From Agathobacter ruminis (GTDB lineage: Bacteria > Bacillota > Clostridia > Lachnospirales > Lachnospiraceae): a stretch of DNA of 64,000 nucleotides. The notes beneath the pieces were generated by a model, which saw nothing but the letters and a program-made list of their open reading frames with translations, was not told the DNA's origin and made no database searches. The DNA lies in assembly GCF_002735305.1 (NCBI RefSeq), contig NZ_PDYG01000006.1, positions 1 through 64,000 of the forward strand, given 5' to 3'. Within the stretch, counting starts at the first letter, position 1. The number at the start of each line of letters is the position of its first letter. Positions 1 to 64,000 of the stretch are shown piece after piece. The position numbers were made by a program, and so were the translations under genes.

Positions 1-5
1 AATAT

Positions 6-55
6 GTCAGCTACGCTGACGCAAATCTCGCGCCAAGTCTCGCGAGCGAGACTTG
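6..55. repeat. Two adjacent perfect inverted repeats
   Basis: Two hairpin-forming palindromes stand side by side. Arms at 6-11 and 15-20 (GTCAGC/GCTGAC) enclose 3 nt. Arms at 34-42 and 47-55 (CAAGTCTCG/CGAGACTTG) enclose 4 nt. They lie just upstream of a rho-independent terminator, so they are probably in the 3' untranslated region of a gene outside the window. I see no coding potential here. Confidence 0.6.
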
Positions 56-60
56 AATTA

Positions 61-89
61 GAACTGTTCATTTGAACGGTTCTTTTTTT
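61..89 (+). terminator. Rho-independent terminator of an upstream unit
   Basis: A 10-bp stem (61-70 with 73-82, one G-U pair) is followed directly by seven T residues. It probably ends a + strand transcript that begins before the window and insulates the ABC cluster from it. Confidence 0.75.
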
Positions 90-164
90 GTACAAAAACG
101 TCTTCTGAAAATTGTGCACTTCAACGATTTTTTGCTGTTTAGAATAAAATGATTTGGCATATTG

Positions 165-192
165 TTGAATTACTTTATGAATAGAGTATAAT
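165..192 (+). promoter_or_regulatory. Sigma-A-type promoter for the ABC cluster
   Basis: TTGAAT at 165-170 and a perfect TATAAT at 187-192 are separated by 16 bp. The first gene starts at 253, leaving a leader of about 55 nt in which I see no obvious regulatory structure. Confidence 0.6.
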
Positions 193-252
193 TTAAATAT
201 AGATTACGAAAACGTTTAAGTTGCTTTGGGGATTTTTGCTTGGGAGTTTTTT

Positions 253-1080
253 ATGAAATACGAATTTCGAAAAATAAATCATCATCTTGTAATTCTATTG
301 ATTATTATCTTAGTTTTATCCCATTTTATTATTTGTTTTACACATTTATTTGGCAGTAGTCGGGCAAACGGCGAAAAATTGTATCAGGAAATTGCTGAAC
401 AATATGAAGGACCGATTACTCAGGAAAAACTGAATCAAATCACCGAAGAGTATGATTATGTTTGCGAAATAATATCCCAGGAATCTATTAAAGAATCTGA
501 TTATATCAATGATGCAATATCATATGAGGAATATAGTAAATATCGGAATGAATTACATGAATGCAAAATAAAAGAACAACAAATCACAAAAATATACCAG
601 CAAATCGTTTTGGATAAGGAAAAGAACACTGATTTTATAAATGATACGTATTTGAAATATTTATTAAATCCAACAAGGATAGAGTGGCTTTTATTTGGTA
701 TATTAGTTATCCTATTTCTTTTTTCCTATAGCACGGAAAAAAGATCAATTCTTAATATTTGTAGCTGCACGAAATGTGGAATTAATAGAATACGTAAGCA
801 AAAACTAAAATGGAATATGTTAGTGTGCTTCACTTTTACGACACTATTTACGTTTGTAGAATTATTTTTAAGTATCATTTTTGATGGAGTGACACATTTA
901 TCAGCCCCGGTAATTAGTGTAGAAACTGTTCGAGAGTATTCTATATTTAATATATCAGTTTTGAGTATGATAGGATTGCGATTTGTATTTCATTTTATTA
1001 CGGGTTTTATAATTTTATTAATTATAGAATTATGTTTTTGGAATCATTTTAAACAATTATTTTTGAAAAGGGTTATATAG
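253..1080 (+). CDS. ABC-2-type transporter permease-like membrane protein
   Basis: Membrane protein of 275 aa and first gene of a four-gene ABC cluster. One hydrophobic segment lies near residues 12-35. A hydrophilic, charged external-looking region of about 100 residues follows, and then three more hydrophobic segments. That layout (TM, long loop, several TMs) matches ABC-2 export permeases, and the adjacent ATPase supports the call. I chose ATG 253 because GGGAG at 242-246 sits 6 nt upstream; a TTG at 226 in the same frame has no such site. It is shorter than the second permease of the cluster (403 aa), with only four clear TM segments, so it may be a reduced partner. Substrate unknown. Composition is very AT-rich. 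Confidence 0.65.
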   Translation: MKYEFRKINHHLVILLIIILVLSHFIICFTHLFGSSRANGEKLYQEIAEQYEGPITQEKLNQITEEYDYVCEIISQESIKESDYINDAISYEEYSKYRNELHECKIKEQQITKIYQQIVLDKEKNTDFINDTYLKYLLNPTRIEWLLFGILVILFLFSYSTEKRSILNICSCTKCGINRIRKQKLKWNMLVCFTFTTLFTFVELFLSIIFDGVTHLSAPVISVETVREYSIFNISVLSMIGLRFVFHFITGFIILLIIELCFWNHFKQLFLKRVI

Positions 1081-1082
1081 CT

Positions 1083-1778
1083 ATGAATGATAAATTGACT
1101 CTGAAAAATATTTCTAAGAATTATAAAGATAAAGAAGTACTTCATTCCATTAATCTTGAATTTGAACACGGATTATATGGTTTATTAGGACCGAATGGAG
1201 CTGGCAAGACCACACTTTTAAATATTATGGTTGGAATTCTTGAAAAATCATGCGGCACAATCGAATGGAATGGAAATGATATTTTCCATAATCCGGAAGA
1301 ATATCGAAGTGGTATTGGTTTTTTACCTCAACATTTAGATTTTTATCATAATTTTACAGGTGAACAATTCCTTGAATATATGTCAAAATTGAAAGAAGTA
1401 GATTCAACGGAAGTTAATCGTGTTCTTAATGTAATGAACTTAGAATCCGTTCGGTTCAAAAAGATTAGTTCGTATTCCGGCGGAATGAAACAAAGACTGG
1501 GGATTGCTCAGGCAATCCTTGGTTCTCCAAAATTATTGGTATTAGATGAACCAACGGTAGGATTGGACTTAGAGGAGAGAGCACATTTTAAGAAATATTT
1601 AAAAGAACTTTCCAATGAATCAATTGTAATTTTATCAACCCATATCGTATCTGATGTAGAAGAGGTATCAGATTATGTAATTTTTTTGAAAAATGGTCAG
1701 ATACAGAAACAGATTGCAAATGATCAATTATCTCATTTAGAAGAATTATATCTATCTGTCCAGGAAGAGGAGTGTTAG
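1083..1778 (+). CDS. ABC transporter ATP-binding protein
   Basis: Cytoplasmic ABC ATPase of 231 aa that should power the two permeases on either side. All nucleotide-binding motifs are visible: Walker A GPNGAGKTT near residue 38, Q-loop FLPQHLDF, signature SGGMKQR, Walker B LLVLDEPT and a switch histidine in ILSTHIVSDVEE. The last motif and the overall length are typical of the ABC-2/drug or bacteriocin-export subfamily (CcmA/NatA-like). The gene begins 3 nt after the first permease stop and ends exactly where the next permease begins. Substrate cannot be read from the sequence. Confidence 0.9.
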   Translation: MNDKLTLKNISKNYKDKEVLHSINLEFEHGLYGLLGPNGAGKTTLLNIMVGILEKSCGTIEWNGNDIFHNPEEYRSGIGFLPQHLDFYHNFTGEQFLEYMSKLKEVDSTEVNRVLNVMNLESVRFKKISSYSGGMKQRLGIAQAILGSPKLLVLDEPTVGLDLEERAHFKKYLKELSNESIVILSTHIVSDVEEVSDYVIFLKNGQIQKQIANDQLSHLEELYLSVQEEEC

Positions 1779-2990
1779 ATGTATTACTATGAATTCAAAA
1801 AAATCATGCATAATAAAACTAGCTATTTTATTCTGATGCTTGGTTTTGCCTTGATTTTTATATGGTCTTTGATATTTGTTGGTCGTAATTATGATACAAG
1901 TTTAAATGGATTTTATCGCGATATTAATGGTACATTGACAGAAGAAAAGCAAGAAACACTGGAAGATGAATATAAAAAAGCTTATTCTGAAGTTTTTACT
2001 GAAACAGATGAAGGAATGGTTTTTCAAAATGAGTCCATGGAATTATCTGGGAAATATTGCGATAACAGATTTGAAGATTTTTGTGCTTTAACTGAAATGG
2101 ATGCGCTTATAAATTTAATTAAAAAGCGTGAATCTTATCTGAAATCCAATCAAATAAAGAAAGCAGAAATAGGAGAAGAAGCATATCATAAATATTTTGA
2201 TGATGAAGAGGAACATGTTATTTGTAATCGTAATTTGATTCCTATTTTAATAGATAATCAATTTCCAATTCTTATAGGAATTTCAATTATGATTATTTTA
2301 TGTGCGGGTTGTCTTATTTTAGAAGAAAAGAATCATACTTCGCTTATCTTAGCAACAACGAAATATGGTTACCGAAATAACATAGCCTGCAAAATGCGAA
2401 TAGTTTTTTTGTTATCTATTATGATTCAAATAATATTGAATTTTGAATATTATCTTATATGTATGATTCGCTTTCCAATTTCGAAATGGGAATTAATTGC
2501 TCCTTTGTTTTATGCAAAGGGTTTTGAATTATGTCCAGGTAATTATACAGTCGTAAAATATATAATTTTTGAATTGTTAGCCGGAATAATCACCACATTT
2601 TTCTTTTCAATGTTTACTATTGCATTATCATGCTTGTTGAAAAGAAAAAATCTTTCGATTGTAATCAGTGAAATTTGTTTTGCAATTTCAATTGCAATTA
2701 ATATTATTTATGACTATTTATATCATGGTGCCTATACAACAGATAGTGAATATATAATTTCGACTTATGCATTCGGAAAGTTTTATGAAATATGGAGACT
2801 GATCAATCCTTTCGCTTTTGTTCAGTTAAAATATTATTTTGAACAGCCACGCTTCTTAATTACAAATACATTTGTAATTGATAAATACTTAATTCCGCTT
2901 TTAATAGTATGCTTGTTTATAATTCTATTTGATTTATTCACTAAAAAGAAATATCAATTTGCAAGGAGAGTGCTAACTGGATATGAATAA
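1779..2990 (+). CDS. ABC-2-type transporter permease
   Basis: Permease of 403 aa. One TM lies near residues 14-35, a charged extracytoplasmic loop of about 120 residues follows, and then five further hydrophobic segments run to the C-terminus. The start codon directly follows the ATPase stop, and a GAGGAG site lies inside the end of the ATPase gene, so the two are translationally coupled. Together with the 253-1080 gene it probably forms a heterodimeric export channel. The family is inferred from topology and context; I recognise no specific substrate class. Confidence 0.75.
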   Translation: MYYYEFKKIMHNKTSYFILMLGFALIFIWSLIFVGRNYDTSLNGFYRDINGTLTEEKQETLEDEYKKAYSEVFTETDEGMVFQNESMELSGKYCDNRFEDFCALTEMDALINLIKKRESYLKSNQIKKAEIGEEAYHKYFDDEEEHVICNRNLIPILIDNQFPILIGISIMIILCAGCLILEEKNHTSLILATTKYGYRNNIACKMRIVFLLSIMIQIILNFEYYLICMIRFPISKWELIAPLFYAKGFELCPGNYTVVKYIIFELLAGIITTFFFSMFTIALSCLLKRKNLSIVISEICFAISIAINIIYDYLYHGAYTTDSEYIISTYAFGKFYEIWRLINPFAFVQLKYYFEQPRFLITNTFVIDKYLIPLLIVCLFIILFDLFTKKKYQFARRVLTGYE

Positions 2991-4053
2991 AAAATTATTG
3001 ATAAAAGTAATAATATTAGTATTGTTTGTTGGTGTTGCAACGTTTGGAATTTCAAAAACGATAACGAAAAAAGGCCAAACGCAAAAAAAACAAATTGATT
3101 ATACATACAATCACAAAAATTGCGGACAATGGTATACTAACGAAAGAGCATTCTGGTCTGATGTCTACCCTGAAAATGGAATATGTTTAATTAATGAAAT
3201 GAAATTATTCTATTATGATACAAATTCAAATGACGTGTTTCCGATTTGCCAGAAAAAAGGATGTGTGCATGCTGATTTAACATGTATTTCTAAACATAAT
3301 TGGAGCTATATAAATTATCATGATGGAGATTATTTCGCTTGCGATTCATCTGATTATTACAGTATTGTACGGATTAGAAACAGCGAAGCTGAGGTTTTTT
3401 ATCGTTCAGAAGAACCGATTCGTAACATTTGGTGTTATAACGAATATATCTATTTTACTACAGACTCTCAATTGCTAAGGATTGCGTTGGATGACAAAAA
3501 TGAAAAAATCATTTTAAATCGACCAATCTTCCTGTATTTATTTTTCCAAAATGACAAAATAATATATGAAGATGATAGTATGAAAATATTTGAAGCGGAT
3601 TTGGATGGCTCAAATGAGCATATATTGCTGGACGATAAAGTGAATATGATTGAGTTGGATGATCATTATATTTATTATCGAAACGGAAAAGATTTTAATG
3701 TTTATCGTATGAATGAACAAGGAAATCAAGAGTTGATTATCAAAGATAATTGTTATCGATATTTATTGACGGCAGAAGGCATTTTTTATATTTCGGATTA
3801 TAATGACGAAACAGGAGGAAATTTAAAACTCCTTGATTTAAATAATAAAACGACTACACTTCGAGAAAACATTTTTGATTTTAGTTATGTTGATGAAAGT
3901 GGAATGTTTCTTGCTTTAGGAAGGGAACTAACGAAAGAAGAAAAACAAGGAGTTGAAACATCAAATTGCTATACTGCATTATATTATTGGAATCGAGAAA
4001 AAAATGAAGATTATTTCATACAAGACAATGTTTCATCGGAAAGTATAGATTAA
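2983..4053 (+). CDS. Membrane-anchored beta-propeller-like protein (DUF5050-like)
   Basis: Protein of 356 aa whose start overlaps the upstream permease by 8 nt. An N-terminal hydrophobic segment (about residues 6-24) should be a membrane anchor; I see no lipobox cysteine. The remainder consists of repeated short beta-strand units rich in Tyr, Asp and Asn (IYYRNG, IFYISDYND, LLDLNNK). That resembles the DUF5050/propeller proteins often found beside clostridial ABC-2 transporters. Two Cys pairs (CGQW region and CQKKGCVHADLTC) are present. Possible roles are substrate binding or accessory sensing outside the membrane; this is inference. No terminator is obvious after the stop. Confidence 0.55.
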   Translation: MNKKLLIKVIILVLFVGVATFGISKTITKKGQTQKKQIDYTYNHKNCGQWYTNERAFWSDVYPENGICLINEMKLFYYDTNSNDVFPICQKKGCVHADLTCISKHNWSYINYHDGDYFACDSSDYYSIVRIRNSEAEVFYRSEEPIRNIWCYNEYIYFTTDSQLLRIALDDKNEKIILNRPIFLYLFFQNDKIIYEDDSMKIFEADLDGSNEHILLDDKVNMIELDDHYIYYRNGKDFNVYRMNEQGNQELIIKDNCYRYLLTAEGIFYISDYNDETGGNLKLLDLNNKTTTLRENIFDFSYVDESGMFLALGRELTKEEKQGVETSNCYTALYYWNREKNEDYFIQDNVSSESID

Positions 4054-4071
4054 TAGTTACCCGCAATAAAG

Positions 4072-4100
4072 TGGACGAATCACGGATAGTATGGTAAAAT
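4072..4100 (+). promoter_or_regulatory. Putative glmS promoter
   Basis: TGGACG at 4072-4077 and TAAAAT at 4095-4100 are separated by 17 bp. Transcription would start near 4107, about 45 nt upstream of the ribozyme cleavage site. The -35 box is imperfect. Confidence 0.45.
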
Positions 4101-4125
4101 GACTTGTCTGTATTAAGGAGATGCA

Positions 4126-4295
4126 GATTTCGAAAAGTTTAGAAACTTTAGCGCCAAGCACCGCAAAGACGGTTAACGAGGTGGTGGGTGATCGAAAATT
4201 CGGCGGATGCCCATCCGTGGATACAGCTGCGTATTGAGGAAGAAAAAGCATGAAGTAATTCATGTGTACAAAGGTTCTCAAACTGTATGTACAAA
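4126..4295 (+). ncRNA. glmS glucosamine-6-phosphate-activated ribozyme
   Basis: Self-cleaving riboswitch in the leader of glmS. The conserved blocks occur in the right order: A|GCGCC at 4150-4155 (cleavage expected between 4150 and 4151), ACGAGGTGG at 4176-4184, then ATCGA, TTCGGCGGATGCC (4199-4211) and the downstream pairing elements, including a CATGAA/TTCATG hairpin at 4249-4264 and a TGTACA pair (4264-4269 with 4288-4293). In this class, GlcN6P acts as coenzyme for cleavage; the 5'-OH mRNA is then degraded, giving feedback control of GlcN6P synthesis. The outer limits are approximate. Confidence 0.93.
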
Positions 4296-4328
4296 TGAAA
4301 GACATTAATAGAATAAAGGAGCATTATT

Positions 4329-6143
4329 ATGTGTGGAATTATTGGATTCACGGGTGGCCGTGAAGCACAAAGTATTTTATTAGATGGACTTTCCAGCCTC
4401 GAATACCGTGGATACGACAGTGCAGGTATCTCTTATTTTGGTGCAGACGGAAAGATTCATATCAGAAAAACCATTGGAAAGGTCAAGGATCTTCGTGCAA
4501 TTTGTGATGATGAGAATAGCGCAACCTGTGGAATCGGTCATACCAGATGGGCAACACATGGTGGAGTTACGACTACAAATGCACACCCTCACAGAGTTGG
4601 AAGAGTATCTTTGATTCACAATGGTATCATTGAAAATTACCATGAACTTGTAAAAGAATATCATTTGGAATCAGATTTAAAATCTGATACGGATACAGAA
4701 GTTGCAGCTGCACTTTTGAATCATTTTTATGAAGAAGATCCAAAGGAAGCGATTCGCAAAACGGTAGCCCTTGTAAAAGGTACTTACGGATTTTGCATCA
4801 TGTTTCAGGATTTTCCGAATACTATTTTCTCTATTAGAAGTGTGAGCCCGCTTGTTGCAACTCATTGTGAAGCCGGATCATTTATTGCATCAGATTTGAC
4901 TGCTTTCATTGAGTTCTCAAAAGAATATTTTATTGTTCCGGAAGGTCATATTTTAACATTGACAAAAGATGCGATTGAAGTGGAGACTTTAGAAGGTGTT
5001 TCTGTAAATCCGGAATATATGACAGTTGATTGGGATGTGACTGCAGCACAAAAAGATGGATATCCTCATTATATGATTAAGGAAATCCATGAACAGCCTC
5101 AGGCAATTCTCCGTACCATCACACCGCGTATTAAGAATGGATTGCCATTCTTTGAGGATGATCAGATTCCGGATTCATTCTTTGAAGGAGTTACGGATAT
5201 CACCATCATCGCCTGCGGTACTGCAATGTATGCTGGTATGGTTGGCAAAACCATGATTCAGAATCGTTTGCAGATCCCTGTTACAGTTACCATAGCCTCT
5301 GAATTCCGTTATGAAATGCCTATTTTATCTAAGAATTCAATGGTGATTGCGGTTTCTCAGTCCGGAGAGACCATTGATACTTTAGAGGCACTTCGTTTGG
5401 CCTCTAAATATACAGACAGAACCATTTCTCTTGTTAATGTAAAGGGATCTTCAATCGCAAGAGAAAGCCATTATGCGCTTTATACACATGCCGGACCGGA
5501 AATCGCTGTAGCAAGTACAAAGGCGTATACTGTACAATGTGCGACAATGTATCTTTTGGCTTGCAAATTGGGTCTTTCTCTTGGCAAAATGTCAGAAGCG
5601 GATGCAAAAGAATTTATAAAGACATTGGAAAGTGTTCCGGATTATATTGAAGCAGTCATCGCAAAGGCTTCAGATGTGGAGCAATTAACCCGCCAGATGA
5701 TTAATTCTGAGCATACCTTCTTTATTGGAAGAGGATTAGATTATACTTTAACAATGGAAGGTGCTTTGAAATTAAAAGAAATCTCTTATATTCATGCCGA
5801 AAGTTATGCCGCAGGTGAATTAAAACATGGTACGATTGCTTTGATCGCAGAAGGTGTTCCTGTGATTGCGGTTGCAACCCAAAAACATGTATATAGCAAG
5901 ACCATTTCGAACATTCGCGAGGTAAAAGCGCGTGGTGCTTATGTGATTCTGTTGAGCATGGATGAGAAAATTACAGACGATTCCATCTGTGATGTTCATA
6001 TTTCATTGCCACAGGTTCCTGATGAATTCGCAATTTTTGAAGCGGTTGTTATTTTACAATTGATTGCATATTATACTTCTGTTGGAAAAGGTTTGAATCC
6101 GGACCAGCCGCGTAATCTGGCAAAGTCAGTTACAGTTGAATAA
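4329..6143 (+). CDS. glmS: Glutamine-fructose-6-phosphate aminotransferase
   Basis: Converts fructose 6-phosphate and glutamine to glucosamine 6-phosphate and glutamate, the entry step to UDP-GlcNAc for cell-wall synthesis. Full length at 604 aa. The protein starts MCGIIGF, giving the N-terminal catalytic cysteine once Met is removed. The class II glutaminase domain covers about residues 1-220 (GHTRWATHG, HNGIIENY). Two SIS sugar-isomerase domains follow (about 285-420 and 455-590), and the C-terminal tail is DQPRNLAKSVTVE as in the family. AAAGGA stands 8 nt before ATG 4329. It is controlled by the ribozyme in its leader and ended by a strong hairpin, so it is a single-gene unit. Confidence 0.98.
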   Translation: MCGIIGFTGGREAQSILLDGLSSLEYRGYDSAGISYFGADGKIHIRKTIGKVKDLRAICDDENSATCGIGHTRWATHGGVTTTNAHPHRVGRVSLIHNGIIENYHELVKEYHLESDLKSDTDTEVAAALLNHFYEEDPKEAIRKTVALVKGTYGFCIMFQDFPNTIFSIRSVSPLVATHCEAGSFIASDLTAFIEFSKEYFIVPEGHILTLTKDAIEVETLEGVSVNPEYMTVDWDVTAAQKDGYPHYMIKEIHEQPQAILRTITPRIKNGLPFFEDDQIPDSFFEGVTDITIIACGTAMYAGMVGKTMIQNRLQIPVTVTIASEFRYEMPILSKNSMVIAVSQSGETIDTLEALRLASKYTDRTISLVNVKGSSIARESHYALYTHAGPEIAVASTKAYTVQCATMYLLACKLGLSLGKMSEADAKEFIKTLESVPDYIEAVIAKASDVEQLTRQMINSEHTFFIGRGLDYTLTMEGALKLKEISYIHAESYAAGELKHGTIALIAEGVPVIAVATQKHVYSKTISNIREVKARGAYVILLSMDEKITDDSICDVHISLPQVPDEFAIFEAVVILQLIAYYTSVGKGLNPDQPRNLAKSVTVE

Positions 6144-6170
6144 TTGATCGCTTTATAAATGCAATATATG

Positions 6171-6202
6171 AAAAGCTCTATGATAAATCATAGAGCTTTT
6201 TG
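6171..6202 (+). terminator. glmS terminator
   Basis: A perfect 13-bp stem (6171-6183 with 6188-6200) with a TAAA loop and a short T run. It is A-rich on the 5' side and T-rich on the 3' side, so it may work in both directions. Confidence 0.85.
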
Positions 6203-6281
6203 TTGCATGTGAGCGTTTAGAGACGGAATTAAATTTGTTCAAAGAGATTGATGAAATCGTCAAAGAAATTTATCAAAAGTG

Positions 6282-6310
6282 TTGACTTATTTTGTTGTTA
6301 GTGTTAGCAT
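6282..6310 (+). promoter_or_regulatory. leuA promoter
   Basis: TTGACT at 6282-6287, 17 bp spacer, TAGCAT at 6305-6310. The -10 box is buried in a 21-bp inverted repeat, so the promoter looks repressible. Confidence 0.65.
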
Positions 6311-6318
6311 AACACTAA
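6298..6318. promoter_or_regulatory. Putative operator over the leuA -10 box
   Basis: Perfect inverted repeat with 9-bp arms TTAGTGTTA (6298-6306) and TAACACTAA (6310-6318) around a 3-nt centre. It spans the -10 element of leuA. Such a placement is typical of a repressor site. The binding protein is not identified; AraC-type domains usually bind direct repeats, so the fused domain of LeuA is not the obvious ligand. Confidence 0.6.
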
Positions 6319-6339
6319 TGAACAAGAGGAGGAGTCAAC

Positions 6340-8334
6340 ATGAAAAACGCAGATAAGTATATCAGACAATATTTTCTCCCGGAAATCTATGAGACAGACT
6401 GGGTGAAAAAGGATTATATTGAGCATCCACCAATCTGGTGCTCAGTTGATTTACGCGATGGAAACCAGGCTTTGATTGAACCGATGAGCTTGGATGAAAA
6501 GCTTGAATTTTTCCAGATGCTTGTGGATATCGGTTTTAAAGAGATTGAAGTTGGATTTCCGGCAGCATCAGAGACTGAATTTATTTTCATGAGGACTCTG
6601 ATTGAACGGGATATGATTCCGGATGATGTGACAGTTCAGGTATTGACACAGGCTCGTGAGCATATTATTCGCAAAACATTTGAAGCGGTAAAGGGCGCAC
6701 CTCATGCGGTTGTGCATTTGTACAATTCTACATCTGTTGCACAGCGCGAGCAGGTGTTTAAGAAAGATAAAGAACAGATTAAGCAGCTTGCAATTGACGG
6801 AGCAAAGCTTCTTAAAAAGCTTGCGGATGAAACAGAAGGCGATTTCTCATTTGAGTATTCTCCGGAAAGCTTCCATGGAACGGAAGTTGAGTATGCAGTT
6901 GAGGTTTGTAATGCAGTACTTGATGTATGGCAGCCGTCGAAGAACAAATCCATCATCAATATTCCTGCAACTGTGGAAACAGCAATGCCTCATGTGTTTG
7001 CAACACAGATTGAATATGTGAGCAAGCATTTGAAGTATCGAGACAATGTTGTCTTATCACTTCATCCACATAATGACAGAGGAACCGGCGTGGCGGATGC
7101 AGAACTCGGTTTGCTTGCAGGAGCCGATCGAATTGAAGGAACATTGTTCGGAAATGGTGAGCGAACCGGTAATGTCGATATTATTACCATTGCGATGAAT
7201 ATGTATTCTCATGGCCTTGATCCGAAACTGGATTTTCATAATATGCCGCAAATTCGTGAAGTCTATGAACGTCTGACTCGTATGCATGTTCATGAGAGAC
7301 AGCCATATGCCGGTGATTTGGTATTCTCAGCTTTCTCAGGTTCTCATCAGGATGCCATTGCAAAGGGTATGGCATGGAGAGAAGAAAAGCAGTTAAAGGA
7401 GTGGACTGTTCCTTATCTTCCGATTGACCCGATTGATGTCGGCAGAACTTATGATGCAGATGTCATTCGTATCAATAGTCAGTCCGGAAAAGGTGGGGTA
7501 GCTTATATTTTGAAAAATAATTTCTCAATTTCACTTCCTGCAGCGATGCGCGAGGAGGTTGGATATCTTGTGAAACAGGTATCCGATGAGAATCATAAAG
7601 AGCTTTCACCACAATGGATTTATAATATTTTTGAAGAGAATTATATTACTCGGACCCCGTATTTCAGTATTCCGGATGCTCACTTCAAGCAGGTAGATGG
7701 AATCATGGCGGAGACGACAATCCAGTACCGGGACAAATCAGCCATTGTCAATGCATATGGAAATGGTCGTTTGGATGCGGTGAGCAATACCTTGAAGCAA
7801 TTTTTCGATGTCAGCTATGAACTTTCAACTTATGAAGAACATGCACTTTCCCACGGCTCATCATCCAAAGCAATTGCGTATGTAGGAATTACCTGCAATG
7901 GAAAGAACTTCTGGGGCGCCGGCATGGATGAGGATATTATTAAGGCATCAATCAGAGCGCTTGTGGTTGCAGTTAATAAATTGCCGCAAATAGAAGAAAA
8001 AGAAGAAGGACAGGATGAGCGTCTGACCGCAATGCTCAATTATATTCAAAATAATTTCAAAGATGTTACTTTGGAGAGCATGGCGGCACAATTCAAACTT
8101 TCCGAGCCGTATATTTCGAAATATATTAAGGATAAATCCGGAAAAACATTTGGAGAACATGTGGCACATATTCGTTTGAAAAAAGCAAAAAGCATGTTGA
8201 AAAACGGCAATATGTCAATTGAATCCATTGCAAATGCAGTCGGGTATCCTACGGTGGAACATTTTAATCGTACATTCAAAAAAACATTTGAAAAAACACC
8301 AAGTCAATATCGCAATGACAAAGGTGAATCATAA
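6340..8334 (+). CDS. leuA: 2-isopropylmalate synthase fused to a C-terminal AraC-type DNA-binding domain
   Basis: First committed enzyme of leucine biosynthesis: acetyl-CoA plus 2-oxoisovalerate give 2-isopropylmalate. Residues about 1-330 form the DRE-TIM barrel ([43 protein letters not shown]), followed by the linker and a LeuA regulatory-type domain (about 430-548, with [15 protein letters not shown]). After a Glu-rich linker, residues 562-664 are a complete AraC/XylS double helix-turn-helix unit ([21 protein letters not shown]; then [25 protein letters not shown] and TPSQYR). Total 664 aa against roughly 510-560 for usual LeuA. The two parts are in one open frame with no sign of frameshift. 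GAGGAGGAG precedes ATG 6340. Gene stands alone; leuCD lie 31 kb away. Confidence 0.92.
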
Positions 8335-8346
8335 ATCGTATTATTT

Positions 8347-8377
8347 CAGGGACTGTCCTTTGTGACAGTCCCTGTTG
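8347..8377 (+). terminator. Hairpin after leuA, possible terminator
   Basis: Perfect 11-bp stem (8347-8357 with 8364-8374) with a 6-nt loop, 12 nt after the leuA stop. The T tract is poor (TTGC), so termination efficiency is uncertain. Confidence 0.5.
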
Positions 8378-8393
8378 CATGAATAAGATTCAT

Positions 8394-8422
8394 TTGCATT
8401 TACTGCAATTTCCTAGTAAAAT
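8394..8422 (+). promoter_or_regulatory. Putative promoter of the GTPase/nfn operon
   Basis: TTGCAT at 8394-8399, 17 bp, TAAAAT at 8417-8422. A short inverted repeat TTGCA/TGCAA (8394-8398, 8404-8408) overlaps the -35 side. I see no canonical Zur or Fur box. Confidence 0.45.
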
Positions 8423-8474
8423 ATATAAGTTAGTGAAAGATTATATTCCTGAAAGGATTAGGAGGTAGATAAAA

Positions 8475-9602
8475 ATGACAAAAATTGATATTATTTCAGG
8501 CTTTTTGGGAGCCGGAAAGACAACCTTTATCAAGAAAATGATTGAGGAAGCGTACAAGGGTGAACAGATTGTTTTGATTGAGAATGAATTCGGTGAGGTA
8601 GGCATTGACGGCGGATTCTTAAAAGATGCCGGCATTGAAATTACAGAAATGAATTCAGGATGTATCTGCTGTACTTTGGTTGGTGATTTTGCAACCAATT
8701 TACGCGAGGTAATTTCCAAATATCATCCGGATCGTATTTTGATTGAGCCTTCAGGCGTTGGAAAATTATCTGATGTTATGACCAGTGTGATTAATATCGA
8801 AAAAGAACTGGATGTGAAATTAAATGCGCTTGTGACAGTTGTCAATGCTTTAAAAGCGCGTAAACAGATGAAAGCATTCGGTGAATTTTTCAATAACCAG
8901 ATCGAATATGCAACAACGGTTGTATTAAGCCGCTCTCAAAATGCGACGCCTGAGCAGCTGGAATTTTGTACCAAGGAAATTCAGCATCTGAATCCAAAGG
9001 CAGCTGTCATTACAACCGATTGGAAGGAAATTTCCGGAGAACAGATTTTAAAAGTAATCGAGGGAAGAGACAATCTGGAATTAAAGGTCTTGGCGGAAGC
9101 CGCACATGAAAAGGAAGAAGCGGAACATGAGCATGAGCACCATCATGACCATGATCATCACGATCACGATCATGATCACGATCACGAGCATCATCATGAC
9201 CACGAGCACGAGCATGATCACGATCACGAGCACCATCATGATCATGACCATGAGCACGAGCATCATCACGATCATGATGAAAATTGCACCTGCGGATGCC
9301 ATGATCATGACCACCATCACCATCATCATGCTGATGATATATTTACAAGCTGGGGAAAAGAGACCCCTCATAAGTTTGAACGCGCAAGAATTGAGGAAAT
9401 CTTGAAGCAGTTTGCAGAATCGGATCACATCCTTCGTGCAAAAGGAATGGTAGAAGATGTAAATGGCGGATGGATTTATTTCGATATGGTTCCGGGTGAA
9501 TATGAGCTTCGTGACGGCGAACCGGATTATACAGGCCGAATTGTAGTGATCGGAACAGAAATTCATGAGCATGAGCTTGAGGAAATTTTTGGACTTGCCT
9601 AA
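8475..9602 (+). CDS. COG0523 (CobW-type) GTPase with long His-rich metal-binding insert
   Basis: Cytoplasmic P-loop GTPase of the COG0523 metallochaperone family, 375 aa. Walker A GFLGAGKTT is at residues 9-17, the family metal motif CxCC at Cys63-Cys65-Cys66, and the Walker B-like IEPSGVG near residue 90. Residues about 215-290 are almost wholly His, Asp and Glu (repeats of HDHDHEH and HHDH), with a Cys-rich break CTCGC. A CobW C-terminal domain follows. The usual base-recognition motif NKxD is replaced by SRSQ (in VVLSRSQN), so nucleotide preference may differ. The His-rich stretch suggests zinc, nickel or cobalt storage or delivery; which metal is unknown. First gene of an apparent operon; the next GTPase starts 56 bp downstream. 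Confidence 0.88.
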   Translation: MTKIDIISGFLGAGKTTFIKKMIEEAYKGEQIVLIENEFGEVGIDGGFLKDAGIEITEMNSGCICCTLVGDFATNLREVISKYHPDRILIEPSGVGKLSDVMTSVINIEKELDVKLNALVTVVNALKARKQMKAFGEFFNNQIEYATTVVLSRSQNATPEQLEFCTKEIQHLNPKAAVITTDWKEISGEQILKVIEGRDNLELKVLAEAAHEKEEAEHEHEHHHDHDHHDHDHDHDHEHHHDHEHEHDHDHEHHHDHDHEHEHHHDHDENCTCGCHDHDHHHHHHADDIFTSWGKETPHKFERARIEEILKQFAESDHILRAKGMVEDVNGGWIYFDMVPGEYELRDGEPDYTGRIVVIGTEIHEHELEEIFGLA

Positions 9603-9658
9603 ATTACAATGGCGATAATTATTATAAGATAAGATTAGATTAGAAGAGGTAATAGCAT

Positions 9659-10603
9659 ATGGCACAGGAAATTCCTGTATATTTGTTCACCGGATTTATG
9701 GACAGTGGAAAGACTTCTCTGATTAAAGAGACTTTGTTTGAAAATGATTTTGGCGAAGATGCGCCGGGAATCGTTTTGATGTGCGAAGACGGAGAAGTGG
9801 AATTCGACGAAGCAGAATTGGCAAAAAAGAATTTGCAGCTGGTTGAAATCGAATCCGAAGAACAATTTAATCTGGATAAACTGAATGAAATTAATGATCA
9901 ATATCATCCGCAGATTGTATTTCTCGAATACAACGGAACATGGACGGCTGATAAAATTGTAGATCAGGAATTGCCAAAGGACTGGTTGATTATCCAGACA
10001 TTGATGACAATCGATTCTACGACATTTGATTTGTATTTGAATAATATGCGTGCAATGATGCAGGATCAGATTTTTATCTCTGATGTTGTGATTTTTAATC
10101 GTACAGATGATGAAACCGATCGCGGACACCTGCGCCGCATGATTAAAAATATCAATCGTAAAGCGCAGGTGGTATATGAGCGCAAAGATGGCACCATCGA
10201 TGAAAGACCGGAAGAACTTCCGTTTGATATTGATGCAGATGTCATTGATTTGCCGGATGCAGATTATGCAATCTGGTATATGGATTGTATGGAGAATTAT
10301 AAAAAATACGATCGCAAAAAAATCCACTTCAAGGCATTGGTTTATAATCCGGAAAAATTAAAGAAGGGCTTCTTTGTCCCGGGTCGATTTGTAATGACTT
10401 GTTGCGTGGAAGATATTCAGTTCCTTGGCTTTAAATGTAAATATGAAAACGAACAGGAATTAGAGCACAAGAGCTGGATTGATTTTACCGGTGAAATTCG
10501 TGTTGAATTTGCACGAGAATACAAAGGAAAAGGACCGGTACTTTATCCAATCGATATCAAACCGACGGAAAAACCGGAGGATGAATTGGTATATTTCTCG
10601 TAA
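9659..10603 (+). CDS. CobW-like GTPase fused to a YcgQ/DUF1980-like C-terminal domain
   Basis: Protein of 314 aa. Residues about 1-200 form a second COG0523-like P-loop domain: Walker A GFMDSGKTS at 12-20, IVFLEYNGT as the switch II region and NRTD in the NKxD position. The CxCC metal motif of its neighbour is absent. Residues about 220-314 (GRFVMTCCVEDIQFLGFKC, WIDFTGEI, YPIDIKPTEKPEDELVYF) resemble the C-terminal beta domain of YcgQ/DUF1980 (TIGR03943) proteins. In Bacillus those work with the predicted permease YcgR. No such permease gene is in this window. The similarity is from recall and should be checked. Probably a partner of the His-rich GTPase upstream in metal handling. Confidence 0.65.
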   Translation: MAQEIPVYLFTGFMDSGKTSLIKETLFENDFGEDAPGIVLMCEDGEVEFDEAELAKKNLQLVEIESEEQFNLDKLNEINDQYHPQIVFLEYNGTWTADKIVDQELPKDWLIIQTLMTIDSTTFDLYLNNMRAMMQDQIFISDVVIFNRTDDETDRGHLRRMIKNINRKAQVVYERKDGTIDERPEELPFDIDADVIDLPDADYAIWYMDCMENYKKYDRKKIHFKALVYNPEKLKKGFFVPGRFVMTCCVEDIQFLGFKCKYENEQELEHKSWIDFTGEIRVEFAREYKGKGPVLYPIDIKPTEKPEDELVYFS

Positions 10604-10631
10604 TTGAGAGAAGAAAATCTAGGAGGAAATT

Positions 10632-11522
10632 ATGTATCAAATTGTCAGAAAAGAAATGTTGCAGAGCAATATTGTTCTGATGGAAGTAGAGGCACCGCGT
10701 GTCGCACAGCACTGTTTGCCTGGTCAGTTCATTATTGCAAAGACAGATGAATATGGCGAGCGTATTCCGCTTACCATCTGCGACTACAACAGAGAAAAAG
10801 GAACGGTTACCATTGTGGTACAGACAATCGGTGCCGGCACTGAGAGAATGATGTCTTTGAACCAGGGAGAGGCGTTGGAAGACTTCGTAGGACCACTCGG
10901 ATGCCCATCAGAATTATGTCTGGAAGAGAACCTTGAAGAGACAAAGAAAAAGAAAATTGTTTTCATCGGTGGTGGACTTGGTACAGCACCGGTATATCCG
11001 CAGGTAAAATGGTTGCATGAGCATGGAATCGAAGCAGATGTCATTATCGGATATCGCAACAAGGATTTGATTTTCTATGAAGAGGAAATGAAATCCGTAG
11101 CAAAAAATCTGTATGTTACGACAGATGACGGATCGTATGGTTTCCATGGTAATGGATGCATGCAGCTTCAGGCATTATATGATGAAGGTGTCAGATATGA
11201 TCAGTGCGTGACCATTGGACCGATGATCATGATGAAGTTTGTATCTGAATTGACCAAGAAGCTTGAAATTCCAACCATTGTATCCATGAATCCTATCATG
11301 GTTGATGGAACCGGAATGTGTGGCGCCTGCCGTCTTTTGGTGGATGGACAGGTGAAATTTGCCTGTGTTGACGGACCGGAATTTGACGGACATAAGGTTG
11401 ACTTTGCCCAGGCAATGGCCCGTATGGCACAATACAAGACAGAAGAAGGTCGCGCAAAACTTGCATATGAAGAGGGCGAGACTCATCATGGCGGATGCGG
11501 ACACTGCGGAGGTGACAAATAA
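10632..11522 (+). CDS. nfnA: NfnA: NADH-dependent ferredoxin:NADP+ oxidoreductase, small subunit
   Basis: FAD- and [2Fe-2S]-containing subunit of the electron-bifurcating transhydrogenase NfnAB, which couples NADPH oxidation to reduction of NAD+ and ferredoxin, or the reverse. 296 aa, ferredoxin-NADP reductase fold. The FAD-binding region includes GERIPLTICDY, the NAD-binding region includes FIGGGLGTAPVYP, and the 2Fe-2S site is DGTGMCGACR with a further Cys in VKFACVDGPEFDGH. A C-terminal GGCGHCGG tail adds Cys residues. Such proteins are often labelled sulfide/dihydroorotate dehydrogenase-like. The stop overlaps the next start (TAATG), giving tight coupling to NfnB. AGGAGG lies at 10621-10626. 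Confidence 0.85.
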   Translation: MYQIVRKEMLQSNIVLMEVEAPRVAQHCLPGQFIIAKTDEYGERIPLTICDYNREKGTVTIVVQTIGAGTERMMSLNQGEALEDFVGPLGCPSELCLEENLEETKKKKIVFIGGGLGTAPVYPQVKWLHEHGIEADVIIGYRNKDLIFYEEEMKSVAKNLYVTTDDGSYGFHGNGCMQLQALYDEGVRYDQCVTIGPMIMMKFVSELTKKLEIPTIVSMNPIMVDGTGMCGACRLLVDGQVKFACVDGPEFDGHKVDFAQAMARMAQYKTEEGRAKLAYEEGETHHGGCGHCGGDK

Positions 11523-12913
11523 TGGAAGTGAATGTATTAGTAAGAGTTCCGGTACGCGAGCAGGATCCGAAGGTGCGTGCGACTAATTTTGAAGAAGTAT
11601 GTCTGGGTTATGATGCAGATGAAGCGATGGCTGAGGCTACCAGATGCCTGAACTGTAAAAATGCTCAGTGCGTAAAAGGTTGCCCGGTTTCTATCAATAT
11701 TCCTGCATTTATTGAGCAGGTTAAACTTGGTAACTTCACGGAAGCATATCAGATTATTTCTGAATCTTCAGCGCTTCCGGCTGTCTGTGGCCGTGTATGC
11801 CCACAGGAATCACAGTGTGAAGGAAAATGTATCAGAGGATTTAAGGGCGATCCTGTTTCAATCGGAAAACTCGAGCGTTTTGTTGCAGATACTGCACGCG
11901 AAAATGGTGTAAAACCGAAGAAGGCAGAAAAACTCAATGGCAAAAAAGTGGCTGTCATCGGATCCGGCCCTGCAGGACTTACCTGTGCAGGGGATTTGGC
12001 AAAGCTTGGCTATGAAGTGACGATCTTTGAAGCGCTTCATGCGGCCGGCGGAGTTCTTTCTTATGGTATTCCGGAATTCCGTCTTCCAAAGGACAAAGTA
12101 GTTGCTGCTGAAGTGGAAAATGTGAAATCACTTGGTGTTAAGATTGAAACCAATGTGGTAATCGGAAAATCAACCAAGATTGATGAACTTATGGCAGAAG
12201 AAGGTTTCGATGCAGTATTCATCGGGTCCGGTGCCGGACTTCCAAGATTCATGGGAATCCCTGGAGAACAGGCAAATGGCGTATTTTCTGCAAATGAATT
12301 CTTAACCAGAAACAATCTGATGAAGGCATTCAAGGAAGGCTATGAGACTCCGATTTCAAGAGGAAAGAAAGTCGTTGTTGTCGGAGGTGGAAATGTTGCA
12401 ATGGATGCAGCAAGAACCGCACTTCGTCTTGGCGCTGAAACACATATTGTATATCGTCGTGGTGAAGAAGAACTTCCTGCAAGAGCGGAAGAAGTACATC
12501 ACGCAAAAGAGGAAGGAGTTATCTTTGACCTTCTTCAGAATCCAACCGAAATTCTCGTAGATGAGAACGGATGGGTAAAGGGCATTCGCATCATCAAGAT
12601 GGAACTTGGGGAGCCGGATGAATCCGGAAGAAGAAGCCCTGTGGAAATTCCGGGATCTGAGTATGAGATTGCATGTGATACCGTGATTATGTCACTTGGA
12701 ACTTCTCCAAATCCTTTGATTTCTTCTACGACTCCGGGATTGGATATCAATCGCAGAAAATGTATTGTTGCAAATGAAGAGACCGGTGCAACTTCAAAGG
12801 CGGCTGTATTTGCCGGTGGAGATGCCGTAACAGGTGCAGCAACCGTTATTCTTGCCATGGGTGCAGGAAAAGCTGCTGCAAAGGGAATTGATGAGTTGTT
12901 ATCAGCTCGATAA
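11522..12913 (+). CDS. nfnB: NfnB: NADPH-dependent large subunit (GltD/GltA-like)
   Basis: Large subunit of NfnAB, 463 aa, often annotated as NADPH-dependent glutamate synthase small chain. The N-terminal region binds two [4Fe-4S] clusters (CLNCKNAQCVKGCP near residue 42; CGRVCPQESQCEGKC near residue 90). A Rossmann FAD site follows (VIGSGPAGLTCAGDLAKLGY), then an NADPH site (VVVVGGGNVAMDAARTALRLGA) and the closing FAD motif with AGGDAVTGAATVILAMGAGK. No glutamate synthase large subunit is adjacent, while the nfnA-type gene is, so Nfn is more likely than GOGAT. One-nucleotide overlap with nfnA. Confidence 0.88.
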   Translation: MEVNVLVRVPVREQDPKVRATNFEEVCLGYDADEAMAEATRCLNCKNAQCVKGCPVSINIPAFIEQVKLGNFTEAYQIISESSALPAVCGRVCPQESQCEGKCIRGFKGDPVSIGKLERFVADTARENGVKPKKAEKLNGKKVAVIGSGPAGLTCAGDLAKLGYEVTIFEALHAAGGVLSYGIPEFRLPKDKVVAAEVENVKSLGVKIETNVVIGKSTKIDELMAEEGFDAVFIGSGAGLPRFMGIPGEQANGVFSANEFLTRNNLMKAFKEGYETPISRGKKVVVVGGGNVAMDAARTALRLGAETHIVYRRGEEELPARAEEVHHAKEEGVIFDLLQNPTEILVDENGWVKGIRIIKMELGEPDESGRRSPVEIPGSEYEIACDTVIMSLGTSPNPLISSTTPGLDINRRKCIVANEETGATSKAAVFAGGDAVTGAATVILAMGAGKAAAKGIDELLSAR

Positions 12914-12937
12914 AAGAAAAACAAGGGGGTATGTTTG

Positions 12938-15367
12938 ATGGACGAATCAACGAGAAATCAAGCATCGCGTCAATTAAATATTGAACGAGTCAACCCGCAT
13001 CCTTATCAGGGCCTTAACCAAGAACAGGTTAAGGCTCGTTTTCACGCAAATGCATACAACAAAAAAGTAGAATCCTCTACCAAGTCCATTAAGGATATTG
13101 TAATCAGCAATGTCTTTACTTACTTTAATGGTGTATTTGCGGTTTTGGGTGTGCTTCTTGCAATGGTTGGCGCATTCAAGGACATGATGTTTTTGGGGGT
13201 TATTGTCTGCAATACGCTAATCGGTATTGTGCAGGAGGTGCGCTCCAAAAAAGTATTGGACAAGCTGATCCTTGCGCATGCACCACAGGCGCAGGTGGTT
13301 CGCGGCGGCAATATATATGTTGTAGATGCAGAAAAGCTGGTTCTCGATGATATCATTATCCTTGAAGCAGGTGCACAGATTCCGGCCGATGCGGTTGTCG
13401 TGGAGGGCAGTCTCGCGGTCAATGAATCGCTTTTGACAGGAGAAAGCGATGAAATTGCCAAAAATCCGGGTGATGCTTTGATGTCCGGAAGTTTTGTTGT
13501 GTCCGGAAAAGCATATTGTCGTCTGGAAAAAGTCGGAGCGGATTCTTATATGTCCCGTTTGACGATTCAGGCAACTAAGAGCAAACAAGGGGAACAATCA
13601 GAGATGATCCGGTCTTTGAATCGATTGATCATCGTGATGGGTATTTTGATTATTCCGATTGGTGTTGCATTATTTGTGCAATCTTATTTTATCAACGAGG
13701 GAAGTTTTGCGGATTCCATTACATCCATGGTCGCGGCTGTAATCGGAATGATTCCGGAAGGTCTGTATTTGCTGGCATCGGTTGCAATGGCATTGTCTGC
13801 AACCCGATTGGCAAAGCGTGATGTTTTGATTCATGATATGAAATGCATCGAGACACTTGCACGTGTAGATGTCCTCTGTGTGGACAAAACCGGTACCATT
13901 ACGGAACCGGGAATGCAGGTTTATTCGTTTGAACCATGTCTGACCGGTGAGACGGAGCGGGAGGCATTGCTGGACGAATTGCATGCAAAAATTTCGGATT
14001 TTGCGGCTGCATTGCCGACCGATAATGAGACCATGCGTGCGCTGCAGGCTTATTTTCAAAAGACAACCGGCAAAAAACCGGTACAGATTTCAACCTTTTC
14101 GTCTGAGACCAAATATTCAGGCGTCGCATTTGAAAATGCAACTTATGTTATTGGCGCCCCTGAATTTGTCATGAGAGACGAACTCGGAAAGATTTCCGGA
14201 CAAATCGAAGAATATTCAAAGCAGGGATATCGTGTCCTTGTTTTTGGTGAATATAAAGGCAAGCTGGACGGAAAACGTCTGAATGCAAAGGTGGTTCCGC
14301 TTGGCATTGTCATGCTTTCCAATCCGATTCGAGAGGGAGCGAAGGATACCTTTGGTTATTTTGCGCAGCGTGATGTGGAAATCAAAGTAATTTCAGGAGA
14401 CAATCCGCTTACGGTATCCGTCATTGCGAGGGAAGCCGGAATTGCAAATGCGCAATATTATGTGGATGCGACGACATTAAAAACTGAGGAAGATCTGAAA
14501 GATGCAGTCGATCGCTATACCGTATTCGGTCGCGTGACACCGAGCCAAAAGAAGAGTCTGGTCCTCGCATTGAAAGCAAAAAAACATACCGTTGCCATGA
14601 CCGGCGACGGTGTCAATGATATATTGGCACTGAAGGAGGCAGATTGCAGTATCGCAATGGCTTCAGGAAGTGAAGCCGCTTCGAATGTGGCACAGCTGGT
14701 ATTGCTGGATTCGAACTTCGCAAAAATGCCATCCGTTGTCATGGAAGGACGGCGCGTGGTCAACAATATTGAGCGAACGGCAAGTCTTTATGTGGTGAAG
14801 AATATCTTCTCCATGCTGATGGCAATTTTCTCTGTACTGCTGATGTGGGATTATCCGCTTGAGCCGACGCAGATTTCGCTGATCAGTATGTTTACCATCG
14901 GAGCACCGTCGTTTGTGCTTTCTCTGGAACCGAACAAGAATCCAATTCGAGGGCATTTCCTGACCAATGTATTCCTGAAATCAATTCCGGCCGGCGTAAC
15001 AGATTTCCTGGCTGTCAGTGGATTGGTATTTTTCTGCCGTGAGTTTGATGTGGATCTCGAATGCCTGTCGACCTCTTGTACGGTTTTGGTGGGAATTGTC
15101 GGATTTATGATTTTATATCGTATTTCAAAACCGATGAATGTTCTGCATGTCAGCATGCTTGTGATTGTCATTCTCGGCTATCTGTTTGGCATGTTCTTTA
15201 TGAGTGATTTCTTCTCAATTACGGCAATTACCAAGCAGTGTGCAATGCTTACCGTCGTATTTGCAATCATGACGGAACCGGTATTACGATATCTTTCAAT
15301 TATTTTTGATCATATCAATGAAAGGATTCTCGAAAGAGATAAAAATGGGAAGAAAACATCATTGTAA
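12938..15367 (+). CDS. P-type cation-transporting ATPase
   Basis: Integral membrane ion pump of 809 aa. Motifs seen: actuator loop LLTGESDEI, TM4 motif IPEGLYLLAS, phosphorylation site VDKTGT with Asp316, and hinge TGDGVNDILALKEADCSIAMASGS. There is no N-terminal heavy-metal domain or CPC motif, so this is not a P1B metal pump. PEGL in TM4 recalls P2-type pumps, but with PEGLY rather than PEGLP, so the ion (calcium, magnesium or another) cannot be assigned. I chose ATG 12938, 8 nt after GGGGG at 12925-12929, over TTG 12935. It lies 24 bp after nfnB and is probably the last gene of the operon; the next promoter overlaps its stop codon. Confidence 0.85.
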   Translation: MDESTRNQASRQLNIERVNPHPYQGLNQEQVKARFHANAYNKKVESSTKSIKDIVISNVFTYFNGVFAVLGVLLAMVGAFKDMMFLGVIVCNTLIGIVQEVRSKKVLDKLILAHAPQAQVVRGGNIYVVDAEKLVLDDIIILEAGAQIPADAVVVEGSLAVNESLLTGESDEIAKNPGDALMSGSFVVSGKAYCRLEKVGADSYMSRLTIQATKSKQGEQSEMIRSLNRLIIVMGILIIPIGVALFVQSYFINEGSFADSITSMVAAVIGMIPEGLYLLASVAMALSATRLAKRDVLIHDMKCIETLARVDVLCVDKTGTITEPGMQVYSFEPCLTGETEREALLDELHAKISDFAAALPTDNETMRALQAYFQKTTGKKPVQISTFSSETKYSGVAFENATYVIGAPEFVMRDELGKISGQIEEYSKQGYRVLVFGEYKGKLDGKRLNAKVVPLGIVMLSNPIREGAKDTFGYFAQRDVEIKVISGDNPLTVSVIAREAGIANAQYYVDATTLKTEEDLKDAVDRYTVFGRVTPSQKKSLVLALKAKKHTVAMTGDGVNDILALKEADCSIAMASGSEAASNVAQLVLLDSNFAKMPSVVMEGRRVVNNIERTASLYVVKNIFSMLMAIFSVLLMWDYPLEPTQISLISMFTIGAPSFVLSLEPNKNPIRGHFLTNVFLKSIPAGVTDFLAVSGLVFFCREFDVDLECLSTSCTVLVGIVGFMILYRISKPMNVLHVSMLVIVILGYLFGMFFMSDFFSITAITKQCAMLTVVFAIMTEPVLRYLSIIFDHINERILERDKNGKKTSL

Positions 15368-15389
15368 AAGATGAAAATTATTGTATAAT
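15362..15389 (+). promoter_or_regulatory. Promoter of the 15.4-22.2 kb unknown-function cluster
   Basis: TTGTAA at 15362-15367, which includes the stop codon of the P-type ATPase gene, 16 bp spacer and a perfect TATAAT at 15384-15389. This supports a separate transcription unit beginning here. Confidence 0.65.
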
Positions 15390-15421
15390 TTTATTAATTA
15401 ATTGCGGAGTACTTGTGATTT

Positions 15422-18400
15422 ATGAGAAATCGAATGAAGCAACTTGCAAGAGGCAAGTTTGAATACGATGTTCCTGTTATTCAATTCTCCGATGAATCAT
15501 TATCTTTGACTGTAATCGAAGGGGAAGATTATTCCGGTAGTTTTTCCCTTACCAGTCAAAACGGAATGAAGATTAGAGGAGTTTGTTATTCCACAAATGA
15601 GCGGATGGAGTGTCTGACCCCGCAGTTTGATGGAGAGGAAGTGCGTATTCGTTATCAACTTCATAGCAAAGGGCTCATTGACCAGGAAGTTTTAAAGGGC
15701 GAATTTGTGATTGTATCCAATCGATTTGAATACAGTCTTCCTTTTGTTGTCACAATTTTCAAGAATTATATGGATTCCACAAATGGATTCATTAAGAATC
15801 TTTATGATTTCTCATGCCTTGCGAAAGAACATTGGGATGAAGCATATCAATTGTTCTATCATAAGGGCTTTCAAAATATCATCAAGCCGAACGAAGTAAA
15901 AGAATCCATGATTTACAGGGGAATGATGGGCGCAAAACCATCTAACCGTAATATGGAAGAATTCCTTGTCGGTATCGGGAAAAAGCAAAGGGTTCTTTTT
16001 TCATGCGACAGAAGTGATTTTACTTTTTCTGATTTGGAAGATTCACAAAAAGATTCCATTTCCATTCAAAAAGACGGATGGGGATTTATTGAGATTACAC
16101 TTTCGAGCGATTCGGAATTTATCGATATCCCGAAGAAAAAAATCCAGACAGATGATTTTATCGGAAGCAGCTGTCAGGTTGATTTTTTTGTGCGCAAAGA
16201 GGCGCTTCATGCAGGCAATAATTATGGCCGGATTCGATTGAAATCAACTTATCAGGAGATTGAAATTCCGGTTACGGTACTTGGCACATTATCTTCGGAC
16301 GAGATGGAGGCGCGAAAGCGCAGACATGATATCAAAGAGAGTCAAATCGGTTTGCTCGAATTGTATCAGGCATATCGTCTCAAACGCCTTGTGACGGGCA
16401 GTTGGTCCAATGAAACAGTTACGATTCTGGATCATTTGCATGCACTTGAGCCGGATGAACCAATGTACCTTTTGATGAAAGCGCAGGCGTTGTTGATCAA
16501 CAGACAGCGTCAGGAATGCGAATGGATTCTGGAAGATTTCAAGCGCGATTGGACGGATCGCGAGTCACCGATTTGGGCATATTATCTCTATATTCAGACA
16601 CTGCTGGAACGCGAGCCTGTTTATGTGGATAAGATGACTGCGGAAATCAAACTGATATTCCGAGAAAATCCGAATTCCATGTTGGTTTTCTGGATTCTGA
16701 CATTCCTGGATGAGAGCTATTATAATAACAGCTCCTTGAAATTAAAGGCAATTGAATATTGGGTGAATCGTGGATGTACCTCACCTTACCTATATTTGGA
16801 AGCATATTATTTGATCTGGCAGGATCCGTATCTGTTGACCAAACTGGATTTGTTTGAGTTGAGATTGCTCAGATGGGCAGTGCGTCACAAGGCAATGAAC
16901 AAGGATATCGCGGCCCAGATTTTTCAGATTCTTGCCTATACGAAGGAGTTTTCCAATACATATTATGAATTGATGTGTGCAGCATATCAGGCAGATCCGA
17001 AACCGGAATATGTGGGCACCATTGTCAGCTATCTGATTCGAACCGAACAGTTTGATGAGACATATCATGAATGGTATGCCAAAGGCATCGAACTGGAATT
17101 GCGTGTGACCGGATTGTATGAGGCATATCTGACTTCAATGGAAGAGCGCAATATCTCTTCTTTGCCAAAGATGATCCGCATGTATTTCCGATATGAGAGC
17201 AATCTGCCATATCGCAAACTGGCTGTGCTCTATAATAATATTATTGCAGCAAAAGAGTCGGACAAAGAGACCTATGACCAGTACCGGCGTACGATGGGAC
17301 GCTTTGCAATGGAACAGGTCGAAGCGGAACATATGGATGACAATCTGGCAGTATTATATGAAGATATGTTGGACCTTGGTCTGGTCAATGAGGAAATTGC
17401 GCATTCGCTGGCACATATTGTTTTCACGAACAAACTGATTGTGTTCGAAAACCACCTGGTGCGTGCGATTATCTACCAGCGTGAGCTGAAAGATCCGCAA
17501 ATTGTCCCGATTCAGAATAATGTTGCATATTTCCAGCTCTTTTCGAAAGATTATGTGATTTTATTTGAAGATGAAAGCGGGCATCGTTATGCAGGTAGCG
17601 TTTCCTATCGCCTGCAGCCGCTGATGAATGCGCGCAATTATCTGGAAAAATCCATGCTTCTGGCTCCGGATGAACCGTCTTATGTGATTTACAGATTCCA
17701 GGGCAAGCGCAATTATCTGACATTCCAGCCGGAAGATAAACAGTTCTTCAGGAGAATCCTGTTCGCAGAAGATTTCTCGAGAGAATTTATGAGCGAGATG
17801 GTGCCGGAAATCATTCGTTATCTGTCTGTTGCGGAATATGATTCTGTAATGAAGGAATTCCTTGATACAGTTGACATCCATGATTATGATGCGACTGCGC
17901 GTAAATATCTGATGGAACAATTCGTAGAGAATCATCTGTATGAGCGGGCGGTGGAAGCGGTCGAAGAGTTTGGAATCAATCAGGTCGGAAAATCATACAA
18001 GGTTTCTCTTTGCAATCGCCTGATTTTGGAGAATCAGTATGAGGAAGACGATCATATTACCCGTTTTTGCACGAGAGTATTCTATGATGGCAAATATACG
18101 GATCTGATTTTGAATTATCTTTGCAAATATTATACCGGTCCGTCCAATTTTATGATCAAATTGTGGAAAGCATCGCGCAGTTATGATATTGATACATTTG
18201 ATTTGGAAGAAAAAATTCTGACACAGCTGATGTATTCCGGCAAGCTTGATTATACGACCTTTGATATTTTTGCGCATTATTATGACTGCGGCGGAAGAGA
18301 ACTGATTGTAATGGCATATATCACTTATATGTCTCACGAATATTTTGTCGCATCAAAAGAATTGACGTCGGATGTGTTTGGTCTGCTCGAAGGCCGTTAT

Positions 18401-18970
18401 ATGAGCGGCTTTGAACTGAATGATGCCTGCAAACTGGCTCTTTTAAAGCGATTATCCGAGCTTCCGACTATTTCGGAAGAACAGTTTGCCATCGAAGATG
18501 CTTTGCTTTCGGAATTCACGAATAAGAATATGAATTTTGCCTTTTATAAAAAGCTGGATAAGCGTCTGGTGGCAAAATATCATTTCTATGATAAGGTATT
18601 TCTGGAATATCGTGCGAATCCGCTCAGTCATGTCGTGCTGCACTACAGCATGAACGAGGCGGATGACTCCTTTGTGGCAGAGGATATGGTGGATGTATAT
18701 GACGGCATATTCGTCAAGAGCTTTGTCATGTTTTTCGGAGAACGTATCCGCTATTATATTTCGGAAGAAAAATCTGCTGTGGTAGAAGTATCGGAAAGCT
18801 GTGAAATCTTAAATAACGATGTTTATTCGGATGGAGAAGAGAGTCGGTATAATCTGCTCAACCAGATGATGATTTCGCAGACATTGCAGGAAGACGCGGC
18901 ATTGTTGAAGACCATGAACCGGTATTTCGGATATGAAGAAGTCAGCAAAGAGGCATTCCATATTTTGTAG
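15422..18970 (+). CDS. Giant beta/alpha-solenoid protein (DUF5717-like), function unknown
   Basis: Soluble protein of 1182 aa with no signal peptide or membrane segment. Residues about 1-290 look all-beta, with two or more Ig-like units (SLTVIEGEDYSGSFSLTS, VRIRYQLHSKGLIDQEVLKGEFVIVS, and a second set ending EIPVTVLGTL). From about residue 300 on it is almost entirely helical, with TPR/HEAT-like pairs of helices (for example LHALEPDEPMYLLMKAQALLI). The C-terminal 150 residues again contain beta strands. I recall this architecture as DUF5717 of Lachnospiraceae. First of four genes on one strand, with an Hsp70-like gene 12 bp downstream. Start ATG 15422; GGAG lies 12 nt upstream, a rather long spacing. 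Function unknown; a scaffold or chaperone-like role is speculation. Confidence 0.7.
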   Translation: MRNRMKQLARGKFEYDVPVIQFSDESLSLTVIEGEDYSGSFSLTSQNGMKIRGVCYSTNERMECLTPQFDGEEVRIRYQLHSKGLIDQEVLKGEFVIVSNRFEYSLPFVVTIFKNYMDSTNGFIKNLYDFSCLAKEHWDEAYQLFYHKGFQNIIKPNEVKESMIYRGMMGAKPSNRNMEEFLVGIGKKQRVLFSCDRSDFTFSDLEDSQKDSISIQKDGWGFIEITLSSDSEFIDIPKKKIQTDDFIGSSCQVDFFVRKEALHAGNNYGRIRLKSTYQEIEIPVTVLGTLSSDEMEARKRRHDIKESQIGLLELYQAYRLKRLVTGSWSNETVTILDHLHALEPDEPMYLLMKAQALLINRQRQECEWILEDFKRDWTDRESPIWAYYLYIQTLLEREPVYVDKMTAEIKLIFRENPNSMLVFWILTFLDESYYNNSSLKLKAIEYWVNRGCTSPYLYLEAYYLIWQDPYLLTKLDLFELRLLRWAVRHKAMNKDIAAQIFQILAYTKEFSNTYYELMCAAYQADPKPEYVGTIVSYLIRTEQFDETYHEWYAKGIELELRVTGLYEAYLTSMEERNISSLPKMIRMYFRYESNLPYRKLAVLYNNIIAAKESDKETYDQYRRTMGRFAMEQVEAEHMDDNLAVLYEDMLDLGLVNEEIAHSLAHIVFTNKLIVFENHLVRAIIYQRELKDPQIVPIQNNVAYFQLFSKDYVILFEDESGHRYAGSVSYRLQPLMNARNYLEKSMLLAPDEPSYVIYRFQGKRNYLTFQPEDKQFFRRILFAEDFSREFMSEMVPEIIRYLSVAEYDSVMKEFLDTVDIHDYDATARKYLMEQFVENHLYERAVEAVEEFGINQVGKSYKVSLCNRLILENQYEEDDHITRFCTRVFYDGKYTDLILNYLCKYYTGPSNFMIKLWKASRSYDIDTFDLEEKILTQLMYSGKLDYTTFDIFAHYYDCGGRELIVMAYITYMSHEYFVASKELTSDVFGLLEGRYMSGFELNDACKLALLKRLSELPTISEEQFAIEDALLSEFTNKNMNFAFYKKLDKRLVAKYHFYDKVFLEYRANPLSHVVLHYSMNEADDSFVAEDMVDVYDGIFVKSFVMFFGERIRYYISEEKSAVVEVSESCEILNNDVYSDGEESRYNLLNQMMISQTLQEDAALLKTMNRYFGYEEVSKEAFHIL

Positions 18971-18982
18971 AAGAGGCTATTT

Positions 18983-20203
18983 ATGTCAGAGAATGAACCA
19001 ATTTATTTAGGCATTGATTTGAATGACAAATCAGCAATGGTAAGTTATTACAAACCGAATATGGATGAGCCGGAGACGGTCAGCACTGTGGCAGGAAGCG
19101 AGGTATATAGTATTCCGACCATTTTGGCCAAGCGCAAGAATCTCAGCATGTGGTATTACGGAGATGAGGCGGTCAAAATGGCCAAGAGTTCTGACCTTGT
19201 CTGTGTGGATGCGCTGCTTCGCCGGGCTCTTGTCGGAGAAATGATTCATATTGATGATGAAGTCTATGATGCAAAAGAACTGCTTGCGCTGTTTATCAAA
19301 AAGTTGATTCAGCTGACGCAACGACTTGGGGCCATGCAGGGATTTGACAAACTGGTTCTGTGTGTGGAGCGCCTTTCGCGTGACAATATGGATTTGTTTT
19401 GGAATATTGCCGGCAAATTGGGACTGACCAGGGAACAGTTTCAGGTAATCGATCATCGGGAGAGTTTTTATTATTACACATTTCATCAGGATGAACGGCT
19501 GTGGGCCAGAGATGTTTATCTGTTCTGTTATGAACGCGATTTGCTTTATTCCTATTATCTGAAGCGCGACATGCGCACCAAACCTCAGGTAATTACAATC
19601 CTTGAGAGTCAGAAGAAAACACTTGGCGGAGACCGTGATCTGGAATTTTTGCGGATTTTAAACAAGTCTTTTGAAAATCAGATTGTTTCATCGGTTTATC
19701 TGGTCGGAGACGGTTTTGAAGGAGACTGGATGAAGCAGTCTTTGAATTTCCTGTGTCGTGGTCGCCGTGCTTTTATGGGCAATAATCTGTTCTCAAAAGG
19801 CGCATGCTATGCGGCGGCAACCGGAGACTGGCCATACATTTATATGGGCGAAAACGAGATGAAATTTAATGTTTCTCTCAAAATGAAAAATCGTGGTAAT
19901 ATGGAATTCTACAATTTGATCAGTGCCGGAAAAAACTGGTTTGAAATGGAAGGCGAGTGTGAAGTCATTCTTTCCGGGTCACATGAGATTGACTTCTGGA
20001 AACAGCTGCCGAGATCGCGCGAGGCGAGCATCGAGACACTCGAACTGACCGATTTGCCAATGAGACCGGACAAGACGACACGGCTTCGCATCAAAGCAAA
20101 GCCAATTTCAGTAGACAAAGTTGAAATCGAGATGAGAGATCTCGGCTTTGGGGAAATATTCCGCAGTACGGACAAGACATGGAAATATACGATGACCATG
20201 TAA
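18983..20203 (+). CDS. Degenerate Hsp70/actin-fold protein (DUF5716-like)
   Basis: Protein of 406 aa with an actin/Hsp70 nucleotide-binding fold. Residues 8-22 (LGIDLNDKSAMVSYY) match the phosphate-1 loop, although the usual GTT is changed. VYLVGDGFEGDWMKQSL near residue 235 fits the adenosine motif. The phosphate-2 motif (DLGGGT in Hsp70) appears as an unrelated hydrophobic segment (VYLFCYERDLLYSYYL), so ATP hydrolysis may be lost. Residues about 295-406 form a beta-rich domain recalling the Hsp70 substrate-binding beta sandwich. No DnaJ or GrpE gene is near. It sits between the giant solenoid protein (12 bp) and a TPR protein (9 bp), so the products are likely to act together. Confidence 0.65.
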   Translation: MSENEPIYLGIDLNDKSAMVSYYKPNMDEPETVSTVAGSEVYSIPTILAKRKNLSMWYYGDEAVKMAKSSDLVCVDALLRRALVGEMIHIDDEVYDAKELLALFIKKLIQLTQRLGAMQGFDKLVLCVERLSRDNMDLFWNIAGKLGLTREQFQVIDHRESFYYYTFHQDERLWARDVYLFCYERDLLYSYYLKRDMRTKPQVITILESQKKTLGGDRDLEFLRILNKSFENQIVSSVYLVGDGFEGDWMKQSLNFLCRGRRAFMGNNLFSKGACYAAATGDWPYIYMGENEMKFNVSLKMKNRGNMEFYNLISAGKNWFEMEGECEVILSGSHEIDFWKQLPRSREASIETLELTDLPMRPDKTTRLRIKAKPISVDKVEIEMRDLGFGEIFRSTDKTWKYTMTM

Positions 20204-20212
20204 GGAGCATTC

Positions 20213-21052
20213 ATGGGTGAATTATTATTATGTAATGAGCAAATAGCGGCAATGCCGTATTATATAGACGGGTTGTCCATCAATATTTACTCAATTGAAG
20301 AATTGAATTATTATATCGCAAATAATGTTTATCTACTGGACTCCGATTTTATGAGTGAGGAATTGTGCGCATGGCTGGAACGAGAGCTCGGATTGCGCAC
20401 CATGGCTGAAAAATTGCGTGATATTATGCGTGACAATGGTAGGCTGTCCTCATTTGTGGAATACATTCTCAAAGAATCCTATTATTTTACTCCGGCGCAG
20501 GCTGCGGATATTCTTGCCGTTCTCTGTCAGATGGAGGAAAAGAGTGATTTTGAAATTGACAAGATGCGTGCCGACCGTTTAATGGAAAAGGAAAAATACC
20601 TGTGCAGCATCTATGCCTATAAGCATTTGCTGACTTCGACGGATGCGCAGCTTGCAGATCCGGTCGTGGTTGGAAATATCTATCACAATCTCGGGACTGC
20701 CTATGCGAGACTGTATATGTTCCGGGAAGCGATTGATTATTACAAGACTGCTTATGACAAGAATCAGGATCCGGAGACATTAAAAGAATGGTTGTTTGCT
20801 TATCGATGTCTGAAGGATGATGATGCTTTTATGAAGACGGCTTTGGAGCATGGTCTCGATGATATGCAGATTACCGAAATCAAAAACGAGCTTTCGATGT
20901 ACAGCAGAAATCAGGATATTAAAGATTTCGAAGAACAATTGGCAAAATATGCGGATGAAATCAATACCGGCGACCGTGTGCGGTTTGCAAAAGAATCAGA
21001 GCGTTTGCTTGCCGGATGGAAAGATGAATACCGAAGGATTTGCAGAGTATAA
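20213..21052 (+). CDS. TPR-containing protein of unknown function
   Basis: Soluble helical protein of 279 aa with no signal peptide. The N-terminal part (about 1-115) is a separate helical domain. At least one clear TPR lies near residues 155-190 (NIYHNLGTAYARLYMFREAIDYYKTAYD), with weaker flanking repeats. AAGGAG at 20202-20207 overlaps the previous stop and precedes ATG 20213. TPRs mediate protein-protein contacts, so an adaptor within the four-gene cluster is a reasonable guess; nothing in the sequence shows the partner. Confidence 0.65.
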   Translation: MGELLLCNEQIAAMPYYIDGLSINIYSIEELNYYIANNVYLLDSDFMSEELCAWLERELGLRTMAEKLRDIMRDNGRLSSFVEYILKESYYFTPAQAADILAVLCQMEEKSDFEIDKMRADRLMEKEKYLCSIYAYKHLLTSTDAQLADPVVVGNIYHNLGTAYARLYMFREAIDYYKTAYDKNQDPETLKEWLFAYRCLKDDDAFMKTALEHGLDDMQITEIKNELSMYSRNQDIKDFEEQLAKYADEINTGDRVRFAKESERLLAGWKDEYRRICRV

Positions 21053-21054
21053 AA

Positions 21055-22212
21055 ATGGCATTTTTTTTAAAGAAATTATTTCAAAGGCATAAAACAAAAA
21101 AAGAGACACAGGATTTGTCATATGAACTGTCGCAGTCCAAAGAAAAGAAACATGTTTCGGTAGAATTGTGCGAGCAGATGATTGATATGTCGCGGGAAAT
21201 CGAAAATATCCGCGACGAATACCGCATTGTGTCCGCATATTTGAATGATATGCAGATTATTGAGGATTTGTTGCCGGAACAGAGATCTAAGCTTGCGGAT
21301 ACAGCGACACAGATTTCAAATCTGAATCATGTGCGGGATGAACTGCTCGAGACACGAAACCGTATCTCGGACAGTCAATTTGCGCAATTCCAGGAAAATG
21401 AACAGGAACTGGTACGGGCGATTAAACGTCTCGAATCCAACGAAACCTATCTGGCGGCAATCGAACGGGACCTGCATGTGCTCGAAGGCGAAAAACTCTC
21501 TTTGAATATCGATAAAAAAAGTGCAAAGAAGGAATTGAAACAGCTCAAACGGATTTCAGTCTGGCTGCTCGTTCTGTTTGCAACCTTGCTGGGAATTTAT
21601 GTCACTCTGACGCTTGCCTTTCAACTGGATGTGGCATTGCCGATGTTTATCGGCATGTTTTTGGTCGCTTTGGTCGGCAGTGTCTGCATGGTGCGCCAAC
21701 AGGAATGTCAGAAAGATATTCAGCAATGTGATATCAATCTCAATCATACGATTTCGCTTGAAAACCGCGTAAAAATCAAATATGTCAATATCAAAAACGC
21801 GGTTGATTATGCATGCGAAAAATATCATGTTCAAAATTCGCGGGAATTGTTGTATTATTATGAACAGTATCTCGAGGCGGTAAAAGAACGCAAAAAATTC
21901 CGCGAAGCGAATGATGATTTGAATTATTACAATGAAAAACTGATTCGTCAGTTGCAGGAATTACAATTGTATGATTCCCGCGTTTGGATCAATTATCCGC
22001 ATGCCATCTGTGATAAAAAAGAGATGGTGGAATTAAAACATAATTTGATTGTCCGCAGACAAAAGCTGAGAAATCGGTTAGAATATAATACAGACGCCCT
22101 CCATCAGATGAAAGAGAAGGCGCTCGTCTATCTGGACGATGAAGGAGAGAACCGGACACAGATTGAATCGATTATACGACGCCTGGATTCTTTGAATCAG
22201 GGCGCTATATAA
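21055..22212 (+). CDS. Coiled-coil membrane protein of unknown function
   Basis: Protein of 385 aa. An N-terminal basic, amphipathic stretch is followed by a long heptad-rich coiled coil (to about residue 165), then two adjacent TM segments (about 168-188 and 193-213), then a second coiled coil to the C-terminus. Both coiled coils should be on the same, probably cytoplasmic, side. I chose ATG 21055, 2 nt after the TPR gene stop; an in-frame TTG at 21040 lies inside the upstream gene. It may tether the cluster's soluble proteins to the membrane; that is inference. Confidence 0.65.
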   Translation: MAFFLKKLFQRHKTKKETQDLSYELSQSKEKKHVSVELCEQMIDMSREIENIRDEYRIVSAYLNDMQIIEDLLPEQRSKLADTATQISNLNHVRDELLETRNRISDSQFAQFQENEQELVRAIKRLESNETYLAAIERDLHVLEGEKLSLNIDKKSAKKELKQLKRISVWLLVLFATLLGIYVTLTLAFQLDVALPMFIGMFLVALVGSVCMVRQQECQKDIQQCDINLNHTISLENRVKIKYVNIKNAVDYACEKYHVQNSRELLYYYEQYLEAVKERKKFREANDDLNYYNEKLIRQLQELQLYDSRVWINYPHAICDKKEMVELKHNLIVRRQKLRNRLEYNTDALHQMKEKALVYLDDEGENRTQIESIIRRLDSLNQGAI

Positions 22213-22232
22213 ATATATAGAGGAGACTTAAT

Positions 22233-23687
22233 ATGAGTAATAAGGTTAGAACAAGATTTGCTCCCAGTCCTACAGGGAGAATGCATGTAGGAAATTTAAG
22301 AACTGCATTGTATGCATTTTTGATTGCAAAGCATGAAGGCGGAGATTTCATTCTTAGAATTGAAGATACGGATCAGGAACGTTATGTGGAAGGCGCGGTA
22401 GAAATCATTTATCGCACCATGCAAAAAACAGGACTGGTTCATGATGAGGGACCGGACAAAGACAAGGGCTGTGGACCATATGTACAGTCTGAGAGACAGG
22501 CCGCAGGTATTTATCTCAAATATGCCAAGCAACTGGTAGAAAAAGGTGAGGCATATTATTGTTTCTGCGACAAAGAGCGTCTGGAAGGATTGAAGCAGAC
22601 TGTGGCAGGCAAAGAGATTTCGATTTATGACAAGCACTGTCTGCATCTTTCCAAGGAAGAAGTAGAAGCGAATCTGGCTGCGGGAAAACCATATGTCATT
22701 CGTCAGAACAACCCGACAGAAGGAACCACTACTTTCGAAGATGAAATCTATGGCGATATAACCGTTGACAATGCGGAGCTGGACGATATGATTCTGATCA
22801 AATCAGACGGTTATCCGACTTACAATTTCGCCAATGTTGTAGATGATCATTTGATGGGCATTACCCATGTTGTGCGTGGTAATGAATATTTATCTTCATC
22901 TCCGAAATACAACCGTTTATACGAGGCGTTTGGATGGGATGTGCCGGTATATATCCATTGTCCGCTGATTACAGACGAGAATCATCAAAAGCTTTCAAAG
23001 AGAAGTGGTCATTCCTCATTTGAAGATTTGCTGGATCAGGGATTTATCACAGAGGCCGTTGTCAATTTTGTGGCATTACTCGGCTGGTCTCCGGAAGACA
23101 ATCAGGAGATTATGAGTCTTGAAGAGCTGATTCGTAAATTTGATTATCATCATATGTCAAAGAGCCCTGCTGTATTTGATTTCACCAAATTAAAATGGAT
23201 GAACGGAGAATACTTAAAGGCAATGGACTTTGATCGCTTTTATGAGATGGCAGAGCCATATATCAAGGAAGTAATCACAAAGGACTATGACTTAAAGAAG
23301 ATTGCGGCTATGGTAAAGACCCGTATCGAAATCTTCCCTGACATCAAAGAGCATATCGATTTCTTTGAGCAGGTTCCTGAATATGATACAGAAATGTATG
23401 TACATAAAAAGATGAAAACAACAAAGGAATCTTCTCTGGAAGTATTACAGGCCGTATTGCCGTTGCTTGAGAAACAGGAAGATTATTCCAATGATGCTCT
23501 TTATGCAATGCTTTGCGAATATGTGCAGTCTGCAGGTGTTAAGAATGGTTATGTTATGTGGCCGATTCGTACTGCTGTATCCGGAAAGCAGATGACTCCG
23601 GGTGGTGCAACCGAATTGATGGAAGTGCTTGGAAAAGACGAAACTGTTGCACGTATCAAAGCAGCTATCGAATTACTTTCTAAATAA
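22233..23687 (+). CDS. gltX: Glutamyl-tRNA synthetase
   Basis: Class I aminoacyl-tRNA synthetase that charges tRNA-Glu, 484 aa. The N-terminal catalytic domain begins [14 protein letters not shown] (HIGH-type motif at 18-21). The KMSKS-type motif is KLSKR near residue 254. Cys residues in the CFC...HC region are in the place of the GluRS zinc site. The C-terminal anticodon-binding domain is complete, ending in [19 protein letters not shown] lies before ATG 22233, 20 bp after the coiled-coil gene, so it may be cotranscribed with the unknown cluster. Whether it is discriminating cannot be told from the sequence alone. Confidence 0.97.
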
Positions 23688-23708
23688 GACTGTTTCTGAG
23701 GTTTTTTC

Positions 23709-25535
23709 ATGAATTTTAATGAATCTCAAAAGAGGGCCATCGCTGTATGTGATGGCCCTGCTATGGTTTTGGCCGGAGCAGGCTCCGGCAAGACAACCGT
23801 GATTACGCATCGTATCCGTTCCCTGATTGAACAACATCATGTAGATCCTTCTGCAATTCTTGTAATTACATTTACAAAAGCGGCAGCGACGGAGATGAAA
23901 GAACGATTCCTGCAACTAATCGGTCAGGAAAAGACGAAGGTGACATTTGGAACATTCCATGCCATCTTTTTTATGATACTGAAAATTGCTTATCATTTTG
24001 ATGCGGACAATATCATTCGCGAAAATGTGAAATATAATTTGATGCGGGAGCTTGTGCACCGATATCATTTGGATGCGCGGGATGAAAATGAATTATGTGC
24101 CAATCTGATTTCTGAAATATCGCTGGTAAAAAATACGAGAATTGATATTCGATATTTTTATTCGAAATCATGCGGAGAATCGGTTTTTCGAGATATTTTT
24201 CGGGATTATCATCAGTATTTGCAAAACAATCGGCTGATTGATTTTGACGATATGCTGACTTATACATATGATTTGTTTGAACAGCGAAAAGACATTCTGG
24301 CTTTGTGGCAGCAAAAATATCAATATATTTTGATTGATGAGTTTCAGGATATCAATCAGATTCAGTTTGATATTATTAAAATGATGGCACAGCCGCAAAA
24401 CAATCTGTTTGTTGTGGGCGATGACGATCAGTCCATCTATCGTTTTCGAGGTTCAAAGCCGGAGATTATGTTACGGTTTCCGGAAACCTATCCGGATACG
24501 GTGCAGATTTTGCTTGATACCAATTATCGATGTGACAAACAGATTACGGATCGAGCCATGAAACTGATCTCGCATAACAAAGTCAGGTTTGATAAAGCGG
24601 TCCATTCGTCACGGCCTGCTCATCCGGATGCTTTTCGGATACACTATTTTGATTCACAGGAGAAACAAAACCAATCCATCACGGACTGGATGCGTGAAGC
24701 GATGGAAAAGAACGAATCCTTAGACGATTATGCGATTTTGTTTCGGACCAATACCGGTCCACGCTTATTGATGGAACAGTTTTTGAATCATAATATCGAA
24801 TTTCGCGTGCGCGATCAGATCCCGAATCTGTATGACCACTGGGCTGTGAAAGATATCAGAACCTATATTCGTATGGCTGCGGGCAGTCGGGAACGGGCCG
24901 ATTTTTATCAGGTGATGAACAAACCGCTTCGCTATCTGAGCCGTGATTCTTTGCGGGAATCGCAGGTGGCTTTTGATGTATGGGAAGCGTATTATCGCGA
25001 TAAGCCCTGGATGCAGGAACGCATCTATAAGCTCCGTCAGGATTTGAATCTGATTGCAAAAATGAATCCGTATGCGGCAATCAATTATATTCGAAAAGGG
25101 ATTGGATATGATGAGTATCTGATTGAATTTGCGCAGGAACATGATATCACAAAGGAAGAATTGCTGGCTGTGTTGGATGAGTTCCAAAGTGTGGCGAAAG
25201 GATATCAGACATTTGAACAACTGAATAATCATATTGTCGCTGCGCAGGAAGCGCTCTATGAGATGAACCGTGGCAGTAAGAAAGTGAATGCGGTTACTTT
25301 CTCGACGCTTCACAGTGCCAAGGGCCTTGAATTTAAACATGTGATACTGATTGATGTGAATGAGGGCGTGATGCCATACAAAAAAGCGCTCTTAGACGAA
25401 GAAATCGAAGAAGAGCGCCGTTTGTTTTATGTGGGAATGACCAGAGCGATGGATTCACTGCATATCTGCAGTGTGAAGTCCACACACTCGGATTTGATGG
25501 TATCCCGTTTTGTGGAAGAAATTATTCATCCATAG
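23709..25535 (+). CDS. UvrD/PcrA-type superfamily 1 DNA helicase
   Basis: 3'-5' SF1A helicase of 608 aa. Motifs in order: Q-motif LNESQKRAI-like NFNESQKRAIAV, Walker A AGAGSGKTT (near residue 22), VITFTKAAATEM (Ia), IDEFQDIN (II), VVGDDDQSIYRFRGS (III), LDTNYRC (IV), TLHSAKGLEFKHVILI (V) and RRLFYVGMTRA (VI). It is about 100 residues shorter than PcrA and lacks the C-terminal polymerase-interacting tail, so it is a UvrD-like paralogue rather than PcrA itself. Start ATG 23709; the ribosome binding site is weak (GAGG). The 3' end overlaps the convergent DUF1292 gene by 14 nt. Confidence 0.92.
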   Translation: MNFNESQKRAIAVCDGPAMVLAGAGSGKTTVITHRIRSLIEQHHVDPSAILVITFTKAAATEMKERFLQLIGQEKTKVTFGTFHAIFFMILKIAYHFDADNIIRENVKYNLMRELVHRYHLDARDENELCANLISEISLVKNTRIDIRYFYSKSCGESVFRDIFRDYHQYLQNNRLIDFDDMLTYTYDLFEQRKDILALWQQKYQYILIDEFQDINQIQFDIIKMMAQPQNNLFVVGDDDQSIYRFRGSKPEIMLRFPETYPDTVQILLDTNYRCDKQITDRAMKLISHNKVRFDKAVHSSRPAHPDAFRIHYFDSQEKQNQSITDWMREAMEKNESLDDYAILFRTNTGPRLLMEQFLNHNIEFRVRDQIPNLYDHWAVKDIRTYIRMAAGSRERADFYQVMNKPLRYLSRDSLRESQVAFDVWEAYYRDKPWMQERIYKLRQDLNLIAKMNPYAAINYIRKGIGYDEYLIEFAQEHDITKEELLAVLDEFQSVAKGYQTFEQLNNHIVAAQEALYEMNRGSKKVNAVTFSTLHSAKGLEFKHVILIDVNEGVMPYKKALLDEEIEEERRLFYVGMTRAMDSLHICSVKSTHSDLMVSRFVEEIIHP

Positions 25536-25845
25536 AATCGTAATATGCTTCATCTAAAAGTTCGTCGAAGCGATCGGCTGCTGCCTCATATTCGTCAGCA
25601 TCAGCAATATATTCGACACTTGGAATTCCTTTTTCGTCTTCTGCATAGCGATAAAGATAAACATCTCCATCCGGGTTTTCTTTTCCGTCTGCATCGAGCG
25701 GAAGCAGAGCAATATACTCTTTACCGGCAGCTTCGAAGATGGTTAAAATCTTACATTCAACTTTGGAACCGTCATCCAAATCGAGTGAAACACGAATGTT
25801 GTCGATTTCGCTTTCGGTTACCGGTGTGATTTTTTCTTCTGCCAT
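25522..25845 (-). CDS. DUF1292 family protein
   Basis: Small acidic soluble protein of 107 aa. The core (KVECKILTIFEAAGKEYIALLPL, then VYLYRYAED) matches DUF1292/YrzB-like proteins of Firmicutes, whose role is not established. The C-terminus is very acidic (DEYEAAADRFDELLDEAYYDSMDE region). I chose the internal start at 25845 because AAGGAGA lies just before it on the minus strand; the longer frame starting at 25887 lacks a site. Its last 14 nt overlap the 3' end of the helicase gene tail to tail. Confidence 0.82.
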   Translation of the reverse strand: MAEEKITPVTESEIDNIRVSLDLDDGSKVECKILTIFEAAGKEYIALLPLDADGKENPDGDVYLYRYAEDEKGIPSVEYIADADEYEAAADRFDELLDEAYYDSMDE

Positions 25846-25931
25846 ATCAGTCTCCTTTTTGAAATGTTTTTCTTTCATTATATACAAAATGGGACAAAAT
25901 GGGTATAATTTTTAATTGGACGGTGAAAATA

Positions 25932-27803
25932 ATGAATTATAAAATGTATGAGGGCGATTATGCGATTCGCGGAACTGTATCTTTAAAGAATGGCGCGGTT
26001 TTTACATTTCTTGGAGAAAAGGAAGACGAATGCAAAATCTGTCTGTCTTCAAAAAAGACAAAAGAAAAAATTATGATTGATGTGCCGGCGGAATATTGCC
26101 GCGGTTCTTTGCGTTCGGTGAAAATTGTCGGATTTCGACCGGCCGATTATGAATATGATTATTATATCAATGGCAAACGAATCCTCGATGAATATGCCAG
26201 AGTCATAACCGGTCGTGAAAAATGGATGGATTTCGGAAGAAAAGAGAAGGATTTTGTTTTATCCGGAGGCTTTTTGAAAGAAAATTTCAACTGGAAGAAT
26301 GATCATTTTCCGGAGCGCAAGCGGGAAGAGCTTGTATTATACAAGCTTCATATGCGTGGGTTTACTATGGACAGGGGCTGTAGCAAAAAGTATGCCGGTA
26401 CGTTCCGTGGTTTACAGGAAAAGATTCCGTATTTAAGCGCACTCGGTGTGACGACATTGGAATGCATGCCGATTTATGAATTCGAAGAAATGACGATCCC
26501 GCAAAAACACGAATTGCCGGATTATGTGAAGTGGAAACCGGCAAAGGAAGACATGATTGCGCCGATTGAGGAGCCAAAGATTTCTACCAAGGTGAATTTT
26601 TGGGGATACGGACCGGGCAATTATTTTGCGGTGAAATCTTCTTATGCATACAATCCGCAAAAGGCGGCCAATGAATTGAAAGCCCTGATTCATGAGCTGC
26701 ACAATCATGATATGGAACTTGTGATGGAAATCTATTTCCCGGAATATACCAATCACAATCTGATTCTTGATGTGCTCAGGTTTTGGGTGCTTGAATATCA
26801 TGTGGATGGATTTCATCTGCTGGGGGACAATCTGCCGATTGTCAGTATCGCAAGTGATGCGGTTTTGTCACGCACCAAATTGTTTTATCTTGGATTTGAT
26901 GCCTATCTGTTTGATCAGAGCCGCCATGAGAATCTGTTTGTATATCGTGACGAATATCAGTATCCGGCGAAAAAAGTATTGAACCATCTGAATGCGGATA
27001 TGACCGAATTCATGGATCAGCAGCGTAAACAAGGTGTTAATTACAGCTATGTGAATTATATAACCGGAAATAACGGCTTCACATTGAATGATTTGTTTAC
27101 TTATAACGATCGCCATAATGAAGCAAACGGAGAGGGCAATGCGGACGGTAATCCGTGGAATTTCAGCAGCAACCAGGGCGTGGAAGGACCTTCCCGCAAG
27201 AAAGGTATACTCAATGCGCGAAAGCGTCAATGGAAAAATGCATGGATTATGCTCCTGACTGCGCAATCTGTTCCACTGATCTGGTCCGGCGATGAATTCA
27301 AAAATTCTCAGGAAGGCAATAATAATGCCTATTGCCAGGATAACGAGATCGGATGGATCAACTGGAAGAAAAACGCACAGAGTCGCCGTGATATTGGCTT
27401 TGTGACCTCTTTATTGCAATTTAGAAAGAATCATCCTGTGATTGCATCAAAGAAGCCTTTTACATTTTCCGATTATAAGACACTTGGAGCACCGGATTTG
27501 TCGCTTCATGGCGTCAATGCATGGATGACGGACTTAAATCCGGGAAATATGGCAATCGGTGTGATGTATTGCGGCGCCTATTCTGCCGATGAAACCAGGA
27601 CAGAAGATGTCTATATTGCTTATAACTTCTTTTCCGGCACAAGTCAGCTGGCTTTGCCAAAATTGTCGGGAGGTCGCAAATGGTATTTGCAGGTAGATAC
27701 GGCTGATATGGACTGTGATTATTATGAGGAGCCGATTCCTGTAAAGAATCTGCAAAAGTTGGAGCTTTCTCCAATGTCAGTAAAAATTTTGATAGGAAAA
27801 TAA
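25932..27803 (+). CDS. GH13 isoamylase/GlgX-like protein lacking catalytic residues
   Basis: Protein of 623 aa related to glycogen-debranching enzymes. The N-terminal CBM48-like beta domain covers about 1-130, and the (beta/alpha)8 barrel follows (YKLHMRGFT, YAGTFRGLQEKIPYLSALGVTTLECMP). Fingerprints of GlgX/isoamylase are clear (NGFTLNDLFTYNDRHNEANGEGN, GNNNAYCQDNEIGWINW). The three catalytic positions are changed: GFRFDLA reads GFHLLGD (nucleophile Asp to Leu), AEPWD reads YLGFD (acid/base Glu to Leu), AHDG reads GNNG (Asp to Asn). Region I (DVVLNH) reads MEIYFPE. The frame is intact over its full length, so a non-catalytic glycan-binding or regulatory role is more likely than decay. ATG 25932 was preferred; ATG 25899 lies beside a TATAAT. 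Confidence 0.85.
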   Translation: MNYKMYEGDYAIRGTVSLKNGAVFTFLGEKEDECKICLSSKKTKEKIMIDVPAEYCRGSLRSVKIVGFRPADYEYDYYINGKRILDEYARVITGREKWMDFGRKEKDFVLSGGFLKENFNWKNDHFPERKREELVLYKLHMRGFTMDRGCSKKYAGTFRGLQEKIPYLSALGVTTLECMPIYEFEEMTIPQKHELPDYVKWKPAKEDMIAPIEEPKISTKVNFWGYGPGNYFAVKSSYAYNPQKAANELKALIHELHNHDMELVMEIYFPEYTNHNLILDVLRFWVLEYHVDGFHLLGDNLPIVSIASDAVLSRTKLFYLGFDAYLFDQSRHENLFVYRDEYQYPAKKVLNHLNADMTEFMDQQRKQGVNYSYVNYITGNNGFTLNDLFTYNDRHNEANGEGNADGNPWNFSSNQGVEGPSRKKGILNARKRQWKNAWIMLLTAQSVPLIWSGDEFKNSQEGNNNAYCQDNEIGWINWKKNAQSRRDIGFVTSLLQFRKNHPVIASKKPFTFSDYKTLGAPDLSLHGVNAWMTDLNPGNMAIGVMYCGAYSADETRTEDVYIAYNFFSGTSQLALPKLSGGRKWYLQVDTADMDCDYYEEPIPVKNLQKLELSPMSVKILIGK

Positions 27804-27804
27804 C

Positions 27805-28425
27805 ATGTATCATCCTTGGAAACATTTTAGAACAATTACAAGACATAAAATTCTGGTGATGCGCGGCTGCTTTCGCATCGGTCTCTATAAGCAGGGACTT
27901 TTGCATGATTTATCCAAATATTCGCTCACGGAATTTTTGCCGGGAGCAAAATATTATCAGGGGACAATGAGTCCAAATAATGCAGAACGTATGGACAAAG
28001 GGGTTTCCCGTGCATGGCTTCACCATAAGGGGCGCAATAAACATCATCTGGAATACTGGATTGACTATATGCAACCGGAAGATAAACCGCTCGATGCGCA
28101 AAAACTTGGAATGGGTGGCATGAAAATGCCAATCCGTTACGTCTGCGAAATGTATGTCGACCGTGTCTGTGCCTCAAAAAACTATCAAAAGGATCAGTAT
28201 ACCGACGAAAGCGCATTGCTGTATTTTTACCGCAGCAAGCCGGCTTATATGATTCATCCGGATACCGCAGCCTTGCTGGAATATCTTTTGACCATGCTCG
28301 CCGTAAAAGGAGAAAAATATACGGAGCATTTTATCAGACACCAGGTTCTTAAATCAAAAATCCCGTATGAAGAGGAAGTATTAATCAATCGAACCAAAGA
28401 ATTAAATTATCAAAATCGCGCCTGA
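27805..28425 (+). CDS. DUF5662 family protein
   Basis: Protein of 206 aa starting 1 nt after the GH13-like stop, hence cotranscribed. It is rich in His, Tyr and Lys, with conserved-looking LLHDLSKYS near residue 32 and WLHHKGRNKHHLEYWIDY near residue 72. The H...HD and HH patterns recall metal-binding HD-type hydrolase sites. I recognise the family as DUF5662, which has no established function. A rho-independent terminator overlaps its stop codon. Confidence 0.8.
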   Translation: MYHPWKHFRTITRHKILVMRGCFRIGLYKQGLLHDLSKYSLTEFLPGAKYYQGTMSPNNAERMDKGVSRAWLHHKGRNKHHLEYWIDYMQPEDKPLDAQKLGMGGMKMPIRYVCEMYVDRVCASKNYQKDQYTDESALLYFYRSKPAYMIHPDTAALLEYLLTMLAVKGEKYTEHFIRHQVLKSKIPYEEEVLINRTKELNYQNRA

Positions 28426-28443
28426 TTTTCGGGCGCTTTTTTG
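28418..28443 (+). terminator. Terminator overlapping the DUF5662 stop codon
   Basis: GCGCC (28418-28422) pairs with GGCGC (28432-28436), followed by six T residues. The stop codon TGA is in the loop. Confidence 0.75.
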
Positions 28444-28547
28444 TTGGAAGCGCTTGCAAGTCGTTGCAGATTTTGATAAGTTAATAATATCTTTTTTGGT
28501 TATTCAATTGTCACGAGTCTGTGACATTTTCCCCGGTAGGAGAATTT

Positions 28548-30071
28548 ATGTACAGTAGAATAAAGACGGCAGCATTGTATGGAATTGCTTCGATTCCGGT
28601 GCTTGTGGAAGTCGATATGAGCCCGGGACTTCCTGTTTTTGATATGGTCGGCAATATATCGACACAGGTGAGGGAAGGAAAAGAACGAATCAGGACAGCA
28701 CTGCATAATCTGGGCGTTTTATTGCCTGCAAAGCGCATTACGGTGAATTTGTCACCGGCAAAAATACGAAAAGATGGAGCGTCCTTTGATTTGCCGATTG
28801 CGCTTGGTGTTTTGAGTGCATTGGGAATGGTAGAGGAAAAACGCCTTGAAGAATATCTCGTAATCGGAGAACTGAATCTGAGCGGAGATCTGCTCCCGGT
28901 GAACGGGGTACTTCCGATTGTCTCGGATGCGATTGCCAGAGGCATTCACAAATTTATCATCCCTTTGTCCAATTGTGCGGAAGCAAATCTGATTGAGGGC
29001 GCAAGTGTTTACGGTTTTTCAAAGCTTGAAGAGGTATTTGTTTTTTTGCAGGGCGGAAACTATGAGCCTTTCGTTGCGATGCAATCGATGGCACAGGAAA
29101 AGCAATATCCGGATTTTCGTGACGTAAACGGACAGCTGTTTTTGCGCAGAGCAGCCGAAATTGCCGCTGCGGGAATGCATAATCTGCTTCTGATCGGACC
29201 TCCCGGTGCAGGAAAGACCATGATTGCGGAACGTATGCCTTCCATTTTGCCGCCACTTACGGCAAAAGAACAGTTGGAAATTTCAAAGATATACAGCATC
29301 AAAGGATTGCTGGCTGAATCGGGCGGACTGTTGCGGGAGCGCCCGTTCCGCAATCCGCATCATACGGTGACCAAAGCGGGATTGACAGGAGGGGGCATGA
29401 ATCTTATGCCAGGAGAAATCTCGCTGGCGCATACCGGCGTATTATTTCTGGATGAATTGACGGAGTTTGATAAAGACACCATTGAAGTGCTTCGGGAACC
29501 GATGGAAGAGAATCAGATTCATATCACAAGGCAAAACGGGACTGTATCTTATCCTTCGGATTTCTTGCTGATGGCGGCGATGAACCCATGTAATTGCGGA
29601 TATTATCCGAATATGCAAAAATGTCGTTGCACGCCGGCTATGCGCAGGCGATATTATGGCAGACTGTCACAGCCGCTCATAGACCGGATTGATCTGTTTG
29701 TGCGGGCTGAACCGTTGTCTTTTGACGATCTGACACAAAAAAAGCAAAATGAATCCTCTGATGCAATTCGGGCGCGTGTAATTGCATGCCATCAGAGACA
29801 ATATGCGCGTTATGAAAATGAAGATTTTTTGCATAACAGTCAGATTCCGGCATCGCGCATCCGGAAATTTTGCGCGCTTTCCACAAATCTGGAAAAAATG
29901 ATGGAGCATATGTTTGAACATTATCAATTTACGGGAAGAACCTATCATAAGATTTTGCGTGTCGCGAGAACCATTGCGGATCTGGACGGAAAAGAACAGA
30001 TTGCGGAAGCACATTTAAAAGAAGCGCTTTGTTACCGGAATCCGGATGAATTTTCGATGGAGGTAGAGTGA
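28548..30071 (+). CDS. yifB: YifB/ComM-family Mg chelatase-like AAA+ ATPase
   Basis: Cytoplasmic AAA+ ATPase of 507 aa. The ChlI-like N-terminal domain (about 1-170) carries the family ribosomal-S5-like fold and motifs (VEVDMSPGLPVFDMVG). Walker A GPPGAGKTM is near residue 214, Walker B VLFLDELTEF near 300, and a Cys-containing NPCNCGYYPNMQKCRC follows. In Gram-negatives the homologue ComM is a branch-migration helicase in transformation. Here the next gene is dprA, also a transformation protein, overlapping by 1 nt. ATG 28548 is preceded by TAGGAG; the longer GTG start at 28521 is not. Confidence 0.93.
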   Translation: MYSRIKTAALYGIASIPVLVEVDMSPGLPVFDMVGNISTQVREGKERIRTALHNLGVLLPAKRITVNLSPAKIRKDGASFDLPIALGVLSALGMVEEKRLEEYLVIGELNLSGDLLPVNGVLPIVSDAIARGIHKFIIPLSNCAEANLIEGASVYGFSKLEEVFVFLQGGNYEPFVAMQSMAQEKQYPDFRDVNGQLFLRRAAEIAAAGMHNLLLIGPPGAGKTMIAERMPSILPPLTAKEQLEISKIYSIKGLLAESGGLLRERPFRNPHHTVTKAGLTGGGMNLMPGEISLAHTGVLFLDELTEFDKDTIEVLREPMEENQIHITRQNGTVSYPSDFLLMAAMNPCNCGYYPNMQKCRCTPAMRRRYYGRLSQPLIDRIDLFVRAEPLSFDDLTQKKQNESSDAIRARVIACHQRQYARYENEDFLHNSQIPASRIRKFCALSTNLEKMMEHMFEHYQFTGRTYHKILRVARTIADLDGKEQIAEAHLKEALCYRNPDEFSMEVE

Positions 30072-31156
30072 TGTATCGTTATTGGTTATCGCATCTGACG
30101 GAAATCAGCCCCGGTAAGAAGCTTTATCTTTTGGAACAATTTCATAATGCAAAAGAATTATTTCATACAAGCGAAAAACAGATTATGCAACTTCAGGGAT
30201 TGAGTCAGGCAAACAAAGATATGCTGATTGAATCGCGCAGGAATACCGACTGGCAGCGCCGGTGGAATATATTTTTGGAGTCAGGCCTTGGTTTTGTGAC
30301 ATTGGAGGATGATGCCTTTCCAATTCGTCTTCGGGAAATCGCAAATGCGCCATATTCGATTTTTTATCGCGGGAAATTGCCGGATAATTTGCAATATGCA
30401 GTCGCGGTAGTTGGAGCAAGACAGCGGTCTGCCTATGGTCAGATGGTTGCCCGCATGCTGGGAAATGCACTGGCAAAGGAAAATGTGCCAGTCATCAGCG
30501 GACTTGCGCTTGGAATTGATGCGGATGCACACAAGGGATGTCTGGAAAAGAATGGAAAGACATTTGCGGTGCTCGGGTGCGGTGTTGATGTGATTTATCC
30601 GCGCAGTAACCGTTATCTGTATGAGGAACTGGTGCAAATGGGAGGCGGAATCCTTTCGGAATATCCACCGGGTACGCCTGCGCAGAATTATCATTTTCCG
30701 ATGCGCAATCGCATTATCTCAGCATTGTCAAATTGCATTGTGGTCGTAGAAGCACGAAAAAAGAGTGGCTCACTGATTACGGCAGATTATGCGCTCGAGC
30801 AGGGAAAGGATGTTTATGCTGTGCCTGGACGGGTTGCCGACAGCTTAAGTGAGGGGTGTAATCAACTGATTCATGACGGCTGCGGAATTTATATTTCGGC
30901 GGAAGATTTTTTGAAAGATATCGGAATTTTGAATCATATTTCATTGTCAAAAAGAACGGATTTGAAAAATATACTTGAAAAAGAAGAACGCTTGTTATAT
31001 AGTTTAATCGATTTTACCCCGACAAGTATCGGAGTACTCATGCAAAAAACTTCCTTTTCATTCTCTGATTTGTTGCGATATCTGGAGCAAATGATAGAAA
31101 AAGAAGTAATTGCAGAGTCACCGGCTAATTTTTTTGTTCGGACAAAAATTCTATAA
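30071..31156 (+). CDS. dprA: DNA-processing protein DprA
   Basis: Binds single-stranded DNA and loads RecA during natural transformation; widespread also in non-competent bacteria. 361 aa. An N-terminal helical SAM-like region is followed by the Rossmann DprA domain (VVGARQRSAYGQ, SGLALGIDADAHKG, VLGCGVDVIYPRSN, SEYPPGTPAQNYHFPMRNRIISALS, SGSLITADYALEQGKDVYAVPG). A C-terminal winged-helix domain covers about 295-361 (TPTSIGVLMQKTSFSFSDLLRYLEQM). ATG 30071 overlaps the yifB stop (TGATG). Confidence 0.95.
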   Translation: MYRYWLSHLTEISPGKKLYLLEQFHNAKELFHTSEKQIMQLQGLSQANKDMLIESRRNTDWQRRWNIFLESGLGFVTLEDDAFPIRLREIANAPYSIFYRGKLPDNLQYAVAVVGARQRSAYGQMVARMLGNALAKENVPVISGLALGIDADAHKGCLEKNGKTFAVLGCGVDVIYPRSNRYLYEELVQMGGGILSEYPPGTPAQNYHFPMRNRIISALSNCIVVVEARKKSGSLITADYALEQGKDVYAVPGRVADSLSEGCNQLIHDGCGIYISAEDFLKDIGILNHISLSKRTDLKNILEKEERLLYSLIDFTPTSIGVLMQKTSFSFSDLLRYLEQMIEKEVIAESPANFFVRTKIL

Positions 31157-31183
31157 AATTCATGTAAGGATTGGTTTTTATTC

Positions 31184-33253
31184 ATGGCAAAAAATCTTGT
31201 GATCGTAGAGTCACCGGCAAAAGTGAAAACAATTAAAAAGTTTTTGGGCAAGAATTATGAAGTAATGGCATCAAACGGACATGTGCGTGATCTCCCGAAG
31301 AGTCAGCTTGGGTTTGATGCGGAGAATGACTTTGAACCGAAATATATTACCATTCGTGGAAAGGGAGAAGTGCTTGCTGCACTCCGCAAGGAAGTCAAAA
31401 AAGCAGATAAAATCTATCTCGCAACGGACCCTGACCGTGAGGGGGAGGCGATTTCATGGCATCTTTCAAAGGCTTTGAAGCTGGAAGACAAGAAAGTCGC
31501 CCGTATCAGCTTTAATGAAATTACGCAGACGGCGGTAAAGACTTCTTTGAAAAATCCACGCGAGATTGATATGAATCTCGTGGATGCACAACAGGCACGT
31601 CGTATGCTTGACCGTATGGTGGGATATCGTATCAGTCCTTTGATCTGGCAGAAAGTGAAGAGAGGATTATCTGCAGGCCGCGTACAGTCTGTTGCACTTC
31701 GCATCGTCTGTGATCGTGAGGCTGAAATCGATGCATTCATCCCGGAGGAGTATTGGAGCATGGATGCGGTTTTTGCAATCAAAGGGGAAAAGAAACCTGT
31801 TGTTGCAAAACTTGTCTCTGTCAACGGCAATAAATTTGCTGCTTCAAACAAAGAAGAGATGGATCGTATCATAGAGGGCTTAAAGGGTGCCAGCTATCAT
31901 GTTTCTTCTATTAAAAAAGGAGAACGCACCAGAAAGGCACCTCTTCCGTTTACAACCAGTACATTACAGCAGGACGCATCAAAACTTTTGAATTTCCCGA
32001 TTTCAAAGACGATGCGCATCGCTCAGCAGTTATATGAAGGTGTTGATGTCAAGGGTTATGGAACCATCGGTTTGATTACCTATCTGCGTACCGACTCTGT
32101 TCGTATTTCGGATGAGGCAAAGGCATCTGCTGCTGAATTTATTCGTAACACCTATGGGGAAGAATATCATGATGCAACAGTTTCCGGAAAGAATTCCTCC
32201 AATGCACAGGATGCGCATGAGGCGATTCGTCCGTCTGATATCAATCGTATTCCGTCAGATATCAAGGATTCTCTTTCAAGAGATCAGTTTCGTCTGTATC
32301 AGCTGATCTGGCGCAGATTCGCTGCAAGCCAGATGGCAAATGCACAGTATGAAACCACTTCCGTTACGATTTCCGGAGGAAACTGCGAATTCCGTCTGTC
32401 ATCACAACGCGTTCTGTTCGATGGCTTTATGAGTGTTTATGTGGAGTCAGACGAGGCACAGGAAAAGAGCAATACGCTGACAAAGGGATTGACGGAAGAA
32501 TCTGAGTTAATGCTTCAGGAATTCGATCCGCAGCAGCATTTCACACAGCCACCGGCACATTTTACGGAAGCATCCCTGGTAAAGACATTGGAAGAACTCG
32601 GCATTGGTCGTCCAAGTACCTACTCACCGACTATTTCCACGATTCTTGCACGTCGTTATATCACAAAAGAAAATAAGAATCTCTACGTCACAGAGATTGG
32701 AGAAGCAGTCAATAATATTATGAATGAGTTTTTCTCTACCATTGTTGACGAGAATTTTACGGCAAATATGGAAGCACTCCTCGATGGGGTTGCAGAAGGC
32801 CGCGTAGAATGGAAGAGCGTCATTGCAAATTTCTATCCGGATCTGGAAAAAGCGGTTTCCAAAGCGGAGGCAGAACTTGAAAAAGTAGAAATCGCGGATG
32901 AGGTTTCGGATGAGGTATGCGAAGTCTGTGGACGCCAAATGGTCATTAAATATGGTCCCTATGGAAAATTCCTTGCATGTCCGGGATTCCCGGAATGTCG
33001 CAATACCATGCCGTATTTTGAGAAAATCGGTGTTGCCTGCCCGAAGTGCGGCAAGGATGTCGTAATCAAAATGAGCAAAAAGGGCCGTAAATTCTATGGA
33101 TGCATTGATAATCCGAATTGTGATTTCATGTCATGGGCACGCCCTGTGACCGACAAGTGTCCAAAGTGTGGCGGATATATGGTACAAAAGGGCAATAAGA
33201 TTGCCTGTGCTGATGCAGAATGCGGTTTCGTGTTCGAAAAGCAAGAAGACTAA
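31184..33253 (+). CDS. topA: DNA topoisomerase I
   Basis: Type IA topoisomerase that relaxes negative supercoils, 689 aa. The TOPRIM domain begins NLVIVESPAKVKTIKKFLG and contains ATDPDREGEAISWH. The active-site tyrosine is Tyr300 in GLITYLRTDS. The C-terminus has three Cys4 zinc ribbons (CEVCG...CPGFPEC, CPKCG...CIDNPNC, CPKCG...CADAEC). Complete and canonical. In many Clostridia codY or other genes follow; here it is ilvN with its own promoter. The 118 nt to ilvN hold a weak hairpin (33253-33271) and the ilvN promoter. Confidence 0.97.
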   Translation: MAKNLVIVESPAKVKTIKKFLGKNYEVMASNGHVRDLPKSQLGFDAENDFEPKYITIRGKGEVLAALRKEVKKADKIYLATDPDREGEAISWHLSKALKLEDKKVARISFNEITQTAVKTSLKNPREIDMNLVDAQQARRMLDRMVGYRISPLIWQKVKRGLSAGRVQSVALRIVCDREAEIDAFIPEEYWSMDAVFAIKGEKKPVVAKLVSVNGNKFAASNKEEMDRIIEGLKGASYHVSSIKKGERTRKAPLPFTTSTLQQDASKLLNFPISKTMRIAQQLYEGVDVKGYGTIGLITYLRTDSVRISDEAKASAAEFIRNTYGEEYHDATVSGKNSSNAQDAHEAIRPSDINRIPSDIKDSLSRDQFRLYQLIWRRFAASQMANAQYETTSVTISGGNCEFRLSSQRVLFDGFMSVYVESDEAQEKSNTLTKGLTEESELMLQEFDPQQHFTQPPAHFTEASLVKTLEELGIGRPSTYSPTISTILARRYITKENKNLYVTEIGEAVNNIMNEFFSTIVDENFTANMEALLDGVAEGRVEWKSVIANFYPDLEKAVSKAEAELEKVEIADEVSDEVCEVCGRQMVIKYGPYGKFLACPGFPECRNTMPYFEKIGVACPKCGKDVVIKMSKKGRKFYGCIDNPNCDFMSWARPVTDKCPKCGGYMVQKGNKIACADAECGFVFEKQED

Positions 33254-33305
33254 GATGAAAATAATTCATCTGAACGATTTGCAGTGTGACACTTTTAAAC
33301 TTTAC

Positions 33306-33334
33306 TTGACGAAAGATTCATCTAATGATATGAT
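33306..33334 (+). promoter_or_regulatory. ilvN-ilvC promoter
   Basis: TTGACG at 33306-33311, 17 bp, TATGAT at 33329-33334. A short palindrome AGTGT-G-ACACT (33283-33293) lies upstream and shares half-sites with the leuA palindrome at a different spacing. No T-box or leader peptide is evident. Confidence 0.65.
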
Positions 33335-33371
33335 TCAAAAGATGTTATTTTAGAAGAGGATAGATAGATTT

Positions 33372-33869
33372 ATGGAAAGATTAGTTTTATCATTGCTTGT
33401 TGAAAACAATCCGGGTGTTACCAGTCGTATTTCAGGACTCTTTTCGAGAAGAGGATACAATATTGACAGTATTTCTTCCGGTGTAACCGCAGATCCTCGT
33501 TATGAGAGAGTTACGATTGTGACCAGCGGGGATGAGCAGGAACTTGAGCAGATTGAAAAACAACTTTGGAAACTTGAAGATGTCTGCGATATCAAAACAT
33601 TAGAACCGGGCAGCTCAGTATTTGGAGAATTGATGTTTGTCAAGGTTCGTGCTGATGCACTAAATCGTCAGCAGATTGTTACATTGACTGATATTTACAA
33701 CGGAAAAGTGGTTGATGTGGCAAAAGATTCCATGATTGTTCGTGTCTATGGCACACAGGATAAACTTGATACTTTCATAGATTTGTTAGACGGATTTCAG
33801 ATTTTGGAGCTTGCGAGAACAGGTTTGTCAGGACTGACACGCGGCTCTGATGATGTGAAAATGCTTTAA
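33372..33869 (+). CDS. ilvN: Acetolactate synthase small (regulatory) subunit
   Basis: Regulatory subunit of acetohydroxyacid synthase, which gives valine feedback control of the first common step to Ile, Val and Leu. 165 aa. The N-terminal ACT domain (LVENNPGVTSRISGLFSRRGYNIDSISSG) is typical, followed by the second conserved domain (ELMFVKVRA...DGFQILELARTGLSGLTRG). No catalytic-subunit gene (ilvB) is adjacent, which is less common. The ribosome binding site is weak (AGAGGATAGATAGATTT). ilvC follows 45 bp downstream on the same transcript. Confidence 0.95.
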   Translation: MERLVLSLLVENNPGVTSRISGLFSRRGYNIDSISSGVTADPRYERVTIVTSGDEQELEQIEKQLWKLEDVCDIKTLEPGSSVFGELMFVKVRADALNRQQIVTLTDIYNGKVVDVAKDSMIVRVYGTQDKLDTFIDLLDGFQILELARTGLSGLTRGSDDVKML

Positions 33870-33890
33870 AACATGCAAATAATAAAATAA

Positions 33891-34940
<1,050 letters not shown>

Positions 34941-34955
34941 TCCTTATCGAATGAA

Positions 34956-34981
34956 AGGGGCATCGCAAGATGCCCCTATTT
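34956..34981 (+). terminator. Probable terminator after ilvC
   Basis: 9-bp GC-rich stem (34956-34964 with 34969-34977) with a GCAA tetraloop, 15 nt after the ilvC stop. The T tract is interrupted (ATTTGCTTG), so it may be leaky. Confidence 0.6.
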
Positions 34982-34983
34982 GC

Positions 34984-35012
34984 TTGTATTTTTTAACCGA
35001 ATGTGGTTAAAT
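34984..35012 (+). promoter_or_regulatory. Putative leuS promoter overlapped by an inverted repeat
   Basis: TTGTAT at 34984-34989, 17 bp, TTAAAT at 35007-35012. An inverted repeat with 7-bp arms TTTAACC (34992-34998) and GGTTAAA (35005-35011) covers the spacer and -10. No T-box sequence is present, which is notable for a synthetase gene in this group. Confidence 0.4.
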
Positions 35013-35061
35013 GGTTTTTAGTGTATTAAAAAAATAGAAATTGGAATAAAGAGGAACCAAT

Positions 35062-37476
35062 ATGGCAGAAGTTTATAATCACAAAGCAATTGAACAGAAA
35101 TGGCAGAAATATTGGGAGGAACATGAGACATTCAAGACAGATGTCTGGGATTTCTCAAAGCCAAAATATTATGCGCTTGATATGTTCCCATACCCATCCG
35201 GTGTCGGTCTTCATGCCGGTCATCCGGAAGGATATACAGCAACTGATATTATGTCAAGAATGAAGAGAATGCAGGGATATAATGTCCTTCATCCGATGGG
35301 ATATGATTCATTCGGTCTTCCGGCTGAGCAGTATGCCGTTACCACCGGAAATCACCCAAACGGTTTTACACAGGAAAATATCAAGACTTTCTCAAAACAG
35401 TTAAAAGAGCTTGGCTTTGATTATGACTGGTCAAAGATGATTGCCACCAGTGATCCGAGCTTTTATAAATGGACACAGTGGATTTTCAAGAAATTATATG
35501 AGGCAGGCTATGCAAAGCACATTGACATGCCGGTAAACTGGTGTGAGGAACTTGGAACCGTATTGTCCAATGACGAAGTCATTGACGGTAAGTCTGAGCG
35601 CGGAGGATATCCTGTTGTACGCAAGAATATGAAGCAGTGGGTAATTGACCAGCCTGCTTTTGCAGAGAAACTGCTCGAAGGATTAAATGAAATCGACTGG
35701 CCGGAATCAACCAAGGAGATGCAGCGCAACTGGATTGGCAAGAGCACCGGTGTGGAAGTGGATTTTGATATTGTCGGTGGAGGAAAGTTCTCTATCTTTA
35801 CCACCTGTATCGAGACCATTTACGGTATTACCTTTATGGTTCTTGCTCCGGATGGAGAAATTGTTCAGAGTCTGATGGATCGCGTCGAGAACAAAGAGGA
35901 AGTACAGGCTTATATCAATGAGACTTTAAAGAAGAGTGATATGGACCGTACAGAATTGAATAAGACCAAATCAGGCTGCTGCCTGAAGGGCATTTATGCC
36001 ATCAATCCGGTCAACGGTAAGGAAGTGCCGGTATTCATCGGTGATTTCGTACTTGCAAGTTACGGAACAGGTGCGGTTATGGCTGTACCAAGTCATGATC
36101 AGCGTGACTTTGAATATGCAATCGCACACAAGATTGACATGATTCAGGTAATCGACGGAAGAGATGTCTCTGAATGTGCATTTGAAAAGCAGGATTATCT
36201 CGGAAAAGGTTGCAAACTGATCAATTCCGAGGAATTTAGCGGACTTACGGTAGAAGAGGCAAAAGAAGCCATCACCGTCAAGCTTGAGAAACAGGGCGTT
36301 GCCAGAAGAAAAGTAAATTATAAATTCCGTGAGTGGATTTTTGCGCGTCAGAGATATTGGGGAGAACCGGTTCCTTGCGTATATAAGGAAGACGGCTCCA
36401 TCTATTTCCTTCCGGATGAGGAGCTTCCGTTGATTCTTCCGGAACTCGAAGATTATAAGGGAAAGAACGGAAAAGCACCGCTTGAGAATGCGACTGAGTG
36501 GAAAGAGTATCATCAGAATGGTGTAGACGGTATTCGTGAAACGTCAACCATGCCTGGTTCTGCCGGATCATCATGGTATTACATGCGCTATATCGATCCG
36601 AATAATGAAAACGAATTCGCAAATCAGGAATTGTTGAAGCACTGGCTTCCGGTAGATCTCTATGTCGGAGGACCGGAGCATGCTGTCGGACATTTGATGT
36701 ATGCAAGAATCTGGAACAGATTCCTGTATGACAATGGCCTTTCTCCTGTCAAAGAACCATTCAAAAAACTGGTTCACCAGGGTATGATTCTTGGATCCAA
36801 CGGTATTAAAATGGGTAAGAGATTCCCGGAATTTGTTGTCAATCCAAGTGATGTAGTCGAAGAATACGGTGCAGATACCCTTCGTCTTTATGAGATGTTT
36901 ATGGGACCACTTGAGGTTTCTAAACCATGGAATGACAATAATGTACAGGGCGCAAAGCGTTTTATTACCCGTGTTTGGAATTTCTTTACGGTTGCAGAGA
37001 ATCTGACCGATACCGATGACGGAGCTTTGACCAAGATTTACAATCAGACTGTTAAAAAAGTAACGGATGATTTTGAATCCCTTGGTTACAATACCGCAAT
37101 CAGTCAGATGATGATTTTTGTCAATGAAGTTTATAAAGTCGGCAAATGCCCAAGAGCGTATGCAGAAGGCCTGATTAAAATGCTTTCTTGCGTATGCCCG
37201 CATGTCGGAGAAGAAATCTGGCAGATTATGGGACACAATGAGACCATTGCATATGAGTCATGGCCGACATATGATGCTTCCGCTTTGGTGGATGATACGG
37301 TTGAAATTGCCGTACAGGTAAACGGAAAAGTCCGTGCAACCATTTCCATTGCAAAGGATGCACAGAAAGATGATGTTCTTGCTGTTGCAAAAGAAGCATT
37401 GAAAGACAAACTCACCGGAAATATTATCAAAGAGATTTATGTACCGGGCAAGATTGTAAATATTGTTGCAAAATAA
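35062..37476 (+). CDS. leuS: Leucyl-tRNA synthetase
   Basis: Class I synthetase charging tRNA-Leu, 804 aa. The HIGH motif is HAGH at residues 51-54. The KMSKS loop reads KMGKR near residue 584, a variant I recall from clostridial LeuRS. The CP1 editing domain is present (TTCIETIYGITFMVLAP, GTGAVMAVPSHDQRDFEYA). Anticodon-binding and C-terminal domains follow (VQVNGKVRATISI). It stands between two branched-chain amino acid gene sets, but terminators on both sides separate it. Weak GAGG site before ATG 35062. Confidence 0.97.
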   Translation: MAEVYNHKAIEQKWQKYWEEHETFKTDVWDFSKPKYYALDMFPYPSGVGLHAGHPEGYTATDIMSRMKRMQGYNVLHPMGYDSFGLPAEQYAVTTGNHPNGFTQENIKTFSKQLKELGFDYDWSKMIATSDPSFYKWTQWIFKKLYEAGYAKHIDMPVNWCEELGTVLSNDEVIDGKSERGGYPVVRKNMKQWVIDQPAFAEKLLEGLNEIDWPESTKEMQRNWIGKSTGVEVDFDIVGGGKFSIFTTCIETIYGITFMVLAPDGEIVQSLMDRVENKEEVQAYINETLKKSDMDRTELNKTKSGCCLKGIYAINPVNGKEVPVFIGDFVLASYGTGAVMAVPSHDQRDFEYAIAHKIDMIQVIDGRDVSECAFEKQDYLGKGCKLINSEEFSGLTVEEAKEAITVKLEKQGVARRKVNYKFREWIFARQRYWGEPVPCVYKEDGSIYFLPDEELPLILPELEDYKGKNGKAPLENATEWKEYHQNGVDGIRETSTMPGSAGSSWYYMRYIDPNNENEFANQELLKHWLPVDLYVGGPEHAVGHLMYARIWNRFLYDNGLSPVKEPFKKLVHQGMILGSNGIKMGKRFPEFVVNPSDVVEEYGADTLRLYEMFMGPLEVSKPWNDNNVQGAKRFITRVWNFFTVAENLTDTDDGALTKIYNQTVKKVTDDFESLGYNTAISQMMIFVNEVYKVGKCPRAYAEGLIKMLSCVCPHVGEEIWQIMGHNETIAYESWPTYDASALVDDTVEIAVQVNGKVRATISIAKDAQKDDVLAVAKEALKDKLTGNIIKEIYVPGKIVNIVAK

Positions 37477-37490
37477 AAGAAAAGCAAATA

Positions 37491-37520
37491 AAAAAGAGCG
37501 GTTGCACAACCGCTCTTTTT
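37491..37520. terminator. Bidirectional terminator between leuS and the DUF6062 gene
   Basis: A 13-bp A/T-flanked stem (37491-37503 with 37508-37520) whose GC core is GAGCGGTT/AACCGCTC. A run on one side and T run on the other suit both converging genes. Confidence 0.85.
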
Positions 37521-37522
37521 GC

Positions 37523-38290
37523 TTATTTTTTGATGACATGAGGAGCAAGAGAAGGATCTGACCCTTTTAACTTTTGCATACCTCTTTGTACGGCATCTTT
37601 GGAAGTTTTCCAGTCCGCATCTTTGTTCTGATAATCAAATTTTTCGATGAACCAGGCGATATCTTCATAGACACGCTTGAGATTGTCCTGCTCAAGCGGC
37701 AGAATCATATCGTAGAATTCCTGTTTTTGTTTCTCATTCAAGTGAATATCCGCATAAGCCAGAAGCGTTTTAAAGTGGCTTAAACAGAAGCCCTTTGTCT
37801 GTCCTACCAGGGTGCGGAAATCAGCATCTTTCTGATACATGGCAAAAAAGGTTTTCATATATGCATCGAATGTCCGGTCGACCATTTTGCAGATGAAGCA
37901 GGATTCCTCCGTATGTGTAATCCAGTCAATGATTGCATTGTCAGTGGATAATTCTTTATTCTTTTTGAATAAGCCTTTGGTTGAGCCTGAAGCCGGTTTG
38001 AAATGCTTCATGGTTTTTTCAAATTCTTCCATGCGACGTAAATACATGGTCTTTAGAATCCAGGCATTGCCAAGCGCATTCCCGTAGTCATACATTTTCT
38101 TGAAATGGCTCCGGCAAAAGCCTTCCCTGTCGGTCATATCGCGGACGTCTGCCTCCATATATGAGGCGCCGTGACCGAGAACAAAATCCATTGCATGTTC
38201 TTCCGTTTTGCGCTCCATATAGCAAAACGGGCATTCGCCGGCATTGGCCATGGCATCATTGATTGGGATGGTATGTAACTGTTCTTTCAT
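37523..38290 (-). CDS. DUF6062 family protein (duplicated Cys-His motif)
   Basis: Soluble protein of 255 aa. It is built from two similar halves, each with a CxxC followed about 40-50 residues later by FCxSHF: CPFC (20-23) with GFCRSHF (about 57-63), and CFIC with GFCLSHF. The pattern suggests two CCCH metal (probably zinc) sites. I recognise it as DUF6062; function unknown. Its start overlaps the lysR stop by 4 nt (ATGA), so it is translated from the lysR transcript and may be functionally tied to that regulator. Confidence 0.8.
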   Translation of the reverse strand: MKEQLHTIPINDAMANAGECPFCYMERKTEEHAMDFVLGHGASYMEADVRDMTDREGFCRSHFKKMYDYGNALGNAWILKTMYLRRMEEFEKTMKHFKPASGSTKGLFKKNKELSTDNAIIDWITHTEESCFICKMVDRTFDAYMKTFFAMYQKDADFRTLVGQTKGFCLSHFKTLLAYADIHLNEKQKQEFYDMILPLEQDNLKRVYEDIAWFIEKFDYQNKDADWKTSKDAVQRGMQKLKGSDPSLAPHVIKK

Positions 38291-39189
38291 TTTAAAATTC
38301 CTTTTTCTTTATAAAACCGAATAAAGCTGGAGAGCGCTTTGGTTGGTGTTTTGGTCGGCTTGTATGCAAAGCCGACTTCGCGTTTGTACATCGGGGCAGC
38401 AAGCGGGATCTCGACCAAAGAATGATCCTTTAATTCATCGGCGACAAACTGTTTGATGACTGCGGAGACACCGAGTCCGATTTTTGCAAATTCAATGACC
38501 AGATCCAGACTTGAAATTTCGATGGATTCCGATACTTCGATATCCTGTTCTTTTAAATAATTATCGATATACTGGCGGGTCATATTGTTTGAATCAAGCA
38601 AAATCAGATTCGCATGACTTAAGATTTCGTCATCATTAATATTACGCATCTTTAAATTTTTTAAATAATCACCGTTTGCCACAAAGATATCTTCGATTTC
38701 CTCGATGGAATCAAAAATCAGATTGCGATTGGCAGACGGCTTGCCGATCAGTCCGATATCAATTTGACTTTCATCAAGCAATTTTAAAGTCTCATTGGTT
38801 GACTGACACTGGATGGAAATATTGATATGCGGATTCTCATGCACGAATTCCTCGAGATAAGGCAACAGGATATATTTGCAGAGAGTGGAGCTGACACCAA
38901 TCTTGATTTTTCCGAGCCCGAGATCAATGGATTCACGCAATTTTAATTCGCCCTCATTGAGTGAAGTGAAAGCGGAACGCACATGATCATATAAAATCTG
39001 GCCTTCATAGGTCAGCAATACACCGCGGGAACTTCTGGTAAACAATTTGCAGTTTAAGGAGTCCTCGAGTTTTTGGATGGATTTGGAAATTGCCGGTTGA
39101 CTGATAAAAAGCTCTTTGGCAGCACGGGAAATATTTCCTGCTTTGGCAACGGTATAAAAAATATAATAGGATGATAAATTTTGTGTCAT
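38287..39189 (-). CDS. LysR-family transcriptional regulator
   Basis: Regulator of 300 aa. The N-terminal winged HTH (residues 3-60) is AGNISRAAKELFISQPAISKSIQKLEDSLNCKLFTRSSRG. A periplasmic-binding-protein-like effector domain follows from about residue 90 to 295. It is divergent from leuC, with a 20-bp perfect palindrome in the shared 155-bp region, so leuCD is the likely target and autoregulation is expected for the family. The effector cannot be deduced; 2-isopropylmalate would be a natural candidate by analogy with other leu systems. ATG 39189 is preceded by GGAGG on the minus strand. Confidence 0.92.
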   Translation of the reverse strand: MTQNLSSYYIFYTVAKAGNISRAAKELFISQPAISKSIQKLEDSLNCKLFTRSSRGVLLTYEGQILYDHVRSAFTSLNEGELKLRESIDLGLGKIKIGVSSTLCKYILLPYLEEFVHENPHINISIQCQSTNETLKLLDESQIDIGLIGKPSANRNLIFDSIEEIEDIFVANGDYLKNLKMRNINDDEILSHANLILLDSNNMTRQYIDNYLKEQDIEVSESIEISSLDLVIEFAKIGLGVSAVIKQFVADELKDHSLVEIPLAAPMYKREVGFAYKPTKTPTKALSSFIRFYKEKGILK

Positions 39190-39214
39190 ATTCCACCTCC
39201 GTTTTTTTGATATT

Positions 39215-39234
39215 ATAACATAATATTATGTTAT
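39215..39234. promoter_or_regulatory. Putative LysR operator between lysR and leuC
   Basis: A perfect 20-bp palindrome (arms ATAACATAAT and ATTATGTTAT) lies 26 bp upstream of lysR and 110 bp upstream of leuC. It fits the dyad, T-N11-A type of LysR site. No clear sigma-A promoter for leuC was found in the remaining intergenic sequence. Confidence 0.6.
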
Positions 39235-39344
39235 GATAAATATGTTTATTATGTATTGTTTTTATGAAATGACATGTGATAACATGAATTTGTCTAAATC
39301 TATCATCTTTTAATTTACATTAATATTACTAGGAGGAACAAATA

Positions 39345-40604
39345 ATGGGAATGACAATGACCCAGAAGATTCTGGCTGCACATGCAGGACTCGAAAGTGT
39401 AAAAGCAGGACAACTGATTATGGCAGACCTTGATTTGGTTTTGGGAAATGATATTACTTCTCCGGTTGCAATTCATGAAATTGAAAAAATGAAAGTCGAA
39501 GGGGTGTTCCACAAGGATAAAATCGCACTTGTAATGGATCATTTTGCACCGAATAAAGATATTAAGTCTGCGCAGCATTGCAAATGCGTGCGCGAGTTTG
39601 CCTGCAAGAATGAAATCACAAATTATTTTGATGTCGGACAAATGGGAATTGAACACGCATTATTGCCGGAACAGGGACTGACTGTCGCCGGTGATGTGAT
39701 TATCGGTGCGGATTCGCATACCTGTACCTATGGCGCACTCGGCGCGTTCTCGACCGGTGTCGGAAGTACGGATATGGCTGCAGGAATGGCAACAGGTCAG
39801 GCGTGGTTTAAGGTTCCGAGTGCAATTAAATTTGTACTCAAAAATAAGCCTGCCAAGTGGGTCAGCGGAAAAGATATTATTTTACATATTATCGGAATGA
39901 TTGGCGTGGACGGTGCATTGTATCGCTCCATGGAATTTGTCGGAGACGGCATTGCGTATCTTTCGATGGATGATCGTTTTACAATTGCAAATATGGCAAT
40001 TGAAGCCGGTGGAAAGAATGGAATTTTCCCGGTGGACGATCTGACCAGAGAATATATGAAAGAGCATTCCAAGAGACCGTTTGTGGAATATGAGGCGGAT
40101 GAAGATGCAGAATATGATGAAGAATATGTCATCGATCTGTCACAGCTGAAACCGACGGTGGCTTTCCCGCATCTTCCTGAAAATACCCGTACCATTGATG
40201 AGGTGGGCGATGTTACCATTGATCAGGTTGTCATTGGTTCATGTACCAATGGAAGAATGGATGATTTGAGAATCGCAGCGGATATTTTGCGCGGCAAAAA
40301 AGTGGCAAAAAATGTTCGTACGATCGTGATTCCTGCAACACAAAAGATTTATCTGCAGGCGATGGAAGAGGGATTGCTGAAAGATTTCATTGAAGCCGGT
40401 GCGATTGTGAGTACACCGACTTGCGGTCCTTGCCTGGGTGGATATATGGGAGTACTGGCAGAAAACGAACGCTGTGTTTCCACGACCAACCGTAATTTTG
40501 TCGGCCGTATGGGACATGTTGATTCAGAGGTATATCTTGCAAGCCCTGCAGTGGCAGCGGCCAGTGCGATTACCGGCAAAATTTCCGGACCGGATGAATT
40601 ATAA
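39345..40604 (+). CDS. leuC: 3-isopropylmalate dehydratase large subunit
   Basis: Aconitase-family [4Fe-4S] enzyme that isomerises 2- to 3-isopropylmalate with LeuD in leucine synthesis. 419 aa, the short LeuC type typical of Clostridia and archaea. Cluster ligands are visible in [14 protein letters not shown] and [10 protein letters not shown]. Other conserved parts are [23 protein letters not shown] and the C-terminal [18 protein letters not shown] precedes ATG 39345. leuD follows 38 bp later. Confidence 0.97.
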
Positions 40605-40642
40605 TCATACGAATCATTCTATTTCATAAGGAGGATATGACA

Positions 40643-41131
40643 ATGAAAGACGCACATGGTCATGTGTTTAAATATGGAGACAATGTGGATACGGATGTAA
40701 TTATTCCTGCCAGATATTTGAATTCTTCAGATCCGAAGGAACTGGCAACCCATTGTATGGAAGATATTGACCCTGATTTTGTCAATCGCGTACAGGCGGG
40801 AGACATTATTGTGGCAACCAAGAATTTCGGATGCGGTTCTTCGCGTGAACATGCACCGATTTCAATCAAAGCTTCCGGTGTTTCCTGTGTAATTGCAGAT
40901 ACATTTGCCCGTATTTTTTACCGGAATGCCATCAATATCGGACTGCCGATTATCGAATGCCCTGAGGCAGCTGCAAATATTTCGGCGGGAGATGAGGTGA
41001 CAGTCAATTTTGACACCGGTGTGATTACCAATATCACAACCAATGAAACCTATCAGGGACAGGCTTTCCCTGAATTTATGCAGAAAATCATTGATTGTGA
41101 GGGTTTGGTCAATTATATCAATCAGAAATAA
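40643..41131 (+). CDS. leuD: 3-isopropylmalate dehydratase small subunit
   Basis: Partner of LeuC, supplying the swivel domain with substrate-binding residues. 162 aa. The conserved start [16 protein letters not shown] and the loop [18 protein letters not shown] are present. I chose ATG 40643, 8 nt after AAGGAGG at 40628-40634; an upstream in-frame ATG at 40637 is too close to that site. The 3' end overlaps the convergent AP2-like gene by 14 nt, with no terminator between them. No leuB gene is in the window. Confidence 0.96.
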
Positions 41132-41918
41132 TTGATTGCAGATAAGACAGAAATTTCGGGCGAAGCTTGATGGAGTCATATACTTTTTGATATGCTTCGC
41201 CTGAATAGCTTTCGATATAGTTTTTCGGGTAGTCTTTGGTAATGCCGGCATCCTTGGCCAAATCAATGGCTTTGTTGTAAGCGATGGCGGCTTTTTCCTG
41301 TGAGGAGTAGATCCCAACGACATGATTGCCTTTGATATGCAATACGGTTTTATATTTGTAATTCGGACCTTCTCCCTGGCGTGTGACGCCAAAATACGGA
41401 TTGATGACAATGACATTGGAATAGCGCAAATCCGTATCGTCCCCGTTGGCAAAATCATAATCGCGTCCGAGTACGGCATGTGGTTTGATCCCATAGCGGC
41501 TTAAAATGGTGATTTGCATACCGTAATCGTTGACAAACAGATGTCCTTTGCGTTGCATAATGGTTTTGTTGGAATAATAAAACAAATCATCAATGTCGAA
41601 TTTCAATTCTTTTTGAATCGACAGATAATAACTGAAATAATTGCGCCTGAGATAGACAGGCGTGGCGACATACATATGATTGTCGCGGAAATTACATAAA
41701 CTTACGATTTTTTCAAATGGAAGATAGCGCGTCATAAAAAATGCGTTTTCGATAGATAAGTCACTTTTTAACAATTGATCTGCATGATGATAGGCATGAC
41801 TTGCCTCAGCCTCGGTTTCGTAACTGCCAAGACTGATATGTTTGTTTTGATAGGTGATGCTTGCTCGGTAATAGAGCGTACCGTCTTTTCTGTATGCTTT
41901 ATATACTCCGGGTAACAT
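41118..41918 (-). CDS. AP2-domain protein with degenerate HNH-like centre
   Basis: Protein of 266 aa. Residues about 1-50 form an AP2-like unit ([32 protein letters not shown] then [17 protein letters not shown]). A second AP2-like unit ([39 protein letters not shown]) lies near 180-225. Between them [18 protein letters not shown] resembles the end of an HNH fold, but the catalytic His residues are not evident. This layout recalls phage and homing-type HNH-AP2 proteins that have become DNA-binding proteins. The start at 41918 was chosen because TAAGGAG precedes it; the longer frame starts at a TTG. Orphan gene, function unknown. Confidence 0.6.
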
Positions 41919-41971
41919 TGAAGACTCCTTAAACAAATTTCTTAATATAGTATATCATTCTTGCTTTTTGA

Positions 41972-42000
41972 TTGACAGTGCAAAACGATTCCGATAATAT
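41972..42000 (+). promoter_or_regulatory. thrC promoter
   Basis: Perfect TTGACA at 41972-41977, 17 bp, TAATAT at 41995-42000. The leader to ATG 42030 is short, so no attenuator fits. Confidence 0.75.
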
Positions 42001-42029
42001 ATTTCAGAGATAGAAAGGTAGGTAATCTG

Positions 42030-43526
42030 ATGAGCGTATTATATTCAAGTACTAGATCTGACAGCAAGAAACTGACTGCTTCACAGGCAATCCTTCAGGG
42101 ATTGGCTGAAGATGGCGGTTTATTTGTCCCTGACCATATTCCGGCTTTGGAAAAAAGTATGGAAGAACTCGCCAAGCTTTCTTATCAGGAGACAGCATAT
42201 GAGGTGATGAAATTATTCCTTTCGGACTTTACGGAAGAAGAATTGAAAAATTGTATTGCAAAAGCATATGACCAAAAATTCGACACCGAAGAAATCGCAC
42301 CTTTGGTTTACGCGGATGATGCTTATTATCTGGAATTATTCCATGGTGCAACCATCGCATTTAAGGATATGGCTTTATCGATTCTTCCGCATCTGATGAT
42401 TACTTCTGCACGGAAAAATCAGATTAAGAATGATATTGTGATTCTTACAGCCACTTCCGGAGATACGGGAAAAGCAGCGCTTGCTGGTTTTGCAGACGTG
42501 GAAGGAACCAGAATCGTAGTATTTTATCCAAAACATGGTGTCAGCCCGATTCAGGAAAAGCAGATGGTAACCCAGAAGGGAGCCAACACTTGCGTAGTCG
42601 GAATTGAAGGTAATTTCGATCAGGCGCAAACCGGCGTGAAGCAGATGTTTAATGACGCACAGCTCAAAGAACAGCTGGATGCCGCAGGATTCCAGTTCTC
42701 CTCCGCAAATTCGATTAATATCGGCCGTCTTGTACCACAGGTGGTTTATTATGTATATGCTTATGCCAAATTATTTGAAAATGGCAAGATTCAGAAAGAT
42801 GAGCCAATCAATGTTGTGGTTCCGACAGGAAACTTTGGTAATATTCTGGCTGCTTTTTACGCAAAAAATATGGGTGTGCCGATTGCTAAATTGATCTGTG
42901 CATCAAACGAGAATAAGGTATTGTATGACTTCTTTGAGAGCGGATGTTATGACCGCAACCGTGATTTCATTTTAACCAATTCTCCATCCATGGATATTTT
43001 GATCAGCTCAAATCTGGAGCGTCTGATTTATCGTATTTGCGGCAATGATACCGCAGCAAATGCAGAATTTATGAAATCGCTTTCAGAAAACGGAAAATAT
43101 CAGATTACCGATGAAATGAAAGCACAGCTGAAGGACTTCTACGGAAATTATACGGATGAAGCCGGCACAAAGCAGGAAATCAGGGATGTATATGAGAAAA
43201 CCGGATATATCCTTGATACCCATACCGCTGTAGCAAGCAGTGTATATCGTAAATATCGCAAGGATACCGATGATAAGACTGTGACTGTGATTGCTTCGAC
43301 GGCCAGCCCGTTTAAATTTACAAGAAGCGTAATGGACGCAATCGACAGCGAAAAATATGCATCGATGAGCGATTTTGAACTGGTTGATGAATTGAGCAAA
43401 ATTGGAAATGTTGCAATTCCGAATGCAATCGAGGAGATTCGTACCGCACCGGTTGTACATGATATTGTATGTGAAGTGGAAGAGATGCCGAAGGTGGTTA
43501 AGAAATTCCTTGGAATTAATGAATAA
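42030..43526 (+). CDS. thrC: Threonine synthase
   Basis: PLP enzyme converting O-phosphohomoserine to threonine. 498 aa, the long ThrC class found in Firmicutes, Gram-negatives and yeast. It starts with the family signature YSSTRSDSKKLTASQAILQGLAEDGGLFVPD. The PLP lysine is Lys112 in GATIAFKDMAL. The phosphate-binding loops TATSGDTGKAAL and NVVVPTGNFGNILAA follow. It has its own promoter and terminator and is not linked to hom or thrB. Confidence 0.97.
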   Translation: MSVLYSSTRSDSKKLTASQAILQGLAEDGGLFVPDHIPALEKSMEELAKLSYQETAYEVMKLFLSDFTEEELKNCIAKAYDQKFDTEEIAPLVYADDAYYLELFHGATIAFKDMALSILPHLMITSARKNQIKNDIVILTATSGDTGKAALAGFADVEGTRIVVFYPKHGVSPIQEKQMVTQKGANTCVVGIEGNFDQAQTGVKQMFNDAQLKEQLDAAGFQFSSANSINIGRLVPQVVYYVYAYAKLFENGKIQKDEPINVVVPTGNFGNILAAFYAKNMGVPIAKLICASNENKVLYDFFESGCYDRNRDFILTNSPSMDILISSNLERLIYRICGNDTAANAEFMKSLSENGKYQITDEMKAQLKDFYGNYTDEAGTKQEIRDVYEKTGYILDTHTAVASSVYRKYRKDTDDKTVTVIASTASPFKFTRSVMDAIDSEKYASMSDFELVDELSKIGNVAIPNAIEEIRTAPVVHDIVCEVEEMPKVVKKFLGINE

Positions 43527-43531
43527 TACAG

Positions 43532-43562
43532 AAAATGCCCTGCAAATGCAGGGCATTTTTTA
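43532..43562. terminator. Bidirectional terminator between thrC and the CheX-like gene
   Basis: A perfect 12-bp stem (43532-43543 with 43548-43559) with an AAAT loop, A-rich on one side and T-rich on the other. It serves thrC and, overlapping the last codons, the converging minus-strand gene. Confidence 0.85.
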
Positions 43563-44447
43563 ATGTGATAATAATTCGATGATAAAATGAACAATTCCAA
43601 AGGAATATAATACCTGGAAATGATATGCTGAATGTTTGAAGTCAATAATCGGATCTTTGATGATTTCCGGTGGCGTAATGGACAATTCCACAGAAGCAAA
43701 ATTGGATGCATTGACAATGAATAATCCATTATGTAGATTCAGGAAATCCTCCAAAGAGGCTTGTACATATTCGTCATATTCCATGAAACTGTCGCCCACA
43801 TAGCGCGAAGCAAATGCAATTGCAGTTTCTTCGTCCATTGAAAGGAATGAGCGAATTTGATAATCCCCTTCAATTGATTGCGTAATGCAATAATCAACCG
43901 GGAAAGCTGTGATTGATTCCGCAGGTAATGGGGTGAAATCTTCACCGACGAAGCGGATAAAATCATTAAATAATAATTCAAAATAATTTTTGCTCTCAGA
44001 TGTGATGTTCGGTTCACTGCAAAAAAGATTGTCAATCAGATGCGTGATGACTTCATGATTGTCGGAATTAATTTCCAAATCGATGATTTCATTTTCGGAA
44101 CGATAATCTGCAATGATATTTTCCAGATCTGCATGCGAAAGAATGCCATCGTCCACCAGAATCTGTCCCAGAAGTAAAAAATCAGGACTTTGTTCGCGCA
44201 AGAGCGTCATGACCTGTTCTTCTGTAAGAAAACCGTTTTCAACAGCAATTTCGCCGAATTTGCGACCTAAATGAGTTTGTGCAATGATGACTTCTTCAAC
44301 TTCCTGAGCGGTCATATATCCTTTGCTGATTGCAAGCGTACCAAGTCGCATGCGGGCATCGGACTCTCGTTTCATGGCATCAAAAAGTTGCTCTTGCGTA
44401 ACATAATTATGTGCCAAGAGATAGTTGCCAAAAAATTGAGTATACAT
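43560..44447 (-). CDS. MshEN-like repeats fused to a CheX/CheC-like phosphatase domain
   Basis: Soluble protein of 295 aa. Residues 6-115 hold four 24-residue repeats (6-29, 34-57, 63-86, 92-115) of the type RLGxxAxxxGYMTxxEVxxxIxxQ, the motif of MshEN (GspE N-terminal) domains that bind c-di-GMP. Residues about 130-295 resemble CheX/CheC phosphatases: the ExxN...G helix appears as DFLNLHNG, with Asp replacing Glu, and flanking beta strands fit. CheX dephosphorylates CheY-P, and a CheY-like gene lies directly upstream (3 bp). A c-di-GMP-controlled regulator of that receiver is a reasonable inference. No chemotaxis or flagellar genes are nearby. Confidence 0.65.
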   Translation of the reverse strand: MYTQFFGNYLLAHNYVTQEQLFDAMKRESDARMRLGTLAISKGYMTAQEVEEVIIAQTHLGRKFGEIAVENGFLTEEQVMTLLREQSPDFLLLGQILVDDGILSHADLENIIADYRSENEIIDLEINSDNHEVITHLIDNLFCSEPNITSESKNYFELLFNDFIRFVGEDFTPLPAESITAFPVDYCITQSIEGDYQIRSFLSMDEETAIAFASRYVGDSFMEYDEYVQASLEDFLNLHNGLFIVNASNFASVELSITPPEIIKDPIIDFKHSAYHFQVLYSFGIVHFIIELLSH

Positions 44448-44450
44448 ATA

Positions 44451-44828
44451 TTATCTCCCTTTTATACGCTTCGTAATGGTCTCAATTACTTGATCCTTTT
44501 CGATTGGCTTTTGGATAAATTCTTTTGCACCGGCTTCAAGTGCACTCTTTAATTGAGATTTGGTGCCGATGGAAGAGCAGATAATAATAAAAGCATCCGG
44601 ATTGATTTTCATGATTTCCTCAATTGCAGCATTCCCGGTCATTTTTGGCATAACAATGTCAAGGAACACAATGTCCGGACGATGCTTGCGATACTTTTCC
44701 ACGCAATCAGCCCCGTCAACCGCTTCAATAAAAGTAGGATTGCCGATGGTAAGAATAATATCTTTTAATTGTTTGCGTGCTAAAATGGAATCATCTGTAA
44801 TTAAAATTTTGCAAGTATTAATATCCAT
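44451..44828 (-). CDS. CheY-like single-domain response regulator
   Basis: Receiver domain alone, 125 aa, no output domain. Phosphoacceptor region VFLDIVMPKMTG with Asp near residue 53, acidic pair DD near 11-12, the conserved Ser/Thr in IICSS and Lys in FIQKPIE. I chose the start at 44828 because GAGG lies 8 nt upstream; the first in-frame ATG (44846) is upstream of that site. It is cotranscribed with the MshEN-CheX-like gene, its likely phosphatase. No kinase is in the window. Confidence 0.9.
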   Translation of the reverse strand: MDINTCKILITDDSILARKQLKDIILTIGNPTFIEAVDGADCVEKYRKHRPDIVFLDIVMPKMTGNAAIEEIMKINPDAFIIICSSIGTKSQLKSALEAGAKEFIQKPIEKDQVIETITKRIKGR

Positions 44829-44905
44829 ATGATTTACCTCGTTCATTTATATTCATATTTTACATGAAACACTATTTGATTTCAACGATTTTTGTCGGAT
44901 TTGCA

Positions 44906-44934
44906 ATGACAAGAAATTAAAAATATAGTATGAT
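44906..44934 (+). promoter_or_regulatory. Promoter of the small membrane protein gene
   Basis: ATGACA at 44906-44911, 17 bp, TATGAT at 44929-44934. GGAGGTG follows shortly before the start codon. Confidence 0.55.
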
Positions 44935-44960
44935 AAGTAATAATATATGGAGGTGCTTTT

Positions 44961-45305
44961 ATGAATTCAATTTATATTATTGATTTCTGTATTTTGGCTG
45001 CCGCAATCTATCTTTTGGTGGTTGGAATCGGAATGAAAAAGAGCGGAAAAATTCATAAATCAGTTATGGGAGAGGAACTGATTAAAAATTGTGTGGACGA
45101 GAAAGCATTTATCGATGCAATTTATCCGTGGATGATTGTCTTTTCCATCGCATCGCTGATAGCTGGTATTGCCGGTTTCCTTTTGGATTATTTTAAGGTG
45201 ATATCATGGGCAAATTATCCGACACTGGGACTGTTTTTAATTGTATTTTTTTTGTTCATTTTCCAGTATCGACGTGCGTTAAAGAAATATTTCAAGGATA
45301 TGTAA
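44961..45305 (+). CDS. Small membrane protein of unknown function
   Basis: 114 aa with three hydrophobic segments (about residues 5-23, 53-75 and 83-104) and a charged loop between the first and second. No family recognised with confidence. GGAGGTG gives a strong ribosome binding site. It stands alone between the divergent CheY gene and the 6S-like RNA. Confidence 0.65.
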   Translation: MNSIYIIDFCILAAAIYLLVVGIGMKKSGKIHKSVMGEELIKNCVDEKAFIDAIYPWMIVFSIASLIAGIAGFLLDYFKVISWANYPTLGLFLIVFFLFIFQYRRALKKYFKDM

Positions 45306-45338
45306 TCACAAAAACAGGAAGTGTCGTTGTCAAAGGTC

Positions 45339-45367
45339 TTGAAGAAAAGTTGGATGAAAGGTATAAT
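45339..45367 (+). promoter_or_regulatory. Promoter of the 6S-like RNA
   Basis: TTGAAG at 45339-45344, 17 bp, perfect TATAAT at 45362-45367. There is no open reading frame or ribosome binding site downstream, so it serves a non-coding RNA. Confidence 0.65.
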
Positions 45368-45372
45368 AAAGG

Positions 45373-45605
45373 TACCTGGAGTGCACGATAACTCTTGCTA
45401 TTTAGAACCTACATCTACTTTTCATGGGATTCTTAAATTGCTTCATTAATGTCATGCCCCCCTGGGCTGGCCATGCCGACTTGTCGGAGCCGTCAGCCAC
45501 CGTACGACAGGCTAGGGGACGGCAGAGGTGTAAGTTGCGGTTACCCACCTGGCTATGCGCTAGGAGTCTAAATCGCGAGAACCGGCACTTCCGGGATTTT
45601 TTGAC
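45373..45605 (+). ncRNA. ssrS: Probable 6S RNA
   Basis: Noncoding transcript of roughly 190-230 nt with its own promoter and a run of T at 45597-45602. The 5' part CCTGGAGTGCACGATA (45375-45390) and the 3' part GGTTACCCACCTGGC...GCGCTAGGAG (about 45539-45567) match the ends of the 6S closing stem. CCUGG-A-GUG pairs with 3' strand UGCGCUAGG with one mismatch. Between them is a purine/pyrimidine-unpaired bubble and a GC-rich terminal stem (CCCCCCTGGG region with GGCTAGGGG). 6S RNA binds the sigma-A holoenzyme and mimics an open promoter. The identification rests on pairing by eye and is probable, not certain. Confidence 0.62.
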
Positions 45606-45629
45606 TTTTTTTACTTGCTGTGGTATTAT
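45601..45629 (+). promoter_or_regulatory. pheST promoter
   Basis: TTGACT at 45601-45606, 17 bp, TATTAT at 45624-45629. It begins within the T run that ends the 6S-like RNA, so the two units are abutted. Confidence 0.65.
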
Positions 45630-45654
45630 AGCAAAAGTTTCATAAATATAAAGG

Positions 45655-45912
45655 CAATGAATGTGTTCAGTAGATGATCAACACCGCTTCCAGAGAGAGA
45701 AAATCACCGGCTGTAAATTTTCTTATTCAGGATGAACATTGAATTTCGCACAGGAGCTGCATGGGTGAACAAAAGATTAGTCCATGCCGTATGATGCGCG
45801 TTAAGCAAAACCGAGTGTCCGTATTCCATGAATACGGGAATCAGGGTGGTATCGCGGAACAGACAGTTTCGTCCCTTATTATGCAGATAAGGTGACGGAG
45901 CTTTTTTTATTT
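45655..45912 (+). ncRNA. T-box riboswitch (phenylalanine) upstream of pheST
   Basis: tRNA-sensing leader. The T-box sequence AGGGTGGTATCGCGG is at 45843-45857. The AG-rich K-turn/S-turn region (AGAGAGAGAAAA) is near 45692-45703. The probable specifier is TTC (Phe) at 45745-45747 within GAATTTCGCA; TTT, also Phe, is one nucleotide off. The competing terminator is at 45866-45908. Uncharged tRNA-Phe would stabilise the antiterminator and allow pheST transcription. The specifier fits the downstream genes. Confidence 0.93.
45866..45908 (+). terminator. Regulated terminator of the Phe T-box
   Basis: Stem CGTC-CCTTAT (45870-45879) with ATAAGG-T-GACG (45887-45897), extended by several weaker pairs outward, followed by seven T residues (45902-45908). 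Confidence 0.8.
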
Positions 45913-45935
45913 TCAGAAAAAAGAGGAGAAAGACA

Positions 45936-46958
45936 ATGAAAGAGAAACTGCAACAGATTAAAGAAAAAGCAATTGCAGCAATTGAAGCAACAGACGGACT
46001 GGAAAAATTAAATGATGTTCGTATGGCTGTACTCGGCAAAACCGGTGAATTGACTGCTGTATTAAAGGGCATGAAAGATGTGGCCCCGGAAGACAGACCG
46101 AAAGTGGGACAGCTTGTCAATGAGACAAGAGAAGCCATTGAAGCATTGCTTGAAGAAAAAAAGGTAAAATTCGAAGAGGAAGCACTTAAAAAGCGTTATG
46201 AATCAGAGAAAATCGATGTTACAATGCCTTCTTCCAAGCATACGCATGGCAATTTGCATCCAATCACACAGGTGAAAAATCAGTTGACCGATATTTTCGG
46301 CTCAATGGGATTTGAAGTATATGAAGGAACGGAAATCGAGACGGATTATTATAATTTCACTGCTTTAAATACTCCGCAGGATCATCCGGCGCGTGATATG
46401 CAGGATACATTCTATCTGTCTCCGGAGTTTTTGCTTCGTACACAGACTTCTGCTGGTCAGATTCATGTTATGGAAAATCAGAAGCCACCGATTAAAATCA
46501 TTTCTCCGGGAAAGGTATTCCGTTCCGATGATGATGCAACCCATTCACCAATGTTCTCTCAGATGGAGGGACTGGTCGTGGACAAAGGTATCACACTTTG
46601 CGATTTGAAGGGTATGCTGGATGAATTCGTACAGGAAGTATTCGGAAAAGGTACTACAACACGTTTGAGACCTTCTTATTTCCCGTTTACCGAGCCATCC
46701 GTAGAAGTTGATGTCAGCTGCTTCCAGTGCGGCGGAAAAGGCTGCAAACTCTGCAAGGGAACAGGATGGATTGAAGTGCTCGGAGCCGGTGTAGTCAACA
46801 AAAAGGTACTGGAAGGCTGCGGCATTGATACGGACATCTACAGTGGATTTGCATTTGGTATCGGCGTTGAGCGTATTGCAATGCTCAAGTACGGAATCAA
46901 TAATATCAAATTGTTATTTGAATCCGATATGCGTGTATTAAAGCAGATTGACGACTAG
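45936..46958 (+). CDS. pheS: Phenylalanyl-tRNA synthetase alpha subunit
   Basis: Catalytic subunit of the alpha2beta2 PheRS, 340 aa. An N-terminal coiled coil (about 1-85) that contacts tRNA is followed by the class II catalytic core (motif 2: [33 protein letters not shown]; motif 3: [15 protein letters not shown]). Two CxxC pairs ([17 protein letters not shown]) are as in other bacterial PheS. AGAGGAG precedes ATG 45936. It is controlled by the T-box and is 23 bp from pheT. Confidence 0.98.
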
Positions 46959-46981
46959 AAATTGGGAAAGGAGATACCATT

Positions 46982-49402
46982 ATGTTAGCACCACTGAGCT
47001 GGTTAAAAGAATATGTAGATATTGATGTCACTCCACAGGAGTTGGAAGATAAATTATTTTCATGCGGATTTGAGGTAGAAGAGCGATATGAAGTCGGCAA
47101 AGATATCTCAAAGGTCGTAGTAGGTTATGTCAAGGAGTGTGAACCGATTCCGGATACCCATTTGCATTTGTGCAAAGTGGATGCGGGAGAAGCAGGAATC
47201 CTCCAGATTTGCTGCGGCGCAGATAACGTGAAAGCCGGCGGCAAATATCCGCTTGCATTAATCGGAGCAACGGTTTATGCGACAGCAAAAGATCATGTAA
47301 CCATCGAAGGCGTGATGGAAATCGGACAGGGCAAATTGCGCGGCTATGATTCTTTCGGAATGCTTTGTTCCGGAGTAGAACTTGGCTTAAATGAGGATCT
47401 TTACCCGGGAGCAGGATACAACGGTCTTTTGGTATTGCCTGAGGACGCACCGATCGGAGCGGATGTGAAGCCGATTCTTGGTCTGGATGATCAGATTTAT
47501 GATATTGCAATTACGGCAAACCGTCCGGATTGCCAGAGCATTTACGGTATCGCAAGAGAAGTTGCTGCCGTATTGTGCAAGGAATTAAAAGCACCTTCTT
47601 TGGATTTTACACCGAAGGATACAATGAAAGATGATTTTTCGGTATCGGTAGAAGCGACGGATTTGTGTCCGCGTTATTCGGCACATTATGTATATGATGT
47701 CAAGATTGGACCTTCACCGGCATGGATGAGACGTCGTCTGGCACTGACCGGAATTTCTTCGATTTCCAATATTGTCGATATCACCAATTATGTATTAAAA
47801 GAATTTGGTCAGCCGATGCATGCGTTTGATTATCGCTTTATCGAAGGCAATCAAATTTGTGTTCGCCGTGCAAAAGAAGGCGAGAAAATCGTGACACTCG
47901 ACGAGAAGGAATTTGAATTAAATGATCAGAATCTGATTATCTGCGACGGCAAAAAGCCTGTTGCTTTGGCCGGAATCATGGGTGGCTTAAATTCCGAAAT
48001 CAAAGATGATACGACTGAGGTAATGTTTGAGGCTGCAAAATTTGCCAGAGACAATATCCGCAAGTCATCCCGTGCCCTTGGACAGGCATCGGATTCCAGC
48101 GCTTTATATGCAAAGGGCGTTTACGAATATACAACCGTGATGGCGATGAAGCGTGCGCTTCATTTGATCGAAGAGCTGGGCTGCGGAACCGTTTCGGCTT
48201 CCCATTTTGAACAGAATACCGGCAACTCCGTTGAGCCGACCGAGATGAAAGTGTCGATTAATAAAGTCAATGGCGTATTGGGAATTACCGTACCGAATGA
48301 GGATATTGTCCGAATTCTTACCAACCTGAATATGGCTCCGGTAATCAACGGCGATGAACTGACTTTACAGATCCCGGCATATCGTGAAGATATGGAAGAT
48401 TATCCGGATGTTGCGGAAGAAGTAATCCGTATGTATGGATATGATCATGTCAAATCTACTTTCATGCCTACCGCGCAGGTAACCATGGGTGGATTGAATC
48501 TGCGTCAGAAGAGTGAATTAAAGATCAAACGTGCACTCTGTGCTGCAGGTGCTTATGAAGGTATGCATTATTCTTTCTTCTCCCCAAGTGACCTGGATCT
48601 CCTTCGTTTGCCGGAGAATGCGAAAGAGCGCAATGCGATTCAGCTGATCAATCCAATCAATATTGATTTGTCTTTGATGAGAACCACACTGGCACCGGAA
48701 ATGCTCCGTGCAATGGCTGGAAACCAGAAAAAAGGAATCACGGAAGGACGCATTTTTGAACTTGGCAATATCTTCATTCCAAAGTCTCTTCCGTTGACCG
48801 AATATCCGGATGAGAGAGAAACTATCTGCATCGGTGTGTTTGGAAAAGAAGAGAATTTCTTTACCATCAAGGGACTTGGTGATGTAGTTGCCGATACACT
48901 TGGTGTGAAATTTGATTATGAAGCAGGCACAAAGACATTCCTTCATCCATATCAGACAGCAATTGTTTCCTGCGATGGGGAAACGGTTGGTTATGTCGGA
49001 AAAGTATCCTACGAAGTGGCCGATGAGCTGAATATGACCGTGGATTCTTTTGTGATGGAACTTGACCTTCGTGTTCTTTCGAAGTATTATGGTAAGCCAC
49101 AGGTATTTGTACCAATTTCAAAATTTGATGAAGAAAAGAGAGATTTCGCTTTTGTTGTAGATAAGAATACAACCTGTGCAGAAGTAGAAAAACGAATCTA
49201 TGCTGCATGCGATTATGTCACCTCTGTTACACTGTTCGATGTTTATGAAGGAAGTCAGCTTCCGGATGACAAGAAGAGTATGGCATTTTCGGTTGTATTT
49301 ACTCCGAGAGATGAAAAATTGAAAGGCAAAAAGGTGGAAGGCTTTGTTGAGACCATCTTAAATGACTTAAAAGAAAATCTCGGGGCAACACTCAGAGCGT
49401 AA
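46982..49402 (+). CDS. pheT: Phenylalanyl-tRNA synthetase beta subunit
   Basis: Large PheRS subunit, 806 aa. Order of domains: EMAP-like tRNA-binding domain (about 40-155), B3/B4 editing domain (about 210-390, with [13 protein letters not shown]), B5 domain (about 410-480), inactive class II-like core, and the C-terminal ferredoxin-fold anticodon-binding domain (about 710-806, [21 protein letters not shown]). Complete. AAAGGAGA before ATG 46982. queA follows after 14 bp. Confidence 0.98.
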
Positions 49403-49416
49403 TAGCAGGCAAAAAA

Positions 49417-50454
49417 ATGGATGTAAAAGATTTTTATTATGATTTACCACAGGAACTGATTGCGCAGGATCCGCTTGAGGACAGAAGCTCTTCAAGACTG
49501 ATGGTATTAAACCGGACAACAGGTGCGGTAACACATAAGATTTTTTCGGATATCATTGATTATTTAAATCCGGGTGACTGTCTGGTTTTAAATAATACAA
49601 AAGTCATTCCGGCCCGTCTTTTTGGCGTAAAAGAAGAAACAGGAGCTCATGTTGAGGTTCTGTTGCTGAAGCGCAAAGAGAACGACAACTGGGAATGTCT
49701 TGTCCGTCCGGGCAAAAAATTAAAGCCGGGCGCCAAGGTGATTTTTGGTGACGGACTGCTGCACGGTGAGATTACCGATGTGCTTGAAGAAGGAAATCGT
49801 GAAATTCATTTTACTTATGAAGGCATTTTTGAGGAAATTCTCGACCAGCTTGGCCAGATGCCGCTTCCGCCATATATCACGCATGAACTCAAAGATAAAA
49901 ATCGTTATCAGACCGTTTATGCGAAATATGACGGCTCAGCTGCCGCACCGACGGCCGGACTTCATTTTACAAAAGAACTGCTGCAGAAAGTAAAAGACAA
50001 AGGGGTTTTGATTGCTGAGGTTACTTTGCATGTAGGATTGGGTACATTCAGACCGGTAAAGGTGGAGAATGTACTCGACCACCATATGCATTCGGAATAT
50101 TATCAGATCACGCAAGAGGCCGCGGATTTGATCAACCAGACCAAGGCAAACGGACACCGTGTCATTTCTGTTGGAACCACAAGCACCCGAACATTGGAAT
50201 CTGCCGCGGATGAAAATGGTTTCCTGAAGGCAACCAGCGGATGGACCCAGATTTTTATCTATCCGGGTTATCAGTTTAAGGTGATTGACTGCCTGATCAC
50301 CAATTTCCATTTGCCGGAGTCTACGTTAGTCATGCTTGTTTCAGCACTTGCGGGAAGAGAACATGTATTGGCTGCCTACGAAGAGGCGGTGAAAGAACGC
50401 TATCGTTTCTTCAGTTTCGGAGATGCCATGTTTATCACGGATGACGAAAAATAA
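49417..50454 (+). CDS. queA: S-adenosylmethionine:tRNA ribosyltransferase-isomerase
   Basis: Transfers the ribosyl part of SAM to preQ1 in tRNA, forming epoxyqueuosine. 345 aa, full length. Family signatures: [28 protein letters not shown] at the N-terminus, [44 protein letters not shown] and [19 protein letters not shown]. The ribosome binding site is weak (AGCAGG). Probably cotranscribed with pheST. No tgt or queC-F genes are in the window. Confidence 0.97.
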
Positions 50455-50456
50455 AC

Positions 50457-50485
50457 TTGTAAAAATATGCTCCTTGTAATATGAT
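50457..50485 (+). promoter_or_regulatory. Promoter of the PilZ gene
   Basis: TTGTAA at 50457-50462, just after the queA stop, 17 bp, TATGAT at 50480-50485. Confidence 0.6.
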
Positions 50486-50534
50486 GATATTAGTTAAATC
50501 GGGTTGTTATATCACAGGACAGGAGATTTTTACA

Positions 50535-50873
50535 ATGGAAGAAAAAAGAAAGCACAAACGCTTAGACTTGGATGTCTCAGTTCAATTGGAAAGATTGGAT
50601 GAGGATGGGGTTACTACATTAAAGTATGTGCATGTGAATGTCACAGATATTTCCCGCAGCGGTCTTGGATTCCGTGCGAATCAGAAGCTTGAAGTCGGCA
50701 CTTATTATGATACCAAGATTCAGATTTGGACAAAAGAAGTTGTCGATGCGGTAATTGAGATCGTTCGTGGAGAAGAAAGAGACGGTGAATATCATTATGG
50801 TGCCATCTTTATCGGCATGACAGATACGGATGCATTAAAGATTGATATTTATCAGATTTTCAATGATTTATAA
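50535..50873 (+). CDS. PilZ-domain protein
   Basis: Single-domain c-di-GMP receptor candidate, 112 aa. The first PilZ motif RxxxR is seen as RKHKR at the N-terminus (residues 4-8) and the second, (D/N)xSxxG, as DISRSGLG near residue 38, both with the correct key residues. The beta-barrel remainder is complete. I chose ATG 50535 because ACAGGAG precedes it; the longer frame from 50481 lies in the promoter. It is monocistronic and may share a signal with the MshEN-CheX-like protein 6 kb away. Confidence 0.88.
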   Translation: MEEKRKHKRLDLDVSVQLERLDEDGVTTLKYVHVNVTDISRSGLGFRANQKLEVGTYYDTKIQIWTKEVVDAVIEIVRGEERDGEYHYGAIFIGMTDTDALKIDIYQIFNDL

Positions 50874-50892
50874 AATTTAGAACATGTTTTTC

Positions 50893-50920
50893 AAAGGCCT
50901 GCAGTTTGCGGGCCTTTTTT
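50893..50920 (+). terminator. Terminator of the PilZ gene
   Basis: 10-bp stem (50893-50902 with 50908-50917, one G-U pair) followed by TTT and further T. It lies 21 bp before the aroA start, so aroA depends on readthrough or on a promoter I could not identify. Confidence 0.8.
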
Positions 50921-50940
50921 CTTACGATGAGGAGAATTTT

Positions 50941-52170
50941 ATGAAAGCAAATCAACTCGAACTTTATCCGGTCAGACCGGTTACAAACCCACATGAAATT
51001 CATGCACAGGTGCCGGGATCGAAGAGCATTACTAATCGTGCCTTGCTTCTGGCTGCGATGGCGGACGGGAAAACCTGTCTGCATTCTGTTCTGTTTTCCG
51101 ATGATTCGCGTGTGTTCATGCAGGCTCTGCTGGATTTGGGTTTTGAAGTGGATATTGATGAAACAAATGCATGTGTGACAATCACCGGACTTGGCGGTCG
51201 TATTCCAAAGGAATGTGCAGAGGTATATGTCGGTAGTGCCGGAACTGCAGCACGCTTTCTGACTGCTTTTCTGGGGCTGTCAATCGGTCGATATCGCATG
51301 ACCTGTTCCGAACAGATGCAAAAACGCCCGATGAAAGAACTGCTTGGTGCACTCGAAGAAATCGGCGTCCGAATCGAATATGAGCAGGAACCGTATCATT
51401 TTCCGTTTACAATCGGGATGGGGCGTCTGCGTACAAACAGCACGACGGTCTGCATAGACAAGAGCAGCCAGTTTTTGAGTGCTCTTTTGATTGCAAAACC
51501 GCTTTTGCCGCCAGCCTTTGAAATCCATATTACCGGAACGCATGGTATGAAATATGTCGAAATTACCGAAAAAATGATTGCGGATTTTCATACCGGCGAT
51601 TATATCATTGAGCCGGATGTGTCGGCAGCATGCTATTTTTATGCGATGGGAGCGATTCTCGGACAAAAGAGCATAGTGGCAAATGTACATTTTGACAGTA
51701 TGCAGGGAGATCTTGCTTTTTTACATGTTTTAGAGAAAATGGGATGTCAGTTGAGAGAGACGGAAGAAGGCATTGAACTGATTCCGGGCAAACAGTTGCA
51801 CGGAGGCAGTTTTGATTTCAGTGAATTTTCGGATCAGGCTTTAACCATGGCAGCGATTGCAGTATTTGCAGATTCCGATGTCCAAATCGAAGGCGTCGAT
51901 CATATTCGGATGCAGGAGTGCGACCGGATCAATGCGATTTTGTGTAATTTAAAAGAAATGGGAATTGAGGCTGCCGAATCTGATGGCGTGATTACAATTC
52001 ATCCGTCCAAACCGCATGCGGCGCAGATTCAGACGTTTGACGATCATCGTGTGGCAATGGCATTTACGATGCCGGGGCTGATCATAGATGGGATTATCAT
52101 TGAAAATCCGATGTGCTGTCGCAAGACATTCGAGAATTATTTCGAATGCCTTGAACAGGATTTGTACTAA
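50941..52170 (+). CDS. aroA: 3-phosphoshikimate 1-carboxyvinyltransferase (EPSP synthase)
   Basis: Sixth step of the shikimate pathway. 409 aa. Signatures: PGSKSITNRALLLAAMADG, YVGSAGTAARFLTAFLGL, and the C-terminal DHRVAMAFTMPGL with the preceding catalytic-region MQECDRINAI. The Ser-Ala-Gly-Thr-Ala pattern differs from the class I LPGSKS...GNAGTAMRPL form, so it looks like a class II-like enzyme. ATG 50941 follows GAGGAG at 50931-50936; the longer frame begins inside the upstream terminator. The gene converges with tyrA, 9 bp away, with no terminator visible between. Confidence 0.95.
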   Translation: MKANQLELYPVRPVTNPHEIHAQVPGSKSITNRALLLAAMADGKTCLHSVLFSDDSRVFMQALLDLGFEVDIDETNACVTITGLGGRIPKECAEVYVGSAGTAARFLTAFLGLSIGRYRMTCSEQMQKRPMKELLGALEEIGVRIEYEQEPYHFPFTIGMGRLRTNSTTVCIDKSSQFLSALLIAKPLLPPAFEIHITGTHGMKYVEITEKMIADFHTGDYIIEPDVSAACYFYAMGAILGQKSIVANVHFDSMQGDLAFLHVLEKMGCQLRETEEGIELIPGKQLHGGSFDFSEFSDQALTMAAIAVFADSDVQIEGVDHIRMQECDRINAILCNLKEMGIEAAESDGVITIHPSKPHAAQIQTFDDHRVAMAFTMPGLIIDGIIIENPMCCRKTFENYFECLEQDLY

Positions 52171-52179
52171 GTTTGATTA

Positions 52180-53277
52180 TTAGCGGACATGAATGACAAA
52201 ATTATGTCCTTTGAGCAATAAGATTGCGCGTTCTTTGGCTTGTTCTTCGTAAAATTCAATGCGCAGAACACCTTCTTCGAATTCACGGTTGTGAATGATT
52301 CCGATATTTTTGATATTGACCTGATGATAGGCAAGAATGGTTGCGATATTGGCAATTTTTCCGGCTTCATCATTCAGGTCAAGGAAAATTTCATGGACCA
52401 TACTCTTGCCCGGCTTGCCCGGCAGATTCAGCGAATCACGATAATTTTTGGCATTTTCAAAATAATCGGTGATTTCTTTGGCATCATAATGAACCATCTT
52501 TTCCTTCAAATCATTAAAAAAGGCAATATATTCATCCATTAAACGAATAATCTGACTGCGGTTGGTGCTTGCGATGCTTTCCCACATGGCCGGACTTGAA
52601 GCGGCGACGCGGGTCATATCACGAAAACTGCCTGCAGCAATGGTGCGCATAATTTCATCATCGTCATCAATGGACTCCACAAAATTGGCCAGCGAAAAAG
52701 CAATCATGTGCGGCAAATGACTGATTGCCGCAGTGGCGCGATCATGTTTTTGGCTGTCAAGCACGAGTGGAATTGAACCAAATGAACGTACCATTTCCAC
52801 ATATTGCTGTACATGAACCGGAGCGGTCTGCTCGGTAGGTGTAATGATATAATATGCATTTTCCAAAAAGAGCGGATTGGCATAGGCGATTCCTGTTTTT
52901 TCCGATCCTGTCATAGGATGTCCGCCGATGAACTGCCTGTTTAACCCCAGCTCGTTTACTTTTTCATGAATGGTTGCTTTGGTACTTCCGACATCAGTGA
53001 TGATACAGTCCGGTTGGATGACCGGTTTGAGCTTTGTCAGATATTCAATATTTTTTTCGACCGGGGCACATAAAAAAATCAAGTCACAGGATGCAAACCG
53101 ATCAATGGAGAGCAGACTGTCATTTTCAATGATCCCCATTTTATGCGCTGTCTCTATGGTAGACTGACTGTGAGCGGTTGCAATGATCTGTGCATTGGGA
53201 TGCAATTCTTTTAATTTCATGGCGATGGATCCGCCGATCAGACCGAGTCCGATGAATCCAATTTTATCGAGTTTCAT
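52180..53277 (-). CDS. tyrA: Prephenate dehydrogenase with C-terminal ACT domain
   Basis: Oxidative decarboxylation of prephenate to 4-hydroxyphenylpyruvate in tyrosine synthesis. 365 aa. N-terminal NAD-binding motif GFIGLGLIGGSIAMKLKE, conserved GGHPMTGSEKTGI, helical dimerisation domain (about 175-285), and an ACT domain from about residue 293 (HEIFLDLNDEAGKIANIATILAYHQVNIKNIGI), probably for tyrosine feedback. It faces aroA tail to tail, so the aromatic genes are neighbours but not an operon. The 172-bp region beyond its start also contains the EF-G-like promoter. Confidence 0.95.
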   Translation of the reverse strand: MKLDKIGFIGLGLIGGSIAMKLKELHPNAQIIATAHSQSTIETAHKMGIIENDSLLSIDRFASCDLIFLCAPVEKNIEYLTKLKPVIQPDCIITDVGSTKATIHEKVNELGLNRQFIGGHPMTGSEKTGIAYANPLFLENAYYIITPTEQTAPVHVQQYVEMVRSFGSIPLVLDSQKHDRATAAISHLPHMIAFSLANFVESIDDDDEIMRTIAAGSFRDMTRVAASSPAMWESIASTNRSQIIRLMDEYIAFFNDLKEKMVHYDAKEITDYFENAKNYRDSLNLPGKPGKSMVHEIFLDLNDEAGKIANIATILAYHQVNIKNIGIIHNREFEEGVLRIEFYEEQAKERAILLLKGHNFVIHVR

Positions 53278-53382
53278 AATTCTTTTCTGTATTCCTTTTA
53301 CTTGTTACATTCATAAATTACAATAAATTTATTTTATAGTATTTCCGGCAAAAAGAATATATGGTAAATTTGCATAAATCTA

Positions 53383-53411
53383 TTGTAAAATCATTCGTTA
53401 ATTAGTAGAAT
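53383..53411 (+). promoter_or_regulatory. Promoter of the EF-G-like gene
   Basis: TTGTAA at 53383-53388, 17 bp, TAGAAT at 53406-53411. Confidence 0.6.
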
Positions 53412-53449
53412 ATAACCATACTAAAATTTTATACGGGAGGATTTTTACC

Positions 53450-55540
53450 ATGAATGTTTACACAACCGACAAGATTCGTAATGTTGTACTCTTGGGACAC
53501 GGAAGCTGCGGCAAGACATCGCTTGCAGAGGCAATGGCCTATCTGGCAGGAATGACAAACCGCATGGGAACAATTGCTGATAAGAATACCATCAGCGATT
53601 TTGACAAAGAAGAGCAGAAACGTCAGTTTTCTATTTTTGCTTCCGTCCTTCCTATTCCTTGGGGAGAGTACAAAATCAATATTCTCGACACTCCGGGATA
53701 TTTTGATTTCGTAGGAGAGGTGGAAGAAGCGGTTTCGGTCGCAGATGCTGCCATTATTGTTGTTTCAGGCAAGAGCGGAATTGAAACGGGGACAAAAAAA
53801 GCCTGGGAATTATGTGATAAATACAAACTCCCTCGTATGATTTTTGTAACGGAGATGGATATTGACAATGCAAGCTACAGACAGGTCGTAGAAGATTTGC
53901 AGAACCTGTATGGCAAGAAGATTGCTCCATTCCATCTGCCGATTCGTGAAAACCAGGAATTTGTCGGATATGTAAATGTAATCCAGCAAAAAGCAAAGAA
54001 ATGGAATGCATCCGGAAGCGTGGACAAATTTGAAGTTCCGGACTATTCTCTTGATAATCTGAAATTATGTCGTGAAGCTTTATTGGAAGCTGTGGCTGAG
54101 ACCAGTGAGGAATTTATGGACCGCTATTTTAACGGCGACGAATTCTCGGATGATGAGATTCGTTCCGCACTGCGCCTGAATGTTCTTGACGGATCGATTG
54201 TTCCGGTTCTGATGGGCTCAAATACGCTTGCACGCGGAATGTATACATTGATGGCGGATATCGTGAAATATTTCCCTTCTCCGGAAAAAGTAGAATGTGC
54301 GGGAATTGATACGAAGACCAATGAAGTTTTTGAAGCCAATTATGATTTCTCAAAACCAAAGTCAGCATATGTATTTAAGACCATTGTGGATCCGTTCATC
54401 GGAAAATATTCTCTGATCAAAGTGAATTCAGGTGTCATCAAGACAGATGATGTCCTTTACAATTATCATCGTGATACGGAAGAAAAGCTTGGCCATATCT
54501 ATGTGATGTGCGGTGGCAAAGCAGAAGAGGTTTCGGAATTGCATGCCGGAGATATCGGCGCATTGCAGAAACTCAGCAAGACATTGACAACAGATACGCT
54601 TTCCACAAAAGCGCGTCCGGTCGCTTATTTGCGTACGAATCTTTCCAAGCCTTATGTATCGATGCGCTATAAAGCGGTCAACAAAGGCGATGAGGATAAG
54701 ATTTCTCAGGCAATCCAAAAGATGATGATGGAGGATCTGACACTTCGTCATGAAAATGACAGTGAGAACGGACAGACGCTTCTATATGGCATGGGCGATC
54801 AGCATCTGGATGTTGTCAAATCCATCCTGCTTGACAAGTACAAAGTGGATATCGAATTGAAGCGCCCGAAGGTGGCATTCCGAGAAACCATAAAGCAGAA
54901 AGCGGATGTGGAATACAAATACAAGAAACAATCCGGTGGACATGGACAGTATGGTCATGTTAAGATGACATTCGAGCCGTCCGGCAATATGGAAGAGGCA
55001 TATGAATTTGATCAATGTGTTGTCGGCGGTGCTGTACCGAAGAACTTCTTCCCGGCGGTAGAGAAAGGCATTGCAGAGGCGGTATTAAGCGGACCGCTTG
55101 CCGCATATCCTGTCATCGGTGTGAAGGCAGTTCTTTATGATGGTTCTTATCATCCGGTTGATTCTTCGGAAATGGCATTTAAAGTAGCTGCAAAAGGCGC
55201 ATTTAAAGATGGATTTATGAAAGCGAAACCTGTATTGCTTGAGCCGATTGCGACATTAAAGGTCGTCGTTCCGGATCAGTATACCGGAGATATCATGGGC
55301 GATTTGAATAAGCGACGCGGACGTGTCATGGGTATGAATCCAACCGATAACGGTGCGCAGGAAATCGTTGCAGATATTCCATATATTGAATTATATGGTT
55401 ATAATACGCAGCTTCGGTCAATGACCAGCGGCAGCGGAACCTTCTCATATGAGTTCTCCAGATATGAACAGGCTCCACCGGAAGTTGCAGACAAAGAAAT
55501 TCAGGAAAGGGCAAACAAGATTGTTGATGCAGAAGAGTAG
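53450..55540 (+). CDS. EF-G-like translational GTPase (EF-G-2 type)
   Basis: Protein of 696 aa with all five EF-G domains. G1 is GHGSCGKTS (16-24) and G3 DTPGYFDF. Two features set it apart from the main EF-G: switch I lacks the RGITI motif and reads FDKEEQKRQFSI, and G4 reads TEMD instead of NKMD. The first is known for the EF-G-2/EF-G-like subfamily. The gene is not in the str operon (no rpsL, rpsG or tuf nearby), supporting a paralogue. The exact role of this subfamily is not settled. GGGAGG precedes ATG 53450. Confidence 0.88.
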   Translation: MNVYTTDKIRNVVLLGHGSCGKTSLAEAMAYLAGMTNRMGTIADKNTISDFDKEEQKRQFSIFASVLPIPWGEYKINILDTPGYFDFVGEVEEAVSVADAAIIVVSGKSGIETGTKKAWELCDKYKLPRMIFVTEMDIDNASYRQVVEDLQNLYGKKIAPFHLPIRENQEFVGYVNVIQQKAKKWNASGSVDKFEVPDYSLDNLKLCREALLEAVAETSEEFMDRYFNGDEFSDDEIRSALRLNVLDGSIVPVLMGSNTLARGMYTLMADIVKYFPSPEKVECAGIDTKTNEVFEANYDFSKPKSAYVFKTIVDPFIGKYSLIKVNSGVIKTDDVLYNYHRDTEEKLGHIYVMCGGKAEEVSELHAGDIGALQKLSKTLTTDTLSTKARPVAYLRTNLSKPYVSMRYKAVNKGDEDKISQAIQKMMMEDLTLRHENDSENGQTLLYGMGDQHLDVVKSILLDKYKVDIELKRPKVAFRETIKQKADVEYKYKKQSGGHGQYGHVKMTFEPSGNMEEAYEFDQCVVGGAVPKNFFPAVEKGIAEAVLSGPLAAYPVIGVKAVLYDGSYHPVDSSEMAFKVAAKGAFKDGFMKAKPVLLEPIATLKVVVPDQYTGDIMGDLNKRRGRVMGMNPTDNGAQEIVADIPYIELYGYNTQLRSMTSGSGTFSYEFSRYEQAPPEVADKEIQERANKIVDAEE

Positions 55541-56807
55541 TATTATAAAATGCATACTGTTTGTGCTGATATTCTGGGGAGCGATTTTAATCGCTCCCCG
55601 TTCTTTACATGCAGAAGTACTCCCTGACGGACATCAGGGACATACGCATATTGTATATATCCTGTTTGGCGGTACCAATAATCCCTTTAATCAATCGGAT
55701 TTTACCACAGATCAAGGGGAAATCTATTTGCGTGCACCTTACAAAAACGGATTTGCTTTCAAAGGCTGGTATCTGGACAGTCATTATACGCACAGAGTTC
55801 ATTGGGTGGATACTTCTTCAGCAATGACACTGGTATTGTATGCCAGATGGGATGCCAATATTGATAATGTCGGGAATGTAATGCATTATCCTTATGAGGA
55901 AAAACTTTCATTTCTTTCCACTTCGGCAGATTATTATGCATTAAAGAATATGGATTATTATTTTCTTGAAGATTTAAATATTCCGGGTATGCCATCAACA
56001 AAAGAAAAAGATTTTATCAGTCGCATGATTTCAAGTACAGATCAATTACCGCAGGGATTCTGTTTTACGGAAAAATATGTTCTGATTACAGCCTATTCCA
56101 CACAGGAAAATGCAATGGGTGAATTGATGGTATTTGACCGCGAAACCAATTCTTATCTTGTGACGCTTGCGATGGATCCAAAGAGCCATCTCGGAGGCGT
56201 TGCCTTTGATGGCTTAAATGTCTGGGTATGCAATTCCAAACGCATGACAATCGAGCGGATTTCGCTTGATTTTATCGATTTGATGGTAAATAAAAACAGA
56301 GGGGAAGTCGTTGATGCTTCCGCTGTGGTAGATTCGTATAAGGTCAGCAACAAACCATCCTGCATCAGTTTTTATGATGGCAGAATCTGGGTCGCCACAC
56401 ATAATATTTTGATGAACGGTAAACTGGTATCCTATTATTATGATGGGAATCGCAATACATTAAAGAAGATGGGAGGCTATACAATTCCGTCCAAAGTGCA
56501 GGGAATCGCATTTGACTCCTTCGGTCATGTCTATCTGAGTACTTCCTACGGTCGCAATTCTTCCTCCTATCTGAAAATCTATCAGTCGGTTGCGGATTTG
56601 TCGGCACAGCCAAACAGGCCTGTAGCGGAAGTGGAAATGCCACCGGGATCGGAAGAAATTGATATAGATCCGGAAAATGATATCCATATCGTTTTTGAAA
56701 CTGCGGGAGAAAAGTATTATCTTGGCACTGACGGAAAGGGGATTGCGGAATACCCTTTGGATAAATTGCTGATTATTCCTAATATTTCCGAGCAAATTTT
56801 TCCTTGA
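55527..56807 (+). CDS. Secreted protein with InlB-type repeat and beta-propeller
   Basis: Protein of 426 aa. A signal peptide is clear: KSS, hydrophobic core, then RSLHA|EV near residue 30. Residues about 40-110 hold one Listeria/Bacteroides-type InlB B-repeat (FKGWYLDSHYTHRV ... LVLYARWDAN). From about residue 180 on, repeated strands (GELMVFDRETNSYLVTLA, GGVAFDGLNVWVCNSKRMTIERI, ISFYDGRIWVATH, GIAFDSFGHVYLSTS) suggest a WD/NHL-like propeller. No cell-wall anchor is seen. ATG 55527 lies inside the last codons of the EF-G-like gene (14-nt overlap); the ribosome binding site is weak. Function unknown; likely extracellular binding. Confidence 0.7.
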   Translation: MQKSSIIKCILFVLIFWGAILIAPRSLHAEVLPDGHQGHTHIVYILFGGTNNPFNQSDFTTDQGEIYLRAPYKNGFAFKGWYLDSHYTHRVHWVDTSSAMTLVLYARWDANIDNVGNVMHYPYEEKLSFLSTSADYYALKNMDYYFLEDLNIPGMPSTKEKDFISRMISSTDQLPQGFCFTEKYVLITAYSTQENAMGELMVFDRETNSYLVTLAMDPKSHLGGVAFDGLNVWVCNSKRMTIERISLDFIDLMVNKNRGEVVDASAVVDSYKVSNKPSCISFYDGRIWVATHNILMNGKLVSYYYDGNRNTLKKMGGYTIPSKVQGIAFDSFGHVYLSTSYGRNSSSYLKIYQSVADLSAQPNRPVAEVEMPPGSEEIDIDPENDIHIVFETAGEKYYLGTDGKGIAEYPLDKLLIIPNISEQIFP

Positions 56808-56832
56808 CGAAATCGCATGTGGCTTTTATACT
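56804..56832 (+). promoter_or_regulatory. icd promoter
   Basis: TTGACG at 56804-56809, overlapping the previous stop codon, 17 bp, TATACT at 56827-56832. Confidence 0.65.
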
Positions 56833-56880
56833 TTAATTTAATGAACTAAAGCTGTAAATGCCGAGTGTGAAGGAGAAATT

Positions 56881-58092
56881 ATGAACAAGATTACAATGAG
56901 CACCCCGTTGGTTGAGATGGATGGAGACGAGATGACCAGAATCCTCTGGCAGATGATCAAGGATGAGTTACTGTTTCCGTTTGTGGATTTAAAGACAGAA
57001 TATTATGATCTTGGTTTGGAAGAGAGAAACCGCACCAATGATCAAGTGACTGTAGATTCAGCCAATGCAACAAAAAAATACGGTGTGGCAGTAAAATGTG
57101 CAACCATTACACCGAATGCTGCGCGTATGACAGAATATGATTTAAAAGAAATGTGGAAGAGCCCGAACGGCACGATCCGTGCAATGCTTGACGGAACCGT
57201 TTTCCGTGCTCCGATTGTCGTCAAAGGAATTGAACCGAATGTTAAAACATGGAAAAAACCAATTACCATTGCAAGGCATGCATATGGTGATGTATATAAG
57301 GCAACTGAGATGAAAATTCCGGCTGCCGGAAAAGCAGAACTTGTTTATACTGCTGCAGACGGAACGGAAACCAGAGAACTGATTCATGAGTTCAAGGGCG
57401 CCGGTGTGATTCAGGGACAGCATAATCTCTGCGATTCCATCGAAAGTTTTGCACACAGCTGCTTCAAATATGCACTCGATACCAAGCAGGATCTGTGGTT
57501 TGCAACCAAGGACACCATTTCCAAGAAATATGATCATACCTTCAAAGATATCTTCCAGGAAATCTTTGATCGTGAATATAAGGATGCTTTTGACAAGGCC
57601 GGAATTACATACTTTTATACCCTGATCGATGATGCGGTTGCCCGTGTAATGAAATCCGAAGGCGGCTATATCTGGGCATGTAAGAATTATGACGGCGATG
57701 TCATGAGCGATATGATCAGCTCGGCATTCGGCTCACTGGCCATGATGACTTCGGTATTGGTTTCACCGAACGGCTATTATGAATATGAGGCTGCACATGG
57801 TACGGTACAGCGCCATTATTATAAACATTTGAAAGGTGAAGAAACTTCAACCAACTCCGTAGCTACCATTTTTGCATGGACAGGAGCACTTCGCAAACGC
57901 GGCGAACTCGACGGTAATTCGGATTTGATGCGTTTCGCGGATGATTTGGAGCAGGCATGTATTGATACCATCGAATCCGGAAAGATGACAAAGGATCTTG
58001 CACTGATTACAACGATTGAAAATCCGACCGTATTAAACAGCCGTGATTTTATCCTTGCCATCAGAGAGAAACTGGAGCAAAATTATCGTTAA
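56881..58092 (+). CDS. icd: NADP-dependent isocitrate dehydrogenase (eukaryotic-like type)
   Basis: Oxidises isocitrate to 2-oxoglutarate, providing NADPH and glutamate precursor. 403 aa, the subfamily resembling mitochondrial/cytosolic IDH ([49 protein letters not shown]-like [27 protein letters not shown]). The signature [39 protein letters not shown] is intact. GGAGA precedes ATG 56881. Its stop codon lies within a likely Rex site of the following gene. No citrate synthase or aconitase gene is in the window. Confidence 0.96.
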
Positions 58093-58103
58093 TTATTTCA
58101 CAT
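58086..58103. promoter_or_regulatory. Candidate Rex operator
   Basis: TCGTTAA-TTAT-TTCACAT matches the Rex pattern TTGTGAA-N4-TTCACAA at 11 of 14 defined positions. It adjoins the -35 box of rex, so autoregulation by the NADH/NAD+ ratio is likely. A second TGTGAA half-site follows at 58112-58117, forming an inverted pair with TTCACA (58097-58102). Confidence 0.5.
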
Positions 58104-58131
58104 TGACAGTCTGTGAATGTTTTTCTATAAT
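58103..58131 (+). promoter_or_regulatory. rex promoter
   Basis: Perfect TTGACA (58103-58108) and perfect TATAAT (58126-58131) with ideal 17-bp spacing. The strongest promoter by eye in the window, consistent with control by repression. Confidence 0.85.
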
Positions 58132-58187
58132 AATATCCTGAAAAGATAATATGAAAAATCATAAATATGATTTTGGAGGATAGCGTT

Positions 58188-58817
58188 TTGGAAAAGGAAA
58201 TTTCACAGGCTGTAATACGAAGAATGCCTCGTTATTACAGATACTTAGGTGAATTGCTAGATGAAGGCGTAGAGCGTATTTCATCCGGAGAGTTGAGTGA
58301 ACGGATGTCTGTGACAGCTTCGCAGATTCGTCAGGATTTGAACAATTTCGGGGGATTTGGCCAGCAGGGATATGGATATAATGTCTCTTTTCTGTATGAG
58401 GAAATCGGTAAAATTTTGGGATTGGATCAGAATCATAATATTATCATCATCGGAGCCGGTAATTTGGGACAGGCCCTTGCCAATTATATGAAATTTGACC
58501 GTCTGGGCTTTCATACAATCGCCCTGTTTGATGTCAAAGAGGAGCTGATTGGCAAAAATATTCGAGGGATTGAAGTGCTTCATGTCAAAGAACTCGATCA
58601 CTTTGTAAAGACACATGATGTTGATATTGCAGCATTGACGATGCCGAAATCCAGCGCGGATGATATTGCAAATCATCTTGTTTCACTGGGAATTCATGCA
58701 ATTTGGAATTTTGCACATGTGGATTTGTCAATTGATGCAAAAGATGTTGTAGTCGAGAATGTACATTTGTCAGACAGTCTGATGCAATTATCATATAATA
58801 TTGTAAAAAACAAATAA
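58188..58817 (+). CDS. rex: Redox-sensing transcriptional repressor Rex
   Basis: DNA-binding NADH sensor of 209 aa that represses fermentation genes when NADH is low. The N-terminal winged helix (SQAVIRRMPRYYRYLGEL ... ERMSVTASQIRQDLNNFGGFGQQGYGYNV) and the Rossmann NAD(H) domain (IIIIGAGNLGQALANY, GFHTIALFDVKEE) are canonical. I chose TTG 58188, 8 nt after GGAGG at 58175-58179, over ATG 58167, which lies upstream of that site; the resulting length equals the usual Rex length. Confidence 0.95.
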   Translation: MEKEISQAVIRRMPRYYRYLGELLDEGVERISSGELSERMSVTASQIRQDLNNFGGFGQQGYGYNVSFLYEEIGKILGLDQNHNIIIIGAGNLGQALANYMKFDRLGFHTIALFDVKEELIGKNIRGIEVLHVKELDHFVKTHDVDIAALTMPKSSADDIANHLVSLGIHAIWNFAHVDLSIDAKDVVVENVHLSDSLMQLSYNIVKNK

Positions 58818-58852
58818 TATCTTTGATTTTTTGCAGCGAAAAGGGATATGAC

Positions 58853-59482
58853 ATGAAAGATCAACAATTTTTCAAAAGTGTGATGGTTGGCAAGCATATT
58901 CCATTGCTGGTTTTGGATCAGAAATGGCATCGCCTGTATGCGATTCATGGGAAACCGGATCAAGTGAAAGAACTTGAAGCACAATTGAACGGATTGCTTG
59001 CCCGTCAGGGAAAATTAAATACGGATCTCAAAGAACTGAAAAAATTAAAAAATAATCTGATGTCAGATATCATGGATCATATGGAAGGGGCAGAAAATTC
59101 CATGGATGCATCTTCAAGAGAAAAGAAGATGGAGGACAATAAGCGCCTGATTGATGATATCAACGATCGCCTTGAACAATGCGAAGATGAATTACTTGAG
59201 ATTCCGAATGAGATTGCGCATACAAATGATGCATTGATGCTCGAAACAATGGACTATTGTTATGATTTCCTGCGTGTAAATCAAAAAGAGGCAAAAGAAA
59301 TCGATGACTGGATTCAGCAGATTCGCATTGATTTAAAGAAAAATATTATTCGGAAACAGAATAGAGAAATCAACAATAAAGAAATGTATTCTTATTTACA
59401 TGATATTTTTGGCGCAGAAATCTTAGACATGTTTGACTTGAAAGAAGAATCCAAAGTCGAAGAGGAAGAGGCAAAAGAATGA
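58853..59482 (+). CDS. Conserved coiled-coil protein of unknown function
   Basis: Soluble, charged protein of 209 aa. The first 35 residues form a small beta unit (KSVMVGKHIPLLVLDQKWHRLY). A long coiled coil (about 38-140) follows, and the C-terminus is acidic (EESKVEEEEAKE). No family recognised. AAAGGG precedes ATG 58853. Its end overlaps nnr by 4 nt (ATGA) and it starts 35 bp after rex, so rex, this gene and nnr form an operon; a link to redox metabolism would be guilt by association only. Confidence 0.7.
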   Translation: MKDQQFFKSVMVGKHIPLLVLDQKWHRLYAIHGKPDQVKELEAQLNGLLARQGKLNTDLKELKKLKNNLMSDIMDHMEGAENSMDASSREKKMEDNKRLIDDINDRLEQCEDELLEIPNEIAHTNDALMLETMDYCYDFLRVNQKEAKEIDDWIQQIRIDLKKNIIRKQNREINNKEMYSYLHDIFGAEILDMFDLKEESKVEEEEAKE

Positions 59483-60972
59483 AATATCTTGTGACCGGAA
59501 TGGAAATGAAGCTTTTGGACGAAAATACAACAAAGCATTTTGGAGTTCCATCAGAGATTCTGATGGAGCAGGCCGCTTTGGTTTTTGTTCAGGAGCTTCT
59601 TTTGCAATATCCGGAATCGAAAAATATACTGATTGCATGTGGCGGTGGCAACAATGGCGGAGATGGTGTTGCAATCGCAAGACTGCTGAATCAAAAAAAC
59701 AAAAATGCTACGGTATTGCTCTGTACAGAGAAAGAAGAAGGCTTGCTTAAGCAGCAATTGCAAACCTATCAAGCCTATCATTATCCGCTGGTTCGTCAAA
59801 TAGATGATTTGCAGGACGAATCGTTTGATTTGATTCTGGACGGCTTGTTTGGAACAGGACTTTCCCGCAATATCGAAGGAAACTATTATACAATCATTGA
59901 ACAATTGAATGCCATGCATGCGACAAAGGTGGCAATTGATATGCCTTCCGGCATTTCAGCGGAGGATGGTCATGTTCTTGGCATAGCATTTCATGCGGAT
60001 GATACCTATACCTTTTCTTATGAAAAACTCGGACAATATCTGTATCCGGGAGCGGATTATTGCGGACGGATTCACTGTCTGGCAATCGGCATCACCGAGG
60101 AAAGTATTTTAGAGCGTAAACCGCGTGCAATGTATCTGGAAGATGAGGATATTCGACAGTTGTTGCCAAAACGCATTCCGGACGGACATAAAGGCACTTT
60201 TGGAAAACTGCTGGTGATTGCAGGAAGCGTCGACATGGCCGGAGCTGCTTATTTTGCTGCAAAGGCAGCATACAGGACCGGTGTCGGACTGGTCAAAATC
60301 TGTACGCCGCAGGAGAATCGCATGGCTTTGCAAACTTTGATTCCGGAAGCAATATTGCATACCTATGGCAAAACAATTGATAAGAATGTTTTTCTTGAAG
60401 ATTTGAAATGGGCGGATGCCGTTTTAATTGGACCGGGAATCGGCCAAAGTGAGCAGGCGAAGCAGTTGTTGCAATGGACCAGAGCCGGTGTCATCGCACC
60501 GCTTGTGATGGATGCAGATGCGTTAAATCTGCTTTCCGAAAATACGGATGATTTGATTAATCCACATCTGGATGTCGTTGTAACACCGCATTTGGGAGAG
60601 ATGTCCAGATTGTGTCAGATGCCGGTATCCTATATTGAATCGCATTTTTGTGAAAAGGCCTGTGAATTTGCTGATACCTATAATGTGGTATGCCACCTGA
60701 AATCGGCGCGTTCCATCACTGCCGTTCCATATGGCAATCATTATATTAATACGACCGGAAACAGTGGAATGGCGACCGCGGGCAGCGGCGATGTACTTGC
60801 AGGAATCATTGCGTCTCTGATTGCACAGGGTATGCCTTATGATCTTGCCAGTGCGGTAGGCGCCAGAATTCATGGCCAGGCCGGTGATGTCGCAGCACAA
60901 AAAGTCGGTAAATATGCACTGATGGCGTCCGATTTGCTGGATGGTCTTACAGAACTTGCGTATTTGCAATAA
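59479..60972 (+). CDS. nnrDE: Bifunctional NAD(P)H-hydrate epimerase and ADP-dependent dehydratase
   Basis: Repairs hydrated NADH and NADPH. 497 aa, fused. The N-terminal YjeF_N epimerase domain (about 1-210) has GGGNNGGDGVAIARLL and DGLFGTGLSR. The C-terminal ribokinase-like dehydratase (about 225-497) has GHKGTFGKLLVIAGS, GPGIGQSEQ, VVTPHLGEMSRL and TAGSGDVLAGIIASL. Complete. It lies downstream of rex in an overlapping arrangement, which suits an NAD(H)-linked operon. Confidence 0.95.
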   Translation: MKYLVTGMEMKLLDENTTKHFGVPSEILMEQAALVFVQELLLQYPESKNILIACGGGNNGGDGVAIARLLNQKNKNATVLLCTEKEEGLLKQQLQTYQAYHYPLVRQIDDLQDESFDLILDGLFGTGLSRNIEGNYYTIIEQLNAMHATKVAIDMPSGISAEDGHVLGIAFHADDTYTFSYEKLGQYLYPGADYCGRIHCLAIGITEESILERKPRAMYLEDEDIRQLLPKRIPDGHKGTFGKLLVIAGSVDMAGAAYFAAKAAYRTGVGLVKICTPQENRMALQTLIPEAILHTYGKTIDKNVFLEDLKWADAVLIGPGIGQSEQAKQLLQWTRAGVIAPLVMDADALNLLSENTDDLINPHLDVVVTPHLGEMSRLCQMPVSYIESHFCEKACEFADTYNVVCHLKSARSITAVPYGNHYINTTGNSGMATAGSGDVLAGIIASLIAQGMPYDLASAVGARIHGQAGDVAAQKVGKYALMASDLLDGLTELAYLQ

Positions 60973-61023
60973 GTTTGTTATTATTTTCTTTAGCTGAAAA
61001 TATAGAAAGAAGAGGATTTGAAC

Positions 61024-61755
61024 ATGTCAGGACATTCAAAATTTGCAAATATTAAACATAAGAAAGAAAAAAATGATGCAGCAAAAGGCAAAATTTTTAC
61101 CATGATCGGTAGAGAAATTGCCGTTGCTGTGAAAGAAGGCGGTCCGGATCCGGCCAATAACTTTAAGCTTGCGCAGGTAATTGCAAAAGCAAAAGCAAAC
61201 AACGTACCAAATGATACCATTGAGCGTGGTATCAAAAAAGCATCCGGTGAAGGCGGAGCAGTCAATTATGAGTCTGCAACTTATGAAGGTTATGGTCCAA
61301 GCGGCACCGCAATTATTGTGAAGTGCTTGACCGATAATAAGAACCGTACTGCCGCTAATGTGCGTAACTGCTTTACAAAAGGTCACGGAAGCATCGGTAC
61401 ACAGGGCTGTGTATCATTTATGTTTGACGAAAAGGGTCAGATCATTGTTGCAAAGGAAGATTATGAAACCGATGCAGATGAATTTATGATGCTTGCACTT
61501 GATGCCGGAGCAGAAGATTTCAGCGAAGAAGATGACAGCTATGAAATCACGACAGATCCGGCTGATTTTGAAACCGTGCGTGAAGCACTTGAAAAAGAGA
61601 ATATCCCGATGGTATCTGCGGAAGTCACCATGATTCCTCAAAATACAGTAACACTTACCGATGAAACGGATATCAAGAACTTTGAAAGAATTATTGACCT
61701 GTTGGATGAGGATGATGATGTACAGGAAGTATATCATAATATGGAAGAGGCATAA
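61024..61755 (+). CDS. yebC: YebC/PmpR-family protein
   Basis: 243 aa. Begins [31 protein letters not shown], the hallmark of the family, and has [20 protein letters not shown] and [14 protein letters not shown]. Members have been reported both as transcriptional regulators and as factors that help ribosomes through polyproline stretches, so the role here is left open. ATG 61024 preferred over TTG 61018, with AGAGG at 61010-61014. glgA begins 3 nt after the stop. Confidence 0.95.
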
Positions 61756-61758
61756 TCT

Positions 61759-63213
61759 ATGAAAAAAATTCTATTTGCTGCATCAGAATGTGTACCATTT
61801 ATTAAAACCGGTGGTCTGGCAGATGTGTGTGGCGCACTGCCAAAGGAGTTTGATCCCAACTATTGGGATGTGCGGGTGGTAATTCCGAATTACAGTTGTA
61901 TTCCGGAAAAATATCGCAGCAAATTTGAATATGTGACGCATTTTTATATGAATGCGGGTAGCAAAATTCAAGATAAGTATGTAGGGGTTTTACAATATCA
62001 GATGGATGGGGTAACTTATTATTTCATTGACAATGAAGAATATTTTACTTGCACCACACCATACGGAGATATCCGTTATGATATTGAAAAATTTGTATTT
62101 TTTGACAAGGCAGTTCTCTCGATGCTGCCGTTGATCGGCTTTCAGCCTGATATTATTCATTGTCATGACTGGGAAACCGGCCTGATTCCGGTTTATCTGA
62201 AGAATGAATTTCAGGGAGATATGTTCTTCTGGGGCATGAAGAGTATTATTACAATTCACAATCTGAAATTCCAGGGTGTGTGGGATGTTGAGACCATGCA
62301 GGAGCTGACAGGCTTCCCGAAGGATTTATTTACGCCGGACAAACTTGAATTTAAGAAAGATGCGAATATGCTCAAGGGCGGAATTGTCTATGCCGATTAT
62401 ATCACGACCGTAAGTGACAGCTATGCAAACGAAATTCAGATGCCGTTCTATGGCGAAGGACTCGATGGATTACTGTCGGCAAGACATTTTGACATGCAGG
62501 GAATTGTCAACGGAATTGATTATCAGTCTTATGATCCGCAGACGGATGCAAAGATTTTTGTCAATTATAATCATGAATCATTCCGACGCAAAAAAGCGCT
62601 CAACAAAGAAAAATTACAGCAGGAGCTTGGCCTTGCGGTAGATAAAAAGAAATATATGATTGGTCTGGTATCCCGCCTGACCGATCAAAAAGGACTGGAT
62701 CTGGTGAATTGTGTTATGGATGGAATTGTCGATGAATTTACACAATTTGTCGTCATCGGAACAGGAGACAGTCAATATGAGAATATGTTCCGTCATTATG
62801 CATGGAAATATCCGGATCGTGTCTCTGCCAACATCTGTTACTCGGATGAACTGGCGCGCAAATTATATGCTGCTGCAGATGCATTCCTGATGCCGTCTTT
62901 GTTTGAACCATGCGGTCTAACACAGTTGATTTCATTCCGTTACGGTACTGTGCCGATTGTTCGTGAGACAGGCGGATTGCGCGATACGGTCATTCCATAT
63001 AATGAATATGAGAATACCGGCGATGGTTTTTCATTCAGCAATTATAATGCGCATGAAATGTTAAATATCATCAATTATTCGAAACATATTTATTATGATA
63101 AAAAGCGTGCATGGAATCAGATTATCGATCGCGGCATGCAAAAAGATTTTTCATGGAATGCTTCTAAATTCCGTTATGAAGGATTATATAATTATCTTTT
63201 GGGCGAATGTTAA
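61759..63213 (+). CDS. glgA: Glycogen synthase (ADP-glucose type)
   Basis: Glycosyltransferase family 5, adds glucose from ADP-glucose to glycogen. 484 aa. The N-terminal substrate motif is KTGGL at 16-20 (IKTGGLADVCGALP), with HDWETGLIPVYL and VNGIDYQSYDP in the middle and the GT-B C-terminal EPCGLTQLISFRYGTVPIVRETGGLRDTV region intact. No glgC, glgD, glgB or glgP is adjacent, but the inactive GH13/GlgX-like protein at 26 kb may relate to the same polymer. Confidence 0.96.
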   Translation: MKKILFAASECVPFIKTGGLADVCGALPKEFDPNYWDVRVVIPNYSCIPEKYRSKFEYVTHFYMNAGSKIQDKYVGVLQYQMDGVTYYFIDNEEYFTCTTPYGDIRYDIEKFVFFDKAVLSMLPLIGFQPDIIHCHDWETGLIPVYLKNEFQGDMFFWGMKSIITIHNLKFQGVWDVETMQELTGFPKDLFTPDKLEFKKDANMLKGGIVYADYITTVSDSYANEIQMPFYGEGLDGLLSARHFDMQGIVNGIDYQSYDPQTDAKIFVNYNHESFRRKKALNKEKLQQELGLAVDKKKYMIGLVSRLTDQKGLDLVNCVMDGIVDEFTQFVVIGTGDSQYENMFRHYAWKYPDRVSANICYSDELARKLYAAADAFLMPSLFEPCGLTQLISFRYGTVPIVRETGGLRDTVIPYNEYENTGDGFSFSNYNAHEMLNIINYSKHIYYDKKRAWNQIIDRGMQKDFSWNASKFRYEGLYNYLLGEC

Positions 63214-63224
63214 TTGCATGAGTG

Positions 63225-63260
63225 ACTCCCCATTCCGTTTGGAATGGGGAGTTGTTTTTT
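63225..63260 (+). terminator. glgA terminator
   Basis: Perfect 12-bp stem ACTCCCCATTCC (63225-63236) with its complement (63241-63252), GTTT loop, then TG and six T. Confidence 0.9.
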
Positions 63261-63297
63261 GTGAGAAACAAAATATAGTGGATTTTTGTCAGAATGA

Positions 63298-63326
63298 ATG
63301 ACAACAATGCCTAAATATGGTATAGT
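63298..63326 (+). promoter_or_regulatory. ftsK promoter
   Basis: ATGACA at 63298-63303, 17 bp, TATAGT at 63321-63326. An inverted repeat TTGTCA (63286-63291)/TGACAA (63299-63304) overlaps the -35 box. Confidence 0.55.
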
Positions 63327-63362
63327 AAATTAGTTAAAGAATGTAATTTCGGAGGATCAATG

Positions 63363-64000
63363 ATGGCAACTTCCCGTAAATCATCAGGGAGAAAAAAATC
63401 AACCCGTTCCAAACGGGCGCAAAATATTGAACAGCAGAATAATATCCGGGAAACCGTTTATCTTTTGATTGTTCTTGCAATTGCGATTTTGCTTGCCTTA
63501 AGCAATTTTGGTGTTGGAGGAACCATCGGAAACAGCATTTCGGATATTTTATTCGGAATCTTTGGCTTGTTTGCATTCGCTTTTCCAATTGCAATTGTAT
63601 ATCTGACATTATCGATTATAAATGTATTGCGTGGAAAGAGCAGTTTTGCAATTGTGAAACTGATTGCGGCAATCTTTTTTGTGATTTTCCTTTGCATGTT
63701 TATGACACTTGCAATTTATGGCGGAGATGTTGTAAAACCTGTTGATGCCTTCAAATACAGCATGAATATGCACAATGGAGGCGGAATCATCGGCGGGGTT
63801 GCAGCATATTTGATCAAGCCTGCATTTGGACTGATTGGTGCTTATGTACTTGATGTGATTATTTTGATTATCTGTGTTGTTTTGATCGCAGAGCGCACAC
63901 CGATTGTATTGATGCGCGAAAAGCAGGAAGAGTTCCGTGAAAATTCGATTGCACGCCGCGAGGAGCGCCGGATTGAGCGGGAAGAAAGACGAAACAGCCG
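63363..64000 (+). CDS. ftsK: FtsK/SpoIIIE-family DNA translocase, N-terminal part (runs off the window)
   Basis: At least 212 residues, cut by the window end. A basic N-terminus (KSSGRKKSTRSKR) is followed by four hydrophobic segments (about residues 33-50, 58-80, 88-115 and 135-180), then a highly charged Arg/Glu linker beginning near residue 185. This is the N-terminal membrane domain and linker start of FtsK/SpoIIIE; the ATPase motor lies beyond the end. GGAGG at 63351-63355 with 7 nt spacing supports ATG 63363; ATG 63360 in the same frame is the alternative. Confidence 0.8.
   Translation, partial: MATSRKSSGRKKSTRSKRAQNIEQQNNIRETVYLLIVLAIAILLALSNFGVGGTIGNSISDILFGIFGLFAFAFPIAIVYLTLSIINVLRGKSSFAIVKLIAAIFFVIFLCMFMTLAIYGGDVVKPVDAFKYSMNMHNGGGIIGGVAAYLIKPAFGLIGAYVLDVIILIICVVLIAERTPIVLMREKQEEFRENSIARREERRIEREERRNS

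Follow-up and report, generated by a model that had tools for sequence, protein, structure and literature searches.

What might four tightly packed genes of Agathobacter ruminis, encoding a giant repeat protein, an Hsp70-like protein, a TPR protein and a membrane protein, do together? They lie in the stretch of DNA analysed here (64,000 nucleotides of contig NZ_PDYG01000006.1, hereafter the window) and belong to a gene set that is near-universal in the gut-bacterium family Lachnospiraceae. In agreement with the first-pass annotation of this DNA, made without database searches, no described function for DUF5717 or DUF5716, the families of the first two products, was found in the open-access literature. 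In the papers listed, DUF5717 is unnamed and DUF5716 is named once, in a paper that by its title and abstract concerns another subject. Literature searches also found no essential-gene screen for the unit and, among the papers listed, no inactive bacterial Hsp70 of the DUF5716 kind.

Gene organization and distribution

The unit and its promoter are arranged as follows, CCTM being the fourth product.

15362-15389, + strand: sigma-70-type promoter TTGTAA-N16-TATAAT (scan and by-eye comparison with relatives)
15422-18970, + strand: DUF5717 gene, 1182 aa
18983-20203, + strand: DUF5716 gene, 406 aa
20213-21052, + strand: TPR protein gene, 279 aa
21055-22212, + strand: CCTM gene, 385 aa (predicted coiled coil, two-TM hairpin, coiled coil)

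The intergenic gaps measure 12, 9 and 2 nt, confirming four same-strand genes separated by at most 12 nt, and the best start for CCTM is the ATG at 21055, with a TTG at 21040 as an alternative further upstream. The dedicated promoter proposed earlier is also present; its -35 element overlaps the stop of the P-type ATPase gene upstream of DUF5717. The promoter scan by itself gave 31 sites against 26.3 expected, which is not above chance, and the comparison by eye detected a TTG...TATAAT/TATACT pair 5' of DUF5717 in eight of the nine close relatives listed (in the ninth, L122, the region is hidden by the chosen ORF start).

Gene-neighbourhood comparison, by which it had been suggested that co-conservation be judged, showed all four genes consecutively in 69 of the 80 named relatives, an arrangement that is not due to chance. 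Eight of the other 11 end at a contig edge, one (L180) reflects a gene-caller miss, its DUF5716 being in existence, and L186 and L193 yielded no fourth gene. DUF5716 is encoded in 195 of 200 Lachnospiraceae genomes (one per genus), nearly always in single copy, and three of the five genomes without it retain DUF5717. The latter was detected in nine of 245 genomes drawn from the class and two of 199 from the phylum, all within Lachnospiraceae, with no relative outside Lachnospirales in either draw. A mobile element was ruled out, the unit having no plasmid match. Matches of 25-53% identity occur in five unannotated faecal records named 'Bacteriophage sp.', which are perhaps bacterial contigs.

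DUF5716 is predicted to be a pseudo-Hsp70

Pfam assigned the second protein to DUF5716_C (5.2e-108; PF18980) and the first to DUF5717_N (6.5e-278) and DUF5717 (3e-100; PF18984 and PF18983), the families to which the first-pass annotation had assigned both. The AlphaFold2 model of DUF5716 (pLDDT 92, pTM 0.87) combines a nucleotide-binding-domain (NBD) fold with an SBD-beta, and the best 50 of its 391 Foldseek matches in the PDB (E <=0.001) are all Hsp70-class or Hsp70-bearing, with core structures of the yeast ribosome-associated complex (RAC) among the matches listed; a sequence search of the PDB reached DnaK at E 0.009 and 0.04. The predicted structure supports the Hsp70/actin fold suspected in the first-pass annotation and, by its NBD plus SBD fold, places DUF5716 in the Hsp70 superfamily. 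No SBD-alpha lid is present, the model ending in beta strands after the following domain:

19868-20200, + strand: SBD-beta-like domain of DUF5716 (border placed by strand pattern)

This domain carries a conserved D-x-GFGE motif, of which D386, G388 and G390 are invariant in alignment A3.

The ATPase residues tested, including K70, E171, T199 and those of phosphate-1 and phosphate-2, are given in DnaK numbering. At T11, T12, N13, K70, E171, D194, G197, G198 and T199 the window protein has D, K, S, L, H, C, R, D and L respectively. Neither K70 nor T199 is retained in any of 42 DUF5716/pHsp proteins (pHsp being the pseudo-Hsp70 of the longer operons described below), and E171 is kept in two, both pHsp (2/19). 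None of the 42 has all nine residues together, a set retained in 65 of 67 DnaK, HspA, HspC and Hsp70-vWA proteins. The loss of the phosphate-2 motif noted earlier therefore stands, but not as the sole loss, many more ATPase residues being gone, and this motif table supports the pseudo-ATPase that had been suspected. From sequence and model, DUF5716 appears to be a lidless Hsp70 stripped of its ATPase residues.

The actin-like fold, the large repeat scaffold and the coiled-coil membrane protein might instead suggest an actin-like or cytoskeletal scaffold, in which DUF5716 would organise the membrane or cell pole and peptide binding would be gone. We consider this quite doubtful, since the SBD-beta is kept and carries one of the best conserved DUF5716 motifs, the best 50 of the 391 Foldseek matches are Hsp70-class and not MreB or FtsA, and the sister operons are of Hsp70/GrpE type.

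DUF5717 and the TPR protein

The first protein had been described as a beta/alpha-solenoid, a view replaced by its AlphaFold2 model (pLDDT 88.2, pTM 0.62), which displays Ig-like beta sandwiches and an alpha-solenoid instead. Its predicted domains, with the conserved domain of the third protein, are as follows.

15479-15793, + strand: first Ig-like beta sandwich of DUF5717, residues 20-124 (strand pattern of the AlphaFold2 model)
15995-16285, + strand: second Ig-like beta sandwich, residues 192-288 (model and PDB matches)
16295-18577, + strand: alpha-solenoid, residues 292-663 and 741-1052 (AlphaFold2 model)
18593-18811, + strand: C-terminal beta domain, residues 1058-1130 (AlphaFold2 model)
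20213-20554, + strand: N-terminal domain of the TPR protein (conservation in relatives)

A beta domain (residues 669-733) splits the alpha-solenoid. For the full-length model, ciliary central-pair chains and CEP192 are among the best PDB structure matches, with chains of the Ski and Ctr9 complexes also among the matches, and a sequence search of the PDB gave no match. DUF5717 is present without its N-terminal part in one genome (L083).

Behind its N-terminal domain the TPR protein has a single weak TPR unit (residues 156-185; Pfam 4e-4, under the cut-off), so that the earlier designation holds for one weak unit and not for any repeat above the Pfam cut-off in the window protein. In a sister family (L105) the protein is longer and has matches to TPR-protein models with E down to 3e-21, these TPR matches lying below the model cut-offs except for one domain model. 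In the class draw the N-terminal domain is almost confined to Lachnospiraceae, with one marginal match outside (8.3e-5). DUF5716 and the TPR protein are naturally fused in one genome (L078, 709 aa), which lends support to the putative assembly of the products suggested in the first-pass annotation.

Longer operons in sister families

Other families of Lachnospirales encode a related operon of up to nine genes. Three of these specify intact Hsp70s, one as a fusion to a vWA domain, and the rest a GrpE-like coiled-coil protein, a pseudo-Hsp70, a TPR protein, and proteins of Ig and solenoid type. Hsp70 and GrpE homology was detected by a Pfam scan of L089; the Hsp70s have no lid, as judged from Pfam coverage and length, the GrpE domain ends a coiled-coil protein some 600 aa long, and a J protein was not found in the operon. 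The chaperone-like reading proposed earlier hence gains a link to an Hsp70/GrpE operon that was invisible from the window alone.

In G202 the operon retains active Hsp70 genes, and its DUF5716 is placed on the tree beside the Lachnospiraceae proteins, which favours loss, and not gain, of the active ATPases in Lachnospiraceae. One sister-family genome (L081, G359) has the reduced form with a DUF5716 inside the Lachnospiraceae clade, through transfer or contamination. On a quick Hsp70 tree the pHsp proteins are not one clade (2 changes; long-branch warnings), so that descent of DUF5716 from the operon pHsp rests on position and on a shared C-terminal motif, detected in 9/19 HspC, 15/19 pHsp, 20/23 DUF5716 and 0/52 other proteins.

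In the window genome PF00012 matches DnaK, a second protein partially (2e-14) and a third more weakly, and the Hsp70-vWA profile matches DnaK alone. Extra Hsp70-type genes among 18 Lachnospiraceae genomes were, besides fragments, two in G049 and one each in G133 and G149; two of these four lie beside DnaK on the tree, not HspA, HspC or Hsp70-vWA. In a search with the Hsp70-vWA tail, each match listed spans a single part, Hsp70 or vWA, and none spans the two.

DnaK is the only clear full-length Hsp70 listed for the window genome, and DUF5716 could be its co-chaperone, Ssz1- or Hsp110-like, with the scaffold delivering DnaK to the membrane or to selected client proteins and ATP being spent outside the operon's own products. 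This idea is compatible with other readings; the pseudo-Hsp70 is paired with active Hsp70s in sister families, and Ssz1 and Sse, both atypical Hsp70s, act upon a canonical Hsp70 (relevant part of PMC8476630). However, neither a J domain nor GrpE is present in the four window proteins, and a strong Hsp70 in 34 of 34 genomes makes co-occurrence uninformative, so that we regard it as somewhat unlikely.

The HSP70, GrpE, TPR and Ig-like proteins together also recall one theme of the GAP1-N2 conflict systems, which in the portion of Kaur et al. (2020; PMC7159879) that describes it combines HSP70 with GrpE, a repeat protein with FNIII and TPR or DnaJ and, in a subset, a second HSP70 without the peptide-binding domain. 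Three of five sister-family proteins had weak PADLOC matches: HspC and Hsp70-vWA to PDC-M61B (4e-11 and 2e-7, plausibly via the Hsp70 fold) and the GrpE-like protein to ZorA3 (0.0014). The four window proteins matched no PADLOC family at E 0.01, a GTPase or GAP1 is absent from the nine flanking genes scanned, and the unit is near-universal in Lachnospiraceae, not patchy. A defence role, very improbable in our estimation, was rejected on the first and last of these grounds.

CCTM and flagella

Pfam gave nothing above cut-off for the fourth protein, whose main feature is the following.

21541-21702, + strand: hydrophobic block of CCTM, residues 163-216 (of sufficient length for two TM helices)

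Heptad-rich stretches flank this block. The two coiled coils around two TMs described earlier are recognizable in this pattern, the TM pair appearing as one block, with all calls from home-made scores and not from dedicated TM or coiled-coil programs. Of 68 genomes for which both positions are listed, 67 have CCTM adjoining DUF5716.

A strong CCTM match was obtained in 90 of the 200 Lachnospiraceae genomes, fewer than half of the genera. Five sister-family genomes also carry CCTM. Flagellin (Flagellin_N, a proxy for flagella) is present in 88 of these carriers vs 22 of the 110 other genomes (both, CCTM only, flagellin only, neither: 88, 2, 22 and 88), and at completeness of at least 90% by rounded values (n=168) the counts are 70, 0, 19 and 79. 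A phylogenetic paired test, on a tree of the operon's own proteins covering 139 of the 200 genomes, gave 10 independent pairs, with 8.6 going the same way and 0.1 the other (median p 0.004, range 0.002-0.039); the tree of DUF5716 only gave 7 pairs (median p 0.031, range 0.016-0.22). Three weak CCTM matches (G013, G105 and G198, E 8e-6 to 1.2e-4, two of them flagellin-less) were scored absent; scored present, they change the counts to 89, 4, 21 and 86 and widen the paired-test range to 0.002-0.18, the median staying the same. The control gene spoVAC (137/200 genomes) has odds of 0.94 with CCTM and no association with it in the paired test, and a sporulation link was thus ruled out.

DUF5716 is kept in 88 of the 90 genomes without flagellin. 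Motility was therefore rejected as the job of the core, whose main job would not be flagellar, and the 22 flagellated genomes without a strong CCTM match indicate that some flagella do without CCTM. The membrane tether envisaged in the first-pass annotation holds for 90 of the 200 genomes, tracking flagella, but not as a general feature; it would be an accessory rather than a defining part of the system.

The link to flagella could be indirect if CCTM were a general membrane adaptor lost with flagella in genome streamlining, and motility loss in Eubacterium rectale does accompany a smaller genome and other gene losses (passage on motility in PMC7278147). Yet spoVAC and flagellin change equally often on the tree (25 and 24 times, respectively), spoVAC is unassociated with CCTM, and no strong CCTM carrier of at least 90% completeness is without flagellin; we think this explanation unlikely. 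PMC2782266 cites work according to which E. coli needs DnaK, DnaJ and GrpE for its flagella, and a term search of PMC3720852, on Eubacterium and Roseburia motility genes, found TPR, Hsp70 and coiled coils unmentioned.

A proposed scaffold and its comparison with known systems

We propose, with roughly an even chance (about 0.5) of being right, that the four products constitute an Ssz1-like, ATP-independent scaffold complex that is membrane-docked via CCTM in flagellated species. They would bind each other in one cytosolic complex around DUF5716, with DUF5717, through its Ig domains and alpha-solenoid, as the large scaffold and the TPR protein binding DUF5716 directly. Having no ATP cycle, DUF5716 would serve as a fixed binding partner, like yeast Ssz1, and its fold may still bind clients. 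CCTM, predicted to be a membrane hairpin with cytosolic coiled coils, would dock the complex at the membrane and be kept only while the cell has flagella, and for this reason one task of the docked complex is probably to help assemble or place flagella or to set their number. The ancestor would have been a larger machine, driven by ATP through active Hsp70s and a GrpE-like factor, that persists in sister families; Lachnospiraceae would have dropped those ATPases and retained the scaffold.

A wider and tentative reading is that an order-specific Hsp70 machine (three lidless Hsp70s, one of them Hsp70-vWA, a giant GrpE, a pseudo-Hsp70 and Ig/TPR scaffolds) was possibly reduced in Lachnospiraceae to a pseudoenzyme platform, which would assemble or position flagella when docked by CCTM and perform another near-universal task when undocked. 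New here are the longer sister-family operons, the DUF5716-TPR fusion and the CCTM-flagella association. This apparent natural case of a chaperone machine cut down to a dead paralogue offers a direct test of how a pseudo-Hsp70 is used once its ATPases are gone, and the flagellin association suggests where to seek a first phenotype of an unexplained system.

Ssz1 of the yeast RAC is, in the text of PMC8476630 devoted to it, an atypical Hsp70 with NBD and SBD-beta, no SBD-alpha lid and little or no ATP hydrolysis, and a stable partner in a docked complex. DUF5716 is predicted to share this architecture, NBD fold and SBD-beta without the lid, but Ssz1 binds ATP whereas DUF5716 is without the residues for doing so, and here the four window proteins contain no J domain, the partners being the TPR protein and the solenoid; the two are probably convergent rather than orthologous. 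The longer operons have Hsp70 and GrpE homology in common with DnaK-DnaJ-GrpE, but their Hsp70s are lidless, no J protein was found in them, and their GrpE domain sits on a coiled-coil protein of about 600 aa. GAP1-N2 systems, as far as the cited portion describes them, have GAP1 and a TRAFAC GTPase, both absent from the L089 operon and nine flanking genes. Unlike them, the present system unites up to three active Hsp70s, the Hsp70-vWA fusion included, and a pseudo-Hsp70 in one operon, and is near-universal in Lachnospiraceae, where it is reduced to the pseudo-Hsp70.

The four-gene unit and its neighbourhood

The unit consists of four genes, listed here with their Pfam assignments:

15422-18970, + strand: gene 1, DUF5717 (N and C)
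18983-20203, + strand: gene 2, DUF5716_C
20213-21052, + strand: gene 3, one weak TPR unit
21055-22212, + strand: gene 4, coiled coil/two-TM protein (CCTM), nothing over cut-off

The gaps of 12, 9 and 2 nt confirm the close, same-strand arrangement (gaps of at most 12 nt) described in the first-pass annotation. A plausible promoter is present in the short intergenic region 5' of gene 1, where one had been proposed, and Pfam agrees with the earlier naming of the first two genes as DUF5717/DUF5716. Co-conservation, for which a neighbourhood check had been suggested, was found in 69/80 relatives, where all four genes form an unbroken series; the other 11 comprise eight contig ends, a gene-calling artefact (L180) and two loci in which the fourth gene was not found (L186, Shuttleworthella satelles; L193, Eisenbergiella porci). 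These relatives are mostly Lachnospiraceae (Roseburia, Agathobacter, Pseudobutyrivibrio, Eisenbergiella, Shuttleworthella and others), a few being labelled just Eubacteriaceae, Clostridiales, Bacillota or uncultured bacterium, and the closest shares 88% identity with the window in DUF5716.

A divergently transcribed HisC/CobD-like aminotransferase lies upstream of DUF5717 in 55 of the 107 loci having an upstream gene (L061-L100, L122-L201), eight of them from sister families; these neighbours were called by phmmer to one query, whose best NCBIfam match, CobD, was under cut-off. The window has a P-type ATPase in that place. At L161, two same-strand genes just in front of DUF5717 code for an Hsp70-type protein of 628 aa and another protein of 390 aa, perhaps a dnaK-dnaJ pair. 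Elsewhere in the window, an isopropylmalate-synthase-like protein (6340-8334; HMGL-like and LeuA dimerisation domains) carries a C-terminal AraC-type HTH domain, an unusual fusion of enzyme and regulator as judged from its predicted domains, and two adjacent CobW-family genes (8475-10603) include a DUF1980_C domain in the second.

DUF5716_C was present in 195/200 Lachnospiraceae genomes (one per genus) and single-copy in all except two of these. Three of the five negative genomes retain DUF5717 (one whole, two in pieces); in G029 and G091 it was not found either. Across the order, the DUF5717 C-terminal domain occurred in 93/196 genomes, of which 71 belong to other families, while draws from the class (9/245) and phylum (2/199) yielded DUF5717 exclusively within the family. 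The TPR protein's N-terminal domain was similarly distributed, with detections in 11/291 class genomes: ten of the family and a single marginal one outside it. DUF5716 relatives (25-53% identity) are also encoded in five faecal 'Bacteriophage sp.' records without annotation (H1-H5), perhaps bacterial contigs filed under phage.

DUF5716, an Hsp70 fold with a lost ATP site

The AlphaFold2 model of DUF5716 (pLDDT 92, pTM 0.87) shows a nucleotide-binding domain (NBD) fold and SBD-beta, with nothing beyond. Among its 391 PDB matches (E ≤ 0.001), the 50 listed were DnaK, Hsc70, BiP, Hsp110 (Sse1), mortalin, RAC/Ssz1 and complexes (e.g. the ciliary central pair) that presumably appear for an Hsp70 chain; the model thus supports the Hsp70 fold proposed for this 406-aa protein. 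In an alignment with 10 DnaK sequences from these genomes, we compared nine ATP-handling residues (T11, T12, N13, K70, E171, D194, G197, G198 and T199 in DnaK numbering). The complete set was kept in DnaK (10/10) and in the intact Hsp70s of a longer sister-family operon (HspA, 22/22; Hsp70-vWA, 16/16; HspC, 17/19), and in none of 23 DUF5716 or 19 pHsp, the degenerate Hsp70 of that operon, consistent with the suggested pseudo-ATPase. K70 and T199 were retained in 0/42 of the latter two groups and E171 in 2/42. Bulky residues often occupy the lost positions and might fill the ATP cleft.

The proposed scaffold and the TPR protein

Protein 1 had been read as a beta/alpha-solenoid. Its AlphaFold model (pLDDT 88; pTM 0.62, leaving the arrangement of domains uncertain) instead predicts a pair of Ig-like sandwiches at the N-terminus, followed by an alpha-solenoid that a small beta domain interrupts, with another beta domain at the C-terminus. 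The top structure matches were ciliary central pair chains and CEP192 (ASH-type domains), followed by Ski- and Ctr9-complex chains; whole-length TM scores were low for all of these, and they indicate a similar fold, not kinship. At L078, a single 709-aa open reading frame joins DUF5716 (1-421) to the TPR protein (434-709), the sole direct hint found that the two may bind each other.

A longer operon in sister families

In other families of the order, DUF5717/DUF5716-type genes lie within a longer operon, of which L089 was scanned with Pfam.

Products of the sister-family operon (L089 unless stated)
DUF5717 in two pieces: 388 + 900 aa
HspA: 559 aa, HSP70 6e-78
GrpE domain at the end of a 630-aa protein: 7e-11
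pHsp: DUF5716_C 2e-33
HspC: HSP70 1.6e-63, weak DUF5716_C 1e-12
Hsp70-vWA fusion: HSP70 8e-92, VWA 7e-10
TPR protein (L105), following the Hsp70-vWA gene: 387 aa

With profiles built from the L089/L105 proteins, this gene series could be recognised in the majority of the sister-family loci examined. L116 has nine consecutive genes with CCTM at the end, and CCTM follows the TPR gene in 5/16 sister-family loci showing that stretch (G202, G295, G332, G317 and G206). Incomplete loci include L097 and L119 (DUF5717 without Hsp70s) and L086 and L095 (without the later genes); L099 and L115 end at contig ends. At L082/L102, both the Hsp70-vWA gene and the TPR gene are broken up into a pair of reading frames.

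On a quick Hsp70 tree, DUF5716, HspA, HspC, Hsp70-vWA and DnaK each formed one clade, while pHsp split into two groups. Together with the long branches flagged on this tree, that split leaves the precise origin of DUF5716 uncertain. HspC (9/19), pHsp (15/19) and DUF5716 (20/23) have in common a C-terminal motif of the D-x-G-F-G-E type, which occurred in 0/52 others. The first branch of the DUF5716 clade (n = 23) is G202, whose operon retains active Hsp70 genes; on this tree, which has no outgroup root, that position favours loss of active Hsp70s in Lachnospiraceae rather than gain elsewhere. L081 (G359, another family of the order) carries the reduced three-gene form and its DUF5716 falls inside the family's clade, making transfer or contamination possible (assembly 86% complete, 5% contamination). 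A few of 18 family genomes carry additional Hsp70-type genes (PF00012); the two such genes included in the tree fell beside DnaK, apart from the operon Hsp70s. In the window's genome, PF00012 gave full-length DnaK, one partial match (2e-14) and a third, weaker one, and the Hsp70-vWA profile found nothing besides DnaK. A co-chaperone role of the DUF5716 complex for DnaK is a possible, if less probable, reading.

CCTM and flagella

The CCTM profile matched 93/200 family genomes (90 strongly). Both positions were listed for 68 of these, and in 67 CCTM and DUF5716 are no more than 2.5 kb apart; in the single exception the two are on separate contigs. The same 200 genomes had flagellin, our stand-in for flagella, in 110 and the spore gene SpoVAC, our control, in 137. 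CCTM and flagellin occurred together in 88 genomes, CCTM only in 2, flagellin only in 22 and neither in 88 (Fisher p 2e-32; n = 200); in the same order, counts were 70/0/19/79 at completeness of at least 90% and 89/4/21/86 with the three weak CCTM matches taken as present. SpoVAC showed no association with CCTM in these genomes (61/29/76/34, odds 0.94).

On a tree of 139 of the genomes, CCTM changed 12 times, flagellin 24 and SpoVAC 25. Across 10 independent supported CCTM pairs, flagellin changed the same way in 8.6 and the opposite way in 0.1 (median p 0.004), as against 1.6 and 2.8 for SpoVAC. Flagellin values were 8.8 vs 0.0 for complete genomes only, 8.5 vs 0.1 with weak matches (11 pairs; median p 0.004, range 0.002-0.18) and 5.7 vs 0.0 on a DUF5716-only tree (7 pairs; median p 0.031). 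DUF5716 was independent of flagella, being present in 88/90 flagellin-less genomes; since CCTM tracks flagellin and DUF5716 does not, CCTM appears to be an accessory that depends on flagella, added to a core that does not. A precedent linking Hsp70 to flagella is a passage of PMC2782266 that cites DnaK, DnaJ and GrpE both as positive flhDC regulators and as needed for E. coli flagella. The CCTM homologue at L146 (967 aa) has a long charged C-terminal extension.

Comparison with known systems

The first-pass observation holds once the structural class of protein 1 is corrected, and its interpretation is partly supported and sharpened. Each part of the unit belongs to a known kind. No description of the machine, its reduction or its flagellum link turned up in the open-access literature searched. 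GAP1-N2 systems have a GTPase, whereas none was present at the scanned loci (L089 operon, nine flanking genes), and the unit is probably no such system. By analogy, the complex would work in an Ssz1-like manner, its Hsp70 being locked into the part of a binding module within a docking scaffold. No J protein lies beside DUF5716. Ssz1 is described, in a portion of PMC8476630, as ATP-bound with little or no hydrolysis and without SBD-alpha; whereas Ssz1 binds ATP, DUF5716 is further reduced, its ATP-site residues being gone.
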